From assembly GCA_949948735.1 (NCBI GenBank), contig CATLGV010000005.1, forward strand, positions 124,001-188,000: a stretch of DNA of 64,000 nt, written 5' to 3'. The translations under genes were made by a program, and so were the position numbers. This document shows, in pieces, positions 1 through 64,000 of the stretch. The notes under the pieces are model-generated. The model did not search any database. It saw only the letters and a program-made list of their open reading frames with translations, and had not been told where the DNA came from. Within the stretch, counting starts at the first letter, position 1. The number at the start of each line of letters is the position of its first letter. This stretch comes from an uncultured Lachnospiraceae bacterium. GTDB lineage: Bacteria; Bacillota; Clostridia; Lachnospirales; Lachnospiraceae.

Positions 1-1
1 C

Positions 2-1543
2 TGCGTCGCGACGTCTAACTATAAGACGAGCTTTGAAATCGGAGCGCGCGGCGCCCGGGTGCGCCGGGTGATTGACGCGAAGCATCTTGTCGAGGAGTCC
101 AACGAGCATCTGGCGGAGGTTTTCTACGGTACCCTATTCGCAGACTGCACAGATGCGCAGGGCGGCGTCTGCGCGACCGTCTTTCAGGCGTATCAGAATT
201 TTCCGAAGGCGGTTTTGGCGGAGCGGGACGGGCTGTCCGTTATGCTGGTGCCGGCGGGTGCGGGCGCGGTAGTGATGGAGCCGGGGATGGCAAGAGAGCA
301 GAGGTTTTTGCTGCATTTTCACGGCCCGCAGGAGGCGATTGCGGCGCTTGACAACAGGAGCCTGATTTATCAGATGCCGGACAGGCCGTATGTGCTGCCC
401 CAGATTCACCGGGAATCGGGCGTGTATCTTGACATCTTCTCCGACGGCTGTGACGTGGAGGTGGAGCAGGCGCTGATTGCCAGGGCGGACGGGCATGCGA
501 GAGCTTACGGAATGCTGAACTTTGGCGACGCACCGGATATGAACTATACGACGCAGGGCAGGGGCGGCGGCGATTTGGTCTGGACGAACAATGAGTATGA
601 TTTTCCGCATGCCTGCGCACTACTGTATGTGAGAACCGGAATCCGCAGGTTTCTGGATTACGCCATTGCGGCGGCAAGCCACTGGATGGATGTGGATGTG
701 TGCCATTACAGCGATAATCCGTTTTTTGTGGGCGGTCAATGGGAGCATACCAACGGGCACTGCAAGGGCAATGTCATCAGCCGGGACAGGCTGATGGTCT
801 GCTCCCATCAGTGGGTGGAGGGGCTGCTGGACTATTACCACCTGACAGGAGACGAGCGCGGGCTGGAGACGGCGCTGGGCATTGGCGAAAATGTCCTGCG
901 GCTGCTGGAGACGCCGATGTATGCGAAGGTCGGCGAAGCCAACGCGCGTGAGACAGGCTGGGCGCTGCGGTCGTTGACGGCGCTCTACAGCGAGACAAGG
1001 GATTCCAAATGGCTTGCGCCGTCACAGAAAATTCTGGAGGATTTTAAGGTATGGGAGGCGCAGTACGGGAACTGGCTCGCCCCTTATACGGATAATACGG
1101 TCATCCGCGTCGGCTTTATGATAGCGGTGGCAATCGGGAGCGTTATGCGTTATTACCGCGAATTTCCGGATCCGTCGTTAAAGCATATGATTCTTGCGGC
1201 GGTAGACGATTTGGTGGAAAACTGCTATGTGGAGCGGACGGGCCTGTTTTATTACAAGGAGCTGCCCAGCCTGGACCGGCTGGGAAATAATACACTCCTG
1301 CTGGAGGCGCTGGCCATTGCCTATGAGCTCACGGGGGACGGCCGTTATCTGCGCTATGGGGAGCAGACCTTCCAAAAGGCAATTCACGAGAGCACAGGAG
1401 GCAGCCTTGGCAAAAAGACGATTTATGGCGACGCGGTGATTGCAGGCAGCGGCGGCACGAAGAGTTTCGCGCAGAGCTTTATTCCGCTTGCGGCGTATCA
1501 TAAGGCATTGCGGGATTGGGAGAACAGGACTGCGGCAAATTAG
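2..1543 (+). CDS. PcRGLX/YetA-like glycan-active protein, 5' end outside window
   Basis: The reading frame is open from base 2, so the gene starts upstream of the window; a GTG at 59 is only the first internal start-like codon. The product looks like the alpha-helical toroid part of the PcRGLX/YetA family, related to exo-rhamnogalacturonan lyases and often found with polysaccharide-use genes. Supporting features are a Trp/Asn/Glu/Tyr-rich stretch (WTNNEYDFPH), a His-rich stretch (DVDVCHYSDNPF, then EHTNGHCKGN), and repeated helical segments (HQWVEGLLDYYHLTGDERGLETAL) typical of six- or seven-hairpin toroids. No signal peptide can be judged because the N-terminus is missing. The family call rests on motif memory; the exact substrate is unknown. 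The gene is followed 27 bp later by a CPBP protease, possibly co-transcribed. Confidence 0.6.
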   Translation, partial: CVATSNYKTSFEIGARGARVRRVIDAKHLVEESNEHLAEVFYGTLFADCTDAQGGVCATVFQAYQNFPKAVLAERDGLSVMLVPAGAGAVVMEPGMAREQRFLLHFHGPQEAIAALDNRSLIYQMPDRPYVLPQIHRESGVYLDIFSDGCDVEVEQALIARADGHARAYGMLNFGDAPDMNYTTQGRGGGDLVWTNNEYDFPHACALLYVRTGIRRFLDYAIAAASHWMDVDVCHYSDNPFFVGGQWEHTNGHCKGNVISRDRLMVCSHQWVEGLLDYYHLTGDERGLETALGIGENVLRLLETPMYAKVGEANARETGWALRSLTALYSETRDSKWLAPSQKILEDFKVWEAQYGNWLAPYTDNTVIRVGFMIAVAIGSVMRYYREFPDPSLKHMILAAVDDLVENCYVERTGLFYYKELPSLDRLGNNTLLLEALAIAYELTGDGRYLRYGEQTFQKAIHESTGGSLGKKTIYGDAVIAGSGGTKSFAQSFIPLAAYHKALRDWENRTAAN

Positions 1544-1570
1544 GGACAAAGAAAGGCGGGGCTCTTAAAT

Positions 1571-2536
1571 ATGGAAGAAAAAGAGGGCGTGTTTAGCGGA
1601 CGCTATCGGGAACCGGAGGAAAAACCCGGTTTGCAGGAGGAGAAGCCTGCGGCTTCGGAGAAAACGGCGGGGCCGGCAAAAAAGCTTTTTGCGGGAATCG
1701 GATTGAGTATTTTGATGCTGGCCGCCTATCTGGCCGCCCAGCTGCTGACGGGCGCCGTGATTATGGGCGTGATGGCGGCGGGGCTGATGATGCGGGATCC
1801 GGGAACGGATATGCAGTATGCGATTGCGGCGGTGCAGCGCAGCGCCGTCACGGACCCGGCTGTTATGCCGCTTATAACAGCGGCTTCGACGGCTGTTCCC
1901 GCGCTTATCGTCATGCTTCTCTACTGGCTTGTCAGAGGAAGGAAGCGGACGGCTGCGGACAGGGCTTTTTTTGCGGAAAAGGTGCTTCGGGGCAGAATAA
2001 TCCTGATGATTACCATTGCGGCGGTCGGACTGTATTATCTGGCGGTCCTTATTTCGGGCGTGATTAGTATGATCAGCCCGCAAACGGTAAAAGAATATGA
2101 GGAGATGATGGAATTCGCGCTTGGCGGGAATACGCTTCTGATACTGCTTGTGGCGTCCGTTGCGGCCCCGGTCGCGGAGGAATGCCTCTTAAGGGGATTT
2201 GTGCTGCGCAATCTGCAAAAATATTTCCGGGCCCCCGCAGTGATAATCCTACAGGCGGTTTTATTCGGCGCTTTTCATTTAAACTGGGTACAGGGGATTT
2301 ATGTGATTCCCGTTGGCGCGGCGTTTGGGTTTACGGCGGTCAAATGCCGTTCGGTGCTGCCGTGCATTTATATGCATATGTTCTATAACCTGATGTCAAT
2401 GATTATTCTGATTCTTCCGCCGTTTTTCCAATCCCTGCTTTGCTGCGTGACGATGCCCGCGTTGTGCGCGCTTCTGGTTTACAGTCTGGGAAAGCGCAGA
2501 GCCGCACGGCTTCCGGATTCGGGCGCGCAGGGATAA
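1571..2536 (+). CDS. CPBP family intramembrane metalloprotease
   Basis: Membrane protein of 321 residues with a charged, Glu/Lys-rich N-terminal tail of about 45 residues and then about eight hydrophobic segments. All three motifs of the CPBP (CAAX protease and bacteriocin-processing, Abi) family are present in order: EECLLRG at residues 203-209 (EExxxR), FGAFH ending at His236 (FxxxH), and HMFYN at 269-273 (HxxxN). These supply the glutamate, histidine and asparagine of the predicted intramembrane active site. Bacterial members are implicated in bacteriocin self-immunity, peptide maturation or membrane-protein cleavage; the target here cannot be told. It lies between a glycan-active gene and a MATE exporter, all on the plus strand with short gaps. 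Confidence 0.9.
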   Translation: MEEKEGVFSGRYREPEEKPGLQEEKPAASEKTAGPAKKLFAGIGLSILMLAAYLAAQLLTGAVIMGVMAAGLMMRDPGTDMQYAIAAVQRSAVTDPAVMPLITAASTAVPALIVMLLYWLVRGRKRTAADRAFFAEKVLRGRIILMITIAAVGLYYLAVLISGVISMISPQTVKEYEEMMEFALGGNTLLILLVASVAAPVAEECLLRGFVLRNLQKYFRAPAVIILQAVLFGAFHLNWVQGIYVIPVGAAFGFTAVKCRSVLPCIYMHMFYNLMSMIILILPPFFQSLLCCVTMPALCALLVYSLGKRRAARLPDSGAQG

Positions 2537-2564
2537 ATATGAAAGTGGAAAGGCATGACAGGCA

Positions 2565-3953
2565 ATGAAAGTAACGAAAAAAGAGAACTCAACGGCGCTG
2601 TTTGAGACAACGGCGATTCCGAAGGCGGTAGCGACCTTATGCATTCCTACGGTGATCAGCTCGCTGGTTATGGTGCTGTACAATCTTGCGGACACATATT
2701 TTGTGGGAATGCTCAACGATCCGGTGCAGAATGCCGCGGTAACGCTGGCAGGGCCGGTGCTGCTGGCGTTCAACGCGGTCAATAATCTGTTTGGCGTGGG
2801 CAGCTCAAGCATGATGAGCCGCGCGCTTGGCCGAAGAGATTACGATACGGTATACAGAAGCTCCGCATTTGGATTTTACTGCGCGCTGCTGTGCGGCATT
2901 TTATTCTCCATCGGCTGTACCGTGGGGAAAACGCCGCTGCTGGCGATGCTCGGGGCGGATGCGCTGACGGCCGCGGCGACGGCGGATTATATGAAATGGA
3001 CGGTGACCTTTGGTGCCGCGCCCGCGATTCTGAATGTAGTGCTGGCCTATATGGTGCGCTCCGAGGGCGCGTCCTTCCACGCGAGCGTCGGGACGATGAG
3101 CGGGTGCCTGCTCAATATTGTGCTGGATCCGATTTTTATCCTGCCGCAGTGCTTTAATATGGGCGCCGCGGGAGCGGGACTTGCGACGTTTCTGTCCAAT
3201 TGCGCGGCCTGCGCGTATTTCTTTGTCCTTTTATACAAAAAGAGAGGGAATACCTATGTGTGTATTCGGCCGGATAAATTCTGTCTGCGCGGCGCAATCG
3301 TGGCGGGCGTCTGCGCGGTGGGGATTCCGGCGGCGATTCAGAATCTGCTGAATGTAACGGGGATGACGATTTTAAACAATTTTACCGCGTCCTTCGGAGC
3401 CGATGCGGTTGCGGCAATGGGAATCACGCAGAAGATTAACATGGTGCCGATGCAGATCAGCATGGGGATTTCGCAGGGAATCATGCCGCTGATCAGCTAT
3501 AATTACGCGAGCGGCAATTATAAGCGCATGAAGGGCGGCTTCTGGTTTGCAGGCAAGGTAAGCCTCGGCTTTATTACCGCGGCGGTGCTGTTCTACTATA
3601 TCGGTGCGGGCGCCGTGGTGCGGACGTTTATGGACAACGAGGCGATTATCGCGTACGGGACGCGTTTCCTGCGCGGCTTTTGCATCGGCCTGCCGTTTTT
3701 ATGTATGGATTTTCTGGCTGTGGGCGTTTTCCAGGCGGTCGGAATGGGAAAGCATGCGCTGGTATTTGCCGTTATGCGCAAGGTTATTCTTGAGATACCC
3801 GCGATTTATGTGTTGAATTACCTGTTTCCGTTATACGGGCTTGCCTATTCGCAGTTTGTGGCGGAGTTTGTGCTTGCTGTCGCGGCGGTGGTCGTGCTGA
3901 CGCGTCTGTTTGGGAAGCTGAATGGGAAAACGCGGCAGGAGGTCGACGACTGA
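2565..3953 (+). CDS. MATE family efflux transporter
   Basis: Polytopic protein of 462 residues, the usual MATE length, with about twelve hydrophobic segments arranged as two six-helix halves. The N-terminus (TTAIPKAVATLCIPTVISSLVMVLYN followed by LADTYFVGML) matches the typical start of the DinF/NorM-like MATE branch common in Clostridia, and the second half begins in the same way (GIPAAIQNLLN). These proteins export cationic drugs or metabolites using Na+ or H+ gradients. The substrate is not predictable. The start ATG sits 28 bp after the CPBP protease stop with only a weak ribosome-binding site, suggesting read-through from the upstream gene. Confidence 0.92.
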   Translation: MKVTKKENSTALFETTAIPKAVATLCIPTVISSLVMVLYNLADTYFVGMLNDPVQNAAVTLAGPVLLAFNAVNNLFGVGSSSMMSRALGRRDYDTVYRSSAFGFYCALLCGILFSIGCTVGKTPLLAMLGADALTAAATADYMKWTVTFGAAPAILNVVLAYMVRSEGASFHASVGTMSGCLLNIVLDPIFILPQCFNMGAAGAGLATFLSNCAACAYFFVLLYKKRGNTYVCIRPDKFCLRGAIVAGVCAVGIPAAIQNLLNVTGMTILNNFTASFGADAVAAMGITQKINMVPMQISMGISQGIMPLISYNYASGNYKRMKGGFWFAGKVSLGFITAAVLFYYIGAGAVVRTFMDNEAIIAYGTRFLRGFCIGLPFLCMDFLAVGVFQAVGMGKHALVFAVMRKVILEIPAIYVLNYLFPLYGLAYSQFVAEFVLAVAAVVVLTRLFGKLNGKTRQEVDD

Positions 3954-3969
3954 ACTTTAATTTTCTTTC

Positions 3970-3999
3970 TTGCACAAATATGGTTTTATGTCGTATACT
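3970..3999 (+). promoter_or_regulatory. Probable sigma-A promoter of the Na/Pi cotransporter gene
   Basis: A -35 TTGCAC and a -10 TATACT are separated by 18 bp. The predicted leader then holds an imperfect hairpin around 4017-4046 (AAGGAA pairing with TTTCCTT). Read by eye only. Confidence 0.5.
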
Positions 4000-4096
4000 T
4001 AAGAAAGCATGGATTAAGGAAGCACTGTTTAAAGCAGCGTTTCCTTATATAAAGTAAGACGGACTTTATACTGGAAGAGATTTGAAGGAGACAGCT

Positions 4097-5872
4097 ATGA
4101 CTTTTTTTGATTTATTATCTATGGTAGGCGGACTTGCCCTGTTCTTGTACGGCATGCATATTCTGAGTGAGGGACTTGAGAAGCTGTCCGGCGGACGTCT
4201 GGAAAAGGTGCTTGAAAACCTGACAAACAGCAAGTGGAAGGCGGTGCTTCTGGGAGCGGGCGTTACGGCGGTTATCCAGTCCTCCTCGGCGACGACGGTG
4301 ATGGTCGTGGGTTTTGTAAACTCCGGCATTATGAAGCTTTCACAGGCAATCGGCGTGATTATGGGCGCGAATGTGGGAACGACGATTACCTCATGGGTGT
4401 TGAGCCTTTCGGGAATCCAGAGCGACAGCTTTGTGATACAGATGCTCAAGCCGACTTCCTTTTCGCCGATTCTCGCGATTATCGGCATTGTGTTTGTGAT
4501 GTTTGTAAAGAGCGGCAAAAAGCGGGACGTGGGAACGATTCTGGTGGGCTTTGCGATTTTAATGTTCGGCATGGACGCGATGTCGTCCGCGATGGAGCCG
4601 TTGAAAAATGTGCCGCAGTTTACCGGACTTTTTACGATGTTCCAAAACCCGCTGCTTGGCATGATCGTCGGCGCGCTGATCACGGCGGTCATCCAGTCCT
4701 CGTCGGCGTCCGTAGGTATTCTGCAGGCGCTGTGCGATACGGGAACGGTAAGCTATGCGGCGGCCGTGCCGATTATTATGGGACAGAATATCGGTACCTG
4801 CGTCACGGCGCTGATGTCGGGCGTCGGCGCGACCAAGAACGCAAAGCGTGCGGCGATTGTGCATCTGCTGTTTAACGTGCTGGGAACGGCGATCTTTATG
4901 TGCGTATTTTATCTGCTGAACGCGTTTATCCATTTTGAGTTTATGGAGCTTCCTGTAAACAGAGCGGGCATCGCGCTGGTGCACACAGGCTTTAATATTC
5001 TGGCGACGATGGTGCTGCTTCCGTTTTCAGGCCTGCTGGAGCGGCTGTCCCTTGTGCTGATTAAGCAGGACGAGGAGGAGGCAAAGCGCGCCGAGCAGCA
5101 GGCAAAGCTTGTGCGGATGGACGAGCGGTTTTTGAGTACGCCGTCCTTTGCGCTGGAGCAGGCCAATTCCCATGTCGTGGAGATGGCGCATATCACGCTG
5201 GATGCAGTCCGCGAGGCGGTCGTTACGCTGCAGGCCTATGACAAAAAGATCGTGGAGGAGGTCGAGCACAAGGAAAACCTGGTGGACCACTATGACGATG
5301 AAATCAGCAGCTATCTGGTAAAGCTTTCGAGTAAAAATCTGAGCGTGCGGGATTCGAGAAAGCTGGCCATGCTGCTGCACAGTATCGGGGATCTGGAGCG
5401 CATAGCGGATCATGCGATCAATATTGCGGATTCGGCGCGCGAGATGCACAAAAAGGAGCAGAGCTTTTCACCCAAGGCGCTGGAGGAGCTGGATATTTTC
5501 TCACAGGCAGTTGTCGATATTGTTGAGAGCGCTGTGTGGGTGCTGGAGACAGAGAATATGACGGGCGCTAAGGCGATGGAGCCGTTTGAGGAGGCCATCG
5601 ACACGCTTCATAAGGAGATCAAGAAGCGGCATACCAAGCGCCTGCGCAAGGGCAAATGTACGGCGGAGATGGGCTTTGTGCTCTCCGACATTACGAACAA
5701 TTATGAGCGGATTGCGGATCACTGCTCGAATCTTGCAATCAATGTCCTGCAGCTCTATGAGGACGAGACGCATGCGCACGAGTATGTCGACACGCTGCAA
5801 AAGGGCGAGGGCAGTGAATTTGACGTGCGGTACCACAATTATCTGAAGAAATACGAGCTGCCGGGAAAATAA
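4097..5872 (+). CDS. Na/Pi cotransporter family protein with C-terminal PhoU-like domain
   Basis: Inner-membrane protein of 591 residues in the NptA/YjbB class. The membrane half contains two inverted copies of the family signature, ITAVIQSSSA-like: TAVIQSSSATT near residue 58 and ITAVIQSSSASV near residue 200, each followed by a hydrophobic segment. The C-terminal ~240 residues are helical and PhoU-like, with the repeated motif L(E)RIADHAxN (GDLERIADHAINIADSA and NNYERIADHCSNLAINV). This arrangement imports or exports phosphate with Na+, with the PhoU domain as a probable regulator. The ATG at 4097 is chosen because AAGGAG at 4085-4090 is well spaced from it; a TTG at 4082 would overlap that site. 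A promoter precedes it and the gene appears monocistronic. Confidence 0.93.
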   Translation: MTFFDLLSMVGGLALFLYGMHILSEGLEKLSGGRLEKVLENLTNSKWKAVLLGAGVTAVIQSSSATTVMVVGFVNSGIMKLSQAIGVIMGANVGTTITSWVLSLSGIQSDSFVIQMLKPTSFSPILAIIGIVFVMFVKSGKKRDVGTILVGFAILMFGMDAMSSAMEPLKNVPQFTGLFTMFQNPLLGMIVGALITAVIQSSSASVGILQALCDTGTVSYAAAVPIIMGQNIGTCVTALMSGVGATKNAKRAAIVHLLFNVLGTAIFMCVFYLLNAFIHFEFMELPVNRAGIALVHTGFNILATMVLLPFSGLLERLSLVLIKQDEEEAKRAEQQAKLVRMDERFLSTPSFALEQANSHVVEMAHITLDAVREAVVTLQAYDKKIVEEVEHKENLVDHYDDEISSYLVKLSSKNLSVRDSRKLAMLLHSIGDLERIADHAINIADSAREMHKKEQSFSPKALEELDIFSQAVVDIVESAVWVLETENMTGAKAMEPFEEAIDTLHKEIKKRHTKRLRKGKCTAEMGFVLSDITNNYERIADHCSNLAINVLQLYEDETHAHEYVDTLQKGEGSEFDVRYHNYLKKYELPGK

Positions 5873-5963
5873 GCGGCAGCGTTTGAAATCGCACAAAAAC
5901 CCGTCCATATATCAGTGATTTTCGTTAAAATACACAAAATTCACGCATCCTGCGGATTTTAAG

Positions 5964-5992
5964 TTGTGCGGAAAAAAAATATACATTATAAT
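5964..5992 (+). promoter_or_regulatory. Probable sigma-A promoter of gdhA
   Basis: TTGTGC and a perfect TATAAT are separated by 17 bp, giving a leader of about 110 nt before gdhA. Confidence 0.6.
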
Positions 5993-6059
5993 ATAGATGT
6001 TGATTTTAGCGCATTGCAGTGCTAAACAAAAGATGCTGTGTCAGCAGTGTGAAACATAA

Positions 6060-7466
<1,407 letters not shown>

Positions 7467-7481
7467 ACAGAAGACAGATAA

Positions 7482-7508
7482 AATCGGGTGCGTCAGCACC
7501 CGATTTTT
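7482..7508. terminator. Bidirectional terminator between gdhA and the signalling operon
   Basis: Perfect 9-bp stem (ATCGGGTGC / GCACCCGAT) with a GTCA loop, A-run on the left and T-run on the right, so it can stop gdhA on plus and the kinase operon on minus. Confidence 0.9.
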
Positions 7509-7537
7509 ATGCGGTAGGAAGTTGTCACAGCAGTAGT

Positions 7538-10228
7538 CTATTCCCTCCCGCTCCTGCGGATAAACATCAATCCGAAAACGCCGACGCCGCAGTTGCTGGA
7601 TACGGTGGCGGAGGCCTTCTGGGTGATAATCTTCTCGAACTTCACATATTTTTCCACTTCCTCCAAAATCTCGTCAAGCTGGCGTACCGTACAGCCTGCG
7701 TAGGTCAGGAACAGAATGCGTGTGTCGATTTGTTTGCTGTGGTGAAGCAGCTTTTTGACATAGTGGCGGCGCACATGCTTCATATTGCCGATTTCAATTG
7801 TCCAGAGCTTCAGCTCGTTCTGCGCCATGCGCAGCACCGGATGGAGGTTCAGGCCGCTGCAGAGCTTATGAACCAGGCCGGTTATTTTGCCGTTGCGGTA
7901 CAGCGCTTCGGTATCCGGCACGAGGAAATTGGAGCATACACGGCTCCGGAAGGCCGTAAGCGCACTGCAGATTTCATCGACATCCTTTCCATCCTCCGCG
8001 AGCGCCGCGGCGTATAAAACGATCAGCCCGTGTCCGCTGCTGATATGCGTGGAATCGAATATTGTGACGTTGTCAAAGCTCCTGCTGGCCTGCTGCGCAT
8101 TCGGATAAGCGCCGCTTAGCGCGGTGGTCGCGGTAATGTGAATCACATGCTCGGCGGTTTCCAGCGTATCCGCAAAGAAATATTCGTATTCTGAGGGATC
8201 CGCGGTTGAGGAGCGCGCATAATTGCCCGTTGTTTTCAGGTAGTTGAGCAGGCTGTCGGAGGAGACCTCAAACAAATCGCAGAAACGCCCTTCTTTGGTA
8301 TGCACATAGCAGTACATCAGCCGGATCTGGTATTCCTCCAGCAAATCGCGCGGTAAATCGCAGATGCAGTCCGCGGTAATCGCAACCTTTCGTTTCCGTA
8401 CGCTCGTAATCTGGTTGATTGTAGCCTCCTGGGTATCGCCGGACCCATCGTCCAATGCGTATTCTATCAGCTCGGACGGCAGATATTTGAGCAGGCTTGC
8501 TTCCAGAAGCGCGGCGTTGATCGGCTTGGCGAGGTATCCGTCAAAGCCCATGTCCTGATAGACCTGTTCCGCGTTGGTCATGACGTTTGCCGTCAGGGCG
8601 ACGATGGGCGCCCGCTGGCAGAAGCCCTTTGTCTGGGCGCGTATTGCCTTTAGCGTCGCTTCCCCATCCATTTCCGGCATCATATGATCCATTAGAATAA
8701 TATGATAAAAGCTTTCCGCGGTGCGCTTGAGACATTCCCTTCCGCTCTCGGCAGTTTCAACCTTAATCTTCGTCCCGCGGAGAAGCTTGACAGCAACCAT
8801 ACGGTTCATATCGTTATCGTCCACGACCAGAATTCGGGCGTTTGGCGCCGTAAAGCACTGTCTGTACTTTGTGCGCCGGCCAAGCTGCTTTTGCGCCGCG
8901 AAATCAATAATGCCGATGGGCTGCGCATTCATAATCTGCTGCCTGATTTCTATCGTAAAGACGGAGCCTTTGTGATATACGCTGTCGACGGAGATTTTTC
9001 CGCCCATCATTTCGACAAGCTGCTTGGCGATGGTAAGGCCCAGGCCGGTTCCCTCGATATTCCGATTCTGGGTTTCGTCTATGCGCTTGAAGGAATGGAA
9101 GAGATCGTCCAGGCTCTCCTTGCGGATGCCGATACCCGTATCCGCGACGGAGATACGCAGCAGAATCTCGTTTGTACCAATGCGCTCGCCCTTTGCGGAT
9201 AAGGTAACGGAACCGGTCTCTGTGTACTTGACCGCATTGGTCAGCATATTGGTGATAATCTGCTTGATACGCACTTCGTCGCCGTAGAGCATGGACGGAA
9301 TATCGTGGTCAATATCGACTTTGAATTCCAGCTCCTTCTGATGCGCGCGTACCCAGATCAGGTTTACCAGGTCGCTGAACATGGAGCTGACCTCATACTG
9401 CGCCGGTACAATCTCCATCTTGCCGGACTCAAGCTTGGACAAATCCAGAATGTCGTTGATGGTGGTCAGCAGCATTTTGCTGGCATTCTGTATGTTAATG
9501 GCGTTTTCGGCGATTTCGTCCGAAATATCCTCCCGAAGGGTCATCTCGTTCAGACCGATAATGGTGTTAATCGGCGTGCGGATTTCATGGCTCATATTTG
9601 CGAAGAAGGTGTCCTTGGAGCGCGCAATCTGCTCGATTTCTTCCCGCTGGCGCTCGGCAAGGCGCCGCTCCTTGTCATAGGTGAAAAACTGCATTTTCAA
9701 CAGAAAGCCGATAAAGCAGCTTACAATGACCAGTGTGACAAAGGAATCCACAAAGCCGTAAAAGCGGTCCGGCGTCTCGGGAAAAAGCTGCGGGTATCGA
9801 TATGTGGCGGCATAGGAGGCAAAAAAGGAAGCCAGGGAGAGCAGCAGCGCGACGTAAAACGCCGTTCCCCGGAACAATACAAAGACGTATACAAGGCCCA
9901 GGACAAACCATACCGGCGCGCCGCTGTCCATGCCGCCGCTCAGGAAAAAGATAAGCGGAAAAAGAAGGACGTTCGAGGTCAGCACCAGCATCCAGGAGGC
10001 CAGCCGGACCTTATTATATTGAACGGTAATAAAAAGCGCGGCGCCGGATACAAGGCACATCGGCAGGAGTGTGATCAGGATGGCGGGCGGTGCGCCGAAC
10101 AGGGTGCGGCCCATGCTGATAACGGATGCGGCAAATGCCAGTATCAGGACAATCCGGTTCAGCCGCTGCTGAAAATCCAGCTGTTCATTGAGCAGTACTT
10201 TGAAAAAATGATGCAGTTTTTTTCTCAT
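7538..10228 (-). CDS. Hybrid histidine kinase / receiver fused to a C-terminal DegV (fatty-acid-binding) domain
   Basis: This 896-residue protein has an unusual order. Residues ~25-185 form about six membrane segments with no large extracellular loop. Residues ~200-430 are a HisKA/HATPase kinase (phospho-acceptor His214 in MSHEIRTPIN; N-box NMLTNAVKY ~327; G-boxes DTGIGI and GTGLGL). Residues ~464-585 are a receiver with acidic pair Asp470/471, phospho-acceptor Asp514 and Lys568. Residues ~613-892 are a full-length DegV/EDD domain: an ITADCICDLP start, the SSTADPS pocket strand, TALSGAYPNAQ, FDSTHISSGHG, LYRNGKITG, and a C-terminal CGVGVFGLMF. DegV proteins (FakB) bind fatty acids for the kinase FakA. 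By inference the DegV part is either an acyl-lipid sensor or an output. It is the last gene of a three-gene minus-strand operon. Confidence 0.88.
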   Translation of the reverse strand: MRKKLHHFFKVLLNEQLDFQQRLNRIVLILAFAASVISMGRTLFGAPPAILITLLPMCLVSGAALFITVQYNKVRLASWMLVLTSNVLLFPLIFFLSGGMDSGAPVWFVLGLVYVFVLFRGTAFYVALLLSLASFFASYAATYRYPQLFPETPDRFYGFVDSFVTLVIVSCFIGFLLKMQFFTYDKERRLAERQREEIEQIARSKDTFFANMSHEIRTPINTIIGLNEMTLREDISDEIAENAINIQNASKMLLTTINDILDLSKLESGKMEIVPAQYEVSSMFSDLVNLIWVRAHQKELEFKVDIDHDIPSMLYGDEVRIKQIITNMLTNAVKYTETGSVTLSAKGERIGTNEILLRISVADTGIGIRKESLDDLFHSFKRIDETQNRNIEGTGLGLTIAKQLVEMMGGKISVDSVYHKGSVFTIEIRQQIMNAQPIGIIDFAAQKQLGRRTKYRQCFTAPNARILVVDDNDMNRMVAVKLLRGTKIKVETAESGRECLKRTAESFYHIILMDHMMPEMDGEATLKAIRAQTKGFCQRAPIVALTANVMTNAEQVYQDMGFDGYLAKPINAALLEASLLKYLPSELIEYALDDGSGDTQEATINQITSVRKRKVAITADCICDLPRDLLEEYQIRLMYCYVHTKEGRFCDLFEVSSDSLLNYLKTTGNYARSSTADPSEYEYFFADTLETAEHVIHITATTALSGAYPNAQQASRSFDNVTIFDSTHISSGHGLIVLYAAALAEDGKDVDEICSALTAFRSRVCSNFLVPDTEALYRNGKITGLVHKLCSGLNLHPVLRMAQNELKLWTIEIGNMKHVRRHYVKKLLHHSKQIDTRILFLTYAGCTVRQLDEILEEVEKYVKFEKIITQKASATVSSNCGVGVFGLMFIRRSGRE

Positions 10229-10256
10229 GGTCGTGTACCTCCAGACTTTCCTGTCG

Positions 10257-13208
10257 TCATATCGTGCCTCCGGTTATCTTTTCTTCCCATAAATCCAGTA
10301 CGTCGGAGGCGCCAAGGAAGTCAAAATCATTGATTCGGGTCTGAATCTCGGCTGTCATCTCCGATAAGCTCAGGCCGTGATAACAGTGCGTTCCTAGCTG
10401 CTGCAAAATCGCATCCAGCCCTTCGCCCTCAAAGCTGTCCAGCTTTTCCCGCAGGGGTGCGATCAGTGCCGTAAAGGCTTTGCTGTCCGTATCCGGCAGC
10501 GTCTGCTTTGACACGGGAGCAGAAAACGGCGATGCCGCGGCCGGTGGATTTACTGTCTGCGGTGCGCAGGAGGCCTTTGCGGAATCGTGACAGCCGTCGG
10601 GATAAAGAAAGGTGTTTGCGGCGAGTGCATGCAGGAGCGCCTCATGCCTTTCCAGCAATTCTTCATGGTGCTCCAGAATGTAGTCCACGCGGTTTTCTTT
10701 TCCGGCCATTTCCAGCTTCAGCGCCAGCTCGGCCAGCTCGTTTGCCCCGATGCCCTTGGAATTGCTTTTGAGGGCGTGCACCGTAATCACATAGTTCTTC
10801 CAATCCTGATTGCGGAAGAATTCGGAAAGCTGCTGATTGCGTTTGCCGCCCTCCGCATGGTAAATCAGAATGATCTCCCTCAGCCCTTCCCTGTCGCCGC
10901 AGTAGGAGATTCCCTGCCGGATATTGATGCCGGCCATTTCAAGCGCGTCGAGCGCGGCGGTGTCGTCTGCCGGAGCCGGAAAATCAGACGCGGCGTCGAT
11001 GCCGGCGGCAGCCGTGTCGTCTGTGGGCATGGCGGGAGGGGCGGAAATGGGGCCGGCAGCGGTACCGGGTGTATCCGTATCCGACATGCCGGGAAGCGGG
11101 GCGTCCTCCTCCGGGACCGCAAGCTGTTTGCGCACCGGGATATAACGGCGCAGCATGCGTTCAAGGACGCTCAGCTCAATCGGTTTGGCAATAAAGTCGT
11201 CAAAGCCCTCCTCGATAAACATTTCGCGCGCGCCGCCGATTGCGTTTGCGGTAAAGGCGATAACGGACAGCGACTGAAAATAAGCGCCGGGCTTCTGACG
11301 GATTTTGTGCAGGGTCTCTACGCCGTCCATATCCGGCATCATATGATCGAGAAAGACGCAGTCATACTCCATGGAATCAAGCTTATGCAGGGCCTCCTGC
11401 CCGCTGCTGGCCATGGAGACCTTGATTTGGTAGGGCAGCAGCAGCCTTGCCATAACCTTCAGGTTCATGGCGTTGTCATCCACAATAAGTACCCTGGCCT
11501 CGGGAGCGATAAAGCGATGCTTCAGGTCCGGATGCTGTGCGTCCCGCTGAAGCACCTTCTGGCCGTTGAATACCGCCGCGATGGACAGCACGGTGAATGG
11601 CTTGTAAATACGCAGCATATTGCTTCGGACATGCGGCTCCTGGTCGTAATCCAATATCAGCACAACGGTAAGCTCGGCGGCAAGATGCTCGAAAAAGGCT
11701 CTGTCCTCGCAGTATTCGTCCCAGCTGATAAAAATATGGGAAAAGTTTTCATGCTCAATGCGCCGCTTAAGCTCGGAAAGGTTCTGACAGATGCGGAACA
11801 GGATGCCAAACTGCTCGGCCATGTGACGGATGCACTTTTCGTAGCCCTCCCGGACAATGGAAAAGTTATATTTGTCCATGTTGATATAACATGCGGCGAA
11901 CAGATGGCCCTTGTTTTTGATGGAGACAATTGGCGTCTCATCGAGGACCTTCTGCGGAATCGTGCATTGGAATTCCGTTCCGCTGCCGGGCGTGCTCTCT
12001 ACGGTGATAAAGCCGCCCATATTGCGGACAAGCGCCTGCGTGATCGAGAGCCCCAGGCCGATGCCGCCCTCCTCGCGGTTGCGTTTGGAATTGAGCTGGC
12101 TGAAGCTGGTAAAGATTTTTTCCATATCTGCCTGCTTCATGCCGATGCCCGAATCCCGGATGCTGATCATCAGGTTGATACCGTAAAGCTCTCTGCGGCT
12201 CTTGATGCGCAGGACAACGCCACCCTCTCTGGTAAACTTAATCGCGTTTTCCAGCAGGTTCATCACGATGCGGCGGAGCTTCTGCTCGTCCCCGACCAGA
12301 TTGCTGGGCAGATTGGCGTCGCAGTCGACAATCAGCTCCAGCTTTTTGCCGTTTTCCATAGTCAGGGCCATATTGATAATGTCGGTGATGGTGGAGGTAA
12401 TATTGTAGCTCTCCTCCGCAAGCTCCATCTTGCCGCTTTCCAGCTCGGAGAAGTCGAGGATATTGCTGACGGTGGAGAGAAGATTGCGTCCTGCGGTCTG
12501 GATGTCGACAATGTCGCGGCGGACGCTTTCGGGAAGATTTTCCTGTAAAATAGCCTCGCTCATGCCGCAGACCGCATTGATGGGCGTGCGGATTTCGTGC
12601 GATATATTGACCATAAAATCGTCCTTGCTCTGTTCTACCAGCTCCAGCTCGTGGATGTTTTCCAAAAGCTTGTCGCTGGTTTCCTGACGGATGCGCTGGG
12701 TGATCCATGTGACAAGCAGAATCGCGTAGGCGGAGAGGACGTGCAGAACCAGCCGGATGATATCGTTGGCGGAGGCAATTGCGATTGTCTGTGCGACAAA
12801 AATGTGATAGAGAAAGACCGCCGTACTGAAAATCAGGCTGATCAGGAGGATGTCCGAGATACAGAAGGTGCCCAGCAGCACGATTAAGGCCAGCATGGTA
12901 GACAGCATGGAGGTAAAGCTGTGCGAATGCACGGCGTAAATGAAAAAGTTAATCCAAGCCAGTATGGAGAGGCACTTGGCCCGGAAGACGTAGCTGCGGT
13001 ATCCCTTTACGGTCACAAACCAGCCGGCGGCAATTGCGGCAAGGATAAGCTCCTTTGCAAAAATGCTCCAGTCCAGCAGAAGGGACGAGACGAACATTGC
13101 AAGGGAGAAAACGGTAAATATGGCCAGAACAATCCGTTCCAGCTTTTGATTCGTTTTATGGTTCTGAAATTGTTTTTCTTCCAAAGTAAATCCCCATTCC
13201 TTTCTCAT
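10257..13208 (-). CDS. Hybrid sensor histidine kinase with receiver and HPt domains
   Basis: A 983-residue multi-step phosphorelay kinase. Residues ~24-175 hold about six membrane segments. HisKA/HATPase spans ~190-420, with His204 in ISHEIRTPIN, N-box MNLLENAIKF, and G-boxes DSGIGM and GIGLGL. Residues ~433-550 look like a degenerate receiver-like spacer without the acidic pocket. A true receiver follows at ~571-690 (Asp577/578, phospho-acceptor Asp621, Lys675). After an Ala/Pro/Asp-rich linker (~700-750) comes an HPt domain with the motif HALKSNS and phospho-His811. The C-terminal tail is helical. It starts 8 bp after the HD-GYP regulator stop and is followed 28 bp later by the DegV-fused kinase, so all three should be one transcript. 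The ligand is not visible. Confidence 0.93.
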   Translation of the reverse strand: MRKEWGFTLEEKQFQNHKTNQKLERIVLAIFTVFSLAMFVSSLLLDWSIFAKELILAAIAAGWFVTVKGYRSYVFRAKCLSILAWINFFIYAVHSHSFTSMLSTMLALIVLLGTFCISDILLISLIFSTAVFLYHIFVAQTIAIASANDIIRLVLHVLSAYAILLVTWITQRIRQETSDKLLENIHELELVEQSKDDFMVNISHEIRTPINAVCGMSEAILQENLPESVRRDIVDIQTAGRNLLSTVSNILDFSELESGKMELAEESYNITSTITDIINMALTMENGKKLELIVDCDANLPSNLVGDEQKLRRIVMNLLENAIKFTREGGVVLRIKSRRELYGINLMISIRDSGIGMKQADMEKIFTSFSQLNSKRNREEGGIGLGLSITQALVRNMGGFITVESTPGSGTEFQCTIPQKVLDETPIVSIKNKGHLFAACYINMDKYNFSIVREGYEKCIRHMAEQFGILFRICQNLSELKRRIEHENFSHIFISWDEYCEDRAFFEHLAAELTVVLILDYDQEPHVRSNMLRIYKPFTVLSIAAVFNGQKVLQRDAQHPDLKHRFIAPEARVLIVDDNAMNLKVMARLLLPYQIKVSMASSGQEALHKLDSMEYDCVFLDHMMPDMDGVETLHKIRQKPGAYFQSLSVIAFTANAIGGAREMFIEEGFDDFIAKPIELSVLERMLRRYIPVRKQLAVPEEDAPLPGMSDTDTPGTAAGPISAPPAMPTDDTAAAGIDAASDFPAPADDTAALDALEMAGINIRQGISYCGDREGLREIILIYHAEGGKRNQQLSEFFRNQDWKNYVITVHALKSNSKGIGANELAELALKLEMAGKENRVDYILEHHEELLERHEALLHALAANTFLYPDGCHDSAKASCAPQTVNPPAAASPFSAPVSKQTLPDTDSKAFTALIAPLREKLDSFEGEGLDAILQQLGTHCYHGLSLSEMTAEIQTRINDFDFLGASDVLDLWEEKITGGTI

Positions 13209-13216
13209 GCGGTAAT

Positions 13217-14284
13217 TTAAGCGATGCCGAGGACTTGCTTAAGCCTCGGGAGCATTTCCATAAATACGTCGATGATAACAGGGTCAAACTGTGTCCCGCG
13301 TCCCTCCGACATAATCTGCATAATCCGTTCGATAGGGCGAATCGGGGGCTTGTAGCAGCGTTCCTCATACAGCGCGTCAAAAACGTCCGCAACCGACATA
13401 ATGCGCGCAGCCAGAGGGATGCTGTCTCCGGAAAGCCCTGTAGGGTAGCCGGAGCCGTCCCAGCGCTCGTGGTGGTACATGGCGATGTCCTCCACAATCT
13501 GTACATAATCGGCGTCTTCCATGTCGCCGATGATTGTGTGCAGGATTTTGCGGCTGCAGGTTGTGTGCAGCTTCATTGCGTCAAACTCCTCCGGCGTCAG
13601 CTTTCCGGGCTTTTGCAGAATGGCGTCCGGTATTTTGATTTTGCCGACGTCGTGCAGGGGCGCGGCCTTGCAGAGATCCTCTATGTATTCCGGCGTCAGC
13701 TCCGCCTCAAAGAGCTTTCGTCTGTGCAGCTCATCCGCGATCATCCGCACATACGTCTGTGTGTTCTTGACGTGCTTTCCGGTGCTGCCGTCCCGGCTCT
13801 CAATCAGATTCGCCATGCCCACGATGACCGAATCCTGAATCATGCTGATTCGCCGTGCGTCCTCGGTAATTTTTTCGGCCTGCTCCCGTACCATGTTTTC
13901 CAGATTGCTCCGGTATTGCGACAGCTCGATGGTCTTGCCTACGCGGCTGAGCAGAATGTCCGGAATAAAGGGCTTGACGACAAAATCCATCGCGCCTACC
14001 CGGAAGCAGCGGATTTCAGTCTCGGCCAGGCTGTCCGCAGTCAGGAAGATGACGGGAATGGTTTTCGTTTTTTCATCGCGCTGCAGCTGCTCCATTACGG
14101 CAAAGCCGTCCGGATCCGGCATGTTGATATCGAGCAGTATCAGATCCGGGCGGTTGTTCTCCAGATATTTCAGGGCTGCCGTGCCCGAATTGCACGCTGC
14201 AATGCGGTAGTACGGCAAAAGAATTTTCTGCGCAAGCGTCAGGTTGGTCTTATCATCGTCAACAACCAAAATAATATTCTTCAT
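13217..14284 (-). CDS. Response regulator with HD-GYP cyclic-di-GMP phosphodiesterase domain
   Basis: Protein of 355 residues, an RpfG-like layout. Residues 1-120 are a receiver (acidic Asp9/Asp10, phospho-acceptor Asp52, Lys104). A helical linker leads to an HD-GYP domain at ~150-350 with all expected metal and signature residues: His211-Asp212 in HDVGKIKIPD, HHERWDGSGYP at 271-281, and the downstream ADVFDAL. Members cleave cyclic di-GMP, so the likely role is turning kinase signals from the two downstream hybrid kinases into a second-messenger change. It is the first gene of the minus-strand operon and starts beside a divergently transcribed gene with a sigma-D-type promoter. Confidence 0.95.
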   Translation of the reverse strand: MKNIILVVDDDKTNLTLAQKILLPYYRIAACNSGTAALKYLENNRPDLILLDINMPDPDGFAVMEQLQRDEKTKTIPVIFLTADSLAETEIRCFRVGAMDFVVKPFIPDILLSRVGKTIELSQYRSNLENMVREQAEKITEDARRISMIQDSVIVGMANLIESRDGSTGKHVKNTQTYVRMIADELHRRKLFEAELTPEYIEDLCKAAPLHDVGKIKIPDAILQKPGKLTPEEFDAMKLHTTCSRKILHTIIGDMEDADYVQIVEDIAMYHHERWDGSGYPTGLSGDSIPLAARIMSVADVFDALYEERCYKPPIRPIERIMQIMSEGRGTQFDPVIIDVFMEMLPRLKQVLGIA

Positions 14285-14383
14285 TTGTTTACACCCCTGT
14301 ATTCTTTATCGATTCTGTTCCTTTTATTTTAACCTTTTTGAGTAAAGTACGCTACTGTTTTTTGATAAAACAGTGCAAGGACT

Positions 14384-14410
14384 TAAGCATTGGGGAAGAG
14401 CTGCCGATAT
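14384..14410 (+). promoter_or_regulatory. Candidate sigma-D (sigma-28, motility) promoter
   Basis: TAAG (consensus TAAA) is followed after exactly 15 bp by GCCGATAT, a perfect -10 of the flagellar sigma factor. It lies 110 bp ahead of the next ATG on the plus strand. An inverted repeat, ACTGTTTT / AAAACAGT at 14354-14374, sits just upstream. Confidence 0.65.
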
Positions 14411-14520
14411 ATCAGATAGAACGGGCGGCAGATTTTGCCGGCGGAAGGCGTTATACATGCGGAAAAAGTCCGGCGTGCCGGGCTGCGGCGTATGGGCGTG
14501 TGTTTAAAGGAGGAAGAGAT

Positions 14521-15507
14521 ATGGCGGTTAAAATAGGAAACAGCTGGGTATCGGAGGCTGCATACGCATATGCGCAGCGGCAGGTGGAGAAAAGTAAGGA
14601 CGACGGCAAAGAGAGCGGGAAAACACGGGACGAAATGACACGACTGTCAGAACAGTTCCCGGATTTGAAGTTTTCGACAAACACAAAGCCCTTCTCGGCG
14701 GACGGGCGCAATAATATCGCCATCGCGCCGAATATTCTGCGCGAAATGGAGACGGATCCGGATAAGCGTCTGGAGTATGAGGCGCTCATCTACGACTGCA
14801 ACGAGGTTATAAAGAGCATGCCGGCAAAGAACATAAACGGCAGCGCCATCAAAGCCTTCGGCTTTATTATCGGCGCGGACGGCGGGCTGAGCGCATGGAG
14901 CATATCGGAGAGCGGCGGCACCCAGAAGCGTGAGAAGTTTACGCTGGACAAGAGCAGGAAGGACAGCTGGCTCGAGCAGATGCACATCCGGAAGAAGGAG
15001 AACAATAAGGATTCCTATGAGAAAGCCCCCGATGACAGCGATAAGAGTACGACCTATTCCGTGAATAAGATGAGCAGCGCGGACAGAAGCGCGATTGTGG
15101 AGCGGCTCAAGAAGGATCAGGAGGCGCGGGAGCAGCAGCTTGCGGCATTGGTACAGCAGATGCTGTCCAGGCAGGCGGATACCTACGGAAACGCAACGGA
15201 TATGTGGCGTTTTCTGGCGAGCGGCAATTATACGGTGGATGCCGCGACAAAGGCGCAGGCGCAGAAGGATATTTCGGAGGACGGATACTACGGCGTAAAG
15301 CAGACTTCACAAAGACTGTTTGATTTTGCCAGCGCGCTGGCGGGAGACGACGTTGAGAAGATGAGGGAGATGCAGGCCGCAATGCAGAAGGGGTTTGATA
15401 AGGCGACAAAGACCTGGGGCGGCCAGCTTCCGGGCATCTGCCAGGAGACAATCAATGCCGCGAATAAGATGTTTGACGATTATTATGCTTCGAAGGAAAC
15501 GGCATAA
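14521..15507 (+). CDS. Unknown protein, possibly DUF6033/DUF5610-like, behind a sigma-D-type promoter
   Basis: A soluble 328-residue protein with no signal peptide or membrane segment. The middle (~130-230) is highly charged and low in complexity. The C-terminal ~95 residues form the most conserved-looking part (EDGYYGVKQTSQRLFDFA ... GFDKATKTWGGQLPGICQ ... FDDYY), which recalls the C-terminal module of DUF5610-type proteins; the N-terminal half recalls DUF6033. Both family names are from memory and unsure. The start at 14521 is fixed by AAAGGAGG about 8 nt upstream; the frame runs open to 14338 but without a start site. A consensus sigma-D promoter ahead of it suggests membership of the motility/chemotaxis regulon. 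It is divergent from the HD-GYP operon. Confidence 0.75.
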   Translation: MAVKIGNSWVSEAAYAYAQRQVEKSKDDGKESGKTRDEMTRLSEQFPDLKFSTNTKPFSADGRNNIAIAPNILREMETDPDKRLEYEALIYDCNEVIKSMPAKNINGSAIKAFGFIIGADGGLSAWSISESGGTQKREKFTLDKSRKDSWLEQMHIRKKENNKDSYEKAPDDSDKSTTYSVNKMSSADRSAIVERLKKDQEAREQQLAALVQQMLSRQADTYGNATDMWRFLASGNYTVDAATKAQAQKDISEDGYYGVKQTSQRLFDFASALAGDDVEKMREMQAAMQKGFDKATKTWGGQLPGICQETINAANKMFDDYYASKETA

Positions 15508-15511
15508 TTCG

Positions 15512-15578
15512 TGTGGATAACCGCACGGATGCGGTAAATTGTCAGTTAATATCCACACATTTATGCACATTATCCACA
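15512..15578. promoter_or_regulatory. DnaA-box cluster 1 (four boxes)
   Basis: Four 9-mers match the DnaA box TTATCCACA: perfect inverse copy at 15512-15520, ATATCCACA at 15549-15557, TTATGCACA at 15561-15569 (fits TTATNCACA), and a perfect copy at 15570-15578. The last three are on the same strand and the final two abut. Confidence 0.7.
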
Positions 15579-15685
15579 AAATAAAGGGCTTACGACAAAG
15601 TAACTGTTTTTTCGACAGGACAGAAAGCGGGGCCTTTTGGGTGTCAAAAGGTATATATTTGCGTCAAAAAGTACCGATTCTGCTA

Positions 15686-15714
15686 TTGTTTTATTTCCCC
15701 AAAAGGGATAAGAT
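15686..15714 (+). promoter_or_regulatory. Probable sigma-A promoter of galE
   Basis: TTGTTT, 17 bp, TAAGAT, about 30 bp ahead of the galE start. A near-direct repeat, GTCAAAAGGTA at 15643-15653 and GTCAAAAAGTA at 15663-15673, lies just upstream with a 20-bp pitch. Confidence 0.5.
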
Positions 15715-15745
15715 AAGGGTAATAAAATGATGGAGGTAAACAGCT

Positions 15746-16762
15746 ATGGCAATTTTAGTTACAGGCGGTGCAGGATTTATCGGCAGCCACACAGTGGTAG
15801 AGCTTCAGGAAGCGGGATATGATGTGGTAGTGATTGACAACTTATCCAATTCCAGTGCGAAGGCGCTGCAGCGTGTGGAGAAGATTACGGGAAAGCCCAT
15901 TACGTTTTATAAGGCTGATATACTGGACAGGGATGCGCTGGAGGAGATTTTTACAAAAGAAACGATTGACTCCTGTATCCACTTTGCGGGATTAAAGGCA
16001 GTCGGAGAGTCTGTTGCAAAGCCATGGGAGTATTATAATAATAATATCGCGGGGACGTTGACATTGGTGGATGTGATGAGAAAGCATCATTGCAAGAATA
16101 TTATTTTCTCCTCCTCGGCGACCGTATACGGGGATCCCGCGTTTATTCCGATTACGGAGGAGTGCCCGAAGGGACAGTGTACAAATCCTTACGGCTGGAC
16201 AAAGTCCATGCTGGAGCAGATCTTATCCGATATGCAGAAGGCGGATCCGGAGTGGAATGTAATCCTGCTGCGCTACTTTAATCCGATTGGCGCGCATAAG
16301 AGCGGTACCATGGGCGAGAATCCCAACGGTATTCCCAACAACCTGATGCCGTATATCACACAGGTAGCGGTAGGAAAGCTGGAAAAGCTGGGCGTATTTG
16401 GCAACGATTATGACACGCATGACGGAACGGGTGTGCGGGATTATATCCATGTAGTGGATCTTGCGGTCGGCCATGTGAAGGCTCTGAAGAAGATCGAGCA
16501 GAAGGCGGGACTGTGTATCTACAATCTCGGTACAGGTACCGGCTACAGTGTGCTGGATATTGTTAAGAACTTCGAGGAAGCAACGGGCGTTAAGATACCG
16601 TATGAGATTAAGGAGAGACGTGCGGGGGACATTGCCACCTGCTATGCGGATGCGTCCAAGGCAAAGAAAGAGCTTGGCTGGACGGCACAGTACGGTATCA
16701 GGGATATGTGCGCGGACAGCTGGAGATGGCAGTCCAACAATCCCAACGGCTACGGCGACTGA
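15746..16762 (+). CDS. galE: UDP-glucose 4-epimerase
   Basis: Cytoplasmic short-chain dehydrogenase-type epimerase, 338 residues as expected. It interconverts UDP-glucose and UDP-galactose using bound NAD+, serving the Leloir pathway and supply of galactosyl units for envelope glycans. The N-terminal Rossmann motif is [10 protein letters not shown]. The catalytic pair is seen as [10 protein letters not shown] and [10 protein letters not shown] (YxxxK). The conserved [12 protein letters not shown] and [10 protein letters not shown] stretches are present. Its ATG follows GGAGG. It is a single gene, convergent with prs. Confidence 0.98.
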
Positions 16763-16787
16763 CGCGACAGGAATATATGACAGAAAC

Positions 16788-16816
16788 AAAAAAGCTCCCC
16801 TGGCGGGAGCTTTTTT
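16788..16816. terminator. Terminator between galE and prs, bidirectional
   Basis: A-run, GCTCCC, 5-nt loop, GGGAGC, T-run. It can serve galE on plus and prs on minus. Confidence 0.88.
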
Positions 16817-16872
16817 CTACAGGAAAGTGCGACAGCGTAAATCATTTAGGGAGAATGCGAAGTATTCTCTTA

Positions 16873-16899
16873 ATCGAGCGTGCCGACGCTCGATTTTTT
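16873..16899 (+). terminator. Second hairpin with T-run at the prs 3' end
   Basis: Perfect 9-bp stem ATCGAGCGT / ACGCTCGAT with a GCCG loop and six T on the plus strand only. It touches the prs stop codon. As oriented it would block plus-strand read-through from galE into antisense of prs. Confidence 0.65.
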
Positions 16900-18103
16900 A
16901 TCGTTTCGTCTCCGGAATATCCAGCGTGCCGTTTTTATAGCGCTCAATAATATTGTTAATGCGGTCGTTGGGATTGAGCAAATCGCTGATGGAGGAATCG
17001 TGGTTGAGCGTATCGATGATATAGGCGACATATTTGCTCATATCACAGCTGATATACCACGGCTTTTCGAGGAGCTCCGGCATCTGATAAATCAGGTTCG
17101 TGGTAAGGATGCGGTAAATCAGGCCGCTCTCATAAGCCTTGTCAAAGCGCTCGAGGCCGCCTGTGAACAGGCCGAAGGTAGCCGCGACAAAAATGCGGTT
17201 TACGCGCCGGCGTTTCAGGCTGGCCGCAACCTCCAGCACGCTTTCGCCGGAGGAAATCATATCGTCAACAATAATAACATCCTTTCCCGCGACGTTGCTT
17301 CCGAGGAATTCATGGGCGACAATAGGGTTACGTCCGTCCACAACCTTTGTATAATCGCGCCGCTTGTAGAACATGCCCATGTCAAAGCCCATAACGTTTG
17401 CCATATATATCGCACGGCTCATGCCGCCTTCGTCAGGGCTGATAATCATCATGTGGTCCGCGTCAATTGTCAAATCGGGAACATGCGTCAGCAGCCCCTT
17501 GATAAACTGGTACGTGGGGGAGACCGTTTCAAAGCCGTGCAGCGGAATCGCGTTCTGTACGCGCGGATCATGCGCATCAAAGGTAATGATATTGTCAACG
17601 CCCATCTTGACCATCTCCTGCAGTGCAAGCGCACAGTCTAAGGATTCCCTTGCGCTGCGCTTGTGCTGGCGGCTTTCATACAGATAGGGCATGATGACGG
17701 TGATGCGCCTTGCCTTGCCGCCGACTGCGGCGATAATGCGCTTTAGATCCTGATAGTGGTCGTCGGGCGACATATGGTTCTCGTGGCCGCACAGAGAGTA
17801 GCTTAAGCTGTAGTTGGTAACGTCCACTAAGATATAGAGGTCGTCTCCGCGCACGGACTGCAGGATAACGCCCTTTGCCTCGCCGGTGCCAAAACGCGGA
17901 ACCTTGGCGTTTACAATATAGGAATCGCGCTGGTAGCCTGAAAAGGCAAGGGAATTTTTGTGCTCGTTCTTGCGCTCGGTTCTCCACTTTACAAGATAGG
18001 CGTCCACTTTACGCCCCAGCTCCTGGCAGCCCTGAAGCGGAATAATGCCCAGAGATCCTACCGGTATTGAATTTAAGTTTCTTTTTTCCTCACGAACTGG
18101 CAT
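16898..18103 (-). CDS. prs: Ribose-phosphate pyrophosphokinase, long clostridial form
   Basis: Makes PRPP from ribose 5-phosphate and ATP for nucleotide, His and Trp synthesis. At 401 residues it is about 80 longer than the usual ~315-residue enzyme. The additions are an N-terminal extension, a loop after SVRGDDLYILVDVTN, and a C-terminal tail (YISCDMSKYVAYIIDTL). Core motifs are present: ESRQHKR near the ATP site, the flexible-loop FYKRRDYTKV, and the PRPP-binding loop VIIVDDMISSGES. Similar long versions are familiar in Clostridia. The start overlaps the end of the dnaI-like gene by 14 bp, placing prs as third gene of a dnaD-dnaI-prs operon. Confidence 0.92.
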   Translation of the reverse strand: MPVREEKRNLNSIPVGSLGIIPLQGCQELGRKVDAYLVKWRTERKNEHKNSLAFSGYQRDSYIVNAKVPRFGTGEAKGVILQSVRGDDLYILVDVTNYSLSYSLCGHENHMSPDDHYQDLKRIIAAVGGKARRITVIMPYLYESRQHKRSARESLDCALALQEMVKMGVDNIITFDAHDPRVQNAIPLHGFETVSPTYQFIKGLLTHVPDLTIDADHMMIISPDEGGMSRAIYMANVMGFDMGMFYKRRDYTKVVDGRNPIVAHEFLGSNVAGKDVIIVDDMISSGESVLEVAASLKRRRVNRIFVAATFGLFTGGLERFDKAYESGLIYRILTTNLIYQMPELLEKPWYISCDMSKYVAYIIDTLNHDSSISDLLNPNDRINNIIERYKNGTLDIPETKR

Positions 18104-19085
18104 TGAGAGAATCCTCCTTTTTTTGTGCCGCTGTCTTCTTCTTCATACGAATATCGTCGCCCGTCAGCTTACATACTTCATAATTGCTCGTGATACGGGA
18201 AAATATTCTGTCTGAGTATCTGTCCCGCAGCTCGCCCAATGACAAATTAGTGGTGATGATTGTCGGCTTTTTCCGCTGATGCCGGTTATTCAGGCACGAA
18301 AAAAGCTGGGAGGAGACAAATGCGTTGGTCAGCTCTGTTCCTAAGTCGTCGATAATCAGTAAGTCACATTCGTAAATATCCTCGGAAATGCCGGCTGCGG
18401 CCTCCTTGCTGTCCTTGTCGAAGGTACTCCTGGAGAGCGTGTCAAAAAGCTGCGCCGCGCTGAAATAAATCACGAGATTTCCGCGGTCTATAAGCTCCTT
18501 TGCCACGCAGCAGGACAGAAAGGATTTTCCTGTCCCTACTGTACCATAAAAAAACAGATTATGATAGTCCAAATGAAAGCTTTCTATGAAATTTTGGCAT
18601 ATTTGTACAGCCTTGGTAAATTTTTCGAGATGTTCCCCTGCATAATAGTCATAAGAGAGCGTCGAAAAATTGTCCGTGCGGAGCAAATTCTGGATATGGG
18701 ACTGTTCATAGATAAGATTGATCTCGGCGGTGCGAAAGCAGCTGCATTTGACGCCGTCTGCATAGCCGGTGTCCCGGCATGCGGCGCATTCGTACACCGG
18801 GGACAGAAAGTCCGCCGGGTAGCCGTTTTCCTGCAGAAGGGCCGTGCGCTTTGCGGAAAGCTCTCTGAGTGTGGCCTTAAGCCGGTCCAGCGCGCCGGAA
18901 TCGCCGCCAAGGAGCCGGCGTCCCTGTTCGATGGAGGTTGCGGCAACCTGCCGGTCAAGCGCTTCATAGGCAGGAATCTGTTGGTATATAAGCTCTGTGC
19001 GCTCCTCCAGCCGGCGCCTTGCGGCGCGCTGCTTTTCCTCGTAGGAGCGCATGATTCGATCGTATTGACTGTTTGTCAGTGGCAT
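18090..19085 (-). CDS. DnaC/DnaI-like helicase-loader ATPase
   Basis: AAA+ protein of 331 residues. A helical N-terminal part is followed by a zinc-finger-like cluster CAACRDTGYADGVKCSC (~90-120), as in DnaI-type loaders. The AAA+ domain has Walker A YGTVGTGKSFLS, Walker B LLIIDDLGTE, and sensor ITTNLS with the arginine-finger region SDRIFSRI. Such proteins load the replicative helicase DnaB/DnaC at origins and restart forks. It lies 20 bp after the dnaD-like gene and overlaps prs, consistent with a primosome operon. An IstB-type transposition ATPase is less likely because there is no istA nearby and the zinc cluster is present. Confidence 0.92.
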   Translation of the reverse strand: MPLTNSQYDRIMRSYEEKQRAARRRLEERTELIYQQIPAYEALDRQVAATSIEQGRRLLGGDSGALDRLKATLRELSAKRTALLQENGYPADFLSPVYECAACRDTGYADGVKCSCFRTAEINLIYEQSHIQNLLRTDNFSTLSYDYYAGEHLEKFTKAVQICQNFIESFHLDYHNLFFYGTVGTGKSFLSCCVAKELIDRGNLVIYFSAAQLFDTLSRSTFDKDSKEAAAGISEDIYECDLLIIDDLGTELTNAFVSSQLFSCLNNRHQRKKPTIITTNLSLGELRDRYSDRIFSRITSNYEVCKLTGDDIRMKKKTAAQKKEDSLNASS

Positions 19086-19105
19086 GTCTTCCCTGCCTTC
19101 CCGCT

Positions 19106-20206
19106 TTAATTGCTCAAGATATTCTGCTCAAGCTGGTCGAAATCATATGTATTCTGCGAAAAATTGTTAAACCTGTTTTTGGTGACAGAGGTGTCGTTTT
19201 TGGACCTGGCGCCATAGGCCTGCGCAGACTGCTTATGAGCGGCGTCCGCAAGCGCAATATCGGATTTGTGATGTACGCCGGCCTGGTACCATTTGCTCAG
19301 GATCCCGTCCGCGTATGCAAAGCGGTGAGAGTCCGTTGTCATCACGGTTTTGTCGCAGGCCTCCTGAATAACATCCAGCAAAAACCCATATTCCCTGGTC
19401 CATTTATTGATATATTCGAGCTCCTTGGGCGCCGGTACGGCGTTCTTGCCAAGGGACTTCATAATCGTGTAAACAATCTTGTCGTATTTGCGTGAGGCGC
19501 CCTGCGCGTCCCTGGGGGTAGTGATTCCCTGCTCATGCCATGAAAGCGCGACCTTCTCCATGTAGCGGAAATCCTTCTTGCCGCGTTCCACGCAGTGCTG
19601 CATCAGATAATCAATCAGGTCGGCGGAGAAGCCCAGCCTGTCATACAGAAAGAGAACCGTTTCCATATCGGAGCGGGTAAGCTGCCGTCCGACATACTGC
19701 TCCGCGACCATCAGAAGCTGAGCGGCTTCCTCGTTGCTCTTGAAGCGCTTCAGATCATCGAGGGAGTATTCCGGCCTTGCGGGCTTGTCCGCTTCATCCG
19801 GCATGGCGGTCCTGGGCGCGTCCGGCAGCTGCTCCTGTGCTGCGTCCGGCTGTCTGACAAAGGATAAAACAGGGGTAATCTGCGGCGCGGTTCTGGGCGC
19901 GTCCGACAGCTGCTCCAGAGAGCGTATCTGAATCCCCGACAGGTTATGCGCCGCGTCATAATCCAGCGACAGAAGCTGGCGCGCCTCCCAGTAGGTCAGT
20001 GCGCGCAGGACGTCCTTCTCCGTGTAATTGAATTTGTCGGCAATATCCGCAATGCTTGTCGGCAGGTTTGCGTTCAGCATGCGAATCAGGAATAGGTAAA
20101 TCTTGAGCTGTGCATCATTGGACTCCGCCATATATTCGTCGATAAATAAGTTGGGGACGGCAGTGTGCTCCTTGGGGACACTGCGGTAAATGTTGACACG
20201 ATTCAT
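19106..20206 (-). CDS. DnaD-like replication initiation/primosome protein
   Basis: A 366-residue protein with an N-terminal winged-helix region (YMAESNDAQLKIYLFLIRML, TSIADIADKFNYTEKDVLRAL) and two DnaB_2/DnaD C-terminal helical domains (~165-235 and ~245-315), the second with an altered YxxxI-type motif (FAYADGILSKWYQAGV). DnaD/DnaB of Firmicutes remodel origin DNA and recruit the helicase loader. The linker carries a short internal repeat: QLSDAPRTA then QLPDAPRTA. Being directly upstream of a DnaI-like loader supports the call. Its upstream region holds five DnaA boxes. Confidence 0.88.
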   Translation of the reverse strand: MNRVNIYRSVPKEHTAVPNLFIDEYMAESNDAQLKIYLFLIRMLNANLPTSIADIADKFNYTEKDVLRALTYWEARQLLSLDYDAAHNLSGIQIRSLEQLSDAPRTAPQITPVLSFVRQPDAAQEQLPDAPRTAMPDEADKPARPEYSLDDLKRFKSNEEAAQLLMVAEQYVGRQLTRSDMETVLFLYDRLGFSADLIDYLMQHCVERGKKDFRYMEKVALSWHEQGITTPRDAQGASRKYDKIVYTIMKSLGKNAVPAPKELEYINKWTREYGFLLDVIQEACDKTVMTTDSHRFAYADGILSKWYQAGVHHKSDIALADAAHKQSAQAYGARSKNDTSVTKNRFNNFSQNTYDFDQLEQNILSN

Positions 20207-20371
20207 GGTAACTCACCCGTTTTTTGTATTCCTCCGACCGGGAGGGCGATGAAACACCCCTCCCTGCAGGGTATTTGTATTGTAACATACCGGAGGAAAA
20301 AAGCAAGTCCCCGGCCCCCGCAGGCGCCGGCTGCAGCCGGAATTCCGGGAGTCTGTGGAAACGGTGGAAAG

Positions 20372-20523
20372 TGTGGATAACTGCGGCACAGAATGCCGGA
20401 GACGGGAAAAAGTACAGGCGTCGGTCAAAAAAAATCCGCGGGCGCCGATGTGGATGAAGGCAAAAAATATCCACATCCCTTCGGCCGGTTTGCGGCCGTA
20501 AAAAATGTGGATAATGTGGATAA
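20372..20523. promoter_or_regulatory. DnaA-box cluster 2 between dnaD-like gene and murC (intergenic 20207-20523)
   Basis: Perfect inverse boxes TGTGGATAA lie at 20372-20380, 20506-20514 and 20515-20523; the last two are adjacent and abut the murC stop codon. One-mismatch boxes lie at 20449-20457 (TGTGGATGA) and 20467-20475 (ATATCCACA, opposite strand). The remainder of the 317-bp gap is GC-rich, with no other gene seen. The position upstream of the dnaD-dnaI-prs operon suggests a DnaA-responsive control region. Confidence 0.72.
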
Positions 20524-21903
20524 TTAAATTCCGAGGAGATTTTCACCGATTTTTACAACATCTCCCGCCCCCATAGTTATCAACAAATCGCCGTCGATAC
20601 AATTTTCCAGCAAAAAATTTTCGACCTGGTCAAAGGTGCGCAGATACAGGCAGTCTTTTCCGAGATTTTGAATCTCCCGCTGTAAATCCGCAGAGGTGAT
20701 GCCGATGGTGTTCTTTTCGCGCGCGGCGTAAATATCCGTGAGAATAATCCGGTCGGCCGGCATGAGCGCTTTTGCGAAATCGTGCAGAAACGCTTTGGTT
20801 CTGGAATAGGTGTGGGGCTGGAATACACACCACAGTGTTTTGTGCGGATAGTTGGCGGCTGCCTTCAGGGTGGCCGTAATCTCGGTGGGATGATGTGCGT
20901 AATCGTCGAGAACGGTTACGCCGCCGACGGTTCCTTTCAGCTCAAAGCGCCTTTCGGTGCCGGAAAAATGAGAGAAGGCGTGCTGTACCACGGCCCGGTC
21001 GATGCCAAGGAGGTCGGACAGCGCAACGACGGACAGGGAATTCAGAATATTGTGTTCGCCGACGACGCCGAGACGGATAGTCCCGTCGGGTTTTCCGTTT
21101 TTCAGCAGGGTATATGTACCTTTACCCAGAGCGTCGTAGGATGCGTCCGTATAGCTGTAGTCGGCGCCGGCGTCCCTGCCGAAGGTCACAACGTTACAGT
21201 CCAGGCCGTCCGTCAGCTCGCGTATATTATCAATGCCGCTGTTTATAATAAGAAAACCGTCCGCCGGCAGCAGCTGCGCGAAGCGTCTGAAGGAATGGCG
21301 GATATCGTCAATGTCCTTGAAAAAGTCAAGATGATCCGCCTCGATATTCAGAATAATGCTGATTTTCGGGAAAAAGCTTAGGAAGGAATTGGTATATTCA
21401 CAGGCCTCCGTCACGAAATAGTCGGATTTTCCTACGCGGATATTTCCGCCGATGGATTTGAGGATGCCGCCGACAGACAGTGTCGGATCCATATTGGCTG
21501 CCAGAAGCACCTCGGAGAGCATGGAAGTGGTGGTGGTTTTCCCGTGCGTGCCGCTGACGGCAATCGGCATGGGATAATTTTTCATAATCTGGCCGAGGAG
21601 GCTGGCGCGCGTCATAAGGGGAACGGACTGCCGGACAGCCGCGGCATATTCGGGGTTATCCTGCGCAATCGCGGCGGTATAAACGACCAAATCAATATCC
21701 GGCGTAATATTGCAGTCCGCCTGGGGATAGTTTATCACAGCGCCCATGGCGGAAAGACGTTCCGTAATCGGGGAGCGCCGCGCATCAGAGCCGCTTACGG
21801 TAAAGCCCGCGCCGATAAGGATCTGCGCCAGACCGGACATGCTGATGCCGCCGATACCGATAAAGTGTACATGGATAGGTTTCTGAAAATTGATCTGATA
21901 CAT
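20524..21903 (-). CDS. murC: UDP-N-acetylmuramate--L-alanine ligase
   Basis: Cytoplasmic peptidoglycan enzyme that adds L-Ala to UDP-MurNAc using ATP. From the ATG at 21903 it has 459 residues, normal for MurC. The frame is open much further upstream but that part has no family similarity. Visible motifs: HFIGIGGISMSGLA (N-terminal UDP-binding), the ATP loop VSGTHGKTTTTSML, a central ligase core with NIEADHLDFF, and the C-terminal DDYAHHPTEI and VFQPHTYSRT. A ribosome-binding AAAGGA lies upstream. It is divergent from glgC and separated from the dnaD operon by the DnaA-box region. Confidence 0.97.
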   Translation of the reverse strand: MYQINFQKPIHVHFIGIGGISMSGLAQILIGAGFTVSGSDARRSPITERLSAMGAVINYPQADCNITPDIDLVVYTAAIAQDNPEYAAAVRQSVPLMTRASLLGQIMKNYPMPIAVSGTHGKTTTTSMLSEVLLAANMDPTLSVGGILKSIGGNIRVGKSDYFVTEACEYTNSFLSFFPKISIILNIEADHLDFFKDIDDIRHSFRRFAQLLPADGFLIINSGIDNIRELTDGLDCNVVTFGRDAGADYSYTDASYDALGKGTYTLLKNGKPDGTIRLGVVGEHNILNSLSVVALSDLLGIDRAVVQHAFSHFSGTERRFELKGTVGGVTVLDDYAHHPTEITATLKAAANYPHKTLWCVFQPHTYSRTKAFLHDFAKALMPADRIILTDIYAAREKNTIGITSADLQREIQNLGKDCLYLRTFDQVENFLLENCIDGDLLITMGAGDVVKIGENLLGI

Positions 21904-21942
21904 AGTGAGAAATAATTCCTTTCCGGATATTCTTTTACCTAC

Positions 21943-21971
21943 ATAATACACCCATGCGGCGGATTTTTCCA
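21943..21971 (-). promoter_or_regulatory. Candidate murC promoter (divergent murC/glgC gap 21904-22237)
   Basis: On the minus strand TGGAAA, 17 bp, TATTAT. The 334-bp gap also holds the glgC promoter; nothing else convincing is seen in it. Confidence 0.4.
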
Positions 21972-22173
21972 CATATAATTGAAATCCGCGCGGGGTATTG
22001 TGCAGATTATTGTGCGGGAGAGGGCTTTCGGAGGGGCTGTCGTGCAAAAAGAACAGGGCTTCCCGCGCAGATGGGACGCTATGGGAAAAAGTGACGATAT
22101 TCATTGTAAAAACCGTAATTTTTTGGGCAGATTGGTGGAAAAATTTACAAGATAACGGATTTAAATTGTTTCC

Positions 22174-22197
22174 TTTATCGGAATTGTATGTTATAAT
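22174..22197 (+). promoter_or_regulatory. glgC promoter with extended -10
   Basis: TGT directly followed by TATAAT at 22192-22197 forms an extended -10 (TGnTATAAT). The -35 (TTTCCT-like, about 17 bp upstream) is poor, as is common for extended -10 promoters. Confidence 0.55.
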
Positions 22198-22237
22198 GAA
22201 AAAAAGCGAATCGAATGACGCAGATAGAGGTGATGAC

Positions 22238-23506
22238 ATGGTTAAGAAAGAGATGATTGCCATGCTTCTGGCAGGCGGACAGGGCTCAAGATTGGGCGTC
22301 CTGACCTCCAAAATGGCGAAGCCGGCGGTTGCTTTCGGCGGAAAATACCGCATTATTGATTTTCCCCTGAGCAACTGCATTAACTCCGGCATCGACACCG
22401 TCGGTGTCCTGACACAGTATCAGCCCCTGAAGCTGAATACGCACATCGGCATCGGTATCCCGTGGGATTTGGACCGGAATATCGGCGGCGTGACGGTGCT
22501 TCCGCCTTATGAGAAGAGCGGGGAGAGCGAGTGGTATACGGGAACCGCCAACGCGATTTTCCAGAACCTTGAGTATATGGAGAATTATAATCCCGATTAT
22601 GTGCTGATTCTCTCGGGCGACCATATCTATAAGATGGATTATGAGGTGATGCTGGACTTCCACAAGGAAAGCGGCTCCGAGGTTACGATTGCGTCTATGC
22701 CCGTTCCCATAGAGGAGGCAAAGCGGTTTGGGATTGTCATCACGGACGAGAATAAAAAGATTTTGGATTTTGAGGAAAAGCCGGAGAATCCACGCAGTAA
22801 CCTTGCTTCGATGGGCATCTATATTTTTAACTGGAGGGTGCTTAAGGAAGCGCTGGTTTCAATGGCGGACCAGCCCAATCTGGACTTTGGAAAGCATGTG
22901 ATTCCGTACTGCCACGGGAAGGGGATGCCGATGTACTCCTATGAGTTTACCGGGTACTGGAAGGATGTGGGGACGCTCAGCTCTTACTGGGAAGCGAATA
23001 TGGAGCTGATTGACATTGTTCCGGAATTCAACCTCTACGAAGAGTATTGGAAGATCTACACCAAGAGCGAGGTGCTGCCGCCTCAGTATATTGCGGCGGA
23101 CAGCGTGATAGAGCGCTGCATTATCGGCGAGGGTACGGAGATTTACGGGAAGGTCTACAACTCCGTGATCGGATGCGGCGTCATCATAGAGGAAGGCACG
23201 GTGGTGCGTGATTCGATTATAATGAATCAGACAAAGATTGGCAGAAATTGCACGATAGACAAGGCCATTATCGATGAGGAGGTCGTGATTGGGGACTGCG
23301 TGGAGCTTGGCACGCTTCCTGAAAAGGAGAATGACACGAGACCGGATATCTATAACAGCGGTCTGGTTACGATTGGGGAACGGTCGGTCCTTCCGGGTCA
23401 TGTCAAGATTGGCAGGAATGCTGTAGTTTCAGGGGAAACGGACGCTGAGGATTATCCGAACGGCATTTTGGACAGTGGCGGGACATTGATAAAGGCGGGT
23501 GAGTGA
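22238..23506 (+). CDS. glgC: Glucose-1-phosphate adenylyltransferase
   Basis: Makes ADP-glucose from glucose 1-phosphate and ATP, the committing step of glycogen synthesis. The product has 422 residues. It contains the nucleotidyltransferase start [46 protein letters not shown], the substrate loop [15 protein letters not shown], and a C-terminal left-handed beta-helix of hexapeptide repeats ([18 protein letters not shown]). The start at 22238 is chosen because AGAGGTGA lies just ahead and the family begins here; the open frame continues upstream to 21998 without similarity. glgD follows almost without a gap. Confidence 0.97.
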
Positions 23507-23507
23507 T

Positions 23508-24626
23508 ATGAGAGCGTTAGGAATTGTCTTGGCAGGCGGAAACAGCAGGAGAATGGGGGAGCTTTCCCACAAAAGAGCGATTTCAGCCATGCCGATAGCG
23601 GGAAGCTACAGAAGCATTGATTTTGTGTTGAGTAATATGTCCAATTCGCATATTCAGAAGGTTGCGGTCATTACACAGTATAATTCAAGAAGTCTGCACG
23701 AGCATTTAAGCTCCTCGAAATGGTGGGATTTCGGGCGCAAGCAGGGAGGCCTGTACACGTTTACGCCGACCGTGACGCCCGATAACAGCAATTGGTACAG
23801 AGGCACGGCGGACAGCATCTACCAGAACCTTGTTTTTTTAAAGCGAAGCCACGAGCCGTATGTCGTGATCGCGACGGGGGACTGCGTTTACAAGCTCGAT
23901 TACAACAAAGTGCTCGAGTATCATATTGCGAAGAAGGCGGACATCACCATCGTGGTGAAGGACATGCCTGAGAACGCGGAAATTGACCGGTACGGCGTAG
24001 TGAAGATGAACGACGACTGCCGCATTGAGCAGTTTGAGGAAAAGCCGATGGTTGCCAAGTCAAGGACGGTGTCCTGCGGTATTTACGTTATCCGGCGCCG
24101 GCAGCTGATTGAGCTGATTGAGCGGAGCGCGGAGGAGGGCAGATACGACCTTGTTCAGGACATCCTGATACGTTATAAGGACCTGAAACGGATATATGGC
24201 TACAAGCTGGACTCCTACTGGCGCAATATTGCATCGGTTGAGGATTATTACGGCACGAATATGGATTTTCTCAGGCGGGATATCTGCGACTATTTTTTCA
24301 AACAATATCCGGACGTATATTCAAAGGTGGACGACTTGCCGCCGGCAAAATATAACCCGGGATCGCGGGTGCGCAACAGCCTGATTTCGAGCGGCTGCAT
24401 CATAAACGGGACTGTTGAGAATTCCGTCCTGTTTAAGGAGGTGTTCGTCGGCAATAACTGTACCATCAAGAATTCCATTATTCTAAACGATGTGTACCTA
24501 GGAGATAATACCCACATTGAAAACTGTATTGTTGAGAGCCGTGACACCATACGGGCCAACTCTCACCACGTAGGGGAGGCCGGCATTAAGGTGGTGGTAG
24601 AGAAGAATGAGCGATATGTATTATAA
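23508..24626 (+). CDS. glgD: Glucose-1-phosphate adenylyltransferase subunit GlgD
   Basis: Paralogue of GlgC found beside it in Firmicutes, thought to be a regulatory or weakly catalytic subunit of the GlgCD complex. The 372-residue product keeps the fold (GIVLAGGNSRRMGELSHKRA, IATGDCVYKLDY, QFEEKP, YWRNIASVEDYY, C-terminal hexapeptide repeats with NSLISSGCIINGTVENS). The G-rich loop reads GGNSRRM rather than GGQGSRL and the usual catalytic DH motif is GDCVYK, supporting a non-catalytic role. The ATG at 23508 is one base past the glgC stop; a GTG at 23499, inside glgC, is an alternative. Confidence 0.95.
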   Translation: MRALGIVLAGGNSRRMGELSHKRAISAMPIAGSYRSIDFVLSNMSNSHIQKVAVITQYNSRSLHEHLSSSKWWDFGRKQGGLYTFTPTVTPDNSNWYRGTADSIYQNLVFLKRSHEPYVVIATGDCVYKLDYNKVLEYHIAKKADITIVVKDMPENAEIDRYGVVKMNDDCRIEQFEEKPMVAKSRTVSCGIYVIRRRQLIELIERSAEEGRYDLVQDILIRYKDLKRIYGYKLDSYWRNIASVEDYYGTNMDFLRRDICDYFFKQYPDVYSKVDDLPPAKYNPGSRVRNSLISSGCIINGTVENSVLFKEVFVGNNCTIKNSIILNDVYLGDNTHIENCIVESRDTIRANSHHVGEAGIKVVVEKNERYVL

Positions 24627-24668
24627 AAAATATATAATATAATAAAAAACTGGAACGTATAAGGTAAG

Positions 24669-24718
24669 GAAGCATAGACTGGTTGTTCTTGATCTGATTT
24701 TCTTCGTGCTAATGCTTC
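24669..24718 (+). promoter_or_regulatory. Inverted repeat in the spoVG leader
   Basis: GAAGCAT at 24669-24675 and ATGCTTC at 24712-24718 can pair and would place the spoVG ribosome-binding site just after a stem. Function unknown. Confidence 0.3.
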
Positions 24719-24732
24719 AGAATGGAGGAAAA

Positions 24733-25008
24733 ATGAGAATTACAGATGTGCGTGTTCGCAAAATTACGAAAGAAGGCAAAATGAAGGCGGTCGTTTCAAT
24801 CACGCTTGACGACGAGTTTGTAGTACATGATATCAAGGTGATTGAAGGGGAAAAGGGACTTTTTATCGCCATGCCGAGTAAGAAGTCTGCAGATGGTGAG
24901 TACAGGGATATTGCGCATCCCATCAATTCTTCTACAAGGGAGATGCTTCAGCGGACAATCCTTGACTGCTATGAAAAGGCGCTTCTGGAACCGGATGAGG
25001 AGATTTAG
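24733..25008 (+). CDS. spoVG: Septation / stage V sporulation protein G, RNA/DNA-binding regulator
   Basis: Small 91-residue SpoVG, the normal length. It begins [11 protein letters not shown] and carries the conserved core [29 protein letters not shown] (split here by eye) and [10 protein letters not shown]. SpoVG binds nucleic acid and affects septation, sporulation and envelope or virulence gene expression in Firmicutes. The start is fixed by TGGAGGA ahead of the ATG at 24733. It stands before pth and mfd as in the B. subtilis spoVG...pth...mfd region, but with glmU, prs and ctc missing at this place. Confidence 0.97.
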
Positions 25009-25051
25009 GCAAACAACCAAATAATACTTGTTTATCAAAATGTGGGTCAGG

Positions 25052-25079
25052 GGGGCACCATGATATGGTGCCCCTTCTT
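25052..25079 (+). terminator. Terminator after spoVG
   Basis: Perfect 10-bp stem GGGGCACCAT / ATGGTGCCCC, 3-nt loop, then TTCTT. Confidence 0.82.
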
Positions 25080-25080
25080 A

Positions 25081-25112
25081 TGCACACGGGCACCCGGAGG
25101 AAAATGTCAGCA
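25081..25112 (+). repeat. Intergenic repeat copy A (33-nt element, see 61581)
   Basis: It starts with the 13-mer TGCACACGGGCAC, which recurs exactly at 61581, and continues with AGGAAA and ATGTC in both copies. Copy A lies just after a terminator and upstream of pth. Confidence 0.5.
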
Positions 25113-25125
25113 TGGAGGGACGGTA

Positions 25126-25698
25126 ATGGTTATTATTGCGGGACTTGGCAATCCCACAAAAGCGTATGAGAATACAAGGCACAATATCGGATTTATGGCA
25201 ATAGACGCGCTTTCGGACAAATATGACATTGGTGTCATGGAATGCAGGCACAAGTCGCTTATCGGAAAGGGGCAGATAAACGGCACAAAGGTAGTGCTGG
25301 TCAAGCCGTTGACTTATATGAATCTGAGCGGTGAGGCGATTCGCAGCGTCGTGGATTACTATAAGGCGGATGCGGCAAGCGAACTGATTGTTATATACGA
25401 CGACGTCAATCTGGATGTGGGACAGTTGCGCATACGCAAAAAGGGCAGCGCGGGCGGACATAACGGAATAAAAAATATTATTGCGCATCTTGGACAGGAT
25501 TCGTTTAATAGAATTAGAATAGGCGTGGGCGAAAAGCCCAGAGGCTATGATCTGGCGGACTATGTGCTGGGGCATTTCAGCAAGGAGGAGCTGGCCGTGA
25601 TGGCGGACAGCCTTGAGGCTGTGGACGGCGCGGTAAACCTGATGCTTCGGGGTGAAGTTGACGCCGCGATGAATGCGTATAACGCGAAAAAGGCATAA
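25126..25698 (+). CDS. pth: Peptidyl-tRNA hydrolase
   Basis: Releases peptides from prematurely dissociated peptidyl-tRNA, recycling tRNA. The product has 190 residues, normal for Pth. It shows GLGNPTKAYENTRHNIGFMAID (catalytic His in TRHN), KPLTYMNLSGEAI, the catalytic Asp region VIYDDVNLDVGQLRIRKKGSAGGHNGI, and FNRIRIGVGEKP. The start ATG at 25126 gives the family N-terminus and has GGAGGGA ahead; earlier in-frame codons back to 25042 lie in the terminator. It is followed 26 bp later by mfd. Confidence 0.97.
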   Translation: MVIIAGLGNPTKAYENTRHNIGFMAIDALSDKYDIGVMECRHKSLIGKGQINGTKVVLVKPLTYMNLSGEAIRSVVDYYKADAASELIVIYDDVNLDVGQLRIRKKGSAGGHNGIKNIIAHLGQDSFNRIRIGVGEKPRGYDLADYVLGHFSKEELAVMADSLEAVDGAVNLMLRGEVDAAMNAYNAKKA

Positions 25699-25724
25699 TC
25701 AGGGGGATAGGGAGGAGAACGAAG

Positions 25725-28700
25725 GTGAACACATTACTGACGCCGCTGAGGGAGCTTGGCGAATATGACAGACTGCTGGAAGCTCTTAAGAAAAACGGCG
25801 GGAGGGCAGGCGTGAGCGGCTGTGTCGATTCACAGAAGCTTCACATGATATTTGGCACGGACAGCGGCTTTGAAGTGAAGGTGATTGTGACCTATAGCGA
25901 TATGAAGGCGCGGGAGCTGCTTGACGACTGCCGGCTGTACTGCCGTGAATCCTATTTTTATCCCGCGAAGGACCTTATCTTTTATCAGGCCGATATTCAC
26001 GGAAACCAGCTTACCAAGGAACGGATTGCGGTGCTGCGCCGCATCCTGGAGGGCGGGCCGATCACGATTGTAACCACCTTTGCGGCGCTTATGGCGCATC
26101 AGCTTCCGCTGTCCGTCATCGAGGAGAACGTGCTTTGCATCGATAAGGAGCATGTGATCGAGGAGCAGGCGCTTGCGCGCAAGCTTGTCAATATGGGATA
26201 TGAAAAGACGTATCAGGTGGAAGCGCAGGGACAGTTTTCGATACGCGGCGGCATTATCGACATTTTTGATCTTACCGCGGAGAATCCCGTGCGCATAGAG
26301 CTGTGGGGGGACGAGGTGGAATCCATCCGTTCCTTTGATGTTCAAAGCCAGCGCTCGATAGAAGAGAATATGACACAGGTGTCGATTTATCCTGCGGCGG
26401 AGCTGGTGCTGACGCCGGATATTCTGGCGGAGGGGCTGCGCGCGATTCGGGAGGACTGTGCCGGTCAGGCGGCGGCATTCAGAAGGAATACCCGGCCGGA
26501 GGAGGCGCACCGCCTGGAGCGCGCCGTGCAGGAGCTGGAGGAGCAGGCCCTGCAGCTTCAATGCTATGGGAATCTGGAAAGCTATATGGGGTATTTCTAT
26601 GCGGATACGATGTCATTTGTCGATTTGTTCCGGAACAGGAGCTGCTGCTTTTATCTGGATGAGCCGATGCGCATTGAGGAGCATGCAAATGCCGTCGAGC
26701 TGGAGTTCCGCGAGAGCATGACCAGCAGAATGGAAAAGGGTTATCTTCTGCCGGGGCAGATGGAGCTGCTGTTTGGCGTGCAGGAGGTGATGGCGCGTCT
26801 GGAGAAAATGCGTCTGCTGGCGCTTTCTACAATGGAGTATAAGCGCTTTCCGATGAAGTTTGAGAATCGTTTTACGGTTGAGGCGAGAAATGTTTCTTCC
26901 TATAATAATAGTTTTCCGGAGCTGGTCAAGGATCTGAAGGATTATAAGCGGCGCGGTTACCGCGTGCTGCTGCTGTCGGCGTCCGCGACAAGGGCAAAGC
27001 GTCTTGCAAATGATCTGATGGAGGAGGGGCTGACGGCGTTTTATACGGAGAATCCCGACAGAGAGCTTCAGGCGGGCGAGATTATGACCTTCCACGGCAC
27101 GGTGCGCAAGGGCTTTGAATATCCGCTTTTGAAGCTGGTGGTAATCTCGGAGACTGATATTTTCGGTGCGCAGCAACGCAAAAAGAAAAAGCGGAAGACC
27201 TACGAGGGACAGAAGATACAGGATTTTTCCGACTTGAAGATAGGGGATTACGTTGTCCATGAAAACCACGGCCTCGGGATTTATCAGGGGATCGAGAAGG
27301 TAGAGGTTGAAAATGTCGTAAGGGACTATATTAAGATTGCCTACGGAAACGGCGGGAATCTCTATGTGCTGGCGACAGGACTGGACGTGATACAGAAATA
27401 TGCCTCCGCGGACGCGGCCAGAAGGCCGAAGCTGAATAATCTGGGGACGCAGGAGTGGGCGAAGACAAAGGCCAGAGTCAAAAGCGCCGTAAACGAGGTG
27501 GCGCGGGATCTGGTGGAGCTCTATGCGGCGCGCAGCCAGAAGCAGGGCTTTGTGTTTGGCAAGGACACGGTCTGGCAACAGGAGTTTGAGGAGATGTTCC
27601 CGTTCGAGGAGACGGACGACCAGCTGCTTGCGATTGAAGCGACCAAGCGGGATATGGAGAGTACGCGCATTATGGACCGGCTGATTTGCGGCGACGTCGG
27701 CTATGGGAAGACTGAGATTGCGATTCGCGCGGCCTTTAAGGCCGTGCAGGACGGAAAGCAGGTCGCCTATCTCGTGCCGACGACCATTCTTGCGCAGCAG
27801 CATTATAATACCTTTGTGCAGCGCATGAAGGATTTTCCGGTGCGGATAGAGATGCTGTCGCGGTTTCGGACGGCGGGAGAACAGAAAAAGACGGTTGAGG
27901 ATCTGCGCAGGGGACTGGTGGACATCGTCATCGGCACGCACCGCCTGTTGTCGCAGGATGTAAAATATAAGGACCTGGGGCTGCTGATTATTGATGAGGA
28001 GCAGCGGTTCGGCGTGCGGCATAAGGAGAAAATGAAGCAGGTAAAGGAGGAGGTGGATGTGCTTACCCTGACGGCAACGCCGATACCAAGGACGCTGCAT
28101 ATGAGCCTTGTGGGGATTCGCGATATGAGCGTGCTGGAGGAAGCGCCGGGGGAACGACAGCCGATACAGACCTATGTGATGGAGTACAACGAGGAGATGA
28201 TTCGGGAGGCGATTGTCCGTGAGCTTTCCAGAAACGGGCAGGTGTATTATGTGTACAACCGCGTCAACAATATAGCGGACATTACAAGCCAGATTGCGCG
28301 CCTGGTGCCGGAGGCCTCCGTCGCGTTTGCCCACGGGCAGATGAAGGAGCGGGAGCTGGAGAAGATTATGTTTGACTTTATCAGCGGCGATATCGATGTG
28401 CTGGTATCCACGACGATCATAGAGACCGGACTGGATATTTCAAATGTCAATACCATGATTATCCACGATTCGGACAATATGGGGCTTGCACAGCTGTATC
28501 AGCTGCGCGGCCGCGTGGGGCGGTCGAACAGGACGTCCTATGCGTTTCTGATGTACCGCAAGGACAAGATGCTCAAGGAAATCGCCGAGAAGCGTCTGCA
28601 GTCGATTAAGGAGTTTACGGATCTGGGGAGCGGCTTCAAGATTGCGATGCGGGATTTGGAGATTCGCGGAGCCGGCAATCTTCTGGGGGAGCGCCAGCAC

Positions 28701-29264
28701 GGGCATATGGAGGCGGTCGGCTATGATCTGTACTGCAAAATGCTCAATGAGGCGGTCAAGACCCTGAAGGGGACAAAACGCGCGGAGGAGGATTTTGGCA
28801 CCTATGTCGATATGGACGTCGACGCTTTTATCCCGGCGTCCTATATTATGAACGAGGTGCAGAAGCTGGATATTTACAAACGGATAGCGAGTCTTGAGAA
28901 CGCGGCGGAGTGCGAGGATATGAGAAAGGAGCTCAAGGACCGGTTTGGCGGGATCCCGAAGTCGGTGGAAAACCTGATACAGATCTCCCTGATACGGGTG
29001 CTGGCGCACCGGCGCTATGTTACGGAGATAAAGGGCAAGGCGGGGCAGATTACCTTCCTGATGGAGCCTCTTGCGCCCGTGCATGTGGAGCTGCTGCCGC
29101 AGCTTTTGGAGCAGTACCGGGGGGCGCTTGCGTTTTCCGCGAAGGGGACGCCGAATTTTGTATTAAAATATAAAAAGCACGGTTTAGTGGAAAAAGACGC
29201 CGAGCTTATGATAAAATATACCAATCAGGTACTTGCGGATATGGAAAAGCTTTACGAGGAATAA
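25725..29264 (+). CDS. mfd: Transcription-repair coupling factor
   Basis: ATP-dependent DNA translocase that removes stalled RNA polymerase and recruits UvrA. The 1179-residue length is typical. An UvrB-like N-terminal module (FYPAKDLIFYQADIHG) is followed by the RNA-polymerase-interacting domain (LKIGDYVVHENHGLGIYQGIE, ~500-530). The translocase motor has Walker A GDVGYGKTE at ~656, DEEQ at ~755, TATPIPRTLHMS, and motif VI QLRGRVGRSNR, ending in the TRCF C-terminal domain. A Lys/Arg-rich insert (RKKKKRK) precedes the RID. The start is GTG with GGGAGGAG ahead. It sits in the conserved pth-mfd order. Confidence 0.98.
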   Translation: MNTLLTPLRELGEYDRLLEALKKNGGRAGVSGCVDSQKLHMIFGTDSGFEVKVIVTYSDMKARELLDDCRLYCRESYFYPAKDLIFYQADIHGNQLTKERIAVLRRILEGGPITIVTTFAALMAHQLPLSVIEENVLCIDKEHVIEEQALARKLVNMGYEKTYQVEAQGQFSIRGGIIDIFDLTAENPVRIELWGDEVESIRSFDVQSQRSIEENMTQVSIYPAAELVLTPDILAEGLRAIREDCAGQAAAFRRNTRPEEAHRLERAVQELEEQALQLQCYGNLESYMGYFYADTMSFVDLFRNRSCCFYLDEPMRIEEHANAVELEFRESMTSRMEKGYLLPGQMELLFGVQEVMARLEKMRLLALSTMEYKRFPMKFENRFTVEARNVSSYNNSFPELVKDLKDYKRRGYRVLLLSASATRAKRLANDLMEEGLTAFYTENPDRELQAGEIMTFHGTVRKGFEYPLLKLVVISETDIFGAQQRKKKKRKTYEGQKIQDFSDLKIGDYVVHENHGLGIYQGIEKVEVENVVRDYIKIAYGNGGNLYVLATGLDVIQKYASADAARRPKLNNLGTQEWAKTKARVKSAVNEVARDLVELYAARSQKQGFVFGKDTVWQQEFEEMFPFEETDDQLLAIEATKRDMESTRIMDRLICGDVGYGKTEIAIRAAFKAVQDGKQVAYLVPTTILAQQHYNTFVQRMKDFPVRIEMLSRFRTAGEQKKTVEDLRRGLVDIVIGTHRLLSQDVKYKDLGLLIIDEEQRFGVRHKEKMKQVKEEVDVLTLTATPIPRTLHMSLVGIRDMSVLEEAPGERQPIQTYVMEYNEEMIREAIVRELSRNGQVYYVYNRVNNIADITSQIARLVPEASVAFAHGQMKERELEKIMFDFISGDIDVLVSTTIIETGLDISNVNTMIIHDSDNMGLAQLYQLRGRVGRSNRTSYAFLMYRKDKMLKEIAEKRLQSIKEFTDLGSGFKIAMRDLEIRGAGNLLGERQHGHMEAVGYDLYCKMLNEAVKTLKGTKRAEEDFGTYVDMDVDAFIPASYIMNEVQKLDIYKRIASLENAAECEDMRKELKDRFGGIPKSVENLIQISLIRVLAHRRYVTEIKGKAGQITFLMEPLAPVHVELLPQLLEQYRGALAFSAKGTPNFVLKYKKHGLVEKDAELMIKYTNQVLADMEKLYEE

Positions 29265-29280
29265 ATAAAGGAGGAGACTT

Positions 29281-30414
29281 ATGGAATACAGAAAAATCAA
29301 GGAACAGAAAACATCCCTGCTCGGCTTTGGGTGCATGCGCTTCCCAGTCAGTCAGGACGGCAGCATTAACGAGGAGGAGACCTTCGCGATGATCGACAGG
29401 GCCTATCAAAGCGGCGTGACGTATTTTGATACGGCATATCCCTATCATGGCGGAAAGAGCGAGGTGGTTACCGGCAGGGCGCTTGCTCGGTATCCCAGAG
29501 CGTCCTACACGCTGGCCACAAAGCTTCCGATTTGGGCGGTAAACACACTGGAGGATGTGGAGCGCATCTTTTATGAGCAGCTGGAGCGTCTGCAGATGGA
29601 TTTTGTCGATTTTTATCTGCTGCATGCGTTGAATAAAGAGCGGTGGGCGCTTGTGAAGCGTCTGGGGATTCTTGAGTGCTGCGAGAGGCTTCGCGCGGAA
29701 GGGAAAATCCGGCATATCGGTTTTTCATTCCATGACGACTACGAGGCGTTTGTGGATATTCTGACCTCCTATCCGTGGGATTTCTGCCAGATACAGCTCA
29801 ATTATATGGACAAGGACACGCAGGCCACGCTGGAAGGCGTAGCGCTTGCAAAGCGCCTTGGCATTCCGATGGTTATTATGGAGCCGGTTAAGGGCGGATC
29901 GCTGGCCAATCTGCCAGGGGATGTTACGCGGCTGTTCGAGGAGGTGCGGCCGGCGGACTCGGCGGCTGCCTGGGCGCTGCGCTATGCGGGAAGCTTTGAC
30001 AATGTCAGCGTGGTATTGAGCGGTATGTCCACGATGGCGCAGGTGGAGGACAATCTGAAGACCTTTGCGCAGTTTGAGCCGCTGAGCGCACAGGAGCAGC
30101 AGGCGGTGGAGCGTGTGGCACAGACGCTGCGCGGACGCGTGCAGAATGGCTGTACGGCGTGCCGCTATTGTATGCCCTGTCCTGCGGGCGTCAATATTCC
30201 GGAGTGCTTTAATATCTGGAATACGTATCACATCTATGAGAATGCACAGGAGACGCAGCGCCGCTGGAACAGGGAGCTTCCGGAGAAGGAAAAGGCGAAG
30301 AACTGTATCAAATGCGGGAAGTGCGAGCAGGTCTGCCCGCAGAAGCTATCCATACGGGAGGACCTTGCGCGTCTGCAGCAGGAGCTTGACGCGGTAGGGC
30401 GGCAAGGGGTATAA
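29281..30414 (+). CDS. Aldo/keto reductase with C-terminal 4Fe-4S ferredoxin-like domain
   Basis: A 377-residue protein. Residues ~1-270 form an aldo/keto reductase barrel (LGFGCMRFP start, FDTAYPYHGGKSE with catalytic Tyr, TKLPIW, DFYLLHALN, IGFSFHDD). The last ~100 residues carry cysteine motifs of a ferredoxin-like domain: CTACRYCMPCPAGVN and CIKCGKCEQVCPQ, fitting one or two 4Fe-4S clusters. This fused type is common in anaerobic Clostridia and presumably couples carbonyl reduction to low-potential electron carriers. The substrate is unknown. It is 16 bp downstream of mfd with AAGGAGG. Confidence 0.95.
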   Translation: MEYRKIKEQKTSLLGFGCMRFPVSQDGSINEEETFAMIDRAYQSGVTYFDTAYPYHGGKSEVVTGRALARYPRASYTLATKLPIWAVNTLEDVERIFYEQLERLQMDFVDFYLLHALNKERWALVKRLGILECCERLRAEGKIRHIGFSFHDDYEAFVDILTSYPWDFCQIQLNYMDKDTQATLEGVALAKRLGIPMVIMEPVKGGSLANLPGDVTRLFEEVRPADSAAAWALRYAGSFDNVSVVLSGMSTMAQVEDNLKTFAQFEPLSAQEQQAVERVAQTLRGRVQNGCTACRYCMPCPAGVNIPECFNIWNTYHIYENAQETQRRWNRELPEKEKAKNCIKCGKCEQVCPQKLSIREDLARLQQELDAVGRQGV

Positions 30415-30472
30415 TAGCGAATGCACCGATATATAGGGGCGAAGGCCGCTGCGAAAGGAGCATGGTTGTGAA

Positions 30473-31105
30473 ATGAACGAATGCAGATATAATATTCCAA
30501 AGCAGTATAAGGTTGATAAGGGCATGCCGCTGGAGCCGCTGCTGGGCAAAATCGAGAACCCGAAATGCCGCAGAATCATCGAGACGGGCGTGGAAAGCGT
30601 CAAGTGGTGTTATCATATTGTGGATAAGAAGGGGATTGTGAATGTCGCAGAGCTCGTCAGGGAAAGCGGCTTGTCCATCCTGGAGATTGCCCTGAGAAGA
30701 CAGATCTGTCCAGAGCTGTTGACAGAGGTGTTTGCCGGGCTCTTCCAGCGGCCGATTGTGCTGGCGTATCTGTATGCGGATGAGCTTTCGCTGGGAACGT
30801 TCCTGCCTGCCGGGAACGCGATGACCGGCAGGATGTGTTCCACCGATTTCTATCCGCGCGATGTGGGGCGTATGATAGATATTATGGACTATGAGCGGGA
30901 TACCGGCAAGAGCGTGGCGCAGATGCATGAGCGGATTCTGGCGACAATCCGTCAGCAAAAGCGGGTGATAATGATAGAAAAGGCGTATGAGCAGATTAAC
31001 GACAGGATGGAAGATGAGATTTTGGCCTTTGAGTTCAGCCTCGAAAATCTGGAAAAGATCAGGGAGGACTCAGCGTTTGTGCAGGCGCAGCTTCGTGTTG
31101 TGTGA
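30473..31105 (+). CDS. Unknown protein, DUF4391-like, partner of the BrxD-like ATPase
   Basis: A 210-residue soluble protein. Its opening (YNIPKQYKVDKGMPLEPLL followed by a Trp/Tyr motif KWCYHI) resembles the start of DUF4391 proteins, small proteins often found with helicases and P-loop ATPases in defence or Ter-type stress operons; this assignment is from memory and tentative. The C-terminal ~60 residues are strongly helical and charged (RMEDEILAFEFSLENLEKI). It lies 50 bp ahead of the BrxD-like ATPase gene on the same strand, so the two are probably co-expressed. Base composition is like the surrounding core rather than like the AT-rich island. Confidence 0.6.
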   Translation: MNECRYNIPKQYKVDKGMPLEPLLGKIENPKCRRIIETGVESVKWCYHIVDKKGIVNVAELVRESGLSILEIALRRQICPELLTEVFAGLFQRPIVLAYLYADELSLGTFLPAGNAMTGRMCSTDFYPRDVGRMIDIMDYERDTGKSVAQMHERILATIRQQKRVIMIEKAYEQINDRMEDEILAFEFSLENLEKIREDSAFVQAQLRVV

Positions 31106-31155
31106 GACGCGGCTCTGAGTAAAGTTCCGGACAGAATAAGAATGGAGGACCTTAT

Positions 31156-32427
31156 ATGGAAGTATCAAGGGCAGTAGCGGCGGCGATTCTGAATTCCCTC
31201 AAGAGCGGCGTGGTGCCGCGGGTAGGGCTGGAATATATTACGGTGGGGCGCAGAAATGAAATACAGGCGCTTTTGCAGGATGTTTCGATTATTGAACAGG
31301 GCGGAGCGGCGTTTCGGTTTATAGAAGGGCAGTACGGGAGCGGAAAGACATTTCTGATGCATGCGCTGCGCAATCATGTGATGGAGCGGAATTTTGTCGT
31401 GACGGACGTGGAGCTGTCGGTGGAGAAGCGCTTCGTGGGCAACCGCGGCCAGGGACTTGCGACATACAGGGAGCTGATACACAACATGGCCATCCACGCC
31501 TGTCCGGACTGCGGCGCGCTGCAGCTTATCCTGGATAAATGGATAGGCTCTCTGGAAAATGAGGTGGTACAGAACGAAGGGCTGATACCCGGACACGAGG
31601 CCTTTGACGTGCGGGTAAGCCAGAAAATATACAGGATAACGGCCTCCATGGAGGAGCGTGTCAACGGCTTTGACTTTGGAAAGGTACTGGCGGCTTATTA
31701 CAAGGGGCACCGGTCAGGCGATACCGAGCTGCAAAAAAAAGCGCTGCGCTGGCTTTACGGGGAGTACCGCACGCGCACGGAGGCCAAGAATGACCTTGGC
31801 GTAAACCTGATTATCAATGACGACAACTGGTATGATTTTCTGAAGCTGTTTTCGGATTTTGTAGTGATGGCGGGCTATGCGGGGCTTTACGTGTGCATGG
31901 ACGAGCTGGCGAGCCTCTACGAAATTCCCAGCCGTGTGGGCAGAGAGTACAATTATAACCGTATGCTCTCCATTTATAACGACGCGCTGCAGGGCAAGGC
32001 GTCGCATTTTGGGATTATTATGAGTATCACAAGGGAGGCGATGGAGGATCCCGTTCGCGGGGTGTTCAGCTTTGAGCCGCTGCGGTCACGTCTTGCGTCC
32101 TCAAGCTATGAGCAGGAGGACGCTGTCCGGCTCAGGGATATGGCATCTCCCATTATCCGGCTGGATTCCCTCAATCCCGGAGAGATGTATGTGCTTTTGG
32201 AAAAGCTTTCGGCGATTCATGGGATATTATACGACTATACGCCGGCGCTGGGACACGACGATTACATTTATTTCCTGAAACAACAGTATGCGCGGGCGGC
32301 GCAGCCGGAAAGCACGACGCCGCGTGAGATGATTCGGAGCTATGTTACCCTGCTCAATCTGATGCAGCAGAATCAGGACGTGCCCAAGGAGGATATTCTG
32401 TATATGCAGGCGGCACAGGGAAACTGA
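31156..32427 (+). CDS. BREX-type ATP-binding protein, BrxD-like (DUF2791)
   Basis: A 423-residue P-loop ATPase of the DUF2791 type known from BREX (BrxD) and Ter-related systems. The N-terminal family signature is present (GLEYITVGRRNEIQALL), Walker A GQYGSGKT is at 58-65, and the Walker B-like strand is LYVCMDEL with Asp249-Glu250. The later REYNYNRMLSIYNDALQGKA and RSRLASSSY segments fit the family. No methylase, PglZ, BrxC/BrxHI helicase or TerB-domain gene lies next to it, only the small upstream partner. It may therefore be a reduced or repurposed system. The start has GGAGG ahead. Confidence 0.8.
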   Translation: MEVSRAVAAAILNSLKSGVVPRVGLEYITVGRRNEIQALLQDVSIIEQGGAAFRFIEGQYGSGKTFLMHALRNHVMERNFVVTDVELSVEKRFVGNRGQGLATYRELIHNMAIHACPDCGALQLILDKWIGSLENEVVQNEGLIPGHEAFDVRVSQKIYRITASMEERVNGFDFGKVLAAYYKGHRSGDTELQKKALRWLYGEYRTRTEAKNDLGVNLIINDDNWYDFLKLFSDFVVMAGYAGLYVCMDELASLYEIPSRVGREYNYNRMLSIYNDALQGKASHFGIIMSITREAMEDPVRGVFSFEPLRSRLASSSYEQEDAVRLRDMASPIIRLDSLNPGEMYVLLEKLSAIHGILYDYTPALGHDDYIYFLKQQYARAAQPESTTPREMIRSYVTLLNLMQQNQDVPKEDILYMQAAQGN

Positions 32428-32457
32428 TGGTTTACTGGATGGGAGGCATACCGGGAA

Positions 32458-33111
32458 ATGGTAAGAGCGGTAATCTTTGATATGGACGGGGTGCTGATTG
32501 ATACGGAAAAGCACTATAATGCGGCGTGGTGCGAGGCGGCGCAGGCGGCGGGGTTTGATTTTACGAGGGAGCATGCGCTGACGCTGCGAAGCTGTGACGC
32601 ACGCCTTGCCGCGCAGCAGATGCGTGAGATTTTTGGGGAAGCGTTTGACTACTACGCGATACGGGAGGTGCGGCGCAAAATCGTGGCGGAGCGCCTGGAG
32701 CGGTACGGACTGGAGCCAAAGCCCGGAATCGACGAGATACTGGATTATCTGAAGGAGCGGGGCATCAAGGCGGCCGTTGCGACGGCTACGCCGCTGGAGC
32801 TGACGCTCCGGCATCTGGACCGGATAGGAGTCCGGGGACGCTTTGACGAAATCGTCAGCGCGAAGCAGGTTGCCAACGGCAAGCCCGCGCCGGATGTGTA
32901 TCTGTACGCGTGCGCACAGATCAGGGAACAGCCGCAGGACTGCATTGCGGTGGAGGATTCGCCCAACGGTATCCGATCCGCGTATGCGGCGGGCTGTATG
33001 CCGGTTATGGTGCCGGATCTGACGCCTCCGGATGACGGGATACGGCCGCTTTTGTATGCCGAGGCCGGGACGCTGGCGGATATCAGAACGATTATCGATA
33101 AAATGGATTGA
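32458..33111 (+). CDS. HAD superfamily IA hydrolase, beta-phosphoglucomutase-like
   Basis: A 217-residue cytoplasmic HAD phosphatase or phosphomutase. Motif I is FDMDGVLIDTE (Asp nucleophile and acid/base Asp), followed by a helical cap (~15-80). Motif II is VATATP, motif III the Lys in NGKPAPDVY, and motif IV EDSPNGIRSAYAAG. The GKPAPDxY and DSxxGI signatures suit the beta-PGM/phosphatase branch. The exact sugar-phosphate substrate is unknown. It follows the ATPase gene by 30 bp with GGGAGG ahead of the ATG. Confidence 0.9.
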   Translation: MVRAVIFDMDGVLIDTEKHYNAAWCEAAQAAGFDFTREHALTLRSCDARLAAQQMREIFGEAFDYYAIREVRRKIVAERLERYGLEPKPGIDEILDYLKERGIKAAVATATPLELTLRHLDRIGVRGRFDEIVSAKQVANGKPAPDVYLYACAQIREQPQDCIAVEDSPNGIRSAYAAGCMPVMVPDLTPPDDGIRPLLYAEAGTLADIRTIIDKMD

Positions 33112-33130
33112 CGAATGAGACTGGAAGGAA

Positions 33131-33261
33131 GTGTGTGTATGGACAGTTGTGACAGTAACGGGCAGCATGATAGGGGCGTATACACATGGGTTCCGGTCTT
33201 TTTGCCTGACGGGAGGCTGTGGTACGGTTGATACGCCCGAAGATTTAAGGAGGGCGGAGAA
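33131..33261 (+). other. Possible decayed tail of a MobA/KdsB-type nucleotidyltransferase
   Basis: Frame starting at 33131 encodes GGCGTVDTPEDLRRAEKW at its end; VDTPEDLxRAE is a common last helix of NTP-transferase-fold enzymes. The rest of the stretch is unrecognised and the frame continues into mgtE. Weak evidence. Confidence 0.2.
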
Positions 33262-34656
33262 ATGGAAAACGAAGTACGGAACGAACCGGATTACATTCGG
33301 GAGCTGGTGGCGCTGATACGAAGCGGAGAGGCCCAGTCGGTCATCGCGGATAAGCTGACCGACTATCACGACAATGATATTGCCTCTGCGCTGGATGAGC
33401 TGGACAGTGAGGAGCGGAAGGTGCTCTACTGTCTGCTCGGCGTGGAACGCGTATCGGAGGTGTTCGCGTATCTTGACGATCCCGGGAAGTATCTGGGAGA
33501 GCTGGAGCTTGAAAAAGCGGCGGATATTATTGAGAATATGGACGCGGACGACGCGGTGGACGTCCTTGAGGAGGTTGACGAGGAGACGCGCAATCAGCTT
33601 ATCAAATTGATTGACGCGGATTCCAAGGAAGATATTGACCTGATTTGCTCCTACGAGGAGGATGAAATCGGCAGCGTGATGACCACCAATTTTATAGAAA
33701 TCGAGCGGGGGATTTCTATAAAGCAGGCTATGCGGGAGCTGATAGCCCAGGCGGAGGATAACGATAATATCACAACGCTTTTTGTGAAGGATGCGGACGG
33801 AACGTTTTACGGGGCGCTTGATCTCAAGGATCTGATTATAGCAAGGACCTATATGGATCTGGAGGATCTGATCACATGCTCCTTTCCGTATGTGCGCGCG
33901 CACGAGCATATCAGCGAGTGTATTGAGCGGCTCAAGGATTATGCGGAGGATTATATTCCCGTGCTGGATGAGCACGATGAGCTGATCGGCGTTATCACGG
34001 CGCAGGATATTGTTGAGGTTGTGGATGATGAGCTGGGCGAGGACTATGCGAAGCTGGCCGGTATGATTGAGGAGGCGCAGCTTGAGGAGACGCTGGGCCA
34101 GAGCATCAAGAAGCGCCTGCCCTGGCTGATTGTGCTTTTGGGACTCAGCATGTGCGTCTCAACGGTGACGGGGCTTTTCGAGGGCGTGATTGCGCAGCTT
34201 GCGATTATCGTCAGCTTCCAGTCGGTGATTCTGGGGATGTCGGGCAATGTCGGCACGCAGTCGCTTGCGGTTACCATCCGCCTGCTGATGGATGAGGAGC
34301 TGGAAGCGCGGCAGAAGCTGAATATGGTTTTCCGCGAGATTCGCATAGGGTTCTCAAACGGCCTGATACTGGGTATTTTATCGCTGGCGATTATCGGCGG
34401 GTATCTGTATCTTATCAAGGAAAAGACGCTGCAGTATGCCTTTGCGATATCCGGCTGCGCGGGGATAGCGCTGCTGATGGCGATGACGATTTCGAGCTTT
34501 GTCGGCACGATTGTTCCGATGTTTTTCAAGAAAATCCATGTGGATCCCGCGGTGGCGTCCGGCCCGTTGATTACGACCGTAAACGACCTGGTGGGTGTTG
34601 TCACCTACTACGGCGTGGCATGGGTTTTGCTGATAAATGTTTTGCATTTGGGATGA
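33262..34656 (+). CDS. mgtE: Magnesium transporter MgtE
   Basis: Homodimeric Mg2+ channel of 464 residues. An acidic N-terminal superhelical domain (~1-130, with ENMDADDAVDVLEEVDEE) leads to two CBS domains (~135-255, IGSVMTTNFIEI and YIPVLDEHDELIGVIT) that sense cytosolic Mg2+, then five membrane helices. The selectivity-region signature SGNVGTQS is present and the last helices include PLITTVNDLVGVVTYYG. The CBS and N domains close the pore at high Mg2+. AAGGAGGGCGG precedes the ATG. No M-box riboswitch is visible upstream. Confidence 0.97.
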   Translation: MENEVRNEPDYIRELVALIRSGEAQSVIADKLTDYHDNDIASALDELDSEERKVLYCLLGVERVSEVFAYLDDPGKYLGELELEKAADIIENMDADDAVDVLEEVDEETRNQLIKLIDADSKEDIDLICSYEEDEIGSVMTTNFIEIERGISIKQAMRELIAQAEDNDNITTLFVKDADGTFYGALDLKDLIIARTYMDLEDLITCSFPYVRAHEHISECIERLKDYAEDYIPVLDEHDELIGVITAQDIVEVVDDELGEDYAKLAGMIEEAQLEETLGQSIKKRLPWLIVLLGLSMCVSTVTGLFEGVIAQLAIIVSFQSVILGMSGNVGTQSLAVTIRLLMDEELEARQKLNMVFREIRIGFSNGLILGILSLAIIGGYLYLIKEKTLQYAFAISGCAGIALLMAMTISSFVGTIVPMFFKKIHVDPAVASGPLITTVNDLVGVVTYYGVAWVLLINVLHLG

Positions 34657-34787
34657 ACGGCTATGCATATTTCCCCACTATTTACAAATAATAGAAATAC
34701 GGAAAAGCCCAGAAACACAGGGAAACCAAAGGAAATGCCCGGGGTGGGGCATAGGGCTTAAAGTCAACGTAAAGATGGAGGAGATAT

Positions 34788-35336
34788 ATGAAAGCAACAG
34801 GAATCGTACGTCGTATTGACGATTTGGGGCGTGTCGTCATTCCCAAGGAGATCAGGAGAACCTTGCGGATACGGGAGAGCGACCCGCTTGAGATATTTAC
34901 GGATAATGAAGGTGAAATTATTTTAAAGAAATATTCCCCCATTGGGGAGCTGGGAAGCTTTGCAAGACAGTATGCGGAAAGCCTGTCGCAGGTGTCCGGG
35001 CATGTGGCGCTGATTGCGGACAGGGATCAGTTTATCGCCGCATCCGGCAGCAACAGCAAACAGATTCTCGGCAAGAGCGTGAGCAAGGAGCTTGAGGAAA
35101 AGATGAATTCCCGCGAGACTGTGTGCGCGTCAAGGGGGGAGAGCAGCTATATCGGCGTGATGGACAATGAGGTGGAGGAATACCAGCATGAGGTGATTAT
35201 TCCGATTATCACGCAGGGCGATATTATCGGCGCGGTGGTGCTTTTGTCCACAAAGGCAGGCGACGAGATGAACGAGGTCGAGATGAAGCTTGCTCAGTCC
35301 GCGGCAGGATTTTTGGGGAAGCAGATGGAGCAATAG
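34788..35336 (+). CDS. spoVT: Stage V sporulation protein T, AbrB-family regulator
   Basis: A 182-residue transcription regulator active in the forespore, where it modulates sigma-G genes. The N-terminal ~50 residues are the AbrB swapped-hairpin DNA-binding domain (MKATGIVRRIDDLGRVVIPK and RTLRI). The C-terminal ~125 residues form a GAF-like domain (VALIADRDQFIAASG, IIPIITQGDIIGAVVLLS). The length matches SpoVT rather than the shorter AbrB. TGGAGGAG precedes the ATG. In B. subtilis spoVT lies next to mfd; here they are separated by about 5.5 kb of other genes. Confidence 0.96.
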   Translation: MKATGIVRRIDDLGRVVIPKEIRRTLRIRESDPLEIFTDNEGEIILKKYSPIGELGSFARQYAESLSQVSGHVALIADRDQFIAASGSNSKQILGKSVSKELEEKMNSRETVCASRGESSYIGVMDNEVEEYQHEVIIPIITQGDIIGAVVLLSTKAGDEMNEVEMKLAQSAAGFLGKQMEQ

Positions 35337-35340
35337 ATAA

Positions 35341-35370
35341 AAAACAGAAGGCGCGGCGCCTTCTGTTTTT
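35341..35370. terminator. Bidirectional terminator after spoVT
   Basis: 11-bp arms ACAGAAGGCGC / GCGCCTTCTGT flanked by an A-run and a T-run; it also lies at the 3' side of the minus-strand chemotaxis pseudogene. Confidence 0.88.
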
Positions 35371-35395
35371 GCGTTATGAAAAAGCGTATTTTACT

Positions 35396-36871
35396 TTATT
35401 CTTCCCGGTTGAGCAGTCTGCTCATCTCATCGACCATCTCGTTGATTGCGCCTGCCTGCTTTGCCACCTCGGCGGTATCGCTTGCGTTGTTTTCCGCCAT
35501 GGTGTTGATGGAATTGAACTGGTCGTTCTCGCTCCGGATGCTTTCGGCAATATCCTGGTTAATTGTGACAGTCCTGTCAATCACCTCGGACTGCCTGCTG
35601 TAGGTGTCGCCCATCGTTTCGATTGCGCTGACGGAGGTCTTAAGCAATGCGGTTATAGTCTGCATGCTTCGGAACACGTTCGCAAAATATTCATTCTGCG
35701 TGCCAAGCTTGGAAGAGTTCTCTTCCACATGCATTGTGATTTCGCGGACATTCTGCTGCACCCGTTCGATAACCGTCTCAACCACCCGCAGCGACTCCTG
35801 GGTGCTGTTTGCCAGGCTGCCCACTTCGGTTGCGACTACCGCAAATCCCTTTCCGGCCTCGCCCGCTCTTGCGGCTTCAATAGATGCGTTCAATGCCAGC
35901 AGGTTCGTAGAAGAAGAAATATCGCTGATAAGCTTTAGGGTGACGCCGATTTCCTGAACCGCCTCAGAGAGCTTCTGCGCTGCGTCTGTCGTCAGCTTCA
36001 TGGATTCGGATACGTCGGCGTTGATTTTATGTAAATCATTTAGCAGCTTTTCATTTTCCATGGACTTGTCCAGCAAATTCCGTGAGGTGGCCTCCACCTT
36101 TCCTACATTATCGGCCATAACGCTTTCCCATTCTCTGAGCTCGCCCAGATTGCCCATGCTCTCGTCGGTTTTGGCGCTGAGCAGATTGCTGTTCTTAACC
36201 AGCTACTCGCTGGTTGCGGCCAATTCCTCGGCAGATGCGCTCTCGCTCTCGGAAACCTGGGAAAGGGATGTGCCTGCGTCGTAGAGCCGCTGGAAGAGCG
36301 CCTGCACCGAGCCGAGAACGCTCTCCACTTCTTTTCCCTTGTCCTCCACCATGGAGAACAGAGAAGTAGTCCGATGGATGATGAAGCAGCATGCGGCAAA
36401 CAGAATCACATAGACGATACCGGTGAAAATCCAGCCGATTACGGGATGGAGATTCAGGAAGCCGGCCGGGAATGCGATCATCACTGCCGCGTTTACGAGA
36501 ATGGTCACCGCCATGCTTACTTTGAGAATTTTTTTTGTCGTAATAAGGAACGAGCAGCAGCGTCGCCACAAAATAATAGTGCGTCAGGCATACATAGCCG
36601 CCGCTTTCGCCCGTATTGCAGACGGCGGCTGTGATAGCGCCGATAACGGGGGGAATACACGCGTATACGTATTTGGCCCTGACGCCCAGGGGCTTTTCGA
36701 AGGCCTTGGTCAGAAGCGCGCATACGCCGGATAGCAAAAAGATACATTCCCGGATTCCGCCGTTGAGTAAAAGCATAACAAAACCCAGCCCGAAATGGCG
36801 ACTCCCAAAATGTAGAGGAACATAATGTTATTTATGAGCTTTTCGTCATTTTTGATTGATTGTGCCTGCAT
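35396..36871 (-). pseudogene. Methyl-accepting chemotaxis protein, broken by two frameshifts and an amber stop
   Basis: The intact parent would be a ~490-residue membrane receptor. It starts at the ATG at 36871 (AAGGAG ahead), reads MQAQSIKNDEKLINNIMFLY, and then frames change. Around 36775-36800 the reading must shift (GVAISG then LGFVMLLLNGG), and in a run of eight A on the minus strand (36529-36536) it shifts back. The hydrophobic N-terminal half (~six membrane segments) is spread over these frames. After EELAATSE an in-frame TAG at 36203-36205 interrupts what was probably Gln. The C-terminal 270 codons are intact and hold the signalling hairpin ([24 protein letters not shown], slightly divergent). 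The start and end frames agree, so the two frameshifts compensate. Sequencing error could explain the homopolymer but hardly all three lesions. Confidence 0.88.
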
Positions 36872-36907
36872 TTTTTTCTCCTTAAGTAGATAATATTTTA
36901 TAAAAAT

Positions 36908-36936
36908 ATTATAATATCCGAATGCAGGGTTGTCAA
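36908..36936 (-). promoter_or_regulatory. Consensus sigma-A promoter of the chemotaxis pseudogene
   Basis: On the minus strand TTGACA, exactly 17 bp, TATAAT: a perfect match. The promoter is intact although the gene is broken. Confidence 0.78.
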
Positions 36937-37010
36937 TTTGAACAATCCTTGAACGCCGTAGTTCCATTGCGCGCCGCCGGGCGGGAGACATTCCGCTGAG
37001 GGCGGGGAGG

Positions 37011-37652
37011 CTATGCCACATAGCAGTACATAAAGATAAAATGGCAGATGCTCCCGCCCATGACAAAAAGATGGAAAATTTCATGGGAGCCGAAATATTT
37101 GTGCAGCGCATTAAATACCGGCAGCTTCAGGGCATAAATGATGCCGCCGATGGTGTAGATAACGCCGCCGGCCAGAAGCCACCCGAACGCCGCGTGGGGG
37201 AGCACATTCCAGAGCGTACCGAAAACAAGCAGGCACAGCCATCCCATCGCAATATAAATGACGGAGGAAAACCATTTTGGGCAGGTAATCCATAACGCTT
37301 TTACAAGCATCCCCGCGATGGCAACGCCCCATACCAGCGCCAGAAGGGAATAGCCCATGCTGCCGCCAAGGACGATAAGGCATACCGGTGTATAGGAGCC
37401 GGCAATCAGTACAAAGATCATCATATGATCCAGCTTGCGGAATACGCGGAGTATTCTTCCCGACACATTGATGCTGTGGTAGAGCGCGCTCGCGCCATAC
37501 AAAAGAATCATGCTCGCAATGAAAACGGTCAGCGCAAGCGTGGCAATGCCGTTTTGCGCCTTGATTAGCAGCGGGGAAGCGGCAATAGCCGCCATAAGGC
37601 AGGCGATAAAGTGTGTGATGGCGCTTCCCGGTTCTCTGATTGTTAATTGCAT
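37011..37652 (-). CDS. Hemolysin III family membrane protein (PAQR/YqfA-like)
   Basis: A 213-residue protein with seven hydrophobic segments. It keeps the family's metal-site residues: SALYHSINV near residue 55 and HEIFHLFVMGGSICHF near the C-terminus (HxxxH). Relatives are the eukaryotic progestin/adiponectin receptors; the bacterial members are poorly understood membrane hydrolase-like proteins and 'hemolysin' is only a historical name. The ATG at 37652 is preferred because GGAGGAGAGG lies just ahead; the ATG at 37670 overlaps it. Confidence 0.92.
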   Translation of the reverse strand: MQLTIREPGSAITHFIACLMAAIAASPLLIKAQNGIATLALTVFIASMILLYGASALYHSINVSGRILRVFRKLDHMMIFVLIAGSYTPVCLIVLGGSMGYSLLALVWGVAIAGMLVKALWITCPKWFSSVIYIAMGWLCLLVFGTLWNVLPHAAFGWLLAGGVIYTIGGIIYALKLPVFNALHKYFGSHEIFHLFVMGGSICHFIFMYCYVA

Positions 37653-37736
37653 AATAATCCTCTCCTCCATTCCTGACAGACTACATAATATAAAATATCA
37701 ACATATAGTTTTGAATACTACATAACACTTGATACA

Positions 37737-37765
37737 ATACTACGACTTATTGTTTGGAATGTCAA
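37737..37765 (-). promoter_or_regulatory. Probable promoter of the hemolysin III gene
   Basis: On the minus strand TTGACA, 17 bp, TAGTAT. The leader contains the repeated word ATGTAGT, with one copy of GTAGTAT overlapping the -10. Confidence 0.55.
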
Positions 37766-37855
37766 GAAAAAATATGCATAGGATTTCCGGGAAAAATATC
37801 ACAGATTTTGGCTGCCGATGGGGCGGCATTTGGTTATGGGAATAAATAAAGACGG

Positions 37856-38122
37856 TCAGTCTTCCTCGATAACCTGTATTTCCAGATAATCGAAGTCGAT
37901 TGCTTCAATGAAGCTGTCGGCGGTAAAGCGCGCCTTATTATGCTTTTTAAAATCCGCGATCGTGGAATCGAGCCAGATTGGCTTTCCGAGATCAAATTCA
38001 CAGCAGACCTGTTCCAATGCCTGAAAAACTTTGTGTGTGCGCGTATCCATGCTGTCATTGCAGATAACGGTGTCGCGCAGCATGCGGTTGTCCTTAAAAA
38101 TCCTTGCCCATAATCGAAACAT
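37856..38122 (-). CDS. Small conserved hypothetical protein
   Basis: An 88-residue soluble acidic protein (MFRLWARIFKDNRMLRDTVI ... QVIEED). It has two Cys in VCCEFDLGKPIW and a C-terminal IDFDYLEIQVIEED strand-like end. I recall close relatives in many Lachnospiraceae without a known function, but this cannot be checked here. The ribosome-binding site is modest (GAGAAAGG). Its upstream region is unusually rich in repeats and has a good promoter. Confidence 0.65.
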   Translation of the reverse strand: MFRLWARIFKDNRMLRDTVICNDSMDTRTHKVFQALEQVCCEFDLGKPIWLDSTIADFKKHNKARFTADSFIEAIDFDYLEIQVIEED

Positions 38123-38207
38123 TTGAATACCATGCCTTTCTCTCGAGCCTGTCCGTAAAATGAGGAGTGCCCCGGCACATTGCTGCGCCGAGGCTATTAT
38201 GAAAAAA

Positions 38208-38259
38208 TTTATCTATCAGATATCGGTAAATAGGTATGTCTTTGTATTTGATAGATAAA
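38208..38259 (-). repeat. Perfect 11-bp inverted repeat in the 37856-38122 gene leader
   Basis: TTTATCTATCA at 38208-38218 and TGATAGATAAA at 38249-38259, separated by 30 bp. It could be an operator pair or the stem of a leader RNA. Confidence 0.55.
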
Positions 38260-38271
38260 GAATACCACCGA

Positions 38272-38328
38272 AATATGAACAAAATATGAACAAAGTGTAA
38301 GATTATTGTAAATGTGTACATTTGTCAA
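38272..38328 (-). promoter_or_regulatory. Promoter with adjoining tandem repeat (gap 38123-38494)
   Basis: On the minus strand TTGACA (38323-38328), 17 bp, TAATCT (38300-38305). At the predicted start of transcription lie two tandem copies of AATATGAACAA (38272-38293). The rest of this 372-bp gap shows no gene. Confidence 0.55.
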
Positions 38329-38506
38329 GGAAAAAACGAAAATATTCTGTGCAAAACCACGGAAGAATGAAAGGGGCCGCGTACCGGCGTGGGCGAAATG
38401 CCCTCCGCCAAAGAAGCGGTTTGGCTTTGGGTGTTGTCATATGATAAATTTAGTGGTAAACTTTTAAGGGGTACGATGGATAAAATATTTCGGAATGGAG
38501 AAGAGT

Positions 38507-39355
38507 ATGGATAACTTTATGGACAAGCTGGCACAGAAGTTCAGCGCGCAGGAAATGATAAAGGCAAATTCACAGGCCGAGGCGGCGGAGATCAAAAGAC
38601 TTCAGTTTCAGGTATCGGAATATGAAAAAATCCTGCAGGAAATGCGCAGACTCAATTATAAGAATACGGAGATTTCGGAAAAGCTGGATGAGGTGATCGG
38701 CGACAGTGCAAAGAAGCTTTTCGGTATGAAGGAGGAGCAGCAAAAGCTTGTTGCGTCCCTGCGGGATCTGGCAGCGGAGCAGGGCAGAAGCCGCGAGACA
38801 GAGCTTGCGCAGAGAGAGCATGCCCTGATGGAGCGCGAACGCGCGGCGGAGCAGACGCGCATGGCGCAGGAGCGTGCGATAGAGGAAGCGCGTCTGGACA
38901 GAGAGCGTGCGCTTGAGGAGGTACGCCAGGAGCGCGAACGCGCGGAGCATGAGCGTCAGGAGCATGAGCGCGCGGCGGAGGAGGCGCGTCTGGCACGCGA
39001 GCGTGCGGACCGCGCGGCAGAGGAGGCGCGTCTGGCCCATGAGCGTGCGGAGGAAGCGCGTCTGGGAAACGAGGCGGAGGAACAGAAGGCGAATGATTTT
39101 GACGCGATAGCGGGCATGATAGACGAGAAGTTCAAGTACTCCGACGATTTTGTGCATAAAGAAAGCGTTAAGGTATACAGAAATGTACAGGCGGTGGTGG
39201 TCGATGAGCTGAAGCAGTATGCGGACAATATGACCGCAGAGAACAATAAGCTCAGGGCGAAGCTGGGCAACGTAATGACAGTGAGCGTGATTGCCATGGC
39301 CGCTTCGATTGCCGGTGTGGTGATCAGCCTGTTGACAATATTCGGGGTATTGTAG
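38507..39355 (+). CDS. Long coiled-coil protein with C-terminal membrane anchor
   Basis: A 282-residue protein, unrecognised. Residues ~20-85 and ~85-190 are almost continuous heptad-rich helix. The second part is an imperfect repeat of about 7-14 residues built from EERAxxEARLARERA-like units (QERAIEEARLDRERA, EEARLARERADRAAEEA). The last ~25 residues are hydrophobic (VMTVSVIAMAASIAGVVISLL), a tail anchor or single membrane helix. The repeats are present in DNA as GAGCGTGCG-like words, so copy number may vary between strains. GGAG ahead supports the ATG at 38507 over 38495. The downstream flavin reductase starts 5 bp later. Confidence 0.8.
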   Translation: MDNFMDKLAQKFSAQEMIKANSQAEAAEIKRLQFQVSEYEKILQEMRRLNYKNTEISEKLDEVIGDSAKKLFGMKEEQQKLVASLRDLAAEQGRSRETELAQREHALMERERAAEQTRMAQERAIEEARLDRERALEEVRQERERAEHERQEHERAAEEARLARERADRAAEEARLAHERAEEARLGNEAEEQKANDFDAIAGMIDEKFKYSDDFVHKESVKVYRNVQAVVVDELKQYADNMTAENNKLRAKLGNVMTVSVIAMAASIAGVVISLLTIFGVL

Positions 39356-39360
39356 AAACG

Positions 39361-39924
39361 ATGGCGAAGATATCCTTTAAACCGGGCAATATGCTCTATC
39401 CGCTGCCCGCAGTGCTTGTAAGCGTGGCGGACAGGGACGGTAATACCAATATTTTTACGGTGGCATGGGCGGGAACGATTTGTACGAATCCCCCCATGGT
39501 CAGTATCTCTGTGCGGCCCAGCCGGTATTCGCATCATATGATTACTGAGACAGGGGCATTTGTCATCAACCTGACGACGCGGGAGCTGGCATTTGCCACA
39601 GATTACTGCGGCGTCAGAAGCGGACGCGATGTTAATAAGTGGGAGGCGCTGCGGCTGACGCCCGTGCCCTCACAGGAAATTGAGGCGCCGGGGATTGCAC
39701 AGAGTCCCGTAAACATCGAGTGTAAGGTAGAACGTGTGGAGCGGCTTGGCTCGCACGACATGTTTATCGCCCGCGTTGCGGCAGTGCATGTGGATGACGC
39801 TTATATGGATGAGAAGGGCAGCTTTTTGCTTGCGCAGGCGCAGCCGATTGTGTATTCGCATGGAGCGTATTTTGCGTTGGGCGAGCAGCTGGGCAAATTC
39901 GGATACAGCATCCGCAAAAGATAA
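39361..39924 (+). CDS. Flavin reductase family protein
   Basis: A 187-residue flavin-binding split-barrel protein. It shows the typical start (PGNMLYPLPAVLVSVADRDG), the TNIFTVAWAGTICTNPPMVSISVR stretch with flavin-contact residues, FVINLTTRELA, and a late CKVERVERLGSHDMFIARV. Such proteins reduce FMN/FAD with NAD(P)H or act as flavoredoxin-like electron carriers in anaerobes. Partner unknown. It starts 5 bp after the coiled-coil gene, so translation may be coupled. Confidence 0.92.
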   Translation: MAKISFKPGNMLYPLPAVLVSVADRDGNTNIFTVAWAGTICTNPPMVSISVRPSRYSHHMITETGAFVINLTTRELAFATDYCGVRSGRDVNKWEALRLTPVPSQEIEAPGIAQSPVNIECKVERVERLGSHDMFIARVAAVHVDDAYMDEKGSFLLAQAQPIVYSHGAYFALGEQLGKFGYSIRKR

Positions 39925-40009
39925 AATACCAGGCAGCGCGGCAGGCCGCGTTTTGTCCGGATCTGAGCTGCGGTCAGGCTGTGGTATGAGGGTTAGGTTG
40001 AAGATATAA

Positions 40010-41590
40010 ATGAAAAGAATGCAGCATTATTATAGAAGATTTAGGCTTTGTTATATAGAGGCGGCTGTTATTTCGGTGCTTTTGTGCGCTTTTTTGCTGC
40101 CGTCAATGGAAAGGTACCAGCATACGGGAGATAATTATTTCCGTGTGCGGTTAAACGGAATCGAGGTCGGCAGTGTAGAATCACCGGAGCGCATTGATGC
40201 GCTGATGGCGCAGGCGCGCAGGGAGGTAGCGGCGCAGGCGGCGGGCAGCGACCTTGTTTTGATGGATATATCGCTTGAGCTGACAGGAAGCGAGCGGCTG
40301 TGGGGAAGGGTGGACAGCGACAGGACCCTTATTGCGAATATGGCGCAGGTGATGGAAGGCAGCACCCGGGAGACCCTGCACCGTTCTTATACGGTAAAGA
40401 TTAATGAGACTGCGGTAAACCTCGGCTCCTATGAGGAGGTTCACGCGCTTCTGAAGCAGGCGATTGCGCCTTATGACACCAAGGGAATCTACGATGTGGA
40501 GCTTGCGCTGGATCAGGATCGTGAGATCAATGTACTGGAAGCGCAGGTGGTGACAACCGCGCAGGCAGCTGCCCGGGAGGAGCCGCTTCGCGTATCGGCC
40601 GGTATCGAGGCGGAGTTTGACGCGATGTTTACGGCGGTGGAGCCGGTGACGGAAAAGGACTTTGAGGCGTATGATACGGGCCTGGAGGATATCCGTTATG
40701 CGGAGAAGATCGAGGTTGTGGAGGCATATCTTCTGGAAGAAGAGCTGCTTAGCGTGGAGGAGGCCGTCGATCTGGTAACCAGGGAGCAGGAGACGCAGAT
40801 TATTTATAAAGTAGTGGCAGGGGATACGCTTTCGGAGATCTCGCTCAACAACAATATTCCAATGGATGATCTCATTGCGATGAATGATGCGCTTGAGGAT
40901 GAGAATACGATGATACGCGTTGACCAGGAGCTTGTGCTTACGGTGCCGGAGCCGGATTTATCCATTATCTGGTCAGAGCAGCAGGTCTATATAGAGGATT
41001 ATGAGGCCGAGGTACAGTATGTGCCCAATGACGACTGGTATACGAACCAGCGGGTTACGCTGCAGGAGCCTTCGGCCGGCAGGCGCAAGGTCGCGTCGCT
41101 GATTGAATACAAGAACGGGCAGGAGACGGGACGGGAGATCCTTAAGGAGCAGGTTTACGCGGAGGCGGTGCCCAAGGTCGTCGAGCGCGGTACCAAGATA
41201 CCGCCGACATATATTAAACCGATTGCAGGCGGGCGTTTGAGCTCGGGCTTTGGCGCGAGAAGCGCGCCGACCAAGGGTGCGTCCACATATCACAAGGGCG
41301 TAGACTGGGCGGTACCCACCGGAACGACCGTTGTCGCGTCAAACGGCGGTACGGTTGTCTTTGCGGGATGGGCGAGCGGCTACGGCTATGCGGTTTATAT
41401 CAATCATGCGGACGGCCGGCAGACGCGGTACGGGCATCTGAGCAAGGTACTGGTAAAGACGGGACAGACCGTATCGCAGGGGGAGCGCATTGCGCTCAGC
41501 GGCAATACGGGCAGAAGCACGGGGCCGCATCTCCACTTTGAAATCCGCATCAACGGCAGCGCGGTGAATCCGTTAAAGCATCTGAATTAG
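40010..41590 (+). CDS. Cell-wall M23 peptidase with LysM and G5 domains
   Basis: An exported or membrane-anchored 526-residue protein. One hydrophobic segment (~17-35) serves as signal anchor. A long helical/beta region follows, then a LysM domain (~264-312, YKVVAGDTLSEISLNNNIP). A G5-like domain occupies ~330-400 (QRVTLQEPSAGRRKVASLIE, ILKEQV). An M23 lysostaphin-like domain covers ~408-526. The zinc ligands are visible in HKGVDWAVP and HLHFEIR, with the GYGYAVYINH and YGHLS elements between. Likely a DD-endopeptidase acting in wall growth, separation or sporulation engulfment. Confidence 0.95.
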   Translation: MKRMQHYYRRFRLCYIEAAVISVLLCAFLLPSMERYQHTGDNYFRVRLNGIEVGSVESPERIDALMAQARREVAAQAAGSDLVLMDISLELTGSERLWGRVDSDRTLIANMAQVMEGSTRETLHRSYTVKINETAVNLGSYEEVHALLKQAIAPYDTKGIYDVELALDQDREINVLEAQVVTTAQAAAREEPLRVSAGIEAEFDAMFTAVEPVTEKDFEAYDTGLEDIRYAEKIEVVEAYLLEEELLSVEEAVDLVTREQETQIIYKVVAGDTLSEISLNNNIPMDDLIAMNDALEDENTMIRVDQELVLTVPEPDLSIIWSEQQVYIEDYEAEVQYVPNDDWYTNQRVTLQEPSAGRRKVASLIEYKNGQETGREILKEQVYAEAVPKVVERGTKIPPTYIKPIAGGRLSSGFGARSAPTKGASTYHKGVDWAVPTGTTVVASNGGTVVFAGWASGYGYAVYINHADGRQTRYGHLSKVLVKTGQTVSQGERIALSGNTGRSTGPHLHFEIRINGSAVNPLKHLN

Positions 41591-41677
41591 TGCGTCGTTT
41601 TGCAAATAAGTAGACAATTGCGTAAATTTGGGACAAAAACAGATAACTTTTGCGTTTTTGGCAAACAAGTCTTTCAG

Positions 41678-41706
41678 TTTACAAAAGCGGGAAAAAGGTA
41701 TATAAT
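41678..41706 (+). promoter_or_regulatory. Probable sigma-A promoter of murA
   Basis: TTTACA, 17 bp, TATAAT, about 70 bp before the start codon. Confidence 0.65.
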
Positions 41707-41774
41707 TCGGATAAGTTTATAAAATTAAAAATATGTTTTTGATGCGATAGAGTATTCTATTTATGAGGTGAAAG

Positions 41775-43073
41775 ATGGAACAATACGCGATTAAAGGCGG
41801 TAATGCTCTGGTTGGCGAGGTTGAAATCGGCGGTGCGAAGAACGCGGCGCTGGGCGTCCTGGCCGCGGCGATTATGACGGATGAGATGACGGTTATCGAA
41901 AATATACCGGACGTAAGAGACATCAATGTTCTGCTTCAGGCAATGGAAAGTATCGGAGTGATTGTATATAGAACGGACAGACACGCAGTCAGAATCAACG
42001 CGTCGATGATTTCGGGGCTTGTGATTGAGGACGACTATATTAAAAAAATCAGGGCGTCCTATTATCTGCTGGGCGCGCTGCTTGGCAAATATAAGCATGC
42101 GGAGGTGGCTCTGCCCGGCGGCTGCAATATCGGGAGCCGCAAGATAGATCTCCATATCAAGGGATTTAAGGCGCTTGGCGCACAGGTAAAGATTGAGCAC
42201 GGACTGATTATTGTCGATGCGCAGCAGCTTAAGGGGGCGCATATTTATCTGGATACGGTTTCCGTAGGCGCGACCATCAATATTATGCTGGCGGCGGCGC
42301 TTGCCGAGGGCAAGACGGTCATCGAGAACGCGGCAAAGGAGCCGCACGTGGTTGATGTGGCAAACTTTCTAAGCTCCATGGGCGCCAATATCAAGGGCGC
42401 GGGCACGGATGTGGTGCGCATCACCGGCGTAAAGAAGCTTCATGCCTCGGAATACTCGATTATTCCGGATCAGATTGAGGCCGGTACGTTTATGTTTGCG
42501 GCGGCGATTACCAAGGGTGATGTGACGGTAAAGAATGTGATTCCCAAGCATCTGGAATCGATTACGGCAAAGCTGATGGAGATTGGCTGCGAGATTGAAG
42601 AATCCGACGATGCGGTGCGCGTCGTGGCGTCCCGGCGTCTGGAGAGTACGCATGTAAAGACGCTGCCGTACCCGGGCTTTCCGACGGATATGCAGCCGCA
42701 GATTGCGGTAGCGCTGGCGATGGCGGGCGGAACCAGCGTCGTCACGGAGAGTATTTTTGACAACCGTTTTAAGTATGTGGATGAGCTGGTCAAGATGGGC
42801 GCCAATATCAAGGTAGAGGGCGGCAACACGGCGATTATAGAGGGCGTGGAGCGCTTTACAAGCGCGAATTTGACGGCGCCGGATCTGCGCGCAGGCGCGG
42901 CGCTCGTTTTGGCATGTCTGGCAGCGGAGGGCTTTAGCACCGTGGAGGATATCAAGTATATCGGGCGCGGATATGAGGATTTTGAGCTGAAGCTTCAAAA
43001 TCTGGGCGCGGTGATTCAGAAGGTGAATTCAGATAAGGAGCTGATGAAGTTTAAGCTGAAGGTGGTTTCGTAA
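41775..43073 (+). CDS. murA: UDP-N-acetylglucosamine 1-carboxyvinyltransferase
   Basis: First committed enzyme of peptidoglycan synthesis, transferring enolpyruvate from PEP to UDP-GlcNAc. At 432 residues it has normal length. It starts KGGNALVGEVEIGGAKNAALG. The catalytic loop reads LPGGCNIGSRKIDLHI with Cys117, the residue alkylated by fosfomycin, so no natural Cys-to-Asp resistance. PYPGFPTDMQPQ and DLRAGAALVLACLAAEG are also present. The RKIDLHI in place of RPVDLHI is a mild deviation. It has its own promoter; the unrelated metK follows after a riboswitch. Confidence 0.97.
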   Translation: MEQYAIKGGNALVGEVEIGGAKNAALGVLAAAIMTDEMTVIENIPDVRDINVLLQAMESIGVIVYRTDRHAVRINASMISGLVIEDDYIKKIRASYYLLGALLGKYKHAEVALPGGCNIGSRKIDLHIKGFKALGAQVKIEHGLIIVDAQQLKGAHIYLDTVSVGATINIMLAAALAEGKTVIENAAKEPHVVDVANFLSSMGANIKGAGTDVVRITGVKKLHASEYSIIPDQIEAGTFMFAAAITKGDVTVKNVIPKHLESITAKLMEIGCEIEESDDAVRVVASRRLESTHVKTLPYPGFPTDMQPQIAVALAMAGGTSVVTESIFDNRFKYVDELVKMGANIKVEGGNTAIIEGVERFTSANLTAPDLRAGAALVLACLAAEGFSTVEDIKYIGRGYEDFELKLQNLGAVIQKVNSDKELMKFKLKVVS

Positions 43074-43091
43074 GAGAAGAGAGAACTATGA

Positions 43092-43304
43092 ATACAAAAC
43101 ACCAAGGGCAAATTCATTTCTGATCGTGACAGAAGGCAGGCGGAGCCATTCTATTTTAAGGGACTCAAAAAGCTGATTCAGGATAAAATGGGTGGAAGGA
43201 TAGACGTTGTTGAGGCGCCGGTAATTGATATTTGCGGGGAGGGGTGCGCGACAGGAAGGCTGGTAGAAACAGCAAAGCGCAATAGCAGAAAACAGGTGAA
43301 TTAA
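43092..43304 (+). other. Unrecognised short frame, possible gene remnant
   Basis: After murA a frame without a start reads IQNTKGKFISDRDRRQAE ... and ends at TAA 43302-43304. An ATG at 43088 lies in another frame (MNTKHQG), so one base change near 43098-43103 would join MNTK to the longer frame. The stretch contains ICGEGCATGRLVE. I do not recognise it; it may be a remnant or non-coding. The rest of the 43074-43370 gap shows nothing clear. Confidence 0.25.
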
Positions 43305-43370
43305 TCATTGACAACCTGTCCACACTATTATATCATATAAGCGATATGACAATTCAATATTGTAGATAAT

Positions 43371-43482
43371 CTCTTATTCAGAGTGGTGGAGGTACAGAGG
43401 ACCGGTGAAGCCACGGCAACCCCGATAAGGAAGGTGCTAACCTGAGCGAGTTACTATGAGAAATAGGTCGAACAATAAGAGG
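43371..43482 (+). ncRNA. SAM-I (S-box) riboswitch upstream of metK
   Basis: The conserved S-box core is visible: P1 5' strand CTCTTATT at 43371, AGAGTGGTGGAGG, GGACCGGTGAAGCCACGGCA, ACCCCGATAAGGAAGGTGC, AACCTGAGCGA, and P1 3' strand AATAAGAG ending at 43481. When SAM binds, P1 forms and the downstream terminator is free. Confidence 0.96.
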
Positions 43483-43540
43483 ATTTGATTATCAAGCAAC
43501 TGATACAATCCGCTTATTCCGTCGAATAAGCGGATTTTTT
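43473..43540 (+). terminator. SAM-riboswitch expression platform: antiterminator and terminator
   Basis: The terminator is a 13-bp stem AATCCGCTTATTC / GAATAAGCGGATT at 43507-43536 with a CGTC loop and a T-run to 43540. The alternative antiterminator pairs AATAAG-GGATT (43473-43485) with AATCC-CTTATT (43507-43518), interrupted by one A/G mismatch, and uses the same bases as the P1 3' strand. Confidence 0.9.
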
Positions 43541-43564
43541 AATCCAACACAGGAGGAAATATCA

Positions 43565-44770
43565 ATGGAGAAATTATTGTTTACTTCGGAATCTGTTACG
43601 GAGGGCCATCCCGATAAGGTCTGCGACGCCATTTCGGATGCGATTTTGGACGCGCTGATGGAGCAGGATCCCAACAGCCGCGTTGCCTGCGAGACGGCGA
43701 CCTGTACCGGCTTCGTGCTGGTAACGGGCGAGATCACCACCAAGGCGTATGTAGATATTCCCCAGATCGTGCGGGACACGGTAAAGGAAATCGGCTATAA
43801 TAAGTCGGAGTATGGCTTTGACGGGAATACCTGCGCGGTATTTACGGCAATTGACGAGCAGTCAAGCGATATTGCAATGGGTGTGGACAAGGCGCTTGAG
43901 GCAAAATTGCCCAAGGACAATTCAGAGCAGAAAATGAGCGATGCGGAAATCGAGGCGATTGGCGCCGGCGACCAGGGAATGATGTTCGGCTATGCGACGA
44001 ACGAGACAGAGGAATATATGCCGTATCCGATTTCACTGGCGCATAAGCTTGCGCTGCAGCTTACAAAGGTGCGCAAGGACGGAACGTTGAAATATTTAAG
44101 ACCGGACGGAAAGACACAGGTTTCCGTGGAGTATGACGAGGACGGCAAGCCCAAGAGATTAGAGGCGGTGGTGCTTTCCACACAGCATGATCCGGATGTG
44201 ACGCAGGAGCAGATTCACGAGGACATCAGAAAGCATGTGTTTGACGTGATTTTGCCCAAAGAGCTGATTGACGCGGACACCAAGTTCTTTATCAATCCGA
44301 CGGGACGCTTTGTCATCGGCGGACCGCACGGCGATGCGGGCCTGACAGGCCGCAAGATTATTGTGGATACCTACGGCGGCTACGCGCGCCACGGCGGCGG
44401 CGCGTTCTCCGGTAAGGACTGCACGAAGGTGGACAGAAGCGGCGCTTACGCGGCGCGCTATGTCGCGAAGAACATTGTGGCAGCAGGTCTGGCAGACAAG
44501 TGCGAGATACAGCTTTCTTATGCAATCGGCGTTGCGCAGCCGACCTCTATCAATGTAGATACCTTTGGCACCGGTAAGCTTTCCAGCGAGAAGCTGGTTG
44601 CGATTGTCCGTGAGAACTTTGACCTGCGCCCGGCGGGCATTATCAAGATGCTTGATTTGAGAAGGCCCATCTATAAGCAGACAGCGGCTTACGGACACTT
44701 TGGGCGCAACGACCTGAAGCTTCCGTGGGAGCGGCTGGACAAGGTGGATGTCTTAAAGAAATATCTGTAA
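43565..44770 (+). CDS. metK: S-adenosylmethionine synthetase
   Basis: Makes S-adenosylmethionine from methionine and ATP. The 401-residue product has the family signatures: [20 protein letters not shown] (ATP site), [33 protein letters not shown], and [16 protein letters not shown] for the active-site loop. AGGAGG precedes the ATG. Expression should fall when SAM is abundant because of the riboswitch directly upstream. A terminator follows. Confidence 0.98.
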
Positions 44771-44780
44771 AAAACAGCAG

Positions 44781-44820
44781 ACTCCGCATCTCGATGTGTT
44801 ATTGGGATGCGGAGTTTTTT
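44781..44820 (+). terminator. Terminator after metK
   Basis: 10-bp stem ACTCCGCATC / GATGCGGAGT with a 15-nt loop and six T. The right arm also forms the first codons of the next open frame. Confidence 0.85.
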
Positions 44821-45203
44821 CGGCTGACGTCCAAAGCGTGTGGAAGGTTGTCACGGATGTCAGAAATTGCGGCTGGCGCAGCGATTTGAGCAGAACCGAG
44901 GTTTTGAATGAAAAGCAGTTTGTAGAATATACAAAGGACAATTATCCGACAACCTTTACGATTACTGTGACGGAGCCCTGCAAACGCTGGGCGTTTGACA
45001 TGGAAAACAGTAATATGAAAGGGCACTGGACGGGTGTTTTCACAGAAAAAGACGGTCAGACAGAGATTGATTTTACAGAAGAAGTAACGGCCGCAAAATG
45101 GATAATGAAGCCGTTTGTCAGGGCTTTTTTGAAAAAGCAGCAGGAATTGTATGTTTCCGATCTGAAAAAATACTGCGATATGAATTTGACGAATGGAGAT
45201 TAA
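44796..45203 (+). pseudogene. SRPBCC/START-like protein, 5' end apparently missing
   Basis: The frame encodes an SRPBCC-type ligand-binding fold (DVQSVWKVVTDVRNCGWRSD, a FTITVTEPCKRWAFDMEN strand, DFTEEVTAAKWIMKPFV and a C-terminal helix). The usual first strand, about ten residues starting with Met, is lacking. The family part begins right where the metK terminator stem ends (GVFSADVQSVW), the only start is a GTG at 44796 inside the terminator loop, and there is no ribosome-binding site. The most likely reading is that a deletion fused the metK terminator to the body of this gene. It may still be translated weakly. The next gene starts 2 bp after its stop. Confidence 0.6.
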
Positions 45204-45204
45204 A

Positions 45205-45741
45205 ATGGAAAAAGGACGCATTATTTTTTTAAATGGCGTGACAAGTGCAGGGAAGACATCAATAGTCGAGGCTATTCAAGAGCGTGACGACGTATTTTTT
45301 TATGTTGTTGCCAATGATTTGTTTCAGGAGATGGTAGGCGAGAAATATTTGTGTGAAAATTACTGGAAATATCTCAGCGAAGTGATTATTATGATGTATC
45401 ACACCGCGAAGCTTTATTCGGATATGGGAAAAAATGTTCTTATTGACGGTATCTTAGTTGAGCGGGAAGAAATAACGCCGCACTATGAGCAGTTGGTGGA
45501 AATATTGAAAAATAATCCGCTTGATTTGGTTGAAGTCTATTGTCCGCTGGATGTATGCAGAGAAAGAAATATTATTCGTGGAGACAGATACGAGGGACAA
45601 TCGGATGAACAACATGAACTGATGGCAAAAAATATAGCGTATAAGCTGAGCGTAGATACAAGTCTGTACAGCGCAGCCGAATGCGCTGACAGGATTATAA
45701 ATGAATTGTTTCAGAGAAAAACGGACGAAGGCGTTTCCTGA
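45205..45741 (+). CDS. P-loop kinase, chloramphenicol-phosphotransferase-like
   Basis: A 178-residue soluble protein. The N-terminal P-loop IIFLNGVTSAGKTSI and the overall plan (long helices, VLIDGILVE, then the RGDRYEGQSDEQH stretch carrying basic and acidic residues) match the CPT-like family of small-molecule kinases. The true family member inactivates chloramphenicol by phosphorylation, but most chromosomal relatives have no known substrate, so resistance should not be assumed. GGAG ahead supports the ATG at 45205 over 45193. The gene is somewhat richer in A+T than the murA/metK region. Confidence 0.8.
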   Translation: MEKGRIIFLNGVTSAGKTSIVEAIQERDDVFFYVVANDLFQEMVGEKYLCENYWKYLSEVIIMMYHTAKLYSDMGKNVLIDGILVEREEITPHYEQLVEILKNNPLDLVEVYCPLDVCRERNIIRGDRYEGQSDEQHELMAKNIAYKLSVDTSLYSAAECADRIINELFQRKTDEGVS

Positions 45742-45781
45742 GCCGGATATGCAGGAATAAAAAAGAAAGAGGATGAACCTT

Positions 45782-46678
45782 ATGAAAGGAAAAAGGATAG
45801 CAATCGTATTGTGTATGCTGTTTATGCTATTTTGCGGCGGCTGCGGCGCAAGGAAAGAAGTACCGTTTCCCGGAGCCGGGAATCCGCTGCCGGCTCCGGA
45901 GCAGCCGCGTACAGAAGCCGGGAATGATATAGAAGAAAAAAATGAAGCCGAAAGTATTCAGGATGAGCTTGCCAGGGTAGAGGATAAGTCCCGTGAATAT
46001 GAAAATGCTGATTGGAGCAGCATGGGACAGCAGGAGATGAATCAGTTTAGCGCAGAGTGGTATCAGCTTTGGGATGACGAACTCAATTCCTTGTGGAGCA
46101 GATTAAGCGATGAGCTGGATGCCGAAACGAAAGCAAAAGTGCTTGAGGAACAGCGGGCATGGATTGAAAGAAAAGAAGAGAATGTAAAGGGCGCCGGCGC
46201 GGCGGCTTTTGGCGGAAGCCTTCAGGCGCAGCTGGAAAATTCAACCGCCGAAGAAATGACACGGGCAAGAGCATACGTGCTTGCCGGATATTTGGCGGCT
46301 GCCAGAAACGAGTCGTTTACGGTTCCGCCTGAAATTCAGGAAAGCATAGCCATGGCGGACCCGAGCCTGAATGATGTTTTTGAAAAATTTGAAGGACAAT
46401 GGATATTTGATGAAGCGCGCGGCGCATGTATTGGTATTGAAAGGACAGAAACGTGCGCATATGGCGTTGAAGGAAGCAATTGGACGGTCTGGGTAACAGG
46501 CGGTGATATTTTTTCCGATTTGGATGTATACGGATATACGGGAAACAGCATTCTGTTCAGGATTGCACATGACGGTTACGAGGCTTTTTATGAGCTTTCA
46601 TTTAACATGACAAATTCGGTTAATCTTGCATATGGAACTTCTTTAGACGCAATGGATGACATTATTGTGTGCGACTGA
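45782..46678 (+). CDS. Lipoprotein with LprI/DUF1311-like domain
   Basis: Probable surface lipoprotein of 298 residues. A signal sequence (KGKRIAIVLCMLFMLFCGGC) ends in a cysteine suitable for lipidation, followed by a Pro/Glu-rich spacer. Residues ~75-185 resemble the LprI (DUF1311) helical pair, with the typical Trp/Arg motif EEQRAWIERKEENVK. The C-terminal ~100 residues form an extra beta-rich domain (WTVWVTGGDIFSDLDVYGY). LprI of mycobacteria inhibits lysozyme; such a role here is only a possibility. AGAGG precedes the ATG at 45782; an ATG at 45773 is an alternative. Confidence 0.75.
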   Translation: MKGKRIAIVLCMLFMLFCGGCGARKEVPFPGAGNPLPAPEQPRTEAGNDIEEKNEAESIQDELARVEDKSREYENADWSSMGQQEMNQFSAEWYQLWDDELNSLWSRLSDELDAETKAKVLEEQRAWIERKEENVKGAGAAAFGGSLQAQLENSTAEEMTRARAYVLAGYLAAARNESFTVPPEIQESIAMADPSLNDVFEKFEGQWIFDEARGACIGIERTETCAYGVEGSNWTVWVTGGDIFSDLDVYGYTGNSILFRIAHDGYEAFYELSFNMTNSVNLAYGTSLDAMDDIIVCD

Positions 46679-46714
46679 AAATGCGAGAGCGTATATCATT
46701 GCAATAAAAAGCGA

Positions 46715-46744
46715 AAACCGGGTGCGCGGGCACCCGGTTTTTTA
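46715..46744 (+). terminator. Terminator after the lipoprotein gene
   Basis: 9-bp stem ACCGGGTGC / GCACCCGGT, GCGG loop, A-run before and T-run after. Confidence 0.88.
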
Positions 46745-46786
46745 CAGAGGAAACAACGGACATAAAATGAAGGAGAGGACAAGCGC

Positions 46787-47401
46787 ATGAAAACGAATAT
46801 TGTGTTTGATATGGGAAATGTGCTGACAAAGTACAGCATGACGGAATATATCCGGAGGTACGCGGATTCGGATGAGGCGTTCCGCATTATAAAAAACGAG
46901 GTCTGCGCGTCGGTCGAGTGGGTTATGATGGACAGAGGGACGATAACGGACGAGGAGGCCGCTGCGTCAATCTGTAAAAGGACGCCGGCCGCGCTGCACG
47001 GTACTGTTGAACGGTTTATACGGGAGTTTCGCATGGAACAGGAGCCCAATCCGCCGATGGAGAATCTGGTGCGGCGGCTGAAGGCGGCCGGCAACAGGCT
47101 CTATTTAATGTCGAATACCTCTCACCGCTTCCGGCGGTTTTCAAAAAGCATTGCGTCGATTGCGTATATGGACGGGATCTGGATATCGTGCGAGCACGGT
47201 TACCTCAAGCCGGAGCGGGAGGCATATCTTGACTTTTTTGCCTGTATGGGGCTGCAGCCGCAGGACTGCTGCTTTATCGACGATTCGCCGGCCAATATTG
47301 AGGCGGCGATGCGGCTTGGCATGGAGGGCTGCGTCTATCATCAGGATGTCGGGGAGCTGGAGGAGCGGCTGCGGGCGGCGGGAATCCGGGTAGCGGAATA
47401 A
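46787..47401 (+). CDS. HAD-IA family hydrolase (YihX-like)
   Basis: A 204-residue HAD protein. Motif I is VFDMGNVLTKY, with Gly at the usual second-Asp position, as in YihX-type and dehalogenase-type members. Motif II is LMSNTS, the motif III Lys lies in HGYLKPEREAY, and motif IV is FIDDSPANIEAA. Likely a sugar-phosphate phosphatase; substrate unknown. It is the last typical core gene before the AT-rich island. AGGAGAGG lies ahead of the ATG. Confidence 0.9.
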   Translation: MKTNIVFDMGNVLTKYSMTEYIRRYADSDEAFRIIKNEVCASVEWVMMDRGTITDEEAAASICKRTPAALHGTVERFIREFRMEQEPNPPMENLVRRLKAAGNRLYLMSNTSHRFRRFSKSIASIAYMDGIWISCEHGYLKPEREAYLDFFACMGLQPQDCCFIDDSPANIEAAMRLGMEGCVYHQDVGELEERLRAAGIRVAE

Positions 47402-47425
47402 AGCGGAACAAGGTGACTTGGAGGA

Positions 47426-47636
47426 GAGAATCTGCCGGAGCACATGCCTTGTATTTTTGAAAAGGGCTTTGCCGGAGGAGATGGCGAAATGGCGGACGTA
47501 AGACGGGATTGAGCCTTTATCTGTGCAGAAGGCTGTGCAATCGTCTGATTATGGGCAGGATGTCTATTTGAATGAAGACGGCAGAACAGTATTTACCTTG
47601 ATGTTTTATTTGAATACTTTTGTCTGTGAGAAATAA
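47426..47636 (+). pseudogene. Remnant of a BceS-type histidine kinase C-terminus
   Basis: Three successive frames together spell the end of a HATPase domain. Frame 1 (from 47426) reads ENLPEHMPCIFEKGFAGG, frame 2 (from ~47500) KTGLSLYLCRRLCNRL, and frame 3 (to TAA at 47634-47636) GQDVYLNEDGRTVFTLMFYL. In BceS-like kinases the order is IFEKGFTG ... STGMGLYLCKKLCDKL ... GTTVTLxFP. The N-terminal sensor and HisKA parts are absent. At least two frameshifts make it non-functional. Confidence 0.75.
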
Positions 47637-47676
47637 AAGTGGGTAGCTTCGTTTTTTTAATGAAATATATGAATGG

Positions 47677-47753
47677 AAATTAGGTAAAATGATACAGTAT
47701 CCTAATTTTAATCAAAATAATTATTGATAGATAGAATTCTTATGGGTTATGAT
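47677..47753 (+). promoter_or_regulatory. abiE promoter and candidate AbiEi operator
   Basis: TTGATA (47724-47729), 18 bp, TATGAT (47748-47753). Upstream is an inverted repeat AAATTAGG (47677-47684) / CCTAATTT (47701-47708). AbiEi antitoxins are known to repress their own promoter through inverted repeats, so this is a candidate site. The remainder of 47637-47796 is AT-rich with nothing else seen. Confidence 0.45.
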
Positions 47754-47796
47754 ATGAATAAACGTAATATACTAAAGTAATATTAAAAAGGAGATA

Positions 47797-48384
47797 ATGA
47801 TGGAAACACCTATTATTCCAAACTTTAAAAAGATATTTTTTATGTCAGAATTGAACGAATTGGGATTTTCGGCTTATATGGTAAGAAATATGGTAGCTCA
47901 TGGGCAACTGATAAAACTCAATAAATCTACCTATGAAAATATCAATTATAATGGTGAAGAATCGGATTATATTTATGTGTACGCTTACGTGCCGGATGGA
48001 ATCATATGTCTCTTTAGTGCAGCAGTTATCTATGGTCTCAGCACATATACACCGGATAACATCAATGTGGCTGTGGCGCAGAAAAGAAACGTATCTACAC
48101 TTCCAGAATGGCCGACTATTAAGCTGTGTTATTTTGAGGACGTGCGATTGAAAACGGGTGTTACAGATATAGAAATCTGTAATCAGAAAGTGAAGATTTA
48201 TGATATTGAGAAAACGGTAGTAGATATCGTTTATTACAGGAATAAACTTGGGATTGAGGAGACAAAAGAAGTACTAATGAATTATTTGAAACGCTCGGAT
48301 CGTGATATTAATAAGCTGTGCAGATATGCTGGGCGACTAAAATGTAAAAAAATTATAGATACTTATTTGGGGGTGCTTTTGTGA
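47797..48384 (+). CDS. abiEi: AbiEi family antitoxin / transcriptional regulator
   Basis: A 195-residue protein of the type IV toxin-antitoxin system AbiE. The N-terminal winged-helix region includes SAYMVRNMVAHGQLIKLNKS and leads into the AbiEi C-terminal domain (DGIICLFSAAVIYGLSTYTP, IKIYDIEKTVVD-like YDIEKTVVDIVYYRNKLG). Antitoxins of this class repress the operon and counter the toxin without direct contact. AAGGAG lies ahead of the ATG. Its stop overlaps the GTG start of the toxin gene (GTGA), showing tight coupling. Strongly AT-rich codon use, unlike the flanks. The gene appears intact. Confidence 0.9.
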   Translation: MMETPIIPNFKKIFFMSELNELGFSAYMVRNMVAHGQLIKLNKSTYENINYNGEESDYIYVYAYVPDGIICLFSAAVIYGLSTYTPDNINVAVAQKRNVSTLPEWPTIKLCYFEDVRLKTGVTDIEICNQKVKIYDIEKTVVDIVYYRNKLGIEETKEVLMNYLKRSDRDINKLCRYAGRLKCKKIIDTYLGVLL

Positions 48385-49438
48385 TAAATGCTGCGTCAAT
48401 AAAAGCCAGATTAAAAAATCACGCAAAAGAGAGAGGACATACTCTGCAAAATGAATTAACAATGTACGGTCTTGAAAGGACGATATATAGAATATCCATA
48501 TCGCCCCATGCAGCGAAATTTACTTTAAAAGGTGGCATTTTTTTGTATGCATTGTTTGATGGTGAATTTGCCAGAGCAACTACAGACATTGATTTGCTTG
48601 CAAAAGGTACAAGTAATGATACAGAGGTGATAAAGGAAACTTTTGAGGAAATTCTTCAGATAACTGTGGATGATGCATTAAGATATGACATGGAAACATT
48701 GGAAGCAATCAGTATAGCAGAATTCAAGGAATATCACGGAGTGAAAGTTGCTGTTAAAGCATATTTGGATAAAACCAGAATTGACGTGTCGCTTGATATA
48801 GGGTTTGACGATGTTATTTATCCAAACCGTGCCATGATGGAGTTCCCGGTTTTGCTGAATATGGAAGCCCCAATAATTTATACATATTCTTTAGATTCTG
48901 TTGTTGCAGAGAAATTCGAGGCGATTGTCCAATTAGGCTATGGAAATAGCAGATATAAGGATTTTTATGATATATACGTATTAGCAGCAACATATGATTT
49001 TGATGGAAATATACTAAAGCGGGCCGTGGTAGAGACTTTTGACCATAGAAACACTAGTGTACTGACCTGTTCATATTTCGCCAAATTGCTTGACTAAATT
49101 TCCATCTGCCACGTTGGCTTCAATCGACGATGCCACCGCATCGCCTCATTCAGCCGCCTTGCAGACTGAAAATTCATTCTGCGTCATTTAGCTGAAAATG
49201 AACGGGTCAGTACACTAGGTATAATGATATTGTGGCTTTTGAATCAGATTTTGCAGAGGATGTCAGCCGCCAAAGCAGATGGAGAGCGTTTATAAAGAAA
49301 AAGCGAGCAATGATTCCTGTTGAATTCGGGGAAGTATTGGAACTGCTTCAAATATTTTTAAAGCCAGTTGTTGAGGCTATTATTACGGGACAAGACTTTG
49401 AGGTGAAATGGGATTGTAAAAGCGAATCTTGGAAATAA
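48381..49438 (+). pseudogene. abiEii: AbiEii-type nucleotidyltransferase toxin split by a 157-bp insertion
   Basis: The intact gene would encode 298 residues, the family norm. Codons 1-225 (48381-49057) hold the nucleotidyltransferase core: FTLKGGIFLYALF, the metal motif RATTDIDLLA, and the later SLDSVVAEKFEAIVQLG and KDFYDIYVLA. Then a MITE-like element interrupts the frame after HRNT, so the running frame adds about a dozen foreign residues and stops at 49097. The missing end is still present at 49219-49438 (RYNDIVAFESDFAEDVSRQ ... RWRAFIKKK ...) and is in frame once the element and one 4-bp target copy are removed. The catalytic part may survive in a truncated protein; full activity is doubtful. 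Confidence 0.88.
49058..49214. mobile_element. 157-bp MITE-like insertion inside abiEii
   Basis: Terminal inverted repeats TGTACTGACCTGTTCAT (49058-49074) and ATGAACGGGTCAGTACA (49198-49214) match at 16 of 17 positions. CTAG is duplicated at 49054-49057 and 49215-49218. It has TG...CA ends and no coding capacity. The ends resemble IS3/IS21-type termini, suggesting a non-autonomous derivative. Internal sequence is less AT-rich than the gene around it. Confidence 0.88.
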
Positions 49439-49594
49439 AAGGTTTCCATGTTTAGATTGACTGCTATTTTACTACGACGTAGGTGCTGTTTAGGCGGATG
49501 GCAGTGGGAGAGGCCGTCGGATTAGTAATATGATGATCCTCTAAAGTGAGAAAAGGTCAATTTGAAGGTGTTAATAGTCATCTACATACAAAAG

Positions 49595-49623
49595 TAGAAA
49601 TTTGTAATGGTTAGGTGTATAAT
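49595..49623 (+). promoter_or_regulatory. Candidate promoter of the McrBC-type operon
   Basis: TAGAAA, 17 bp, perfect TATAAT, 30 bp ahead of a strong AAGGAGG site. The 49439-49594 stretch upstream shows no gene. Confidence 0.45.
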
Positions 49624-49652
49624 ATAAGTAATAATTATAAGGAGGTTTTAAC

Positions 49653-52301
49653 ATGGGACTGTATCTTGGATATATAGAAAAATATGAGTCTTATTATAAT
49701 GATGCATATTTCTACAACTATACGCCTATTTGTGAAATTAGAGATGGAAAGATAATTCGCTTATCAGACGAGGCGCAAAGAGATTTATTGCCAGAATCGG
49801 ATAAACGTAATATTAACTTTAGATATGAATTTAACTCGGAAGAAGATAAAAAGAGAATGGAAATGGAGTTTGCTAAAGACTCTTTAGTATTATTTGATTT
49901 TCAATTGACAGATTTAGTGGATAATAAAAATTCTTATGGTGAAAGAAATCCAACAGGATATAGGATTCAAGTTATTGATATGTTAGATAATGGGAAAATA
50001 TGCCCAATACATAAAAATAATATATTTAGAGTAATAGATGAGAACGCAATACATTCTGATTTTTACAGTGACAATGTTGTAATAGTGGAAATGGATGGCA
50101 TTGTGCAAAATGATGAGATATTTGTTAAATTGGATGGTTTTATGGCTGGACCATTTATTGTCAAACGCCGCAATTTAGATTCTGCTTTTTATATCCGCCC
50201 GCAGATTAAGGAGAACAAGTATACCTTGGCAGGTTATGAAATAAATGATTGTGATATAGTAGAATTAAATGTTTATGCAGATGATTGGGAGAATAATAAA
50301 TGCAAATGGTGTATTTTTTATAGGAATGATAACCAAAAAATAGTGTATCGTGATTTAATGGATAGTGACGAGTTGTTGCTGGAAAGCTTTAAGGAAAGCA
50401 TTGGTAATCAGAGTGTAGAGAATGGAAAAATTGAGATTTCTAATGTAGAAAAGCTGATTGAAAATTACAGTCAATCAGCATTATCAGGAATAGAGGTAAC
50501 GGAAGAGATACGACAGAGACGGTTAAAGCGAATTGTGGAAATTCTGACATCAGAAGCAGATATTGATAGTACATTAGGAAATATTACGGATTCGTTATGT
50601 GATTTATTGATCAAGTATCAAAATAGTTCCAGCGTCGAGGCATTGCTTCAAAATATTTTAGAGGGACATCCTGAATTTTTTGATAAAATGAAGGATTCCA
50701 AAATTATGAGCGAGCGAAAAGAAAAATTGAATGAGGAGATACAGGAACTTCAGCTGAGAAAGGAGTGTCTTGAAACTGAGATTAGGGAGACCTATCAAAG
50801 TGCACAAAGTACGGAACAAACTGCTATAGAAGAAAAGAAAATTGCTTTATTGGAAATGGATGAGCAATATATATTACAAAAAGCAAGGCTAGATGAGATA
50901 TTAGAAAAATTAAAGATTGCGGAAAATGTTAGTGAATTAGAGCAAAAGCGTAACAGTATTAAGAACGATATTAATCACTTGGAGTGGCAAAAAGACCAAT
51001 TACAAGGTGCAAAGGGACCACTTGAAGAACAATTTTTAAATCTTGTTAATAAGTTCCATGACAAGATGGTGGGGATTACTTTTGATGGTTATATGGCAAA
51101 TAAAATGCTTCGAAGTGCCGCAGAATGGGAAGCAGAGGAAACAGCGAGCGACTATGAGAATGCTGTAAAAGTAGTTAATGGGATTAAGGTCGAGGAATTA
51201 GAGCCGGAACAATTGATTGACTATCTTTGTGAAACCATTAAAACGGTTCGACCGGAATATGATAGAAATACAATTGTTAATATTGCGATTTGTATTACAC
51301 AAGGTTTTATAACTGTATTCTCAGGCGAACCGGGGTGTGGGAAAACTTCAATTTGTAATATATTTGCAGAAACATTGGGGTTAAATAAGATTGATAAATT
51401 AGTAGAAAACGATAACCATTATCTAGACTCTTTAGCGAGATATATTCCCGTTTCTGTTGAGCGAGGGTGGACTTCAAAAAGAGATTTTGTGGGATATTTC
51501 AATCCACTATCAAAGATGTTTGATAAAAGTAATAAAAATATATATGAAGCGCTGAATATATTGGATATTGAAAAAAAGGGGCATTTAGCGAAGTTTCCAT
51601 ATCTCATCCTTTTAGATGAGGCTAATTTAAGTCCAATTGAATACTATTGGGCGGATTTTATGAATGTATGTGATGATTTGGACGAAAATAGTTATGTGAA
51701 CTTAGGAGAAAACCATGTATATTTGATACCAGAGACATTGCACTTTATTGCCACAATTAATAATGACCATACAACAGAAGTTTTATCTCCAAGGCTTTTG
51801 GACAGGGCGTGGGTCATAACCCTACCACAATATTATAATTATGGAAATTCGGTGACAGACAGTGAATTACAGGAAAATCAAATAAAGCTTATTACATGGA
51901 ATTCTATGTGTAACGCCTTTTTGCCTACAGAAAGTTCATACGAATTGTCTGTAGAGATGCAGAGGATTTATGAGGCTGTAAAAAATCAATTGAGAAAATA
52001 TCATTTTTATATCAGTCCACGAGTGGACAAAGCTATTAAAAAGTATTGGATCGTAGCATCTAAATATTTTGAAGAAGGTGAGTATGAAACGGATGCAGCA
52101 ATTGTAGCGTTAGATTATGCTATTGCCCAGAAAATACTTCCTCAAATATCAGGTTATAGTGATCGTTTTAAAGAATGGTTGGAGGAGTTGTTACGAATAT
52201 GCCATGATGCAAATTTAAACATGTGTCAAGAAATCGTACAAAACATAATCGAGCGTGGTGAACAGATGAATGATTATGGTTTTTTTACTTTGAGGAGGTA
52301 A
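49653..52301 (+). CDS. McrB-type AAA+ GTPase of a type IV restriction system
   Basis: An 882-residue protein. Residues ~1-250 form an unrecognised N-terminal region rich in Asp/Asn/Tyr, possibly the target-recognition part. Residues ~352-474 are a long coiled coil (ERKEKLNEEIQELQLRKECL ... ISELEQKR-like). Residues ~540-790 are the AAA+ motor: Walker A GEPGCGKTS at 558-566, Walker B LILLDEAN at ~651, an IATINND sensor in place of the McrB NTADRS element, and the SPRLLDRAW arginine region. A helical C-terminal part follows. McrB proteins form GTP-driven rings that direct the McrC nuclease to modified DNA. The next gene encodes that nuclease, 3 bp later. AAGGAGG precedes the ATG. Very AT-rich. 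Confidence 0.85.
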   Translation: MGLYLGYIEKYESYYNDAYFYNYTPICEIRDGKIIRLSDEAQRDLLPESDKRNINFRYEFNSEEDKKRMEMEFAKDSLVLFDFQLTDLVDNKNSYGERNPTGYRIQVIDMLDNGKICPIHKNNIFRVIDENAIHSDFYSDNVVIVEMDGIVQNDEIFVKLDGFMAGPFIVKRRNLDSAFYIRPQIKENKYTLAGYEINDCDIVELNVYADDWENNKCKWCIFYRNDNQKIVYRDLMDSDELLLESFKESIGNQSVENGKIEISNVEKLIENYSQSALSGIEVTEEIRQRRLKRIVEILTSEADIDSTLGNITDSLCDLLIKYQNSSSVEALLQNILEGHPEFFDKMKDSKIMSERKEKLNEEIQELQLRKECLETEIRETYQSAQSTEQTAIEEKKIALLEMDEQYILQKARLDEILEKLKIAENVSELEQKRNSIKNDINHLEWQKDQLQGAKGPLEEQFLNLVNKFHDKMVGITFDGYMANKMLRSAAEWEAEETASDYENAVKVVNGIKVEELEPEQLIDYLCETIKTVRPEYDRNTIVNIAICITQGFITVFSGEPGCGKTSICNIFAETLGLNKIDKLVENDNHYLDSLARYIPVSVERGWTSKRDFVGYFNPLSKMFDKSNKNIYEALNILDIEKKGHLAKFPYLILLDEANLSPIEYYWADFMNVCDDLDENSYVNLGENHVYLIPETLHFIATINNDHTTEVLSPRLLDRAWVITLPQYYNYGNSVTDSELQENQIKLITWNSMCNAFLPTESSYELSVEMQRIYEAVKNQLRKYHFYISPRVDKAIKKYWIVASKYFEEGEYETDAAIVALDYAIAQKILPQISGYSDRFKEWLEELLRICHDANLNMCQEIVQNIIERGEQMNDYGFFTLRR

Positions 52302-52304
52302 CGC

Positions 52305-54131
52305 ATGCCGCATTGTTTTTTGACATTGAGTCCATTTAATAAGCCGAAACTACTAATAGAACTTTTGACGGTAGGTAAGCAGAATCTATCAGTTGAAAAT
52401 ATTATTGATTATGTTGATGCGGATATATTTGTATACTCCGATTTGAGCTACGAAATGTATTTGGATTTTGGCGATAGTGAGAAGATTCAAAACGTGTCAG
52501 TATATATAAATGAGATTAACGAACAATGCACATACCATGATGGTACTATTAGATTTTATGATAATGCTCATAAGGCAAGAAAAATATTTCTTGATTGTTT
52601 TGGGTTTGTTGTAATTGGCTTGATTATATATATGTCTGACGGAACGGAGATAAGCGTTGAATCCCAATATATTCCAGTTATGGTAAAAAAGGGGATTTAT
52701 AATGAATCGGTTAAATTAATGATTAATTATATATATAAAAACCAGGAGATTTTATTACTGAATGGTTGTTATGGATCTAAAGATGTAGCTGGGTTAAAAG
52801 AGAATGGAATAAAAGGATTGGAAACACAGATAATTTTAGCAGAAGAGATAGCAGCGTTATATGAAAATAGTTATGGATATTTTAAGACTAACAGCAGGTT
52901 CAAACTTCAAAAATTGCCCTTAATAGAAAGATTTGAGAAAGTTCAGCAAATTGACTCAGAAACAATATATTATATAACACAACATCCAGAGCAACTAAGG
53001 AAAGTGAATGCAAGTAGTGGAATATATATAGCCAATAGTAACTATTATCCACAAAAAACGCTATTTGTACAGAATGTATATTCAAAAGATATTTATGAGA
53101 ACAGAATAATAACTGGTTTTTTGAAAAAAATGGTAGATTCTGTGCGTCACATAATGGGGCAATTAGAAACACTGATTGGAAAAACTCCAAGAAGAAATGA
53201 AGTTCAAGATGAGTATATTAATTCTTCCGGTTTTATTTTTTTAGAAACTAGAAAAATAATATCACAAGATTATGAGAAATTAAGAAGTTTGGATAGAAAA
53301 TTGACTCGATTAATGGGAATGTATAATGAGATATTTCATATTGCACCTGAGCATATTGAAGGAATACCAAAGAGTTCTGCGATTTTTAGAGCGGTACCAC
53401 AGTACAATAGAATTTATATGCGTATTATTCAATGGTATAAATTTGGTATTTATGATTTATCTAAGGAAAAATATATACTGTCATTTGTTAAGATATCGCA
53501 GATATATGAAAGCTATTTACTTACAAAGCTTATAAATTATTTTAAGGAGCATGGCTTTACTTTTAATACGTCAAGATTTTGTGAGTATCCAATTAGAGAA
53601 AAGTGGATGCATCAAAATACAAAGTGTAATAATACATTTGTATTTTCTGATGAATCTCAAAGAATAACCTTGTATTATCAACCAGTGATTTATGATAATG
53701 CATGTAGTGAAGTAAATGGCATTGAATTGTATCGAAATAATACGATATCGATTAATAATGATGATAAAAAAGAGCATAGTGGTCATTATTATGTTCCCGA
53801 CTATGTGCTTAAATGCGAAAAGGACAATTGTGTAAAATATGTTATTATGGATGCAAAATTTAGTTCCTTGCGTACAGTTCGGCACTATTATATTCCCGGC
53901 TTAGTGTATAAGTACTTGTTTTCTCTCAGTCCAATAAAAAGTAATATATATATTTCTGGACTATGCGTTATATACGGTCAGTGTACAAGTGGGAGTATGG
54001 TAGAGAGTATTTATGACAGGCAGATACCAGGGGAAAGTATAAAACCGTTTGTGGAGATATTACCAATGATTGCTGGTATGAATGATGATAAACATATTGA
54101 AGGCATTGAAACAGTACTCAAAATGATATGA
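52305..54131 (+). CDS. McrC-type PD-(D/E)XK nuclease with DUF2357-like N-terminal part
   Basis: A 608-residue protein. The N-terminal ~300 residues resemble the DUF2357 region that links McrC nucleases to their AAA+ partner (IDYVDADIFVYSDLSYEM; NVYSKDIYENRIITGFLKKM). A helical middle with a Trp/Lys stretch (YMRIIQWYKFGIYDLS) leads to the PD-(D/E)XK nuclease at ~430-560. The catalytic residues are seen as Pro498-Asp499 in HYYVPDYVL and Asp516-Ala-Lys518 in VIMDAKFS, followed by a conserved Tyr/Gly loop YYIPGLVYKYLF. Together with the preceding McrB-type ATPase it should cleave modified or otherwise recognised foreign DNA. AGGAGG overlaps the end of the ATPase gene. Confidence 0.82.
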   Translation: MPHCFLTLSPFNKPKLLIELLTVGKQNLSVENIIDYVDADIFVYSDLSYEMYLDFGDSEKIQNVSVYINEINEQCTYHDGTIRFYDNAHKARKIFLDCFGFVVIGLIIYMSDGTEISVESQYIPVMVKKGIYNESVKLMINYIYKNQEILLLNGCYGSKDVAGLKENGIKGLETQIILAEEIAALYENSYGYFKTNSRFKLQKLPLIERFEKVQQIDSETIYYITQHPEQLRKVNASSGIYIANSNYYPQKTLFVQNVYSKDIYENRIITGFLKKMVDSVRHIMGQLETLIGKTPRRNEVQDEYINSSGFIFLETRKIISQDYEKLRSLDRKLTRLMGMYNEIFHIAPEHIEGIPKSSAIFRAVPQYNRIYMRIIQWYKFGIYDLSKEKYILSFVKISQIYESYLLTKLINYFKEHGFTFNTSRFCEYPIREKWMHQNTKCNNTFVFSDESQRITLYYQPVIYDNACSEVNGIELYRNNTISINNDDKKEHSGHYYVPDYVLKCEKDNCVKYVIMDAKFSSLRTVRHYYIPGLVYKYLFSLSPIKSNIYISGLCVIYGQCTSGSMVESIYDRQIPGESIKPFVEILPMIAGMNDDKHIEGIETVLKMI

Positions 54132-54341
54132 TAAGTCGAAAAATGGTATTTAGTAATTAATAGAGAAGGTAGAAATCTGAAGTCAGGAACTGAGACAGAA
54201 ATATTAGAACTTAAAAGGTCAATTAAGTGTAGAAATGCTAATTATTCTTATAGGGTTGTTTGTGCATATCTATAAAAAATATAAAGTCTTCGTGACAATA
54301 CTGGCTAAAATAGTGCTGTGTTTCGCGCGCGTTTCCCTTAA

Positions 54342-54370
54342 TTGACAAGCGCAGACGCCTTGTCTATAAT
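54342..54370 (+). promoter_or_regulatory. Perfect sigma-A promoter of the ABC importer operon (gap 54132-54556)
   Basis: TTGACA, exactly 17 bp, TATAAT. The 54132-54300 part before it is AT-rich and shows no gene; it marks the right edge of the island. Confidence 0.85.
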
Positions 54371-54376
54371 AAAAAT

Positions 54377-54556
54377 GAGATTGTAAAGCCGGATGCGTCC
54401 TGCTGAGCGAGATCAAAGCAAACCTTGAAAATATCCTCCATTGCAAAGACACATGCGTGCTTTTGTCAATGGAAGGTAACAGCTGACATACGAAGACCGC
54501 GGCATATTTTGCGCTGTAAAGCAATGCGCCGCCTTCTGAGTGGAAAGGAAAGAACA
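54377..54556 (+). promoter_or_regulatory. Long structured leader RNA of unknown class
   Basis: About 180 nt lie between the predicted start of transcription and the start codon. A strong hairpin is visible near 54438-54476 (TCCATTG pairing with CAATGGA, then AAG and CAC pairing with CTTT and GTG). A second lies near 54500-54535 (CGGC...GCGC with GCGCCG). It does not match TPP, guanidine, SAM or other riboswitch cores that I know. Confidence 0.4.
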
Positions 54557-55567
54557 ATGACAACAAGAATCGGAAAAACGGCAAAAAGGCTGGCAGCGCT
54601 GCTGTTTAGCGCCATGCTGGCAGCGGCGCTGCTGACAGGCTGCGGGCAGGCAAAGCAGGAGGAGCAGGCGCCGGTTCGCATCGGCGCGCTCAAGGGGCCG
54701 ACCTCCATGGGCCTGCTGTTTTTACAGCAGGATGCGGCAGACAATAAAGCGGACGGCACGTATGAATTTACAATGATGACAGCGGCGGATGAGCTGCTTG
54801 CGCTGATTGTAAAGGGCGAGCTGGATATTGCGCTGCTGCCGGCCAATGTAGCGGGGGTGCTGTATCAGAAGACGGACGGCGGGATTACGGTAATCGACAT
54901 CAATACGCTTGGCGTACTGTATATGGTATCCGGCGATACGTCGATTGACAGTGTGGAGAAGCTCAGGGGCCGCACGATTTACCTGACGGGAAAGGGGACC
55001 ACCCCCGATTATGTGCTGCAGTATGTGCTGCGGGAGAATGGTATTGCTGTTGGAGACGCTGACGGATGCATGCTGGAATACAAGTCTGAGGCGGCGGAGG
55101 TTGCGGCAGTGCTTGCGGAAAATCCGGAAGCGGTCGGGCTTTTACCCCAGCCCTTTGCGACGGCAGCCTGCGTGCAGAATAAGGCGCTGACGGTGGTGCT
55201 GGATATGAATGCGCAGTGGGAGGCCATACAGGGTGCGGAAGGCGGCCGGCTCGTTACGGGCGTTACGGTGGTGCGCAATGACTTTTTGCAGGCAAATGAG
55301 GCGGCTGTGAAGACCTTCTTAAAGGAGCATGAAAAGAGCGCGGTCCGCATCAATGAGATGCCCGAGGAAGGGGCGCGGCTTGCCGTTGAGGCCGGGATTG
55401 TGGCGAAGGAGCCGATTGCGCTCCGGGCTATTCCGCAGTGCAATATTACCTATATAGACGGCGCGCAGATGAAGCAGGCTTTATCGGGGTATCTGCGGGT
55501 GCTTTATGAATACAGTCCCGAGGCAGTCGGCGGCGGGATGCCGGGAGACGATTTTTACTATGAATAA
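54557..55567 (+). CDS. ABC transporter substrate-binding lipoprotein (NMT1/SsuA-like)
   Basis: An exported lipoprotein of 336 residues. The signal peptide (KRLAALLFSAMLAAALLTGC) has a canonical lipobox LTGC. The mature part is a periplasmic-binding type 2 fold of the nitrate/sulfonate/thiamine-precursor (NMT1, SsuA, ThiY) group: RIGALKGPTSMGLL, GELDIALLPANVAGVLY, KLRGRTIYLTGKGTTPDYVL and the later hinge segment NEAAVKTFLKEHEKS. The ligand cannot be told. AAGGAAAG precedes the ATG. It overlaps the start of the permease-ATPase gene by 8 bp. Confidence 0.9.
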   Translation: MTTRIGKTAKRLAALLFSAMLAAALLTGCGQAKQEEQAPVRIGALKGPTSMGLLFLQQDAADNKADGTYEFTMMTAADELLALIVKGELDIALLPANVAGVLYQKTDGGITVIDINTLGVLYMVSGDTSIDSVEKLRGRTIYLTGKGTTPDYVLQYVLRENGIAVGDADGCMLEYKSEAAEVAAVLAENPEAVGLLPQPFATAACVQNKALTVVLDMNAQWEAIQGAEGGRLVTGVTVVRNDFLQANEAAVKTFLKEHEKSAVRINEMPEEGARLAVEAGIVAKEPIALRAIPQCNITYIDGAQMKQALSGYLRVLYEYSPEAVGGGMPGDDFYYE

Positions 55568-56900
55568 AAAGCTCGTGATAGCGGCCGGGTGGCTGGCGGT
55601 ATGGCAGCTTGTGAGTATGTGGATTGGCAATGATATTCTTATGGTCGGGCCGGCTGCCGCCGCGGCGGCATTATGGAAAAATATTGCCATGGCTTCGTTC
55701 TGGCAGACGATCGGCTGTTCTGTCCTCAGGATAGCGGCGGGATTTCTGGCGGGTTTGCTTGCGGGGCTGCTTCTGGCAGCCGCAAGCGCCCGCTTTTCCT
55801 TACTGGAGGAGGCGCTTTCGCCGGTGCTGGCGCTGGTCAAGGCGATTCCGGTGGCGTCCTTTGTGGTACTGTTTTTGATTTGGTGGCGCTCGGACGTGCT
55901 TTCATGTGCGGTCGGCTTCTGTGTGGTGCTGCCCAATATTTATATCAATACGATAGAGGGAATCCGCGCCGCGGACGGGCGTCTGCTGGAGATGGCAAAG
56001 GTATTCGGCGTTCGGGGGCGGGAGCGGTTTTTCTATATTTACCGGCCTGCACTGAAGCCCTTTCTCGACAGTGGTATCCGCGTGTCCGTGGGGATGTGCT
56101 GGAAGTCGGGTGTGGCGGCGGAGGTGATCGGGACGCCGACGTATTCTATCGGAGAGCGCCTCTATATGTCCAAGATTTATCTCGACACGGCAGGCGTGTT
56201 TGCGTGGACCGGCGTGGCAATTCTTTTGAGCGTTTTGTTTGAACGGCTTGTCCTGTATGCGTGGGGGCGGTTCTGCGCATGGGAGCCGCTCTGCGCGGCG
56301 CCCCGTACAAGGGGGCGTGCGAAGCTTTACGCGCAGCAGGGGAAGGCGCGTACCGGAGGGGCCGCGCTGTGCGTTGAAGGGCTTGTCAAAAGCTATGGGA
56401 CAAACCGGGTGTTAGACGGCGTAGACGCGCGGTATGAGCCGGAACAGACGTATTATTTCCGCTCTCCCTCGGGGAGCGGGAAGACCACCTATTTCCGGCT
56501 GATAGCGGGGCTGGAGGAGCCGGATTCCGGGAGCATTGCATGGCGGGGAGATACAGGAGAAGGTGACGCGAGTGTCAGTATGGTGTTTCAGGAGGACCGG
56601 CTGCTGGAGGAGTACAGCGCGGTGAAGAATGTGGAGCTGGTGACGGGAGACCGCGCGGCGGCGCGGGCACATTTGCTGCTGCTGCTGGCGCCCGGGGAGC
56701 TGGACCGGCCGTGCAGGGAGCTGAGCGGCGGGATGAAAAGGCGTGTCGCGATTGCGCGGGCTTATGCGGCCGACAGCGATATATTGCTGCTGGACGAGCC
56801 GTTTACAGGACTTGACAGCGAGACCCTGACGCGTGTGCGCGCCTATATGGAAGCGCAGCGGCGCGGGCGTGCGGCGCTGATTGCGACGCATTTAGGGTAA
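55560..56900 (+). CDS. ABC importer permease fused to its ATPase
   Basis: A 446-residue fusion. Residues ~1-235 are an SsuC/ThiX-like permease with about six membrane segments and the EAA loop (EMAKVFGVRGRERFFYIYRPALKP). After an Arg/Ala-rich linker, residues ~260-446 are an ATPase with Walker A SPSGSGKTTY, Q-loop VFQEDRLLEEYS, signature LSGGMKRRVAIARA, Walker B ILLLDEPFTGLD, and the H-loop His in ATHLG at the very C-terminus. It ends about 30-50 residues earlier than usual ATPases. In this family permease and ATPase are normally separate. The start at 55560 overlaps the binding-protein gene; an ATG at 55506 inside that gene is less likely. Confidence 0.88.
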   Translation: MNKKLVIAAGWLAVWQLVSMWIGNDILMVGPAAAAAALWKNIAMASFWQTIGCSVLRIAAGFLAGLLAGLLLAAASARFSLLEEALSPVLALVKAIPVASFVVLFLIWWRSDVLSCAVGFCVVLPNIYINTIEGIRAADGRLLEMAKVFGVRGRERFFYIYRPALKPFLDSGIRVSVGMCWKSGVAAEVIGTPTYSIGERLYMSKIYLDTAGVFAWTGVAILLSVLFERLVLYAWGRFCAWEPLCAAPRTRGRAKLYAQQGKARTGGAALCVEGLVKSYGTNRVLDGVDARYEPEQTYYFRSPSGSGKTTYFRLIAGLEEPDSGSIAWRGDTGEGDASVSMVFQEDRLLEEYSAVKNVELVTGDRAAARAHLLLLLAPGELDRPCRELSGGMKRRVAIARAYAADSDILLLDEPFTGLDSETLTRVRAYMEAQRRGRAALIATHLG

Positions 56901-56941
56901 AAGGATAAAAGAAAACGGACTTGAGGGAAAGGGGACGCACG

Positions 56942-59900
56942 ATGGCATTTACACATTTGCATGTGCATACGGAGTACAGTCTTTTGGACGGCTCGAACAA
57001 AATAAAGGAATATGTAAAGCGCGTGAAGGAGCTGGGAATGGACAGCGCGGCCATCACGGATCACGGTGTGATGTACGGCGTGATTGACTTTTATAAGGAA
57101 GCCCGGGCAAACGGTATCAAGCCGATTCTCGGGTGCGAGGTCTATGTGGCGCCCAATTCCCGCTTTGACAAGGAGCTGACAGGCGGTGAGGACCGGTATC
57201 ACCATCTCGTGCTGCTGGCGGAGAACAATACCGGCTACGCGAATCTGATGAAGATTGTCAGCAAGGGCTTTACCGAGGGCTATTACTACCGTCCGCGTGT
57301 GGATATGGAGGTGCTGCAGGCGTACCATGAGGGCATTATCGCCCTGTCCGCGTGTCTTGCAGGCGAGGTTCCGCGTCTGATTGTAAAAGGCCTTTATCAG
57401 GAGGCGAAAAAGACGGTGCTCAAGTATATCGACTGCTTTGGAAAAGAAAATTATTTTCTTGAGCTGCAGGACCACGGAATACCGGATCAGAGGACGGTGA
57501 ACGCGGCGCTGGTGCGGCTGAGCAGGGAGCTGGACGTGCCGCTTGTGGCGACAAACGATATTCATTATACCTATGCGGAGGATGAGAAGTCGCATGATAT
57601 TCTGCTGTGCATTCAGACGGCGAAAAAGGTAACGGACGAGGACAGAATGCGTTACGACGGCGGACAGTACTACGTAAAGAGCGAGCTGGAAATGCGCGGG
57701 CTGTTCCCGTATGCGCAGGAGGCCATCGACAATACCGCCCTGATTGCGGACAGATGCAATGTGGAAATCGAGTTCGGCGTCACGAAGCTGCCGAAGTTTG
57801 ACGTGCCGGAGGGCTATGATTCGCGGAGCTATTTGAACAAGCTGTGCACGGAGGGCCTGCGGGAGCGTTATCCTGAGGACGACGGTACCTTAGTGGCGAA
57901 GCTCAACTATGAGCTTGACGTCATTCAAAACATGGGCTATGTCGATTACTTTCTGATCGTATGGGATTTTATCAACTGGGCGCGCGCGCATGATATTCCG
58001 GTAGGCCCCGGACGAGGCAGTGCGGCGGGCAGCATTGTTTCCTACTGTCTGCATATCACGAATATCGACCCGATACGCTACAGCCTGCTCTTTGAGCGTT
58101 TTCTCAATCCGGAGCGTATATCCATGCCGGATATCGATATTGATTTCTGTTATGAACGCAGGCAGGAGGTGATAGACTATGTCGGCGAAAAATACGGGCA
58201 GGATAAGGTGGTTCAGATTGTCACCTTCGGTACGATGGCGGCAAAGGGCGTTATCCGGGACGTAGGGCGTGCGCTGGATCTGCCGTATAATTATGTGGAC
58301 AGCATTGCCAAGATGATACCGGTCGAGGGCAACGCGCCGGTGGATATTGCGCGCGCACTGGAGATTAATCCGGAATTTCGCAGGCTTTACGAGCAGGATG
58401 AGCAGGTGAAGTATCTGATTGACATGTGCAGACGTCTGGAGGGGCTTCCGCGCCATACCTCCATGCACGCGGCAGGTGTGGTAATCTGCCAGAAGCCGGC
58501 GGACGAGTTCGTGCCGCTCTCCAGGGGAAGCGACGGTTCTATCACGACGCAGTTTACGATGACGACGATCGAGGAGCTGGGGCTTTTAAAGATGGATTTC
58601 CTTGGGCTGCGTACGCTGACCGTTATCAAGAATGCGGTGGACAATGTGGAAAGGACGCACGGAATCGCAATTGACGTGGACGCGATAGACTATGACGACA
58701 AGCGCGTGCTTGCGTCTCTGGGAACCGGAAAAACGGACGGTGTGTTCCAGCTGGAAAGCCAGGGGATGCGCAATTTTATGAAGGAGCTTAAGCCGCAGAA
58801 CCTTGAGGACGTGATTGCGGGCATTTCCCTGTACCGTCCGGGGCCGATGGACTTTATTCCGGCCTATATCAAGGGGAAGAATAACCACAGCGCGGTGACC
58901 TATGCATGCCCGCAGCTTGAGCCGATTCTTGCGCCGACATACGGGTGTATTGTCTATCAGGAGCAGGTTATGCAGATTGTGCGGGATCTCGGCGGCTATA
59001 CGATGGGGCGCAGCGATCTTGTCCGACGCGCGATGAGCAAGAAAAAGGTTTACGTGATGGAGCAGGAGCGCAAAAACTTTGTCTATGGAAACGAGGAGGA
59101 GGGCGTTCCCGGCTGCGTGGCAAACGGTATTCCGGACGCGGTGGCGGATCAGATTTACGGGACGATGATGGACTTTGCGAAGTATGCGTTTAACAAGTCG
59201 CATGCCGCGTGTTATGCGGTTGTCGCTTATCAGACGGCATACCTGAAATATTATTATCCGGTGGAGTTTATGGCGGCGCTTTTGACCTCGGTGATCGACA
59301 ATGCGTCGAAGGTGTCGGAATACATTATGGTGTGCAGGAATATGGGGATTCAAATCCTTCCGCCGGACATCAATGCGGGGGAGGCAGGCTTTTCCGTATC
59401 TGACGGAGCGATTCGCTATGCGCTGACCGCCATCAAGAACGTGGGACGGCCGGTGATTGACAAAATCGTGGAGGAGCGCAGAGCGCACGGGGATTATCAG
59501 AGCCTGAAGGATTTTGTGGAGAGAACCGCGGCTTTCGATATCAATAAGCGCGCCATTGAAAACTTTATCAAGGCGGGTGCGTTTGACGGCTTTGGGCCGA
59601 CGCGCAAGCAGCATATGAGCGTTTATGCGCAGATTTTGGAAGGGCTTCAGCACAGCAAACGGGGGGTTACGGCCGGACAGATGTCCCTGCTGGACATTGT
59701 ATCGGAGGAAGAAAAGAGCGAGCTTGAGATTAAAATGCCGGATGTGGGGGAGTATACAAAGGAGATGATACTCAGCTTCGAGAAGGAGGTGCTGGGCTTT
59801 TATGTCAGCGGGCATCCCATGCAGGAATACCAGAGTCTGTGGGAAAAGCACATTACGGCCAAGACCTCGGACTTTCGTCTGGACGAGGAGACCGGGCAGG

Positions 59901-60400
59901 TGCCGATTGAGGGGCAGAGCAAGGCGACGATCGGCGGCATGATTGCGGACAAGAAGATCAAATATACGAAGAATGACAAGATTATGGCGTTTCTGACGAT
60001 AGAGGATTTGGTCGGAAGCGTGGAGGTGCTTGTCTTTCCGAAGGATTATGAGCGGTATTCTTCCAAGCTGACGGAGGAGAACAAGGTGTTTATCGAGGGC
60101 AGGGTATCCGTGGAGGAGGAGCGGGACGGCAAGCTGGTCTGCGAGAAAATTACCTCCTTTGACGAGCTGCCGCGCAAGGTCTGGGTGAAATTCCCGAGCC
60201 TGCCGCTCTATACCGAGAAGGAACCGGTGCTGCTGGATGCGATATTTGACAGTGAAGGAAAGGACAGCATTGTTATTTATATAGAAGAAACGCGTCAGAT
60301 GAAGCAGCTGCCGCCCAGCAGGAATGTCTGTGCGGACGGAGAGCTGCTTGACCGGCTGCGGGAGCTGTTTGGGAAGGACAATATCCGTGTGGTATGTTAA
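56942..60400 (+). CDS. dnaE: DNA polymerase III subunit alpha (DnaE)
   Basis: Replicative-type C-family polymerase of 1152 residues. The PHP domain opens the protein (FTHLHVHTEYSLLDG, AITDHGVMYG). The palm carries GPGRGSAAGSIVSY and the catalytic acidic motif PDIDIDF at 396-402, with a further SLYRPGPMDFIP and the AFNKSHAACYA fingers motif. Helix-hairpin-helix and OB-fold (IGGMIADKKIKYTKNDKIMAF) parts end it. In Firmicutes DnaE extends RNA primers for lagging-strand synthesis next to PolC. The start at 56942 follows GGGAAAGGGG; an earlier in-frame codon at 56921 lacks such a site. Confidence 0.98.
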   Translation: MAFTHLHVHTEYSLLDGSNKIKEYVKRVKELGMDSAAITDHGVMYGVIDFYKEARANGIKPILGCEVYVAPNSRFDKELTGGEDRYHHLVLLAENNTGYANLMKIVSKGFTEGYYYRPRVDMEVLQAYHEGIIALSACLAGEVPRLIVKGLYQEAKKTVLKYIDCFGKENYFLELQDHGIPDQRTVNAALVRLSRELDVPLVATNDIHYTYAEDEKSHDILLCIQTAKKVTDEDRMRYDGGQYYVKSELEMRGLFPYAQEAIDNTALIADRCNVEIEFGVTKLPKFDVPEGYDSRSYLNKLCTEGLRERYPEDDGTLVAKLNYELDVIQNMGYVDYFLIVWDFINWARAHDIPVGPGRGSAAGSIVSYCLHITNIDPIRYSLLFERFLNPERISMPDIDIDFCYERRQEVIDYVGEKYGQDKVVQIVTFGTMAAKGVIRDVGRALDLPYNYVDSIAKMIPVEGNAPVDIARALEINPEFRRLYEQDEQVKYLIDMCRRLEGLPRHTSMHAAGVVICQKPADEFVPLSRGSDGSITTQFTMTTIEELGLLKMDFLGLRTLTVIKNAVDNVERTHGIAIDVDAIDYDDKRVLASLGTGKTDGVFQLESQGMRNFMKELKPQNLEDVIAGISLYRPGPMDFIPAYIKGKNNHSAVTYACPQLEPILAPTYGCIVYQEQVMQIVRDLGGYTMGRSDLVRRAMSKKKVYVMEQERKNFVYGNEEEGVPGCVANGIPDAVADQIYGTMMDFAKYAFNKSHAACYAVVAYQTAYLKYYYPVEFMAALLTSVIDNASKVSEYIMVCRNMGIQILPPDINAGEAGFSVSDGAIRYALTAIKNVGRPVIDKIVEERRAHGDYQSLKDFVERTAAFDINKRAIENFIKAGAFDGFGPTRKQHMSVYAQILEGLQHSKRGVTAGQMSLLDIVSEEEKSELEIKMPDVGEYTKEMILSFEKEVLGFYVSGHPMQEYQSLWEKHITAKTSDFRLDEETGQVPIEGQSKATIGGMIADKKIKYTKNDKIMAFLTIEDLVGSVEVLVFPKDYERYSSKLTEENKVFIEGRVSVEEERDGKLVCEKITSFDELPRKVWVKFPSLPLYTEKEPVLLDAIFDSEGKDSIVIYIEETRQMKQLPPSRNVCADGELLDRLRELFGKDNIRVVC

Positions 60401-60429
60401 ATCCGCTGGATAAATTTTTGACAATGATA

Positions 60430-60458
60430 TTGTAATCTAAAAAGAAATGGTTTAAAAT
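60430..60458 (+). promoter_or_regulatory. Probable promoter of pfkA
   Basis: TTGTAA, 17 bp, TAAAAT, about 80 bp ahead of the start codon. Confidence 0.45.
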
Positions 60459-60540
60459 ACTTGTTAGCGTTATGTTATAGAGGATTTGGAAATAGGTTGA
60501 GGGCGGTTCGTCCTGAACATGGTGTATAGGAGGGATAAGG

Positions 60541-61515
60541 ATGTCTAAGGATATTAAGACGATTGGCGTGCTGACAAGCGGCGGCGACGCTCCGGGTATG
60601 AATGCGGCTATCCGTGCGGTTGTCAGAAAGGCGATTGCCAACGGCGTAAAGGTAAAGGGAATTAAGAGAGGCTATATGGGGCTGCTCAACGAAGAGATTA
60701 TGGATATGGAGCGGCAGAGCGTTTCCGATATTATCCAGAAGGGCGGTACGATACTCGGTACGGCAAGGTGTCCGGAGTTCAGGACTGCAGAGGGACAGGC
60801 AAGAGGCGCGGATATCTGCCGTCAGCACGGAATTGACGGTCTTGTCGTTATCGGCGGCGACGGCTCCTACAGAGGCGCGCAGGCGCTTGCAAGAAACGGC
60901 ATCAATACCATCGGCGTTCCGGGAACGATTGACCTGGATATTGCCTGCACCGAGTATACCATCGGATTTGATACGGCAATCAATACCGCAATGGAAGCAA
61001 TCGATAAGGTACGCGATACCTCCTCCTCCCATGAGCGCTGCTCCATCATCGAGGTTATGGGACGTAATGCCGGATATATCGCACTTTGGGCGGGCGTTGC
61101 CAACGGCGCGGAGGACATTCTGCTTCCTGAGAAATATGATTACAATGAGCAGGTGCTGATCAACAATATTGTCAAGAGCAAGAAGAGCGGCAAGACCCAC
61201 CATATCATTATCAATGCGGAGGGTATTGGGCATTCTATCTCAATGGCAAAGCGAATCGAGGCTGCGACGGGCGTAGAGACGAGAGCTACCATTCTGGGCT
61301 ATCTGCAGCGCGGCGGGAACCCGACCTGTAAGGACCGTTTTTACGCGTCCATCATGGGCGCTTATGCGGCGGACATCCTGTGTCAGGGCAAATCAAACCG
61401 TGTTGTAGCGTACAAGCACGGGCAGTTTGTGGACTATGATATCGAGGAAGCGCTGAACATGCGAAAGGGCATCGACGAGTATCAGTTTGAGATTTTCAAG
61501 AAGCTGTCGGAATAA
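60541..61515 (+). CDS. pfkA: ATP-dependent 6-phosphofructokinase
   Basis: Glycolytic enzyme of 324 residues phosphorylating fructose 6-phosphate. It has IGVLTSGGDAPGMNAAIRA, IGGDGSYRGA, and the Gly in VPGTID that marks ATP (rather than pyrophosphate) use. The catalytic motif reads GTIDLD at 128-133 where most enzymes have GTIDND: both aspartates are kept, but Asn is Leu. EVMGRNAGYIAL and LGYLQRGGNP are normal. I recall the same Leu in several Lachnospiraceae enzymes. It is a single gene with its own promoter and terminator. Confidence 0.97.
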   Translation: MSKDIKTIGVLTSGGDAPGMNAAIRAVVRKAIANGVKVKGIKRGYMGLLNEEIMDMERQSVSDIIQKGGTILGTARCPEFRTAEGQARGADICRQHGIDGLVVIGGDGSYRGAQALARNGINTIGVPGTIDLDIACTEYTIGFDTAINTAMEAIDKVRDTSSSHERCSIIEVMGRNAGYIALWAGVANGAEDILLPEKYDYNEQVLINNIVKSKKSGKTHHIIINAEGIGHSISMAKRIEAATGVETRATILGYLQRGGNPTCKDRFYASIMGAYAADILCQGKSNRVVAYKHGQFVDYDIEEALNMRKGIDEYQFEIFKKLSE

Positions 61516-61541
61516 TTGAACCACATAACAGAATGCATATT

Positions 61542-61580
61542 ATCCGGAGATACAGTGAGGTATTGTGTTTCCGGATTTTC
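61542..61580 (+). terminator. Terminator after pfkA
   Basis: ATCCGGA pairs with TCCGGAT across a partly paired loop, followed by TTTTC. Confidence 0.7.
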
Positions 61581-61613
61581 TGCACACGGGCACTCAAAGG
61601 AAAGATGTCGGCA
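61581..61613 (+). repeat. Intergenic repeat copy B (33-nt element, see 25081)
   Basis: Begins right after the pfkA terminator with TGCACACGGGCAC and continues CTCAAAGGAAAGATGTCGG; about 28 of 33 positions agree with copy A when one base is gapped. Confidence 0.5.
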
Positions 61614-61653
61614 GAGACCGCGGCGGGCGGCCTGACGGATAAGGAACGGGATA

Positions 61654-62505
61654 ATGATTACAAGCACAACGAACAGGAAGGTAAAGGAATTGGCCGCCCT
61701 GGCGCAGAAAGCCAAGGCGCGCAGGGAATCGGGGCTTTTTATCGCGGAGGGCGTAAAGATGTTTGCGGAGGCGCCCCGGGCATGGATCAAGGAGGTCTAT
61801 CTCTCGGAGAGCTTTCGGGCGCGGCATGAGAAGGAGCCGGACGGGCGGCTTGCGCGCGCGCTGGAGGCGGTTCCTTATGAGGTCGTCTCGGACGAGGTGT
61901 TTAAGAAAATATCGGATACGCAGACGCCGCAGGGGATTCTGACGGTGCTTGCGCAGCCTTGCTATATGCTTGCGGATATGCTCGGCAGGGCGGGCGGAAG
62001 TGATACTGCGGGCAGCGTAAGACCCGGCAGGCAGCCGTTGTTTCTTCTGCTGGAGGATATTCAGGATCCGGGGAATCTGGGAACGATATTTCGTGCGGGC
62101 GAGGGCGCGGGCGTAACCGGGGTGATTATGACCCGAAATACGGCCGACGTTTTTAATCCGAAGGTGATACGTTCCACGATGGGCTCTGTCTATCGGGTTC
62201 CGTTTCTGACAACCGTGTCGCTGGGAGATGTGATTGCGCAGTTAAAGGAGGCAGGCGTGCCGGTGTACGCGGCGCATCTGGAGGACAGCGTGGATTACGC
62301 GGATATGGACTATACGGGAGCCTGCGCGTTTCTGATAGGAAACGAGAGCGGCGGCCTGCGCAGGGAGACTGCGGATATGGCGACCGCATATATCAAGATA
62401 CCGATGGCGGGGCAGGTAGAGTCTCTGAATGCCGCGGTGGCGTCCTCCGTTTTGATGTATGAGGCGGCAAGACAAAGACGTTACAGCGGTCAGCATGAAG
62501 CTTAG
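61654..62505 (+). CDS. TrmH/SpoU-family RNA 2'-O-methyltransferase (RlmB-like)
   Basis: A 283-residue SPOUT methyltransferase. An N-terminal substrate-binding domain (~1-100; STTNRKVKELAALAQKAKAR, GLFIAEGVKMF) precedes the trefoil-knot catalytic domain (~125-275). The three motifs are NLGTIFRAGEGAGVTGVI, FLIGNESGGLRRE, and IPMAGQVESLNAAVASSVLMYE. It methylates a ribose in rRNA or tRNA using SAM; the target base is not predictable. A Ser/Gly/Arg-rich stretch (~105-122) separates the domains. proC follows 34 bp later. Confidence 0.93.
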   Translation: MITSTTNRKVKELAALAQKAKARRESGLFIAEGVKMFAEAPRAWIKEVYLSESFRARHEKEPDGRLARALEAVPYEVVSDEVFKKISDTQTPQGILTVLAQPCYMLADMLGRAGGSDTAGSVRPGRQPLFLLLEDIQDPGNLGTIFRAGEGAGVTGVIMTRNTADVFNPKVIRSTMGSVYRVPFLTTVSLGDVIAQLKEAGVPVYAAHLEDSVDYADMDYTGACAFLIGNESGGLRRETADMATAYIKIPMAGQVESLNAAVASSVLMYEAARQRRYSGQHEA

Positions 62506-62539
62506 CGCTTCTGTGCAGGGCGGAATCATGGAGGTTAAT

Positions 62540-63343
62540 ATGAAGCTTGGATTTATCGGACTTGGCAATATGGCAGACGCCATGATCGGCGGTATTTTGG
62601 GAAAGGGCGTCTGTGCAAAGGCACAGATAACCGGTTCTGCGAAAACGGCGGAGACAGCGCGGCGGATGGCGGAAAAATACGGGATAGAAGCGGGAACGGA
62701 CAACCGCAGGACGGCGCAGGAGGCGGACGTCATTGTTCTTGCGGTAAAGCCGGTGTTTTTCCCGGAGGTTATCGATGAGATTAAGGATATTGTGACTGCG
62801 GCGGGCAGGGAAAAGCTGGTTGTTTCTATTGCGGCAGGAAGAACGCTGGCGTGGATCGCGCAGCGCTTTGGCGCGCCCGTGCGGCTGGTGCGCTGTATGC
62901 CCAATACGCCCGCGCTGGTGGGCGAGGGCTGTACCTGCGTATGCTTTGGCGAGGGTGTGACGAAGGAGGACGAGGCGCTGATGCTGTCCGTGATGGGCAG
63001 CTTTGGCCGGGCCAGCGTCCTGCCGGAGCGGCTGATGGACGCGTTCGTCGGCGTGGCGGGAAGCGCGCCCGCATATGTGTTTGTTTTTATTGAGGCAATG
63101 GCGGACGCGGCGGTGCAGGCCGGCATGCCCAGAAAGCAGGCATATGAATTTGCGGCGCAGGCCGTGATGGGCAGCGCGAGGCTGATGCTGGAGACCGGAA
63201 AACATCCGGGGGAGCTCAAGGATATGGTATGCTCTCCCGGCGGAACGACCATCGAGGCCGTGAAGGTTCTGGAAGAAAAGGGCTTCCGTGCGGCGGTGAT
63301 GGACGCGGTTGAGGCGTGCGTCAACAAATCAAAAAACGGATAG
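62540..63343 (+). CDS. proC: Pyrroline-5-carboxylate reductase
   Basis: Last step of proline synthesis, reducing pyrroline-5-carboxylate with NAD(P)H. The 267-residue product has the Rossmann start LGFIGLGNMADAMIGGIL, VILAVKP-like VIVLAVKPVFFPEV, VSIAAGRTL, RCMPNTPALVGEG, and the signature AGSAPAYVFVFIEAMADAAVQAGMP (shown in part) with SPGGTTIEAVKVLEE at the end. GGAGG at 62530-62534 fixes the start at 62540; earlier in-frame ATGs overlap the methyltransferase gene or this site. Confidence 0.97.
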   Translation: MKLGFIGLGNMADAMIGGILGKGVCAKAQITGSAKTAETARRMAEKYGIEAGTDNRRTAQEADVIVLAVKPVFFPEVIDEIKDIVTAAGREKLVVSIAAGRTLAWIAQRFGAPVRLVRCMPNTPALVGEGCTCVCFGEGVTKEDEALMLSVMGSFGRASVLPERLMDAFVGVAGSAPAYVFVFIEAMADAAVQAGMPRKQAYEFAAQAVMGSARLMLETGKHPGELKDMVCSPGGTTIEAVKVLEEKGFRAAVMDAVEACVNKSKNG

Positions 63344-63368
63344 AAAATATCGTACCCAAAAGAATCGG

Positions 63369-63399
63369 AGTCCCGGACTTGACAAGTCGGGGACTCTTT
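63369..63399 (+). terminator. Terminator after proC
   Basis: AGTCCCGGACTT pairs with AAGTCGGGGACT except at one position, with a short loop and CTTTG. Confidence 0.75.
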
Positions 63400-63508
63400 G
63401 CTATTATATGGAATTGTAATAGATGTTAATAAAAATGTAACATTTAAAACAAAAACCGTAAGAAATATAAAATAATTGTCGGGATTTGACGGTAACGGAG
63501 AGACTAAG

Positions 63509-64000
63509 ATGAAGACAAATTGTAAAAAGTGGAAGTATCTGCTAGGCCTTACATCCGTTGTAGTGGCGTTTACGATACCCCCTGTCGTTTTAACCAATGC
63601 GGTAGACGCAAAGGCAGAAGTAATGGACGATAAGAGTGAAGTACAGGAAACCACCTCAGACAAAATGGATTCAGTTAATACGACAGCAGGAGCGGCGGTT
63701 CTCTTAGACGCGGATATTTCGCTGGAGACAGAAGAGCTGATAGCGCTTGCCGAGAACAACAGTATTCCGGACACCCCGTCCGAGGCGGAGCCGGCAGCAC
63801 AGACAGAAGAGGAAGCGGGGGCAGAGGGCACTCTCGTTATGGCGAAGGTCAGCCAGTCCGTAAATATCAGAGAGAGCGCCAGTCAGGAATCCGAGAAGGT
63901 AGGCGTCCTGTACAAGGACTGCGGCGGAGATATTCTGGAGCAGCAGGGCGATTGGACAAAAATCAAATCCGGCGACGTAGTCGGATGGGTAAATAACGAG
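63509..64000 (+). CDS. Secreted SH3-domain protein, 3' end outside window
   Basis: The frame starts at the ATG at 63509 (CGGAGAG ahead) and is open to the window end, 164 codons. A signal peptide is visible (KKWKYLLGLTSVVVAFTIPP and VVLTNAVDAKA). An acidic, Glu/Thr/Pro-rich spacer (~35-108) follows. A bacterial SH3 (SH3b) domain starts near residue 112 (SQSVNIRESASQESEKVGVL, DWTKIKSGDVVGWVNNE). Proteins of this plan usually go on to an NlpC/P60, amidase or SleB-type wall hydrolase domain, which would lie beyond the window. Probable cell-wall binding protein. Confidence 0.85.
   Translation, partial: MKTNCKKWKYLLGLTSVVVAFTIPPVVLTNAVDAKAEVMDDKSEVQETTSDKMDSVNTTAGAAVLLDADISLETEELIALAENNSIPDTPSEAEPAAQTEEEAGAEGTLVMAKVSQSVNIRESASQESEKVGVLYKDCGGDILEQQGDWTKIKSGDVVGWVNNE

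Follow-up and report, generated by a model that had tools for sequence, protein, structure and literature searches.

Hybrid histidine kinases such as BarA, GacS, and RetS are built on a HisKA-HATPase-REC core, and in the RetS-GacS-LadS multikinase network several hybrid kinases are arranged around few Hpt domains. FakB and DegV proteins (PF02645, TIGR00762; PDB 2dt8, 5uto, 4x9x, and 6nr1) form a separate family. According to the passages on FakB1 in PMC8892158 and PMC9136124, its fatty-acid carboxylate is gripped by Thr62, Ser95, Ser171, and His270, the Fak kinase reaction requires Arg173, binding to FakA and bilayers requires Arg205, and both arginines are called completely conserved among FakBs. 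In the staphylococcal SaeRS system, the activity of a kinase without a large sensor loop depends on cellular fatty acid, as the SaeS passages of PMC5539427 describe. No description of a histidine kinase fused to DegV was found in the open-licence full-text literature; domain databases may list the architecture uncommented. The DegV passages of PMC3146951, PMC12688256, and PMC9912610 describe no such fusion.

We scrutinized a locus in the window (the whole 64,000-nucleotide stretch analysed, positions 124,001 to 188,000 of contig CATLGV010000005.1 from an uncultured Lachnospiraceae bacterium), where three close minus-strand genes, separated by gaps of 8 and 28 bases, encode in succession a REC-HD response regulator, a partner kinase, and a kinase-DegV fusion.

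7480..7507, minus strand: terminator-like hairpin of 12 pairs just 3' of the fusion gene (consensus match only)
7538..10228, minus strand: HK-REC-DegV fusion gene, 896 aa, one unbroken frame (ATG at 10228, stop at 7538)
7556..8389, minus strand: DegV domain (PF02645), residues 614-891, apparently repurposed, with Lys781, Ile813, and Asn879 at the positions of FakB1 Arg173, Arg205, and His270
8399..8452, minus strand: flexible or disordered linker, residues 593-610 (pLDDT < 50 in the model)
8498..8833, minus strand: receiver (Response_reg), residues 466-577, with Asp514 at 8687-8689 (Pfam, E 5.4e-21)
8939..9283, minus strand: HATPase_c, residues 316-430, catalytic residues retained (Pfam, E 5.2e-26)
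9422..9616, minus strand: HisKA, residues 205-269, with phospho-acceptor His214 at 9587-9589 (Pfam, E 1.1e-15)
9695..10174, minus strand: membrane part, residues 19-178, the least conserved portion of the fusion protein (AlphaFold2 model and hydropathy)
10257..13208, minus strand: partner hybrid kinase, 983 aa, with HisKA 195-259, HATPase_c 306-419, receiver 573-686, and Hpt 782-858 (Pfam)
10635..10865, minus strand: Hpt of the partner, the only one detected in the pair, retaining its active-site His (family model)
13217..14284, minus strand: REC-HD (HD-GYP type) response regulator of 355 aa, at the head of an apparent three-gene operon (Pfam)

The kinase and the DegV domain are each of a known kind. 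With FakB and DegV proteins the fusion shares the complete domain and its predicted fold; unlike them, it places that domain behind a hybrid kinase, has changed residues at the Arg173, Arg205, and His270 positions, and carries a tail of its own. With BarA, GacS, and RetS it shares the kinase core, here with Hpt in the neighbouring gene, but it has DegV after the receiver; among the NCBIfam matches listed, no equivalog cut-off was reached (BarA, for example, 312.6 of 890 bits). The SaeS kinase, in contrast, has two membrane helices and the fatty-acid effect is placed in its membrane anchor, with no DegV mentioned in those passages (PMC5539427).

The earlier note proposed that a full DegV domain of ~280 residues is joined in frame behind a membrane hybrid kinase, and this was borne out in a single frame. 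The match to PF02645 spans profile positions 1-279 of 280 (Pfam, fusion protein, E 1.1e-44), and the domain scores 160.9 bits in TIGR00762 (NCBIfam) against a curated cut-off of 99.7. At E <= 0.001, 21 distinct PDB sequences match (phmmer), bearing the names DegV, FakB, fat-acid-binding, or hypothetical, with 2dt8 the best (E 6.4e-21). The note's intact His214, HATPase boxes, and Asp514 were likewise confirmed: His214, Asn327, Asn331, Asp363, Gly365, Gly367, Gly393, Gly395, Gly397, Asp470, Asp471, Asp514, and Lys568 are invariant in 90 of 90 aligned fusions, and position 546 is Thr in 83 and Ser in seven. Judged by these residues (phospho-acceptor His, N and G boxes, receiver Asp and Lys), the fusion is a hybrid histidine kinase. 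The absence of a large sensor loop, also claimed, holds by the model (six helices, starting at residue 19) and by the hydropathy scan (five segments), the loops being short. The one omission found in the note is the strand; the fusion frame is on the minus strand.

The same domain order recurs in other genomes. We collected 89 further fusions on other contigs, mostly from Lachnospiraceae, giving 90 with that of the window; the relatives are the best 80 of 594 listed plus loci from genome searches, so the sample is biased toward the window's kind. Kinase and DegV matches were found in 93 frames; of these, L005 and L086 are the window's own fusion, counted once, and a truncated frame (L054) and a broken copy (L088) were left out. 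The latter, in genome G019, is an 86% identical fusion interrupted by two stop codons. Another record (L007) is titled Alistipes (Bacteroidota), groups with Lachnospiraceae rows, and is probably mis-binned. A whole-protein search of 60 genomes returned full-length matches in 12, all within the window's genus (12 of 36, own genome included), one of them being the interrupted copy in G019; fused frames longer than 700 aa occurred in 9 of 391 genomes of a class sample, six of the window's family and three of one genus of another family, and fused frames in 3 of 398 genomes of a phylum sample, all of the window's family, these absences being weak because few candidates were scored per genome (at most 15 in the 60-genome search, at most six in the class and phylum samples) and many genomes are incomplete.

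A tree was built from 39 free DegV domains and 43 of the 90 fused ones (82 in all); every fused domain in it fell on one side of one branch (100/100), with a stem of 0.95 changes per column, and the six free DegVs nearest to them end in a His-Cys-Gly-Pro motif. The placement of all sampled fused domains in a single group fits, as far as a sequence tree can tell, a one-time capture of DegV by a hybrid kinase. An assembly error, or chance read-through of two genes, could be suspected in a draft genome of 68 contigs; given the 89 fusions on separate contigs and the single group formed by the 43 sampled, we rejected this as virtually inconceivable.

Sequence divergence was uneven along the fusion. 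Between the window and L087 (85% identical), dN/dS was 0.18 in the membrane part, 0.034 in the kinase, 0.038 in the receiver, and 0.08 in DegV, and a second close pair gave 0.21, 0.023, 0.057, and 0.082, respectively; of two more distant pairs, one gave a DegV dN/dS of 0.119 and the other was saturated. Mean pairwise identity in the fusion family was 0.26, 0.62, 0.57, and 0.39 for the same four portions. Together these values indicate that selection maintains DegV, more loosely than the kinase but more tightly than the membrane part.

An AlphaFold2 run on the 90-row family alignment (mean pLDDT 82.3, pTM 0.50) predicted membrane helices, a long DHp helix pair, CA, REC, the disordered linker, and a confident DegV domain (pLDDT mostly 78-93); at this low pTM, the model does not fix where DegV sits against the kinase. 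The DegV portion superposed on FakB and DegV crystal structures, including fatty-acid-loaded chains, with target TM 0.82-0.90 among the 50 Foldseek matches listed, and the kinase portion matched ShkA, GacS, and RetS. In the model, then, the domain keeps the DegV/FakB fold.

Residues required for FakB function were largely replaced. For comparison, a panel of 33 free DegVs was assembled from the four of the window's own genome and the best PF02645 match in each of 29 others, a choice that favours typical DegVs. At the Arg173 position, Arg was found in 33/33 free DegVs versus 31/90 fusions (Lys in 21; Lys781 in the window); at the Arg205 position, in 31/33 versus 1/90, the fusions being mostly hydrophobic there (Ile813). 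His occupies the His270 position in 30/33 free DegVs and one of the 90 fusions, 82 of which have Asn (Asn879). At least two of these three hallmarks are kept in 32 of 33 free DegVs versus none of the fusions, 57 of which keep none and 33 one. Ser is found at the Ser95 position in 54/90 fusions, including the window (Ser705), versus 33/33 free DegVs, and at the Thr62 position in 65/90 (Ser673 in the window), where free DegVs have Thr (26) or Ser (7). The window has Asn779 at the Ser171 position, which is no test of FakB membership since 31/33 free DegVs have Gly there. By alignment, the Arg173 and Arg205 pair of FakBs is missing, and the carboxylate network, with Ser95 present and His270 replaced in the window, appears lacking overall.

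Among 20 positions conserved at >= 85% in free DegVs, only three (two glycines and one proline) are so in fusions, while 30 positions are >= 80% conserved in fusions with a residue that fewer than half of free DegVs have; we read this as a change of job rather than decay. The fusions also share a conserved SSNCGxGTFGL-like tail. Small residues occur at the FakB1 acyl-tunnel positions (S730 in 88/90; T, S, or C766 in 85/90), which were matched by hand from phmmer alignments, the match to Ala121 being off by one in numbering. That DegV is well preserved although its ferrying residues are gone suggests that the domain was turned into an integral switch or sensor within a signalling relay.

Unlike the RetS-GacS-LadS network, two kinases are adjacent here in every locus with upstream sequence (88/88), one of them carrying DegV. 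The kinase query matches every one of the 88 partner frames, in 78 of them over its kinase part; several frames are cut short. The partner's Hpt in the window scores 23.3 bits in Pfam, just below the cut-off of 24.6, and 107.6 bits in the family model. Across the 90 loci, Hpt is found on the partner and not the fusion in 70, on the fusion behind DegV and not the partner in 17, on both in none, and on neither in one, with two at contig ends; in the 73 fusions outside those 17, no Hpt was found behind DegV. The active-site His is kept in 67/70 partner Hpts; the three loci that have lost it there, and the single locus with no Hpt on either kinase, all encode Hpt on another protein nearby, with the His intact. 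An Hpt with its active-site His is thus encoded in 88/88 loci (partner 67, fusion C terminus 17, separate protein 4). Two of these four exceptions are near-copies. By Pfam, the separate proteins of L051 and L059 are Hpt only and those of L074 and L049 also have a receiver; the L049 contig stops within the Hpt, for which Pfam makes no call. Further Hpt proteins are common nearby (26 matches in 20 neighbourhoods, some being tandem partners themselves), so any one Hpt is presumed to serve the pair, and to serve it exclusively.

The 17 Hpt-bearing fusions form one clade (SH-aLRT 100), pointing to one event. We rejected a simple move of Hpt from partner to fusion, as the Hpts of these 17 fusions fall among those of other proteins (97/98); their position apart from the partner's fits replacement better, in a tree that is poorly resolved and whose bootstrap is unsettled. 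Several loci depart in layout. L051 and L059 carry two kinase/fusion pairs in tandem, with the Hpt protein between the pairs and the His lost from the second partner's Hpt. In L128 (G145, 5035-11140), a layout of the separate-Hpt type, a partner without a Pfam Hpt (a decayed one is visible by eye) lies beside a REC-Hpt protein and the fusion frame is cut by a run of N. The partner in L019 (7478-10227) is two overlapping frames, through a frameshift, either in the gene itself or in its assembly. The window's own genome also encodes an HK-REC hybrid of 594 aa without DegV (L127, G000:C6:22205-22690), whose membrane part is related to that of the fusion (25% identity).

Genes adjacent to the pair frequently encode signalling proteins. 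Directly upstream (n = 61, comprising the window and 60 of 62 frames found, with two giant frames excluded and the L019 entry being the first part of that locus's partner kinase), receivers were found in 41, HD domains of the HD-GYP type in 26, GGDEF in five, and MCP signalling domains in six; directly downstream (n = 54 of 60), receivers were found in 15, EAL in three, and GGDEF in two. A separate BLAST count placed an HD-GYP regulator upstream in 26 of the 67 loci with room for one; its absence from the other 41 makes it common, not universal. In L022, L024, L033, L040, and L047, the kinase pair lies behind a chemosensory cluster, confirmed by Pfam in L024 (CheR, CheB, receiver, CheA, CheW, and MCP) and assigned by BLAST clustering in the others, where not every member is present in each. 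Upstream of the pair in L066 (4162-7368) and L083 (61-2727), a [FeFe]-hydrogenase domain is fused to HisKA-HATPase-REC-Hpt, and L083 also has a REC-GGDEF protein. A promoter scan was uninformative (6 found versus 5.6 expected). No lipid gene recurred beside the locus among the first 25 of 49 and the first 25 of 79 adjacent-gene Pfam families. L061 has two putative fatty-acid-synthesis genes downstream, to which no neighbour frame of any other locus was related.

We propose, at a probability of roughly one half, that the fusion belongs, as one of two kinases, to a membrane-bound phosphorelay in which an in-line, repurposed DegV domain regulates the relay, perhaps by sensing a lipid-like ligand. 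Phosphate would pass from His214 to Asp514, on to Hpt, and then to a nearby response regulator, in the window one of the HD-GYP type that would probably promote cyclic-di-GMP breakdown. DegV, on a flexible linker behind the receiver, would act as a cytosolic regulatory module whose ligand-bound form may alter kinase, phosphatase, or receiver activity; that ligand would most likely be hydrophobic or amphipathic, held unlike the fatty acid of FakB. We advance more tentatively the fuller picture of a captured fatty-acid ferry that serves as sensor of a lipid or other small molecule and gates a two-kinase, shared-Hpt relay with cyclic-di-GMP and chemosensory outputs in gut Lachnospiraceae.

How the DegV domain contributes is the point on which the alternatives differ. 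The order of REC followed by DegV resembles a response regulator with its output domain, and the earlier note had considered an acyl-binding output under receiver control; a FakA-like gene in the genome and Arg at the Arg173 position in 31 fusions could be taken to favour a FakB-like carrier whose loading or delivery to FakA depends on receiver phosphorylation. Arg205 and His270, however, each persist in a single fusion, and the two arginines are required in FakB1 for the Fak reaction and FakA binding (PMC8892158, PMC9136124). The one FakA-like gene, moreover, lies beside a free DegV (of the five DegV matches in this genome, four are free), away from the fusion locus. In 17 fusions, Hpt follows DegV, which is thus in line there and not the last domain, and this position between receiver and Hpt makes regulation preferable to output. 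We therefore rejected the carrier role, which is highly improbable; the fusion that the note described stands as real, conserved, and of DegV/FakB fold, without its acyl-carrier reading.

Direct sensing of fatty acid in FakB fashion, for lipid homeostasis, draws on the DegV fold, on the membrane location of the kinase, and on the inhibition of SaeS by free fatty acids, where the membrane anchor is implicated in the passages of PMC5539427; with the carboxylate network so altered and lipid genes not recurring among the adjacent families listed, we consider it doubtful. Somewhat less so, though still unlikely, is a ligand-free DegV, a dead FakB scaffold that serves as an interaction or dimerisation platform, joining the kinases or placing receiver and Hpt. 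Ligand-network and docking residues are lost, several of the 30 fusion-only conserved positions are aromatic and could be contacts, and distances among fusions track those among partners (76 pairs, r = 0.765, a value reached in none of 1000 permutations, shared species history uncorrected). Sensor domains are usually N-terminal to the kinase core, which counts against DegV as sensor, as do Asn in place of His and the loss of Ser95 in 36 of 90 fusions, with which an empty structural domain is equally compatible. The entire predicted fold is retained, however, and positions of the carboxylate network are among those with conserved changes (Asn879, Ser673). As these changes include the polar end of the pocket, ligand sensing is preferred to scaffolding, only narrowly. 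A sensor role for DegV thus survives the comparison of sequences, with the identity of its ligand putative.

If true, the more tentative, fuller picture would bring two-component systems an input domain of a new class. A regulatory DegV would give a part in signalling to a family of proteins known chiefly for carrying acyl groups. Because an Hpt is encoded in the locus of every pair examined, the wiring lends itself to direct tests in vitro, and the Asn-Cys-Gly residues conserved in the tail are precise targets for tests of ligand binding. For gut bacteria, the regulatory reading would provide a defined route coupling intracellular, possibly lipid, state to a phosphorelay and a second messenger.
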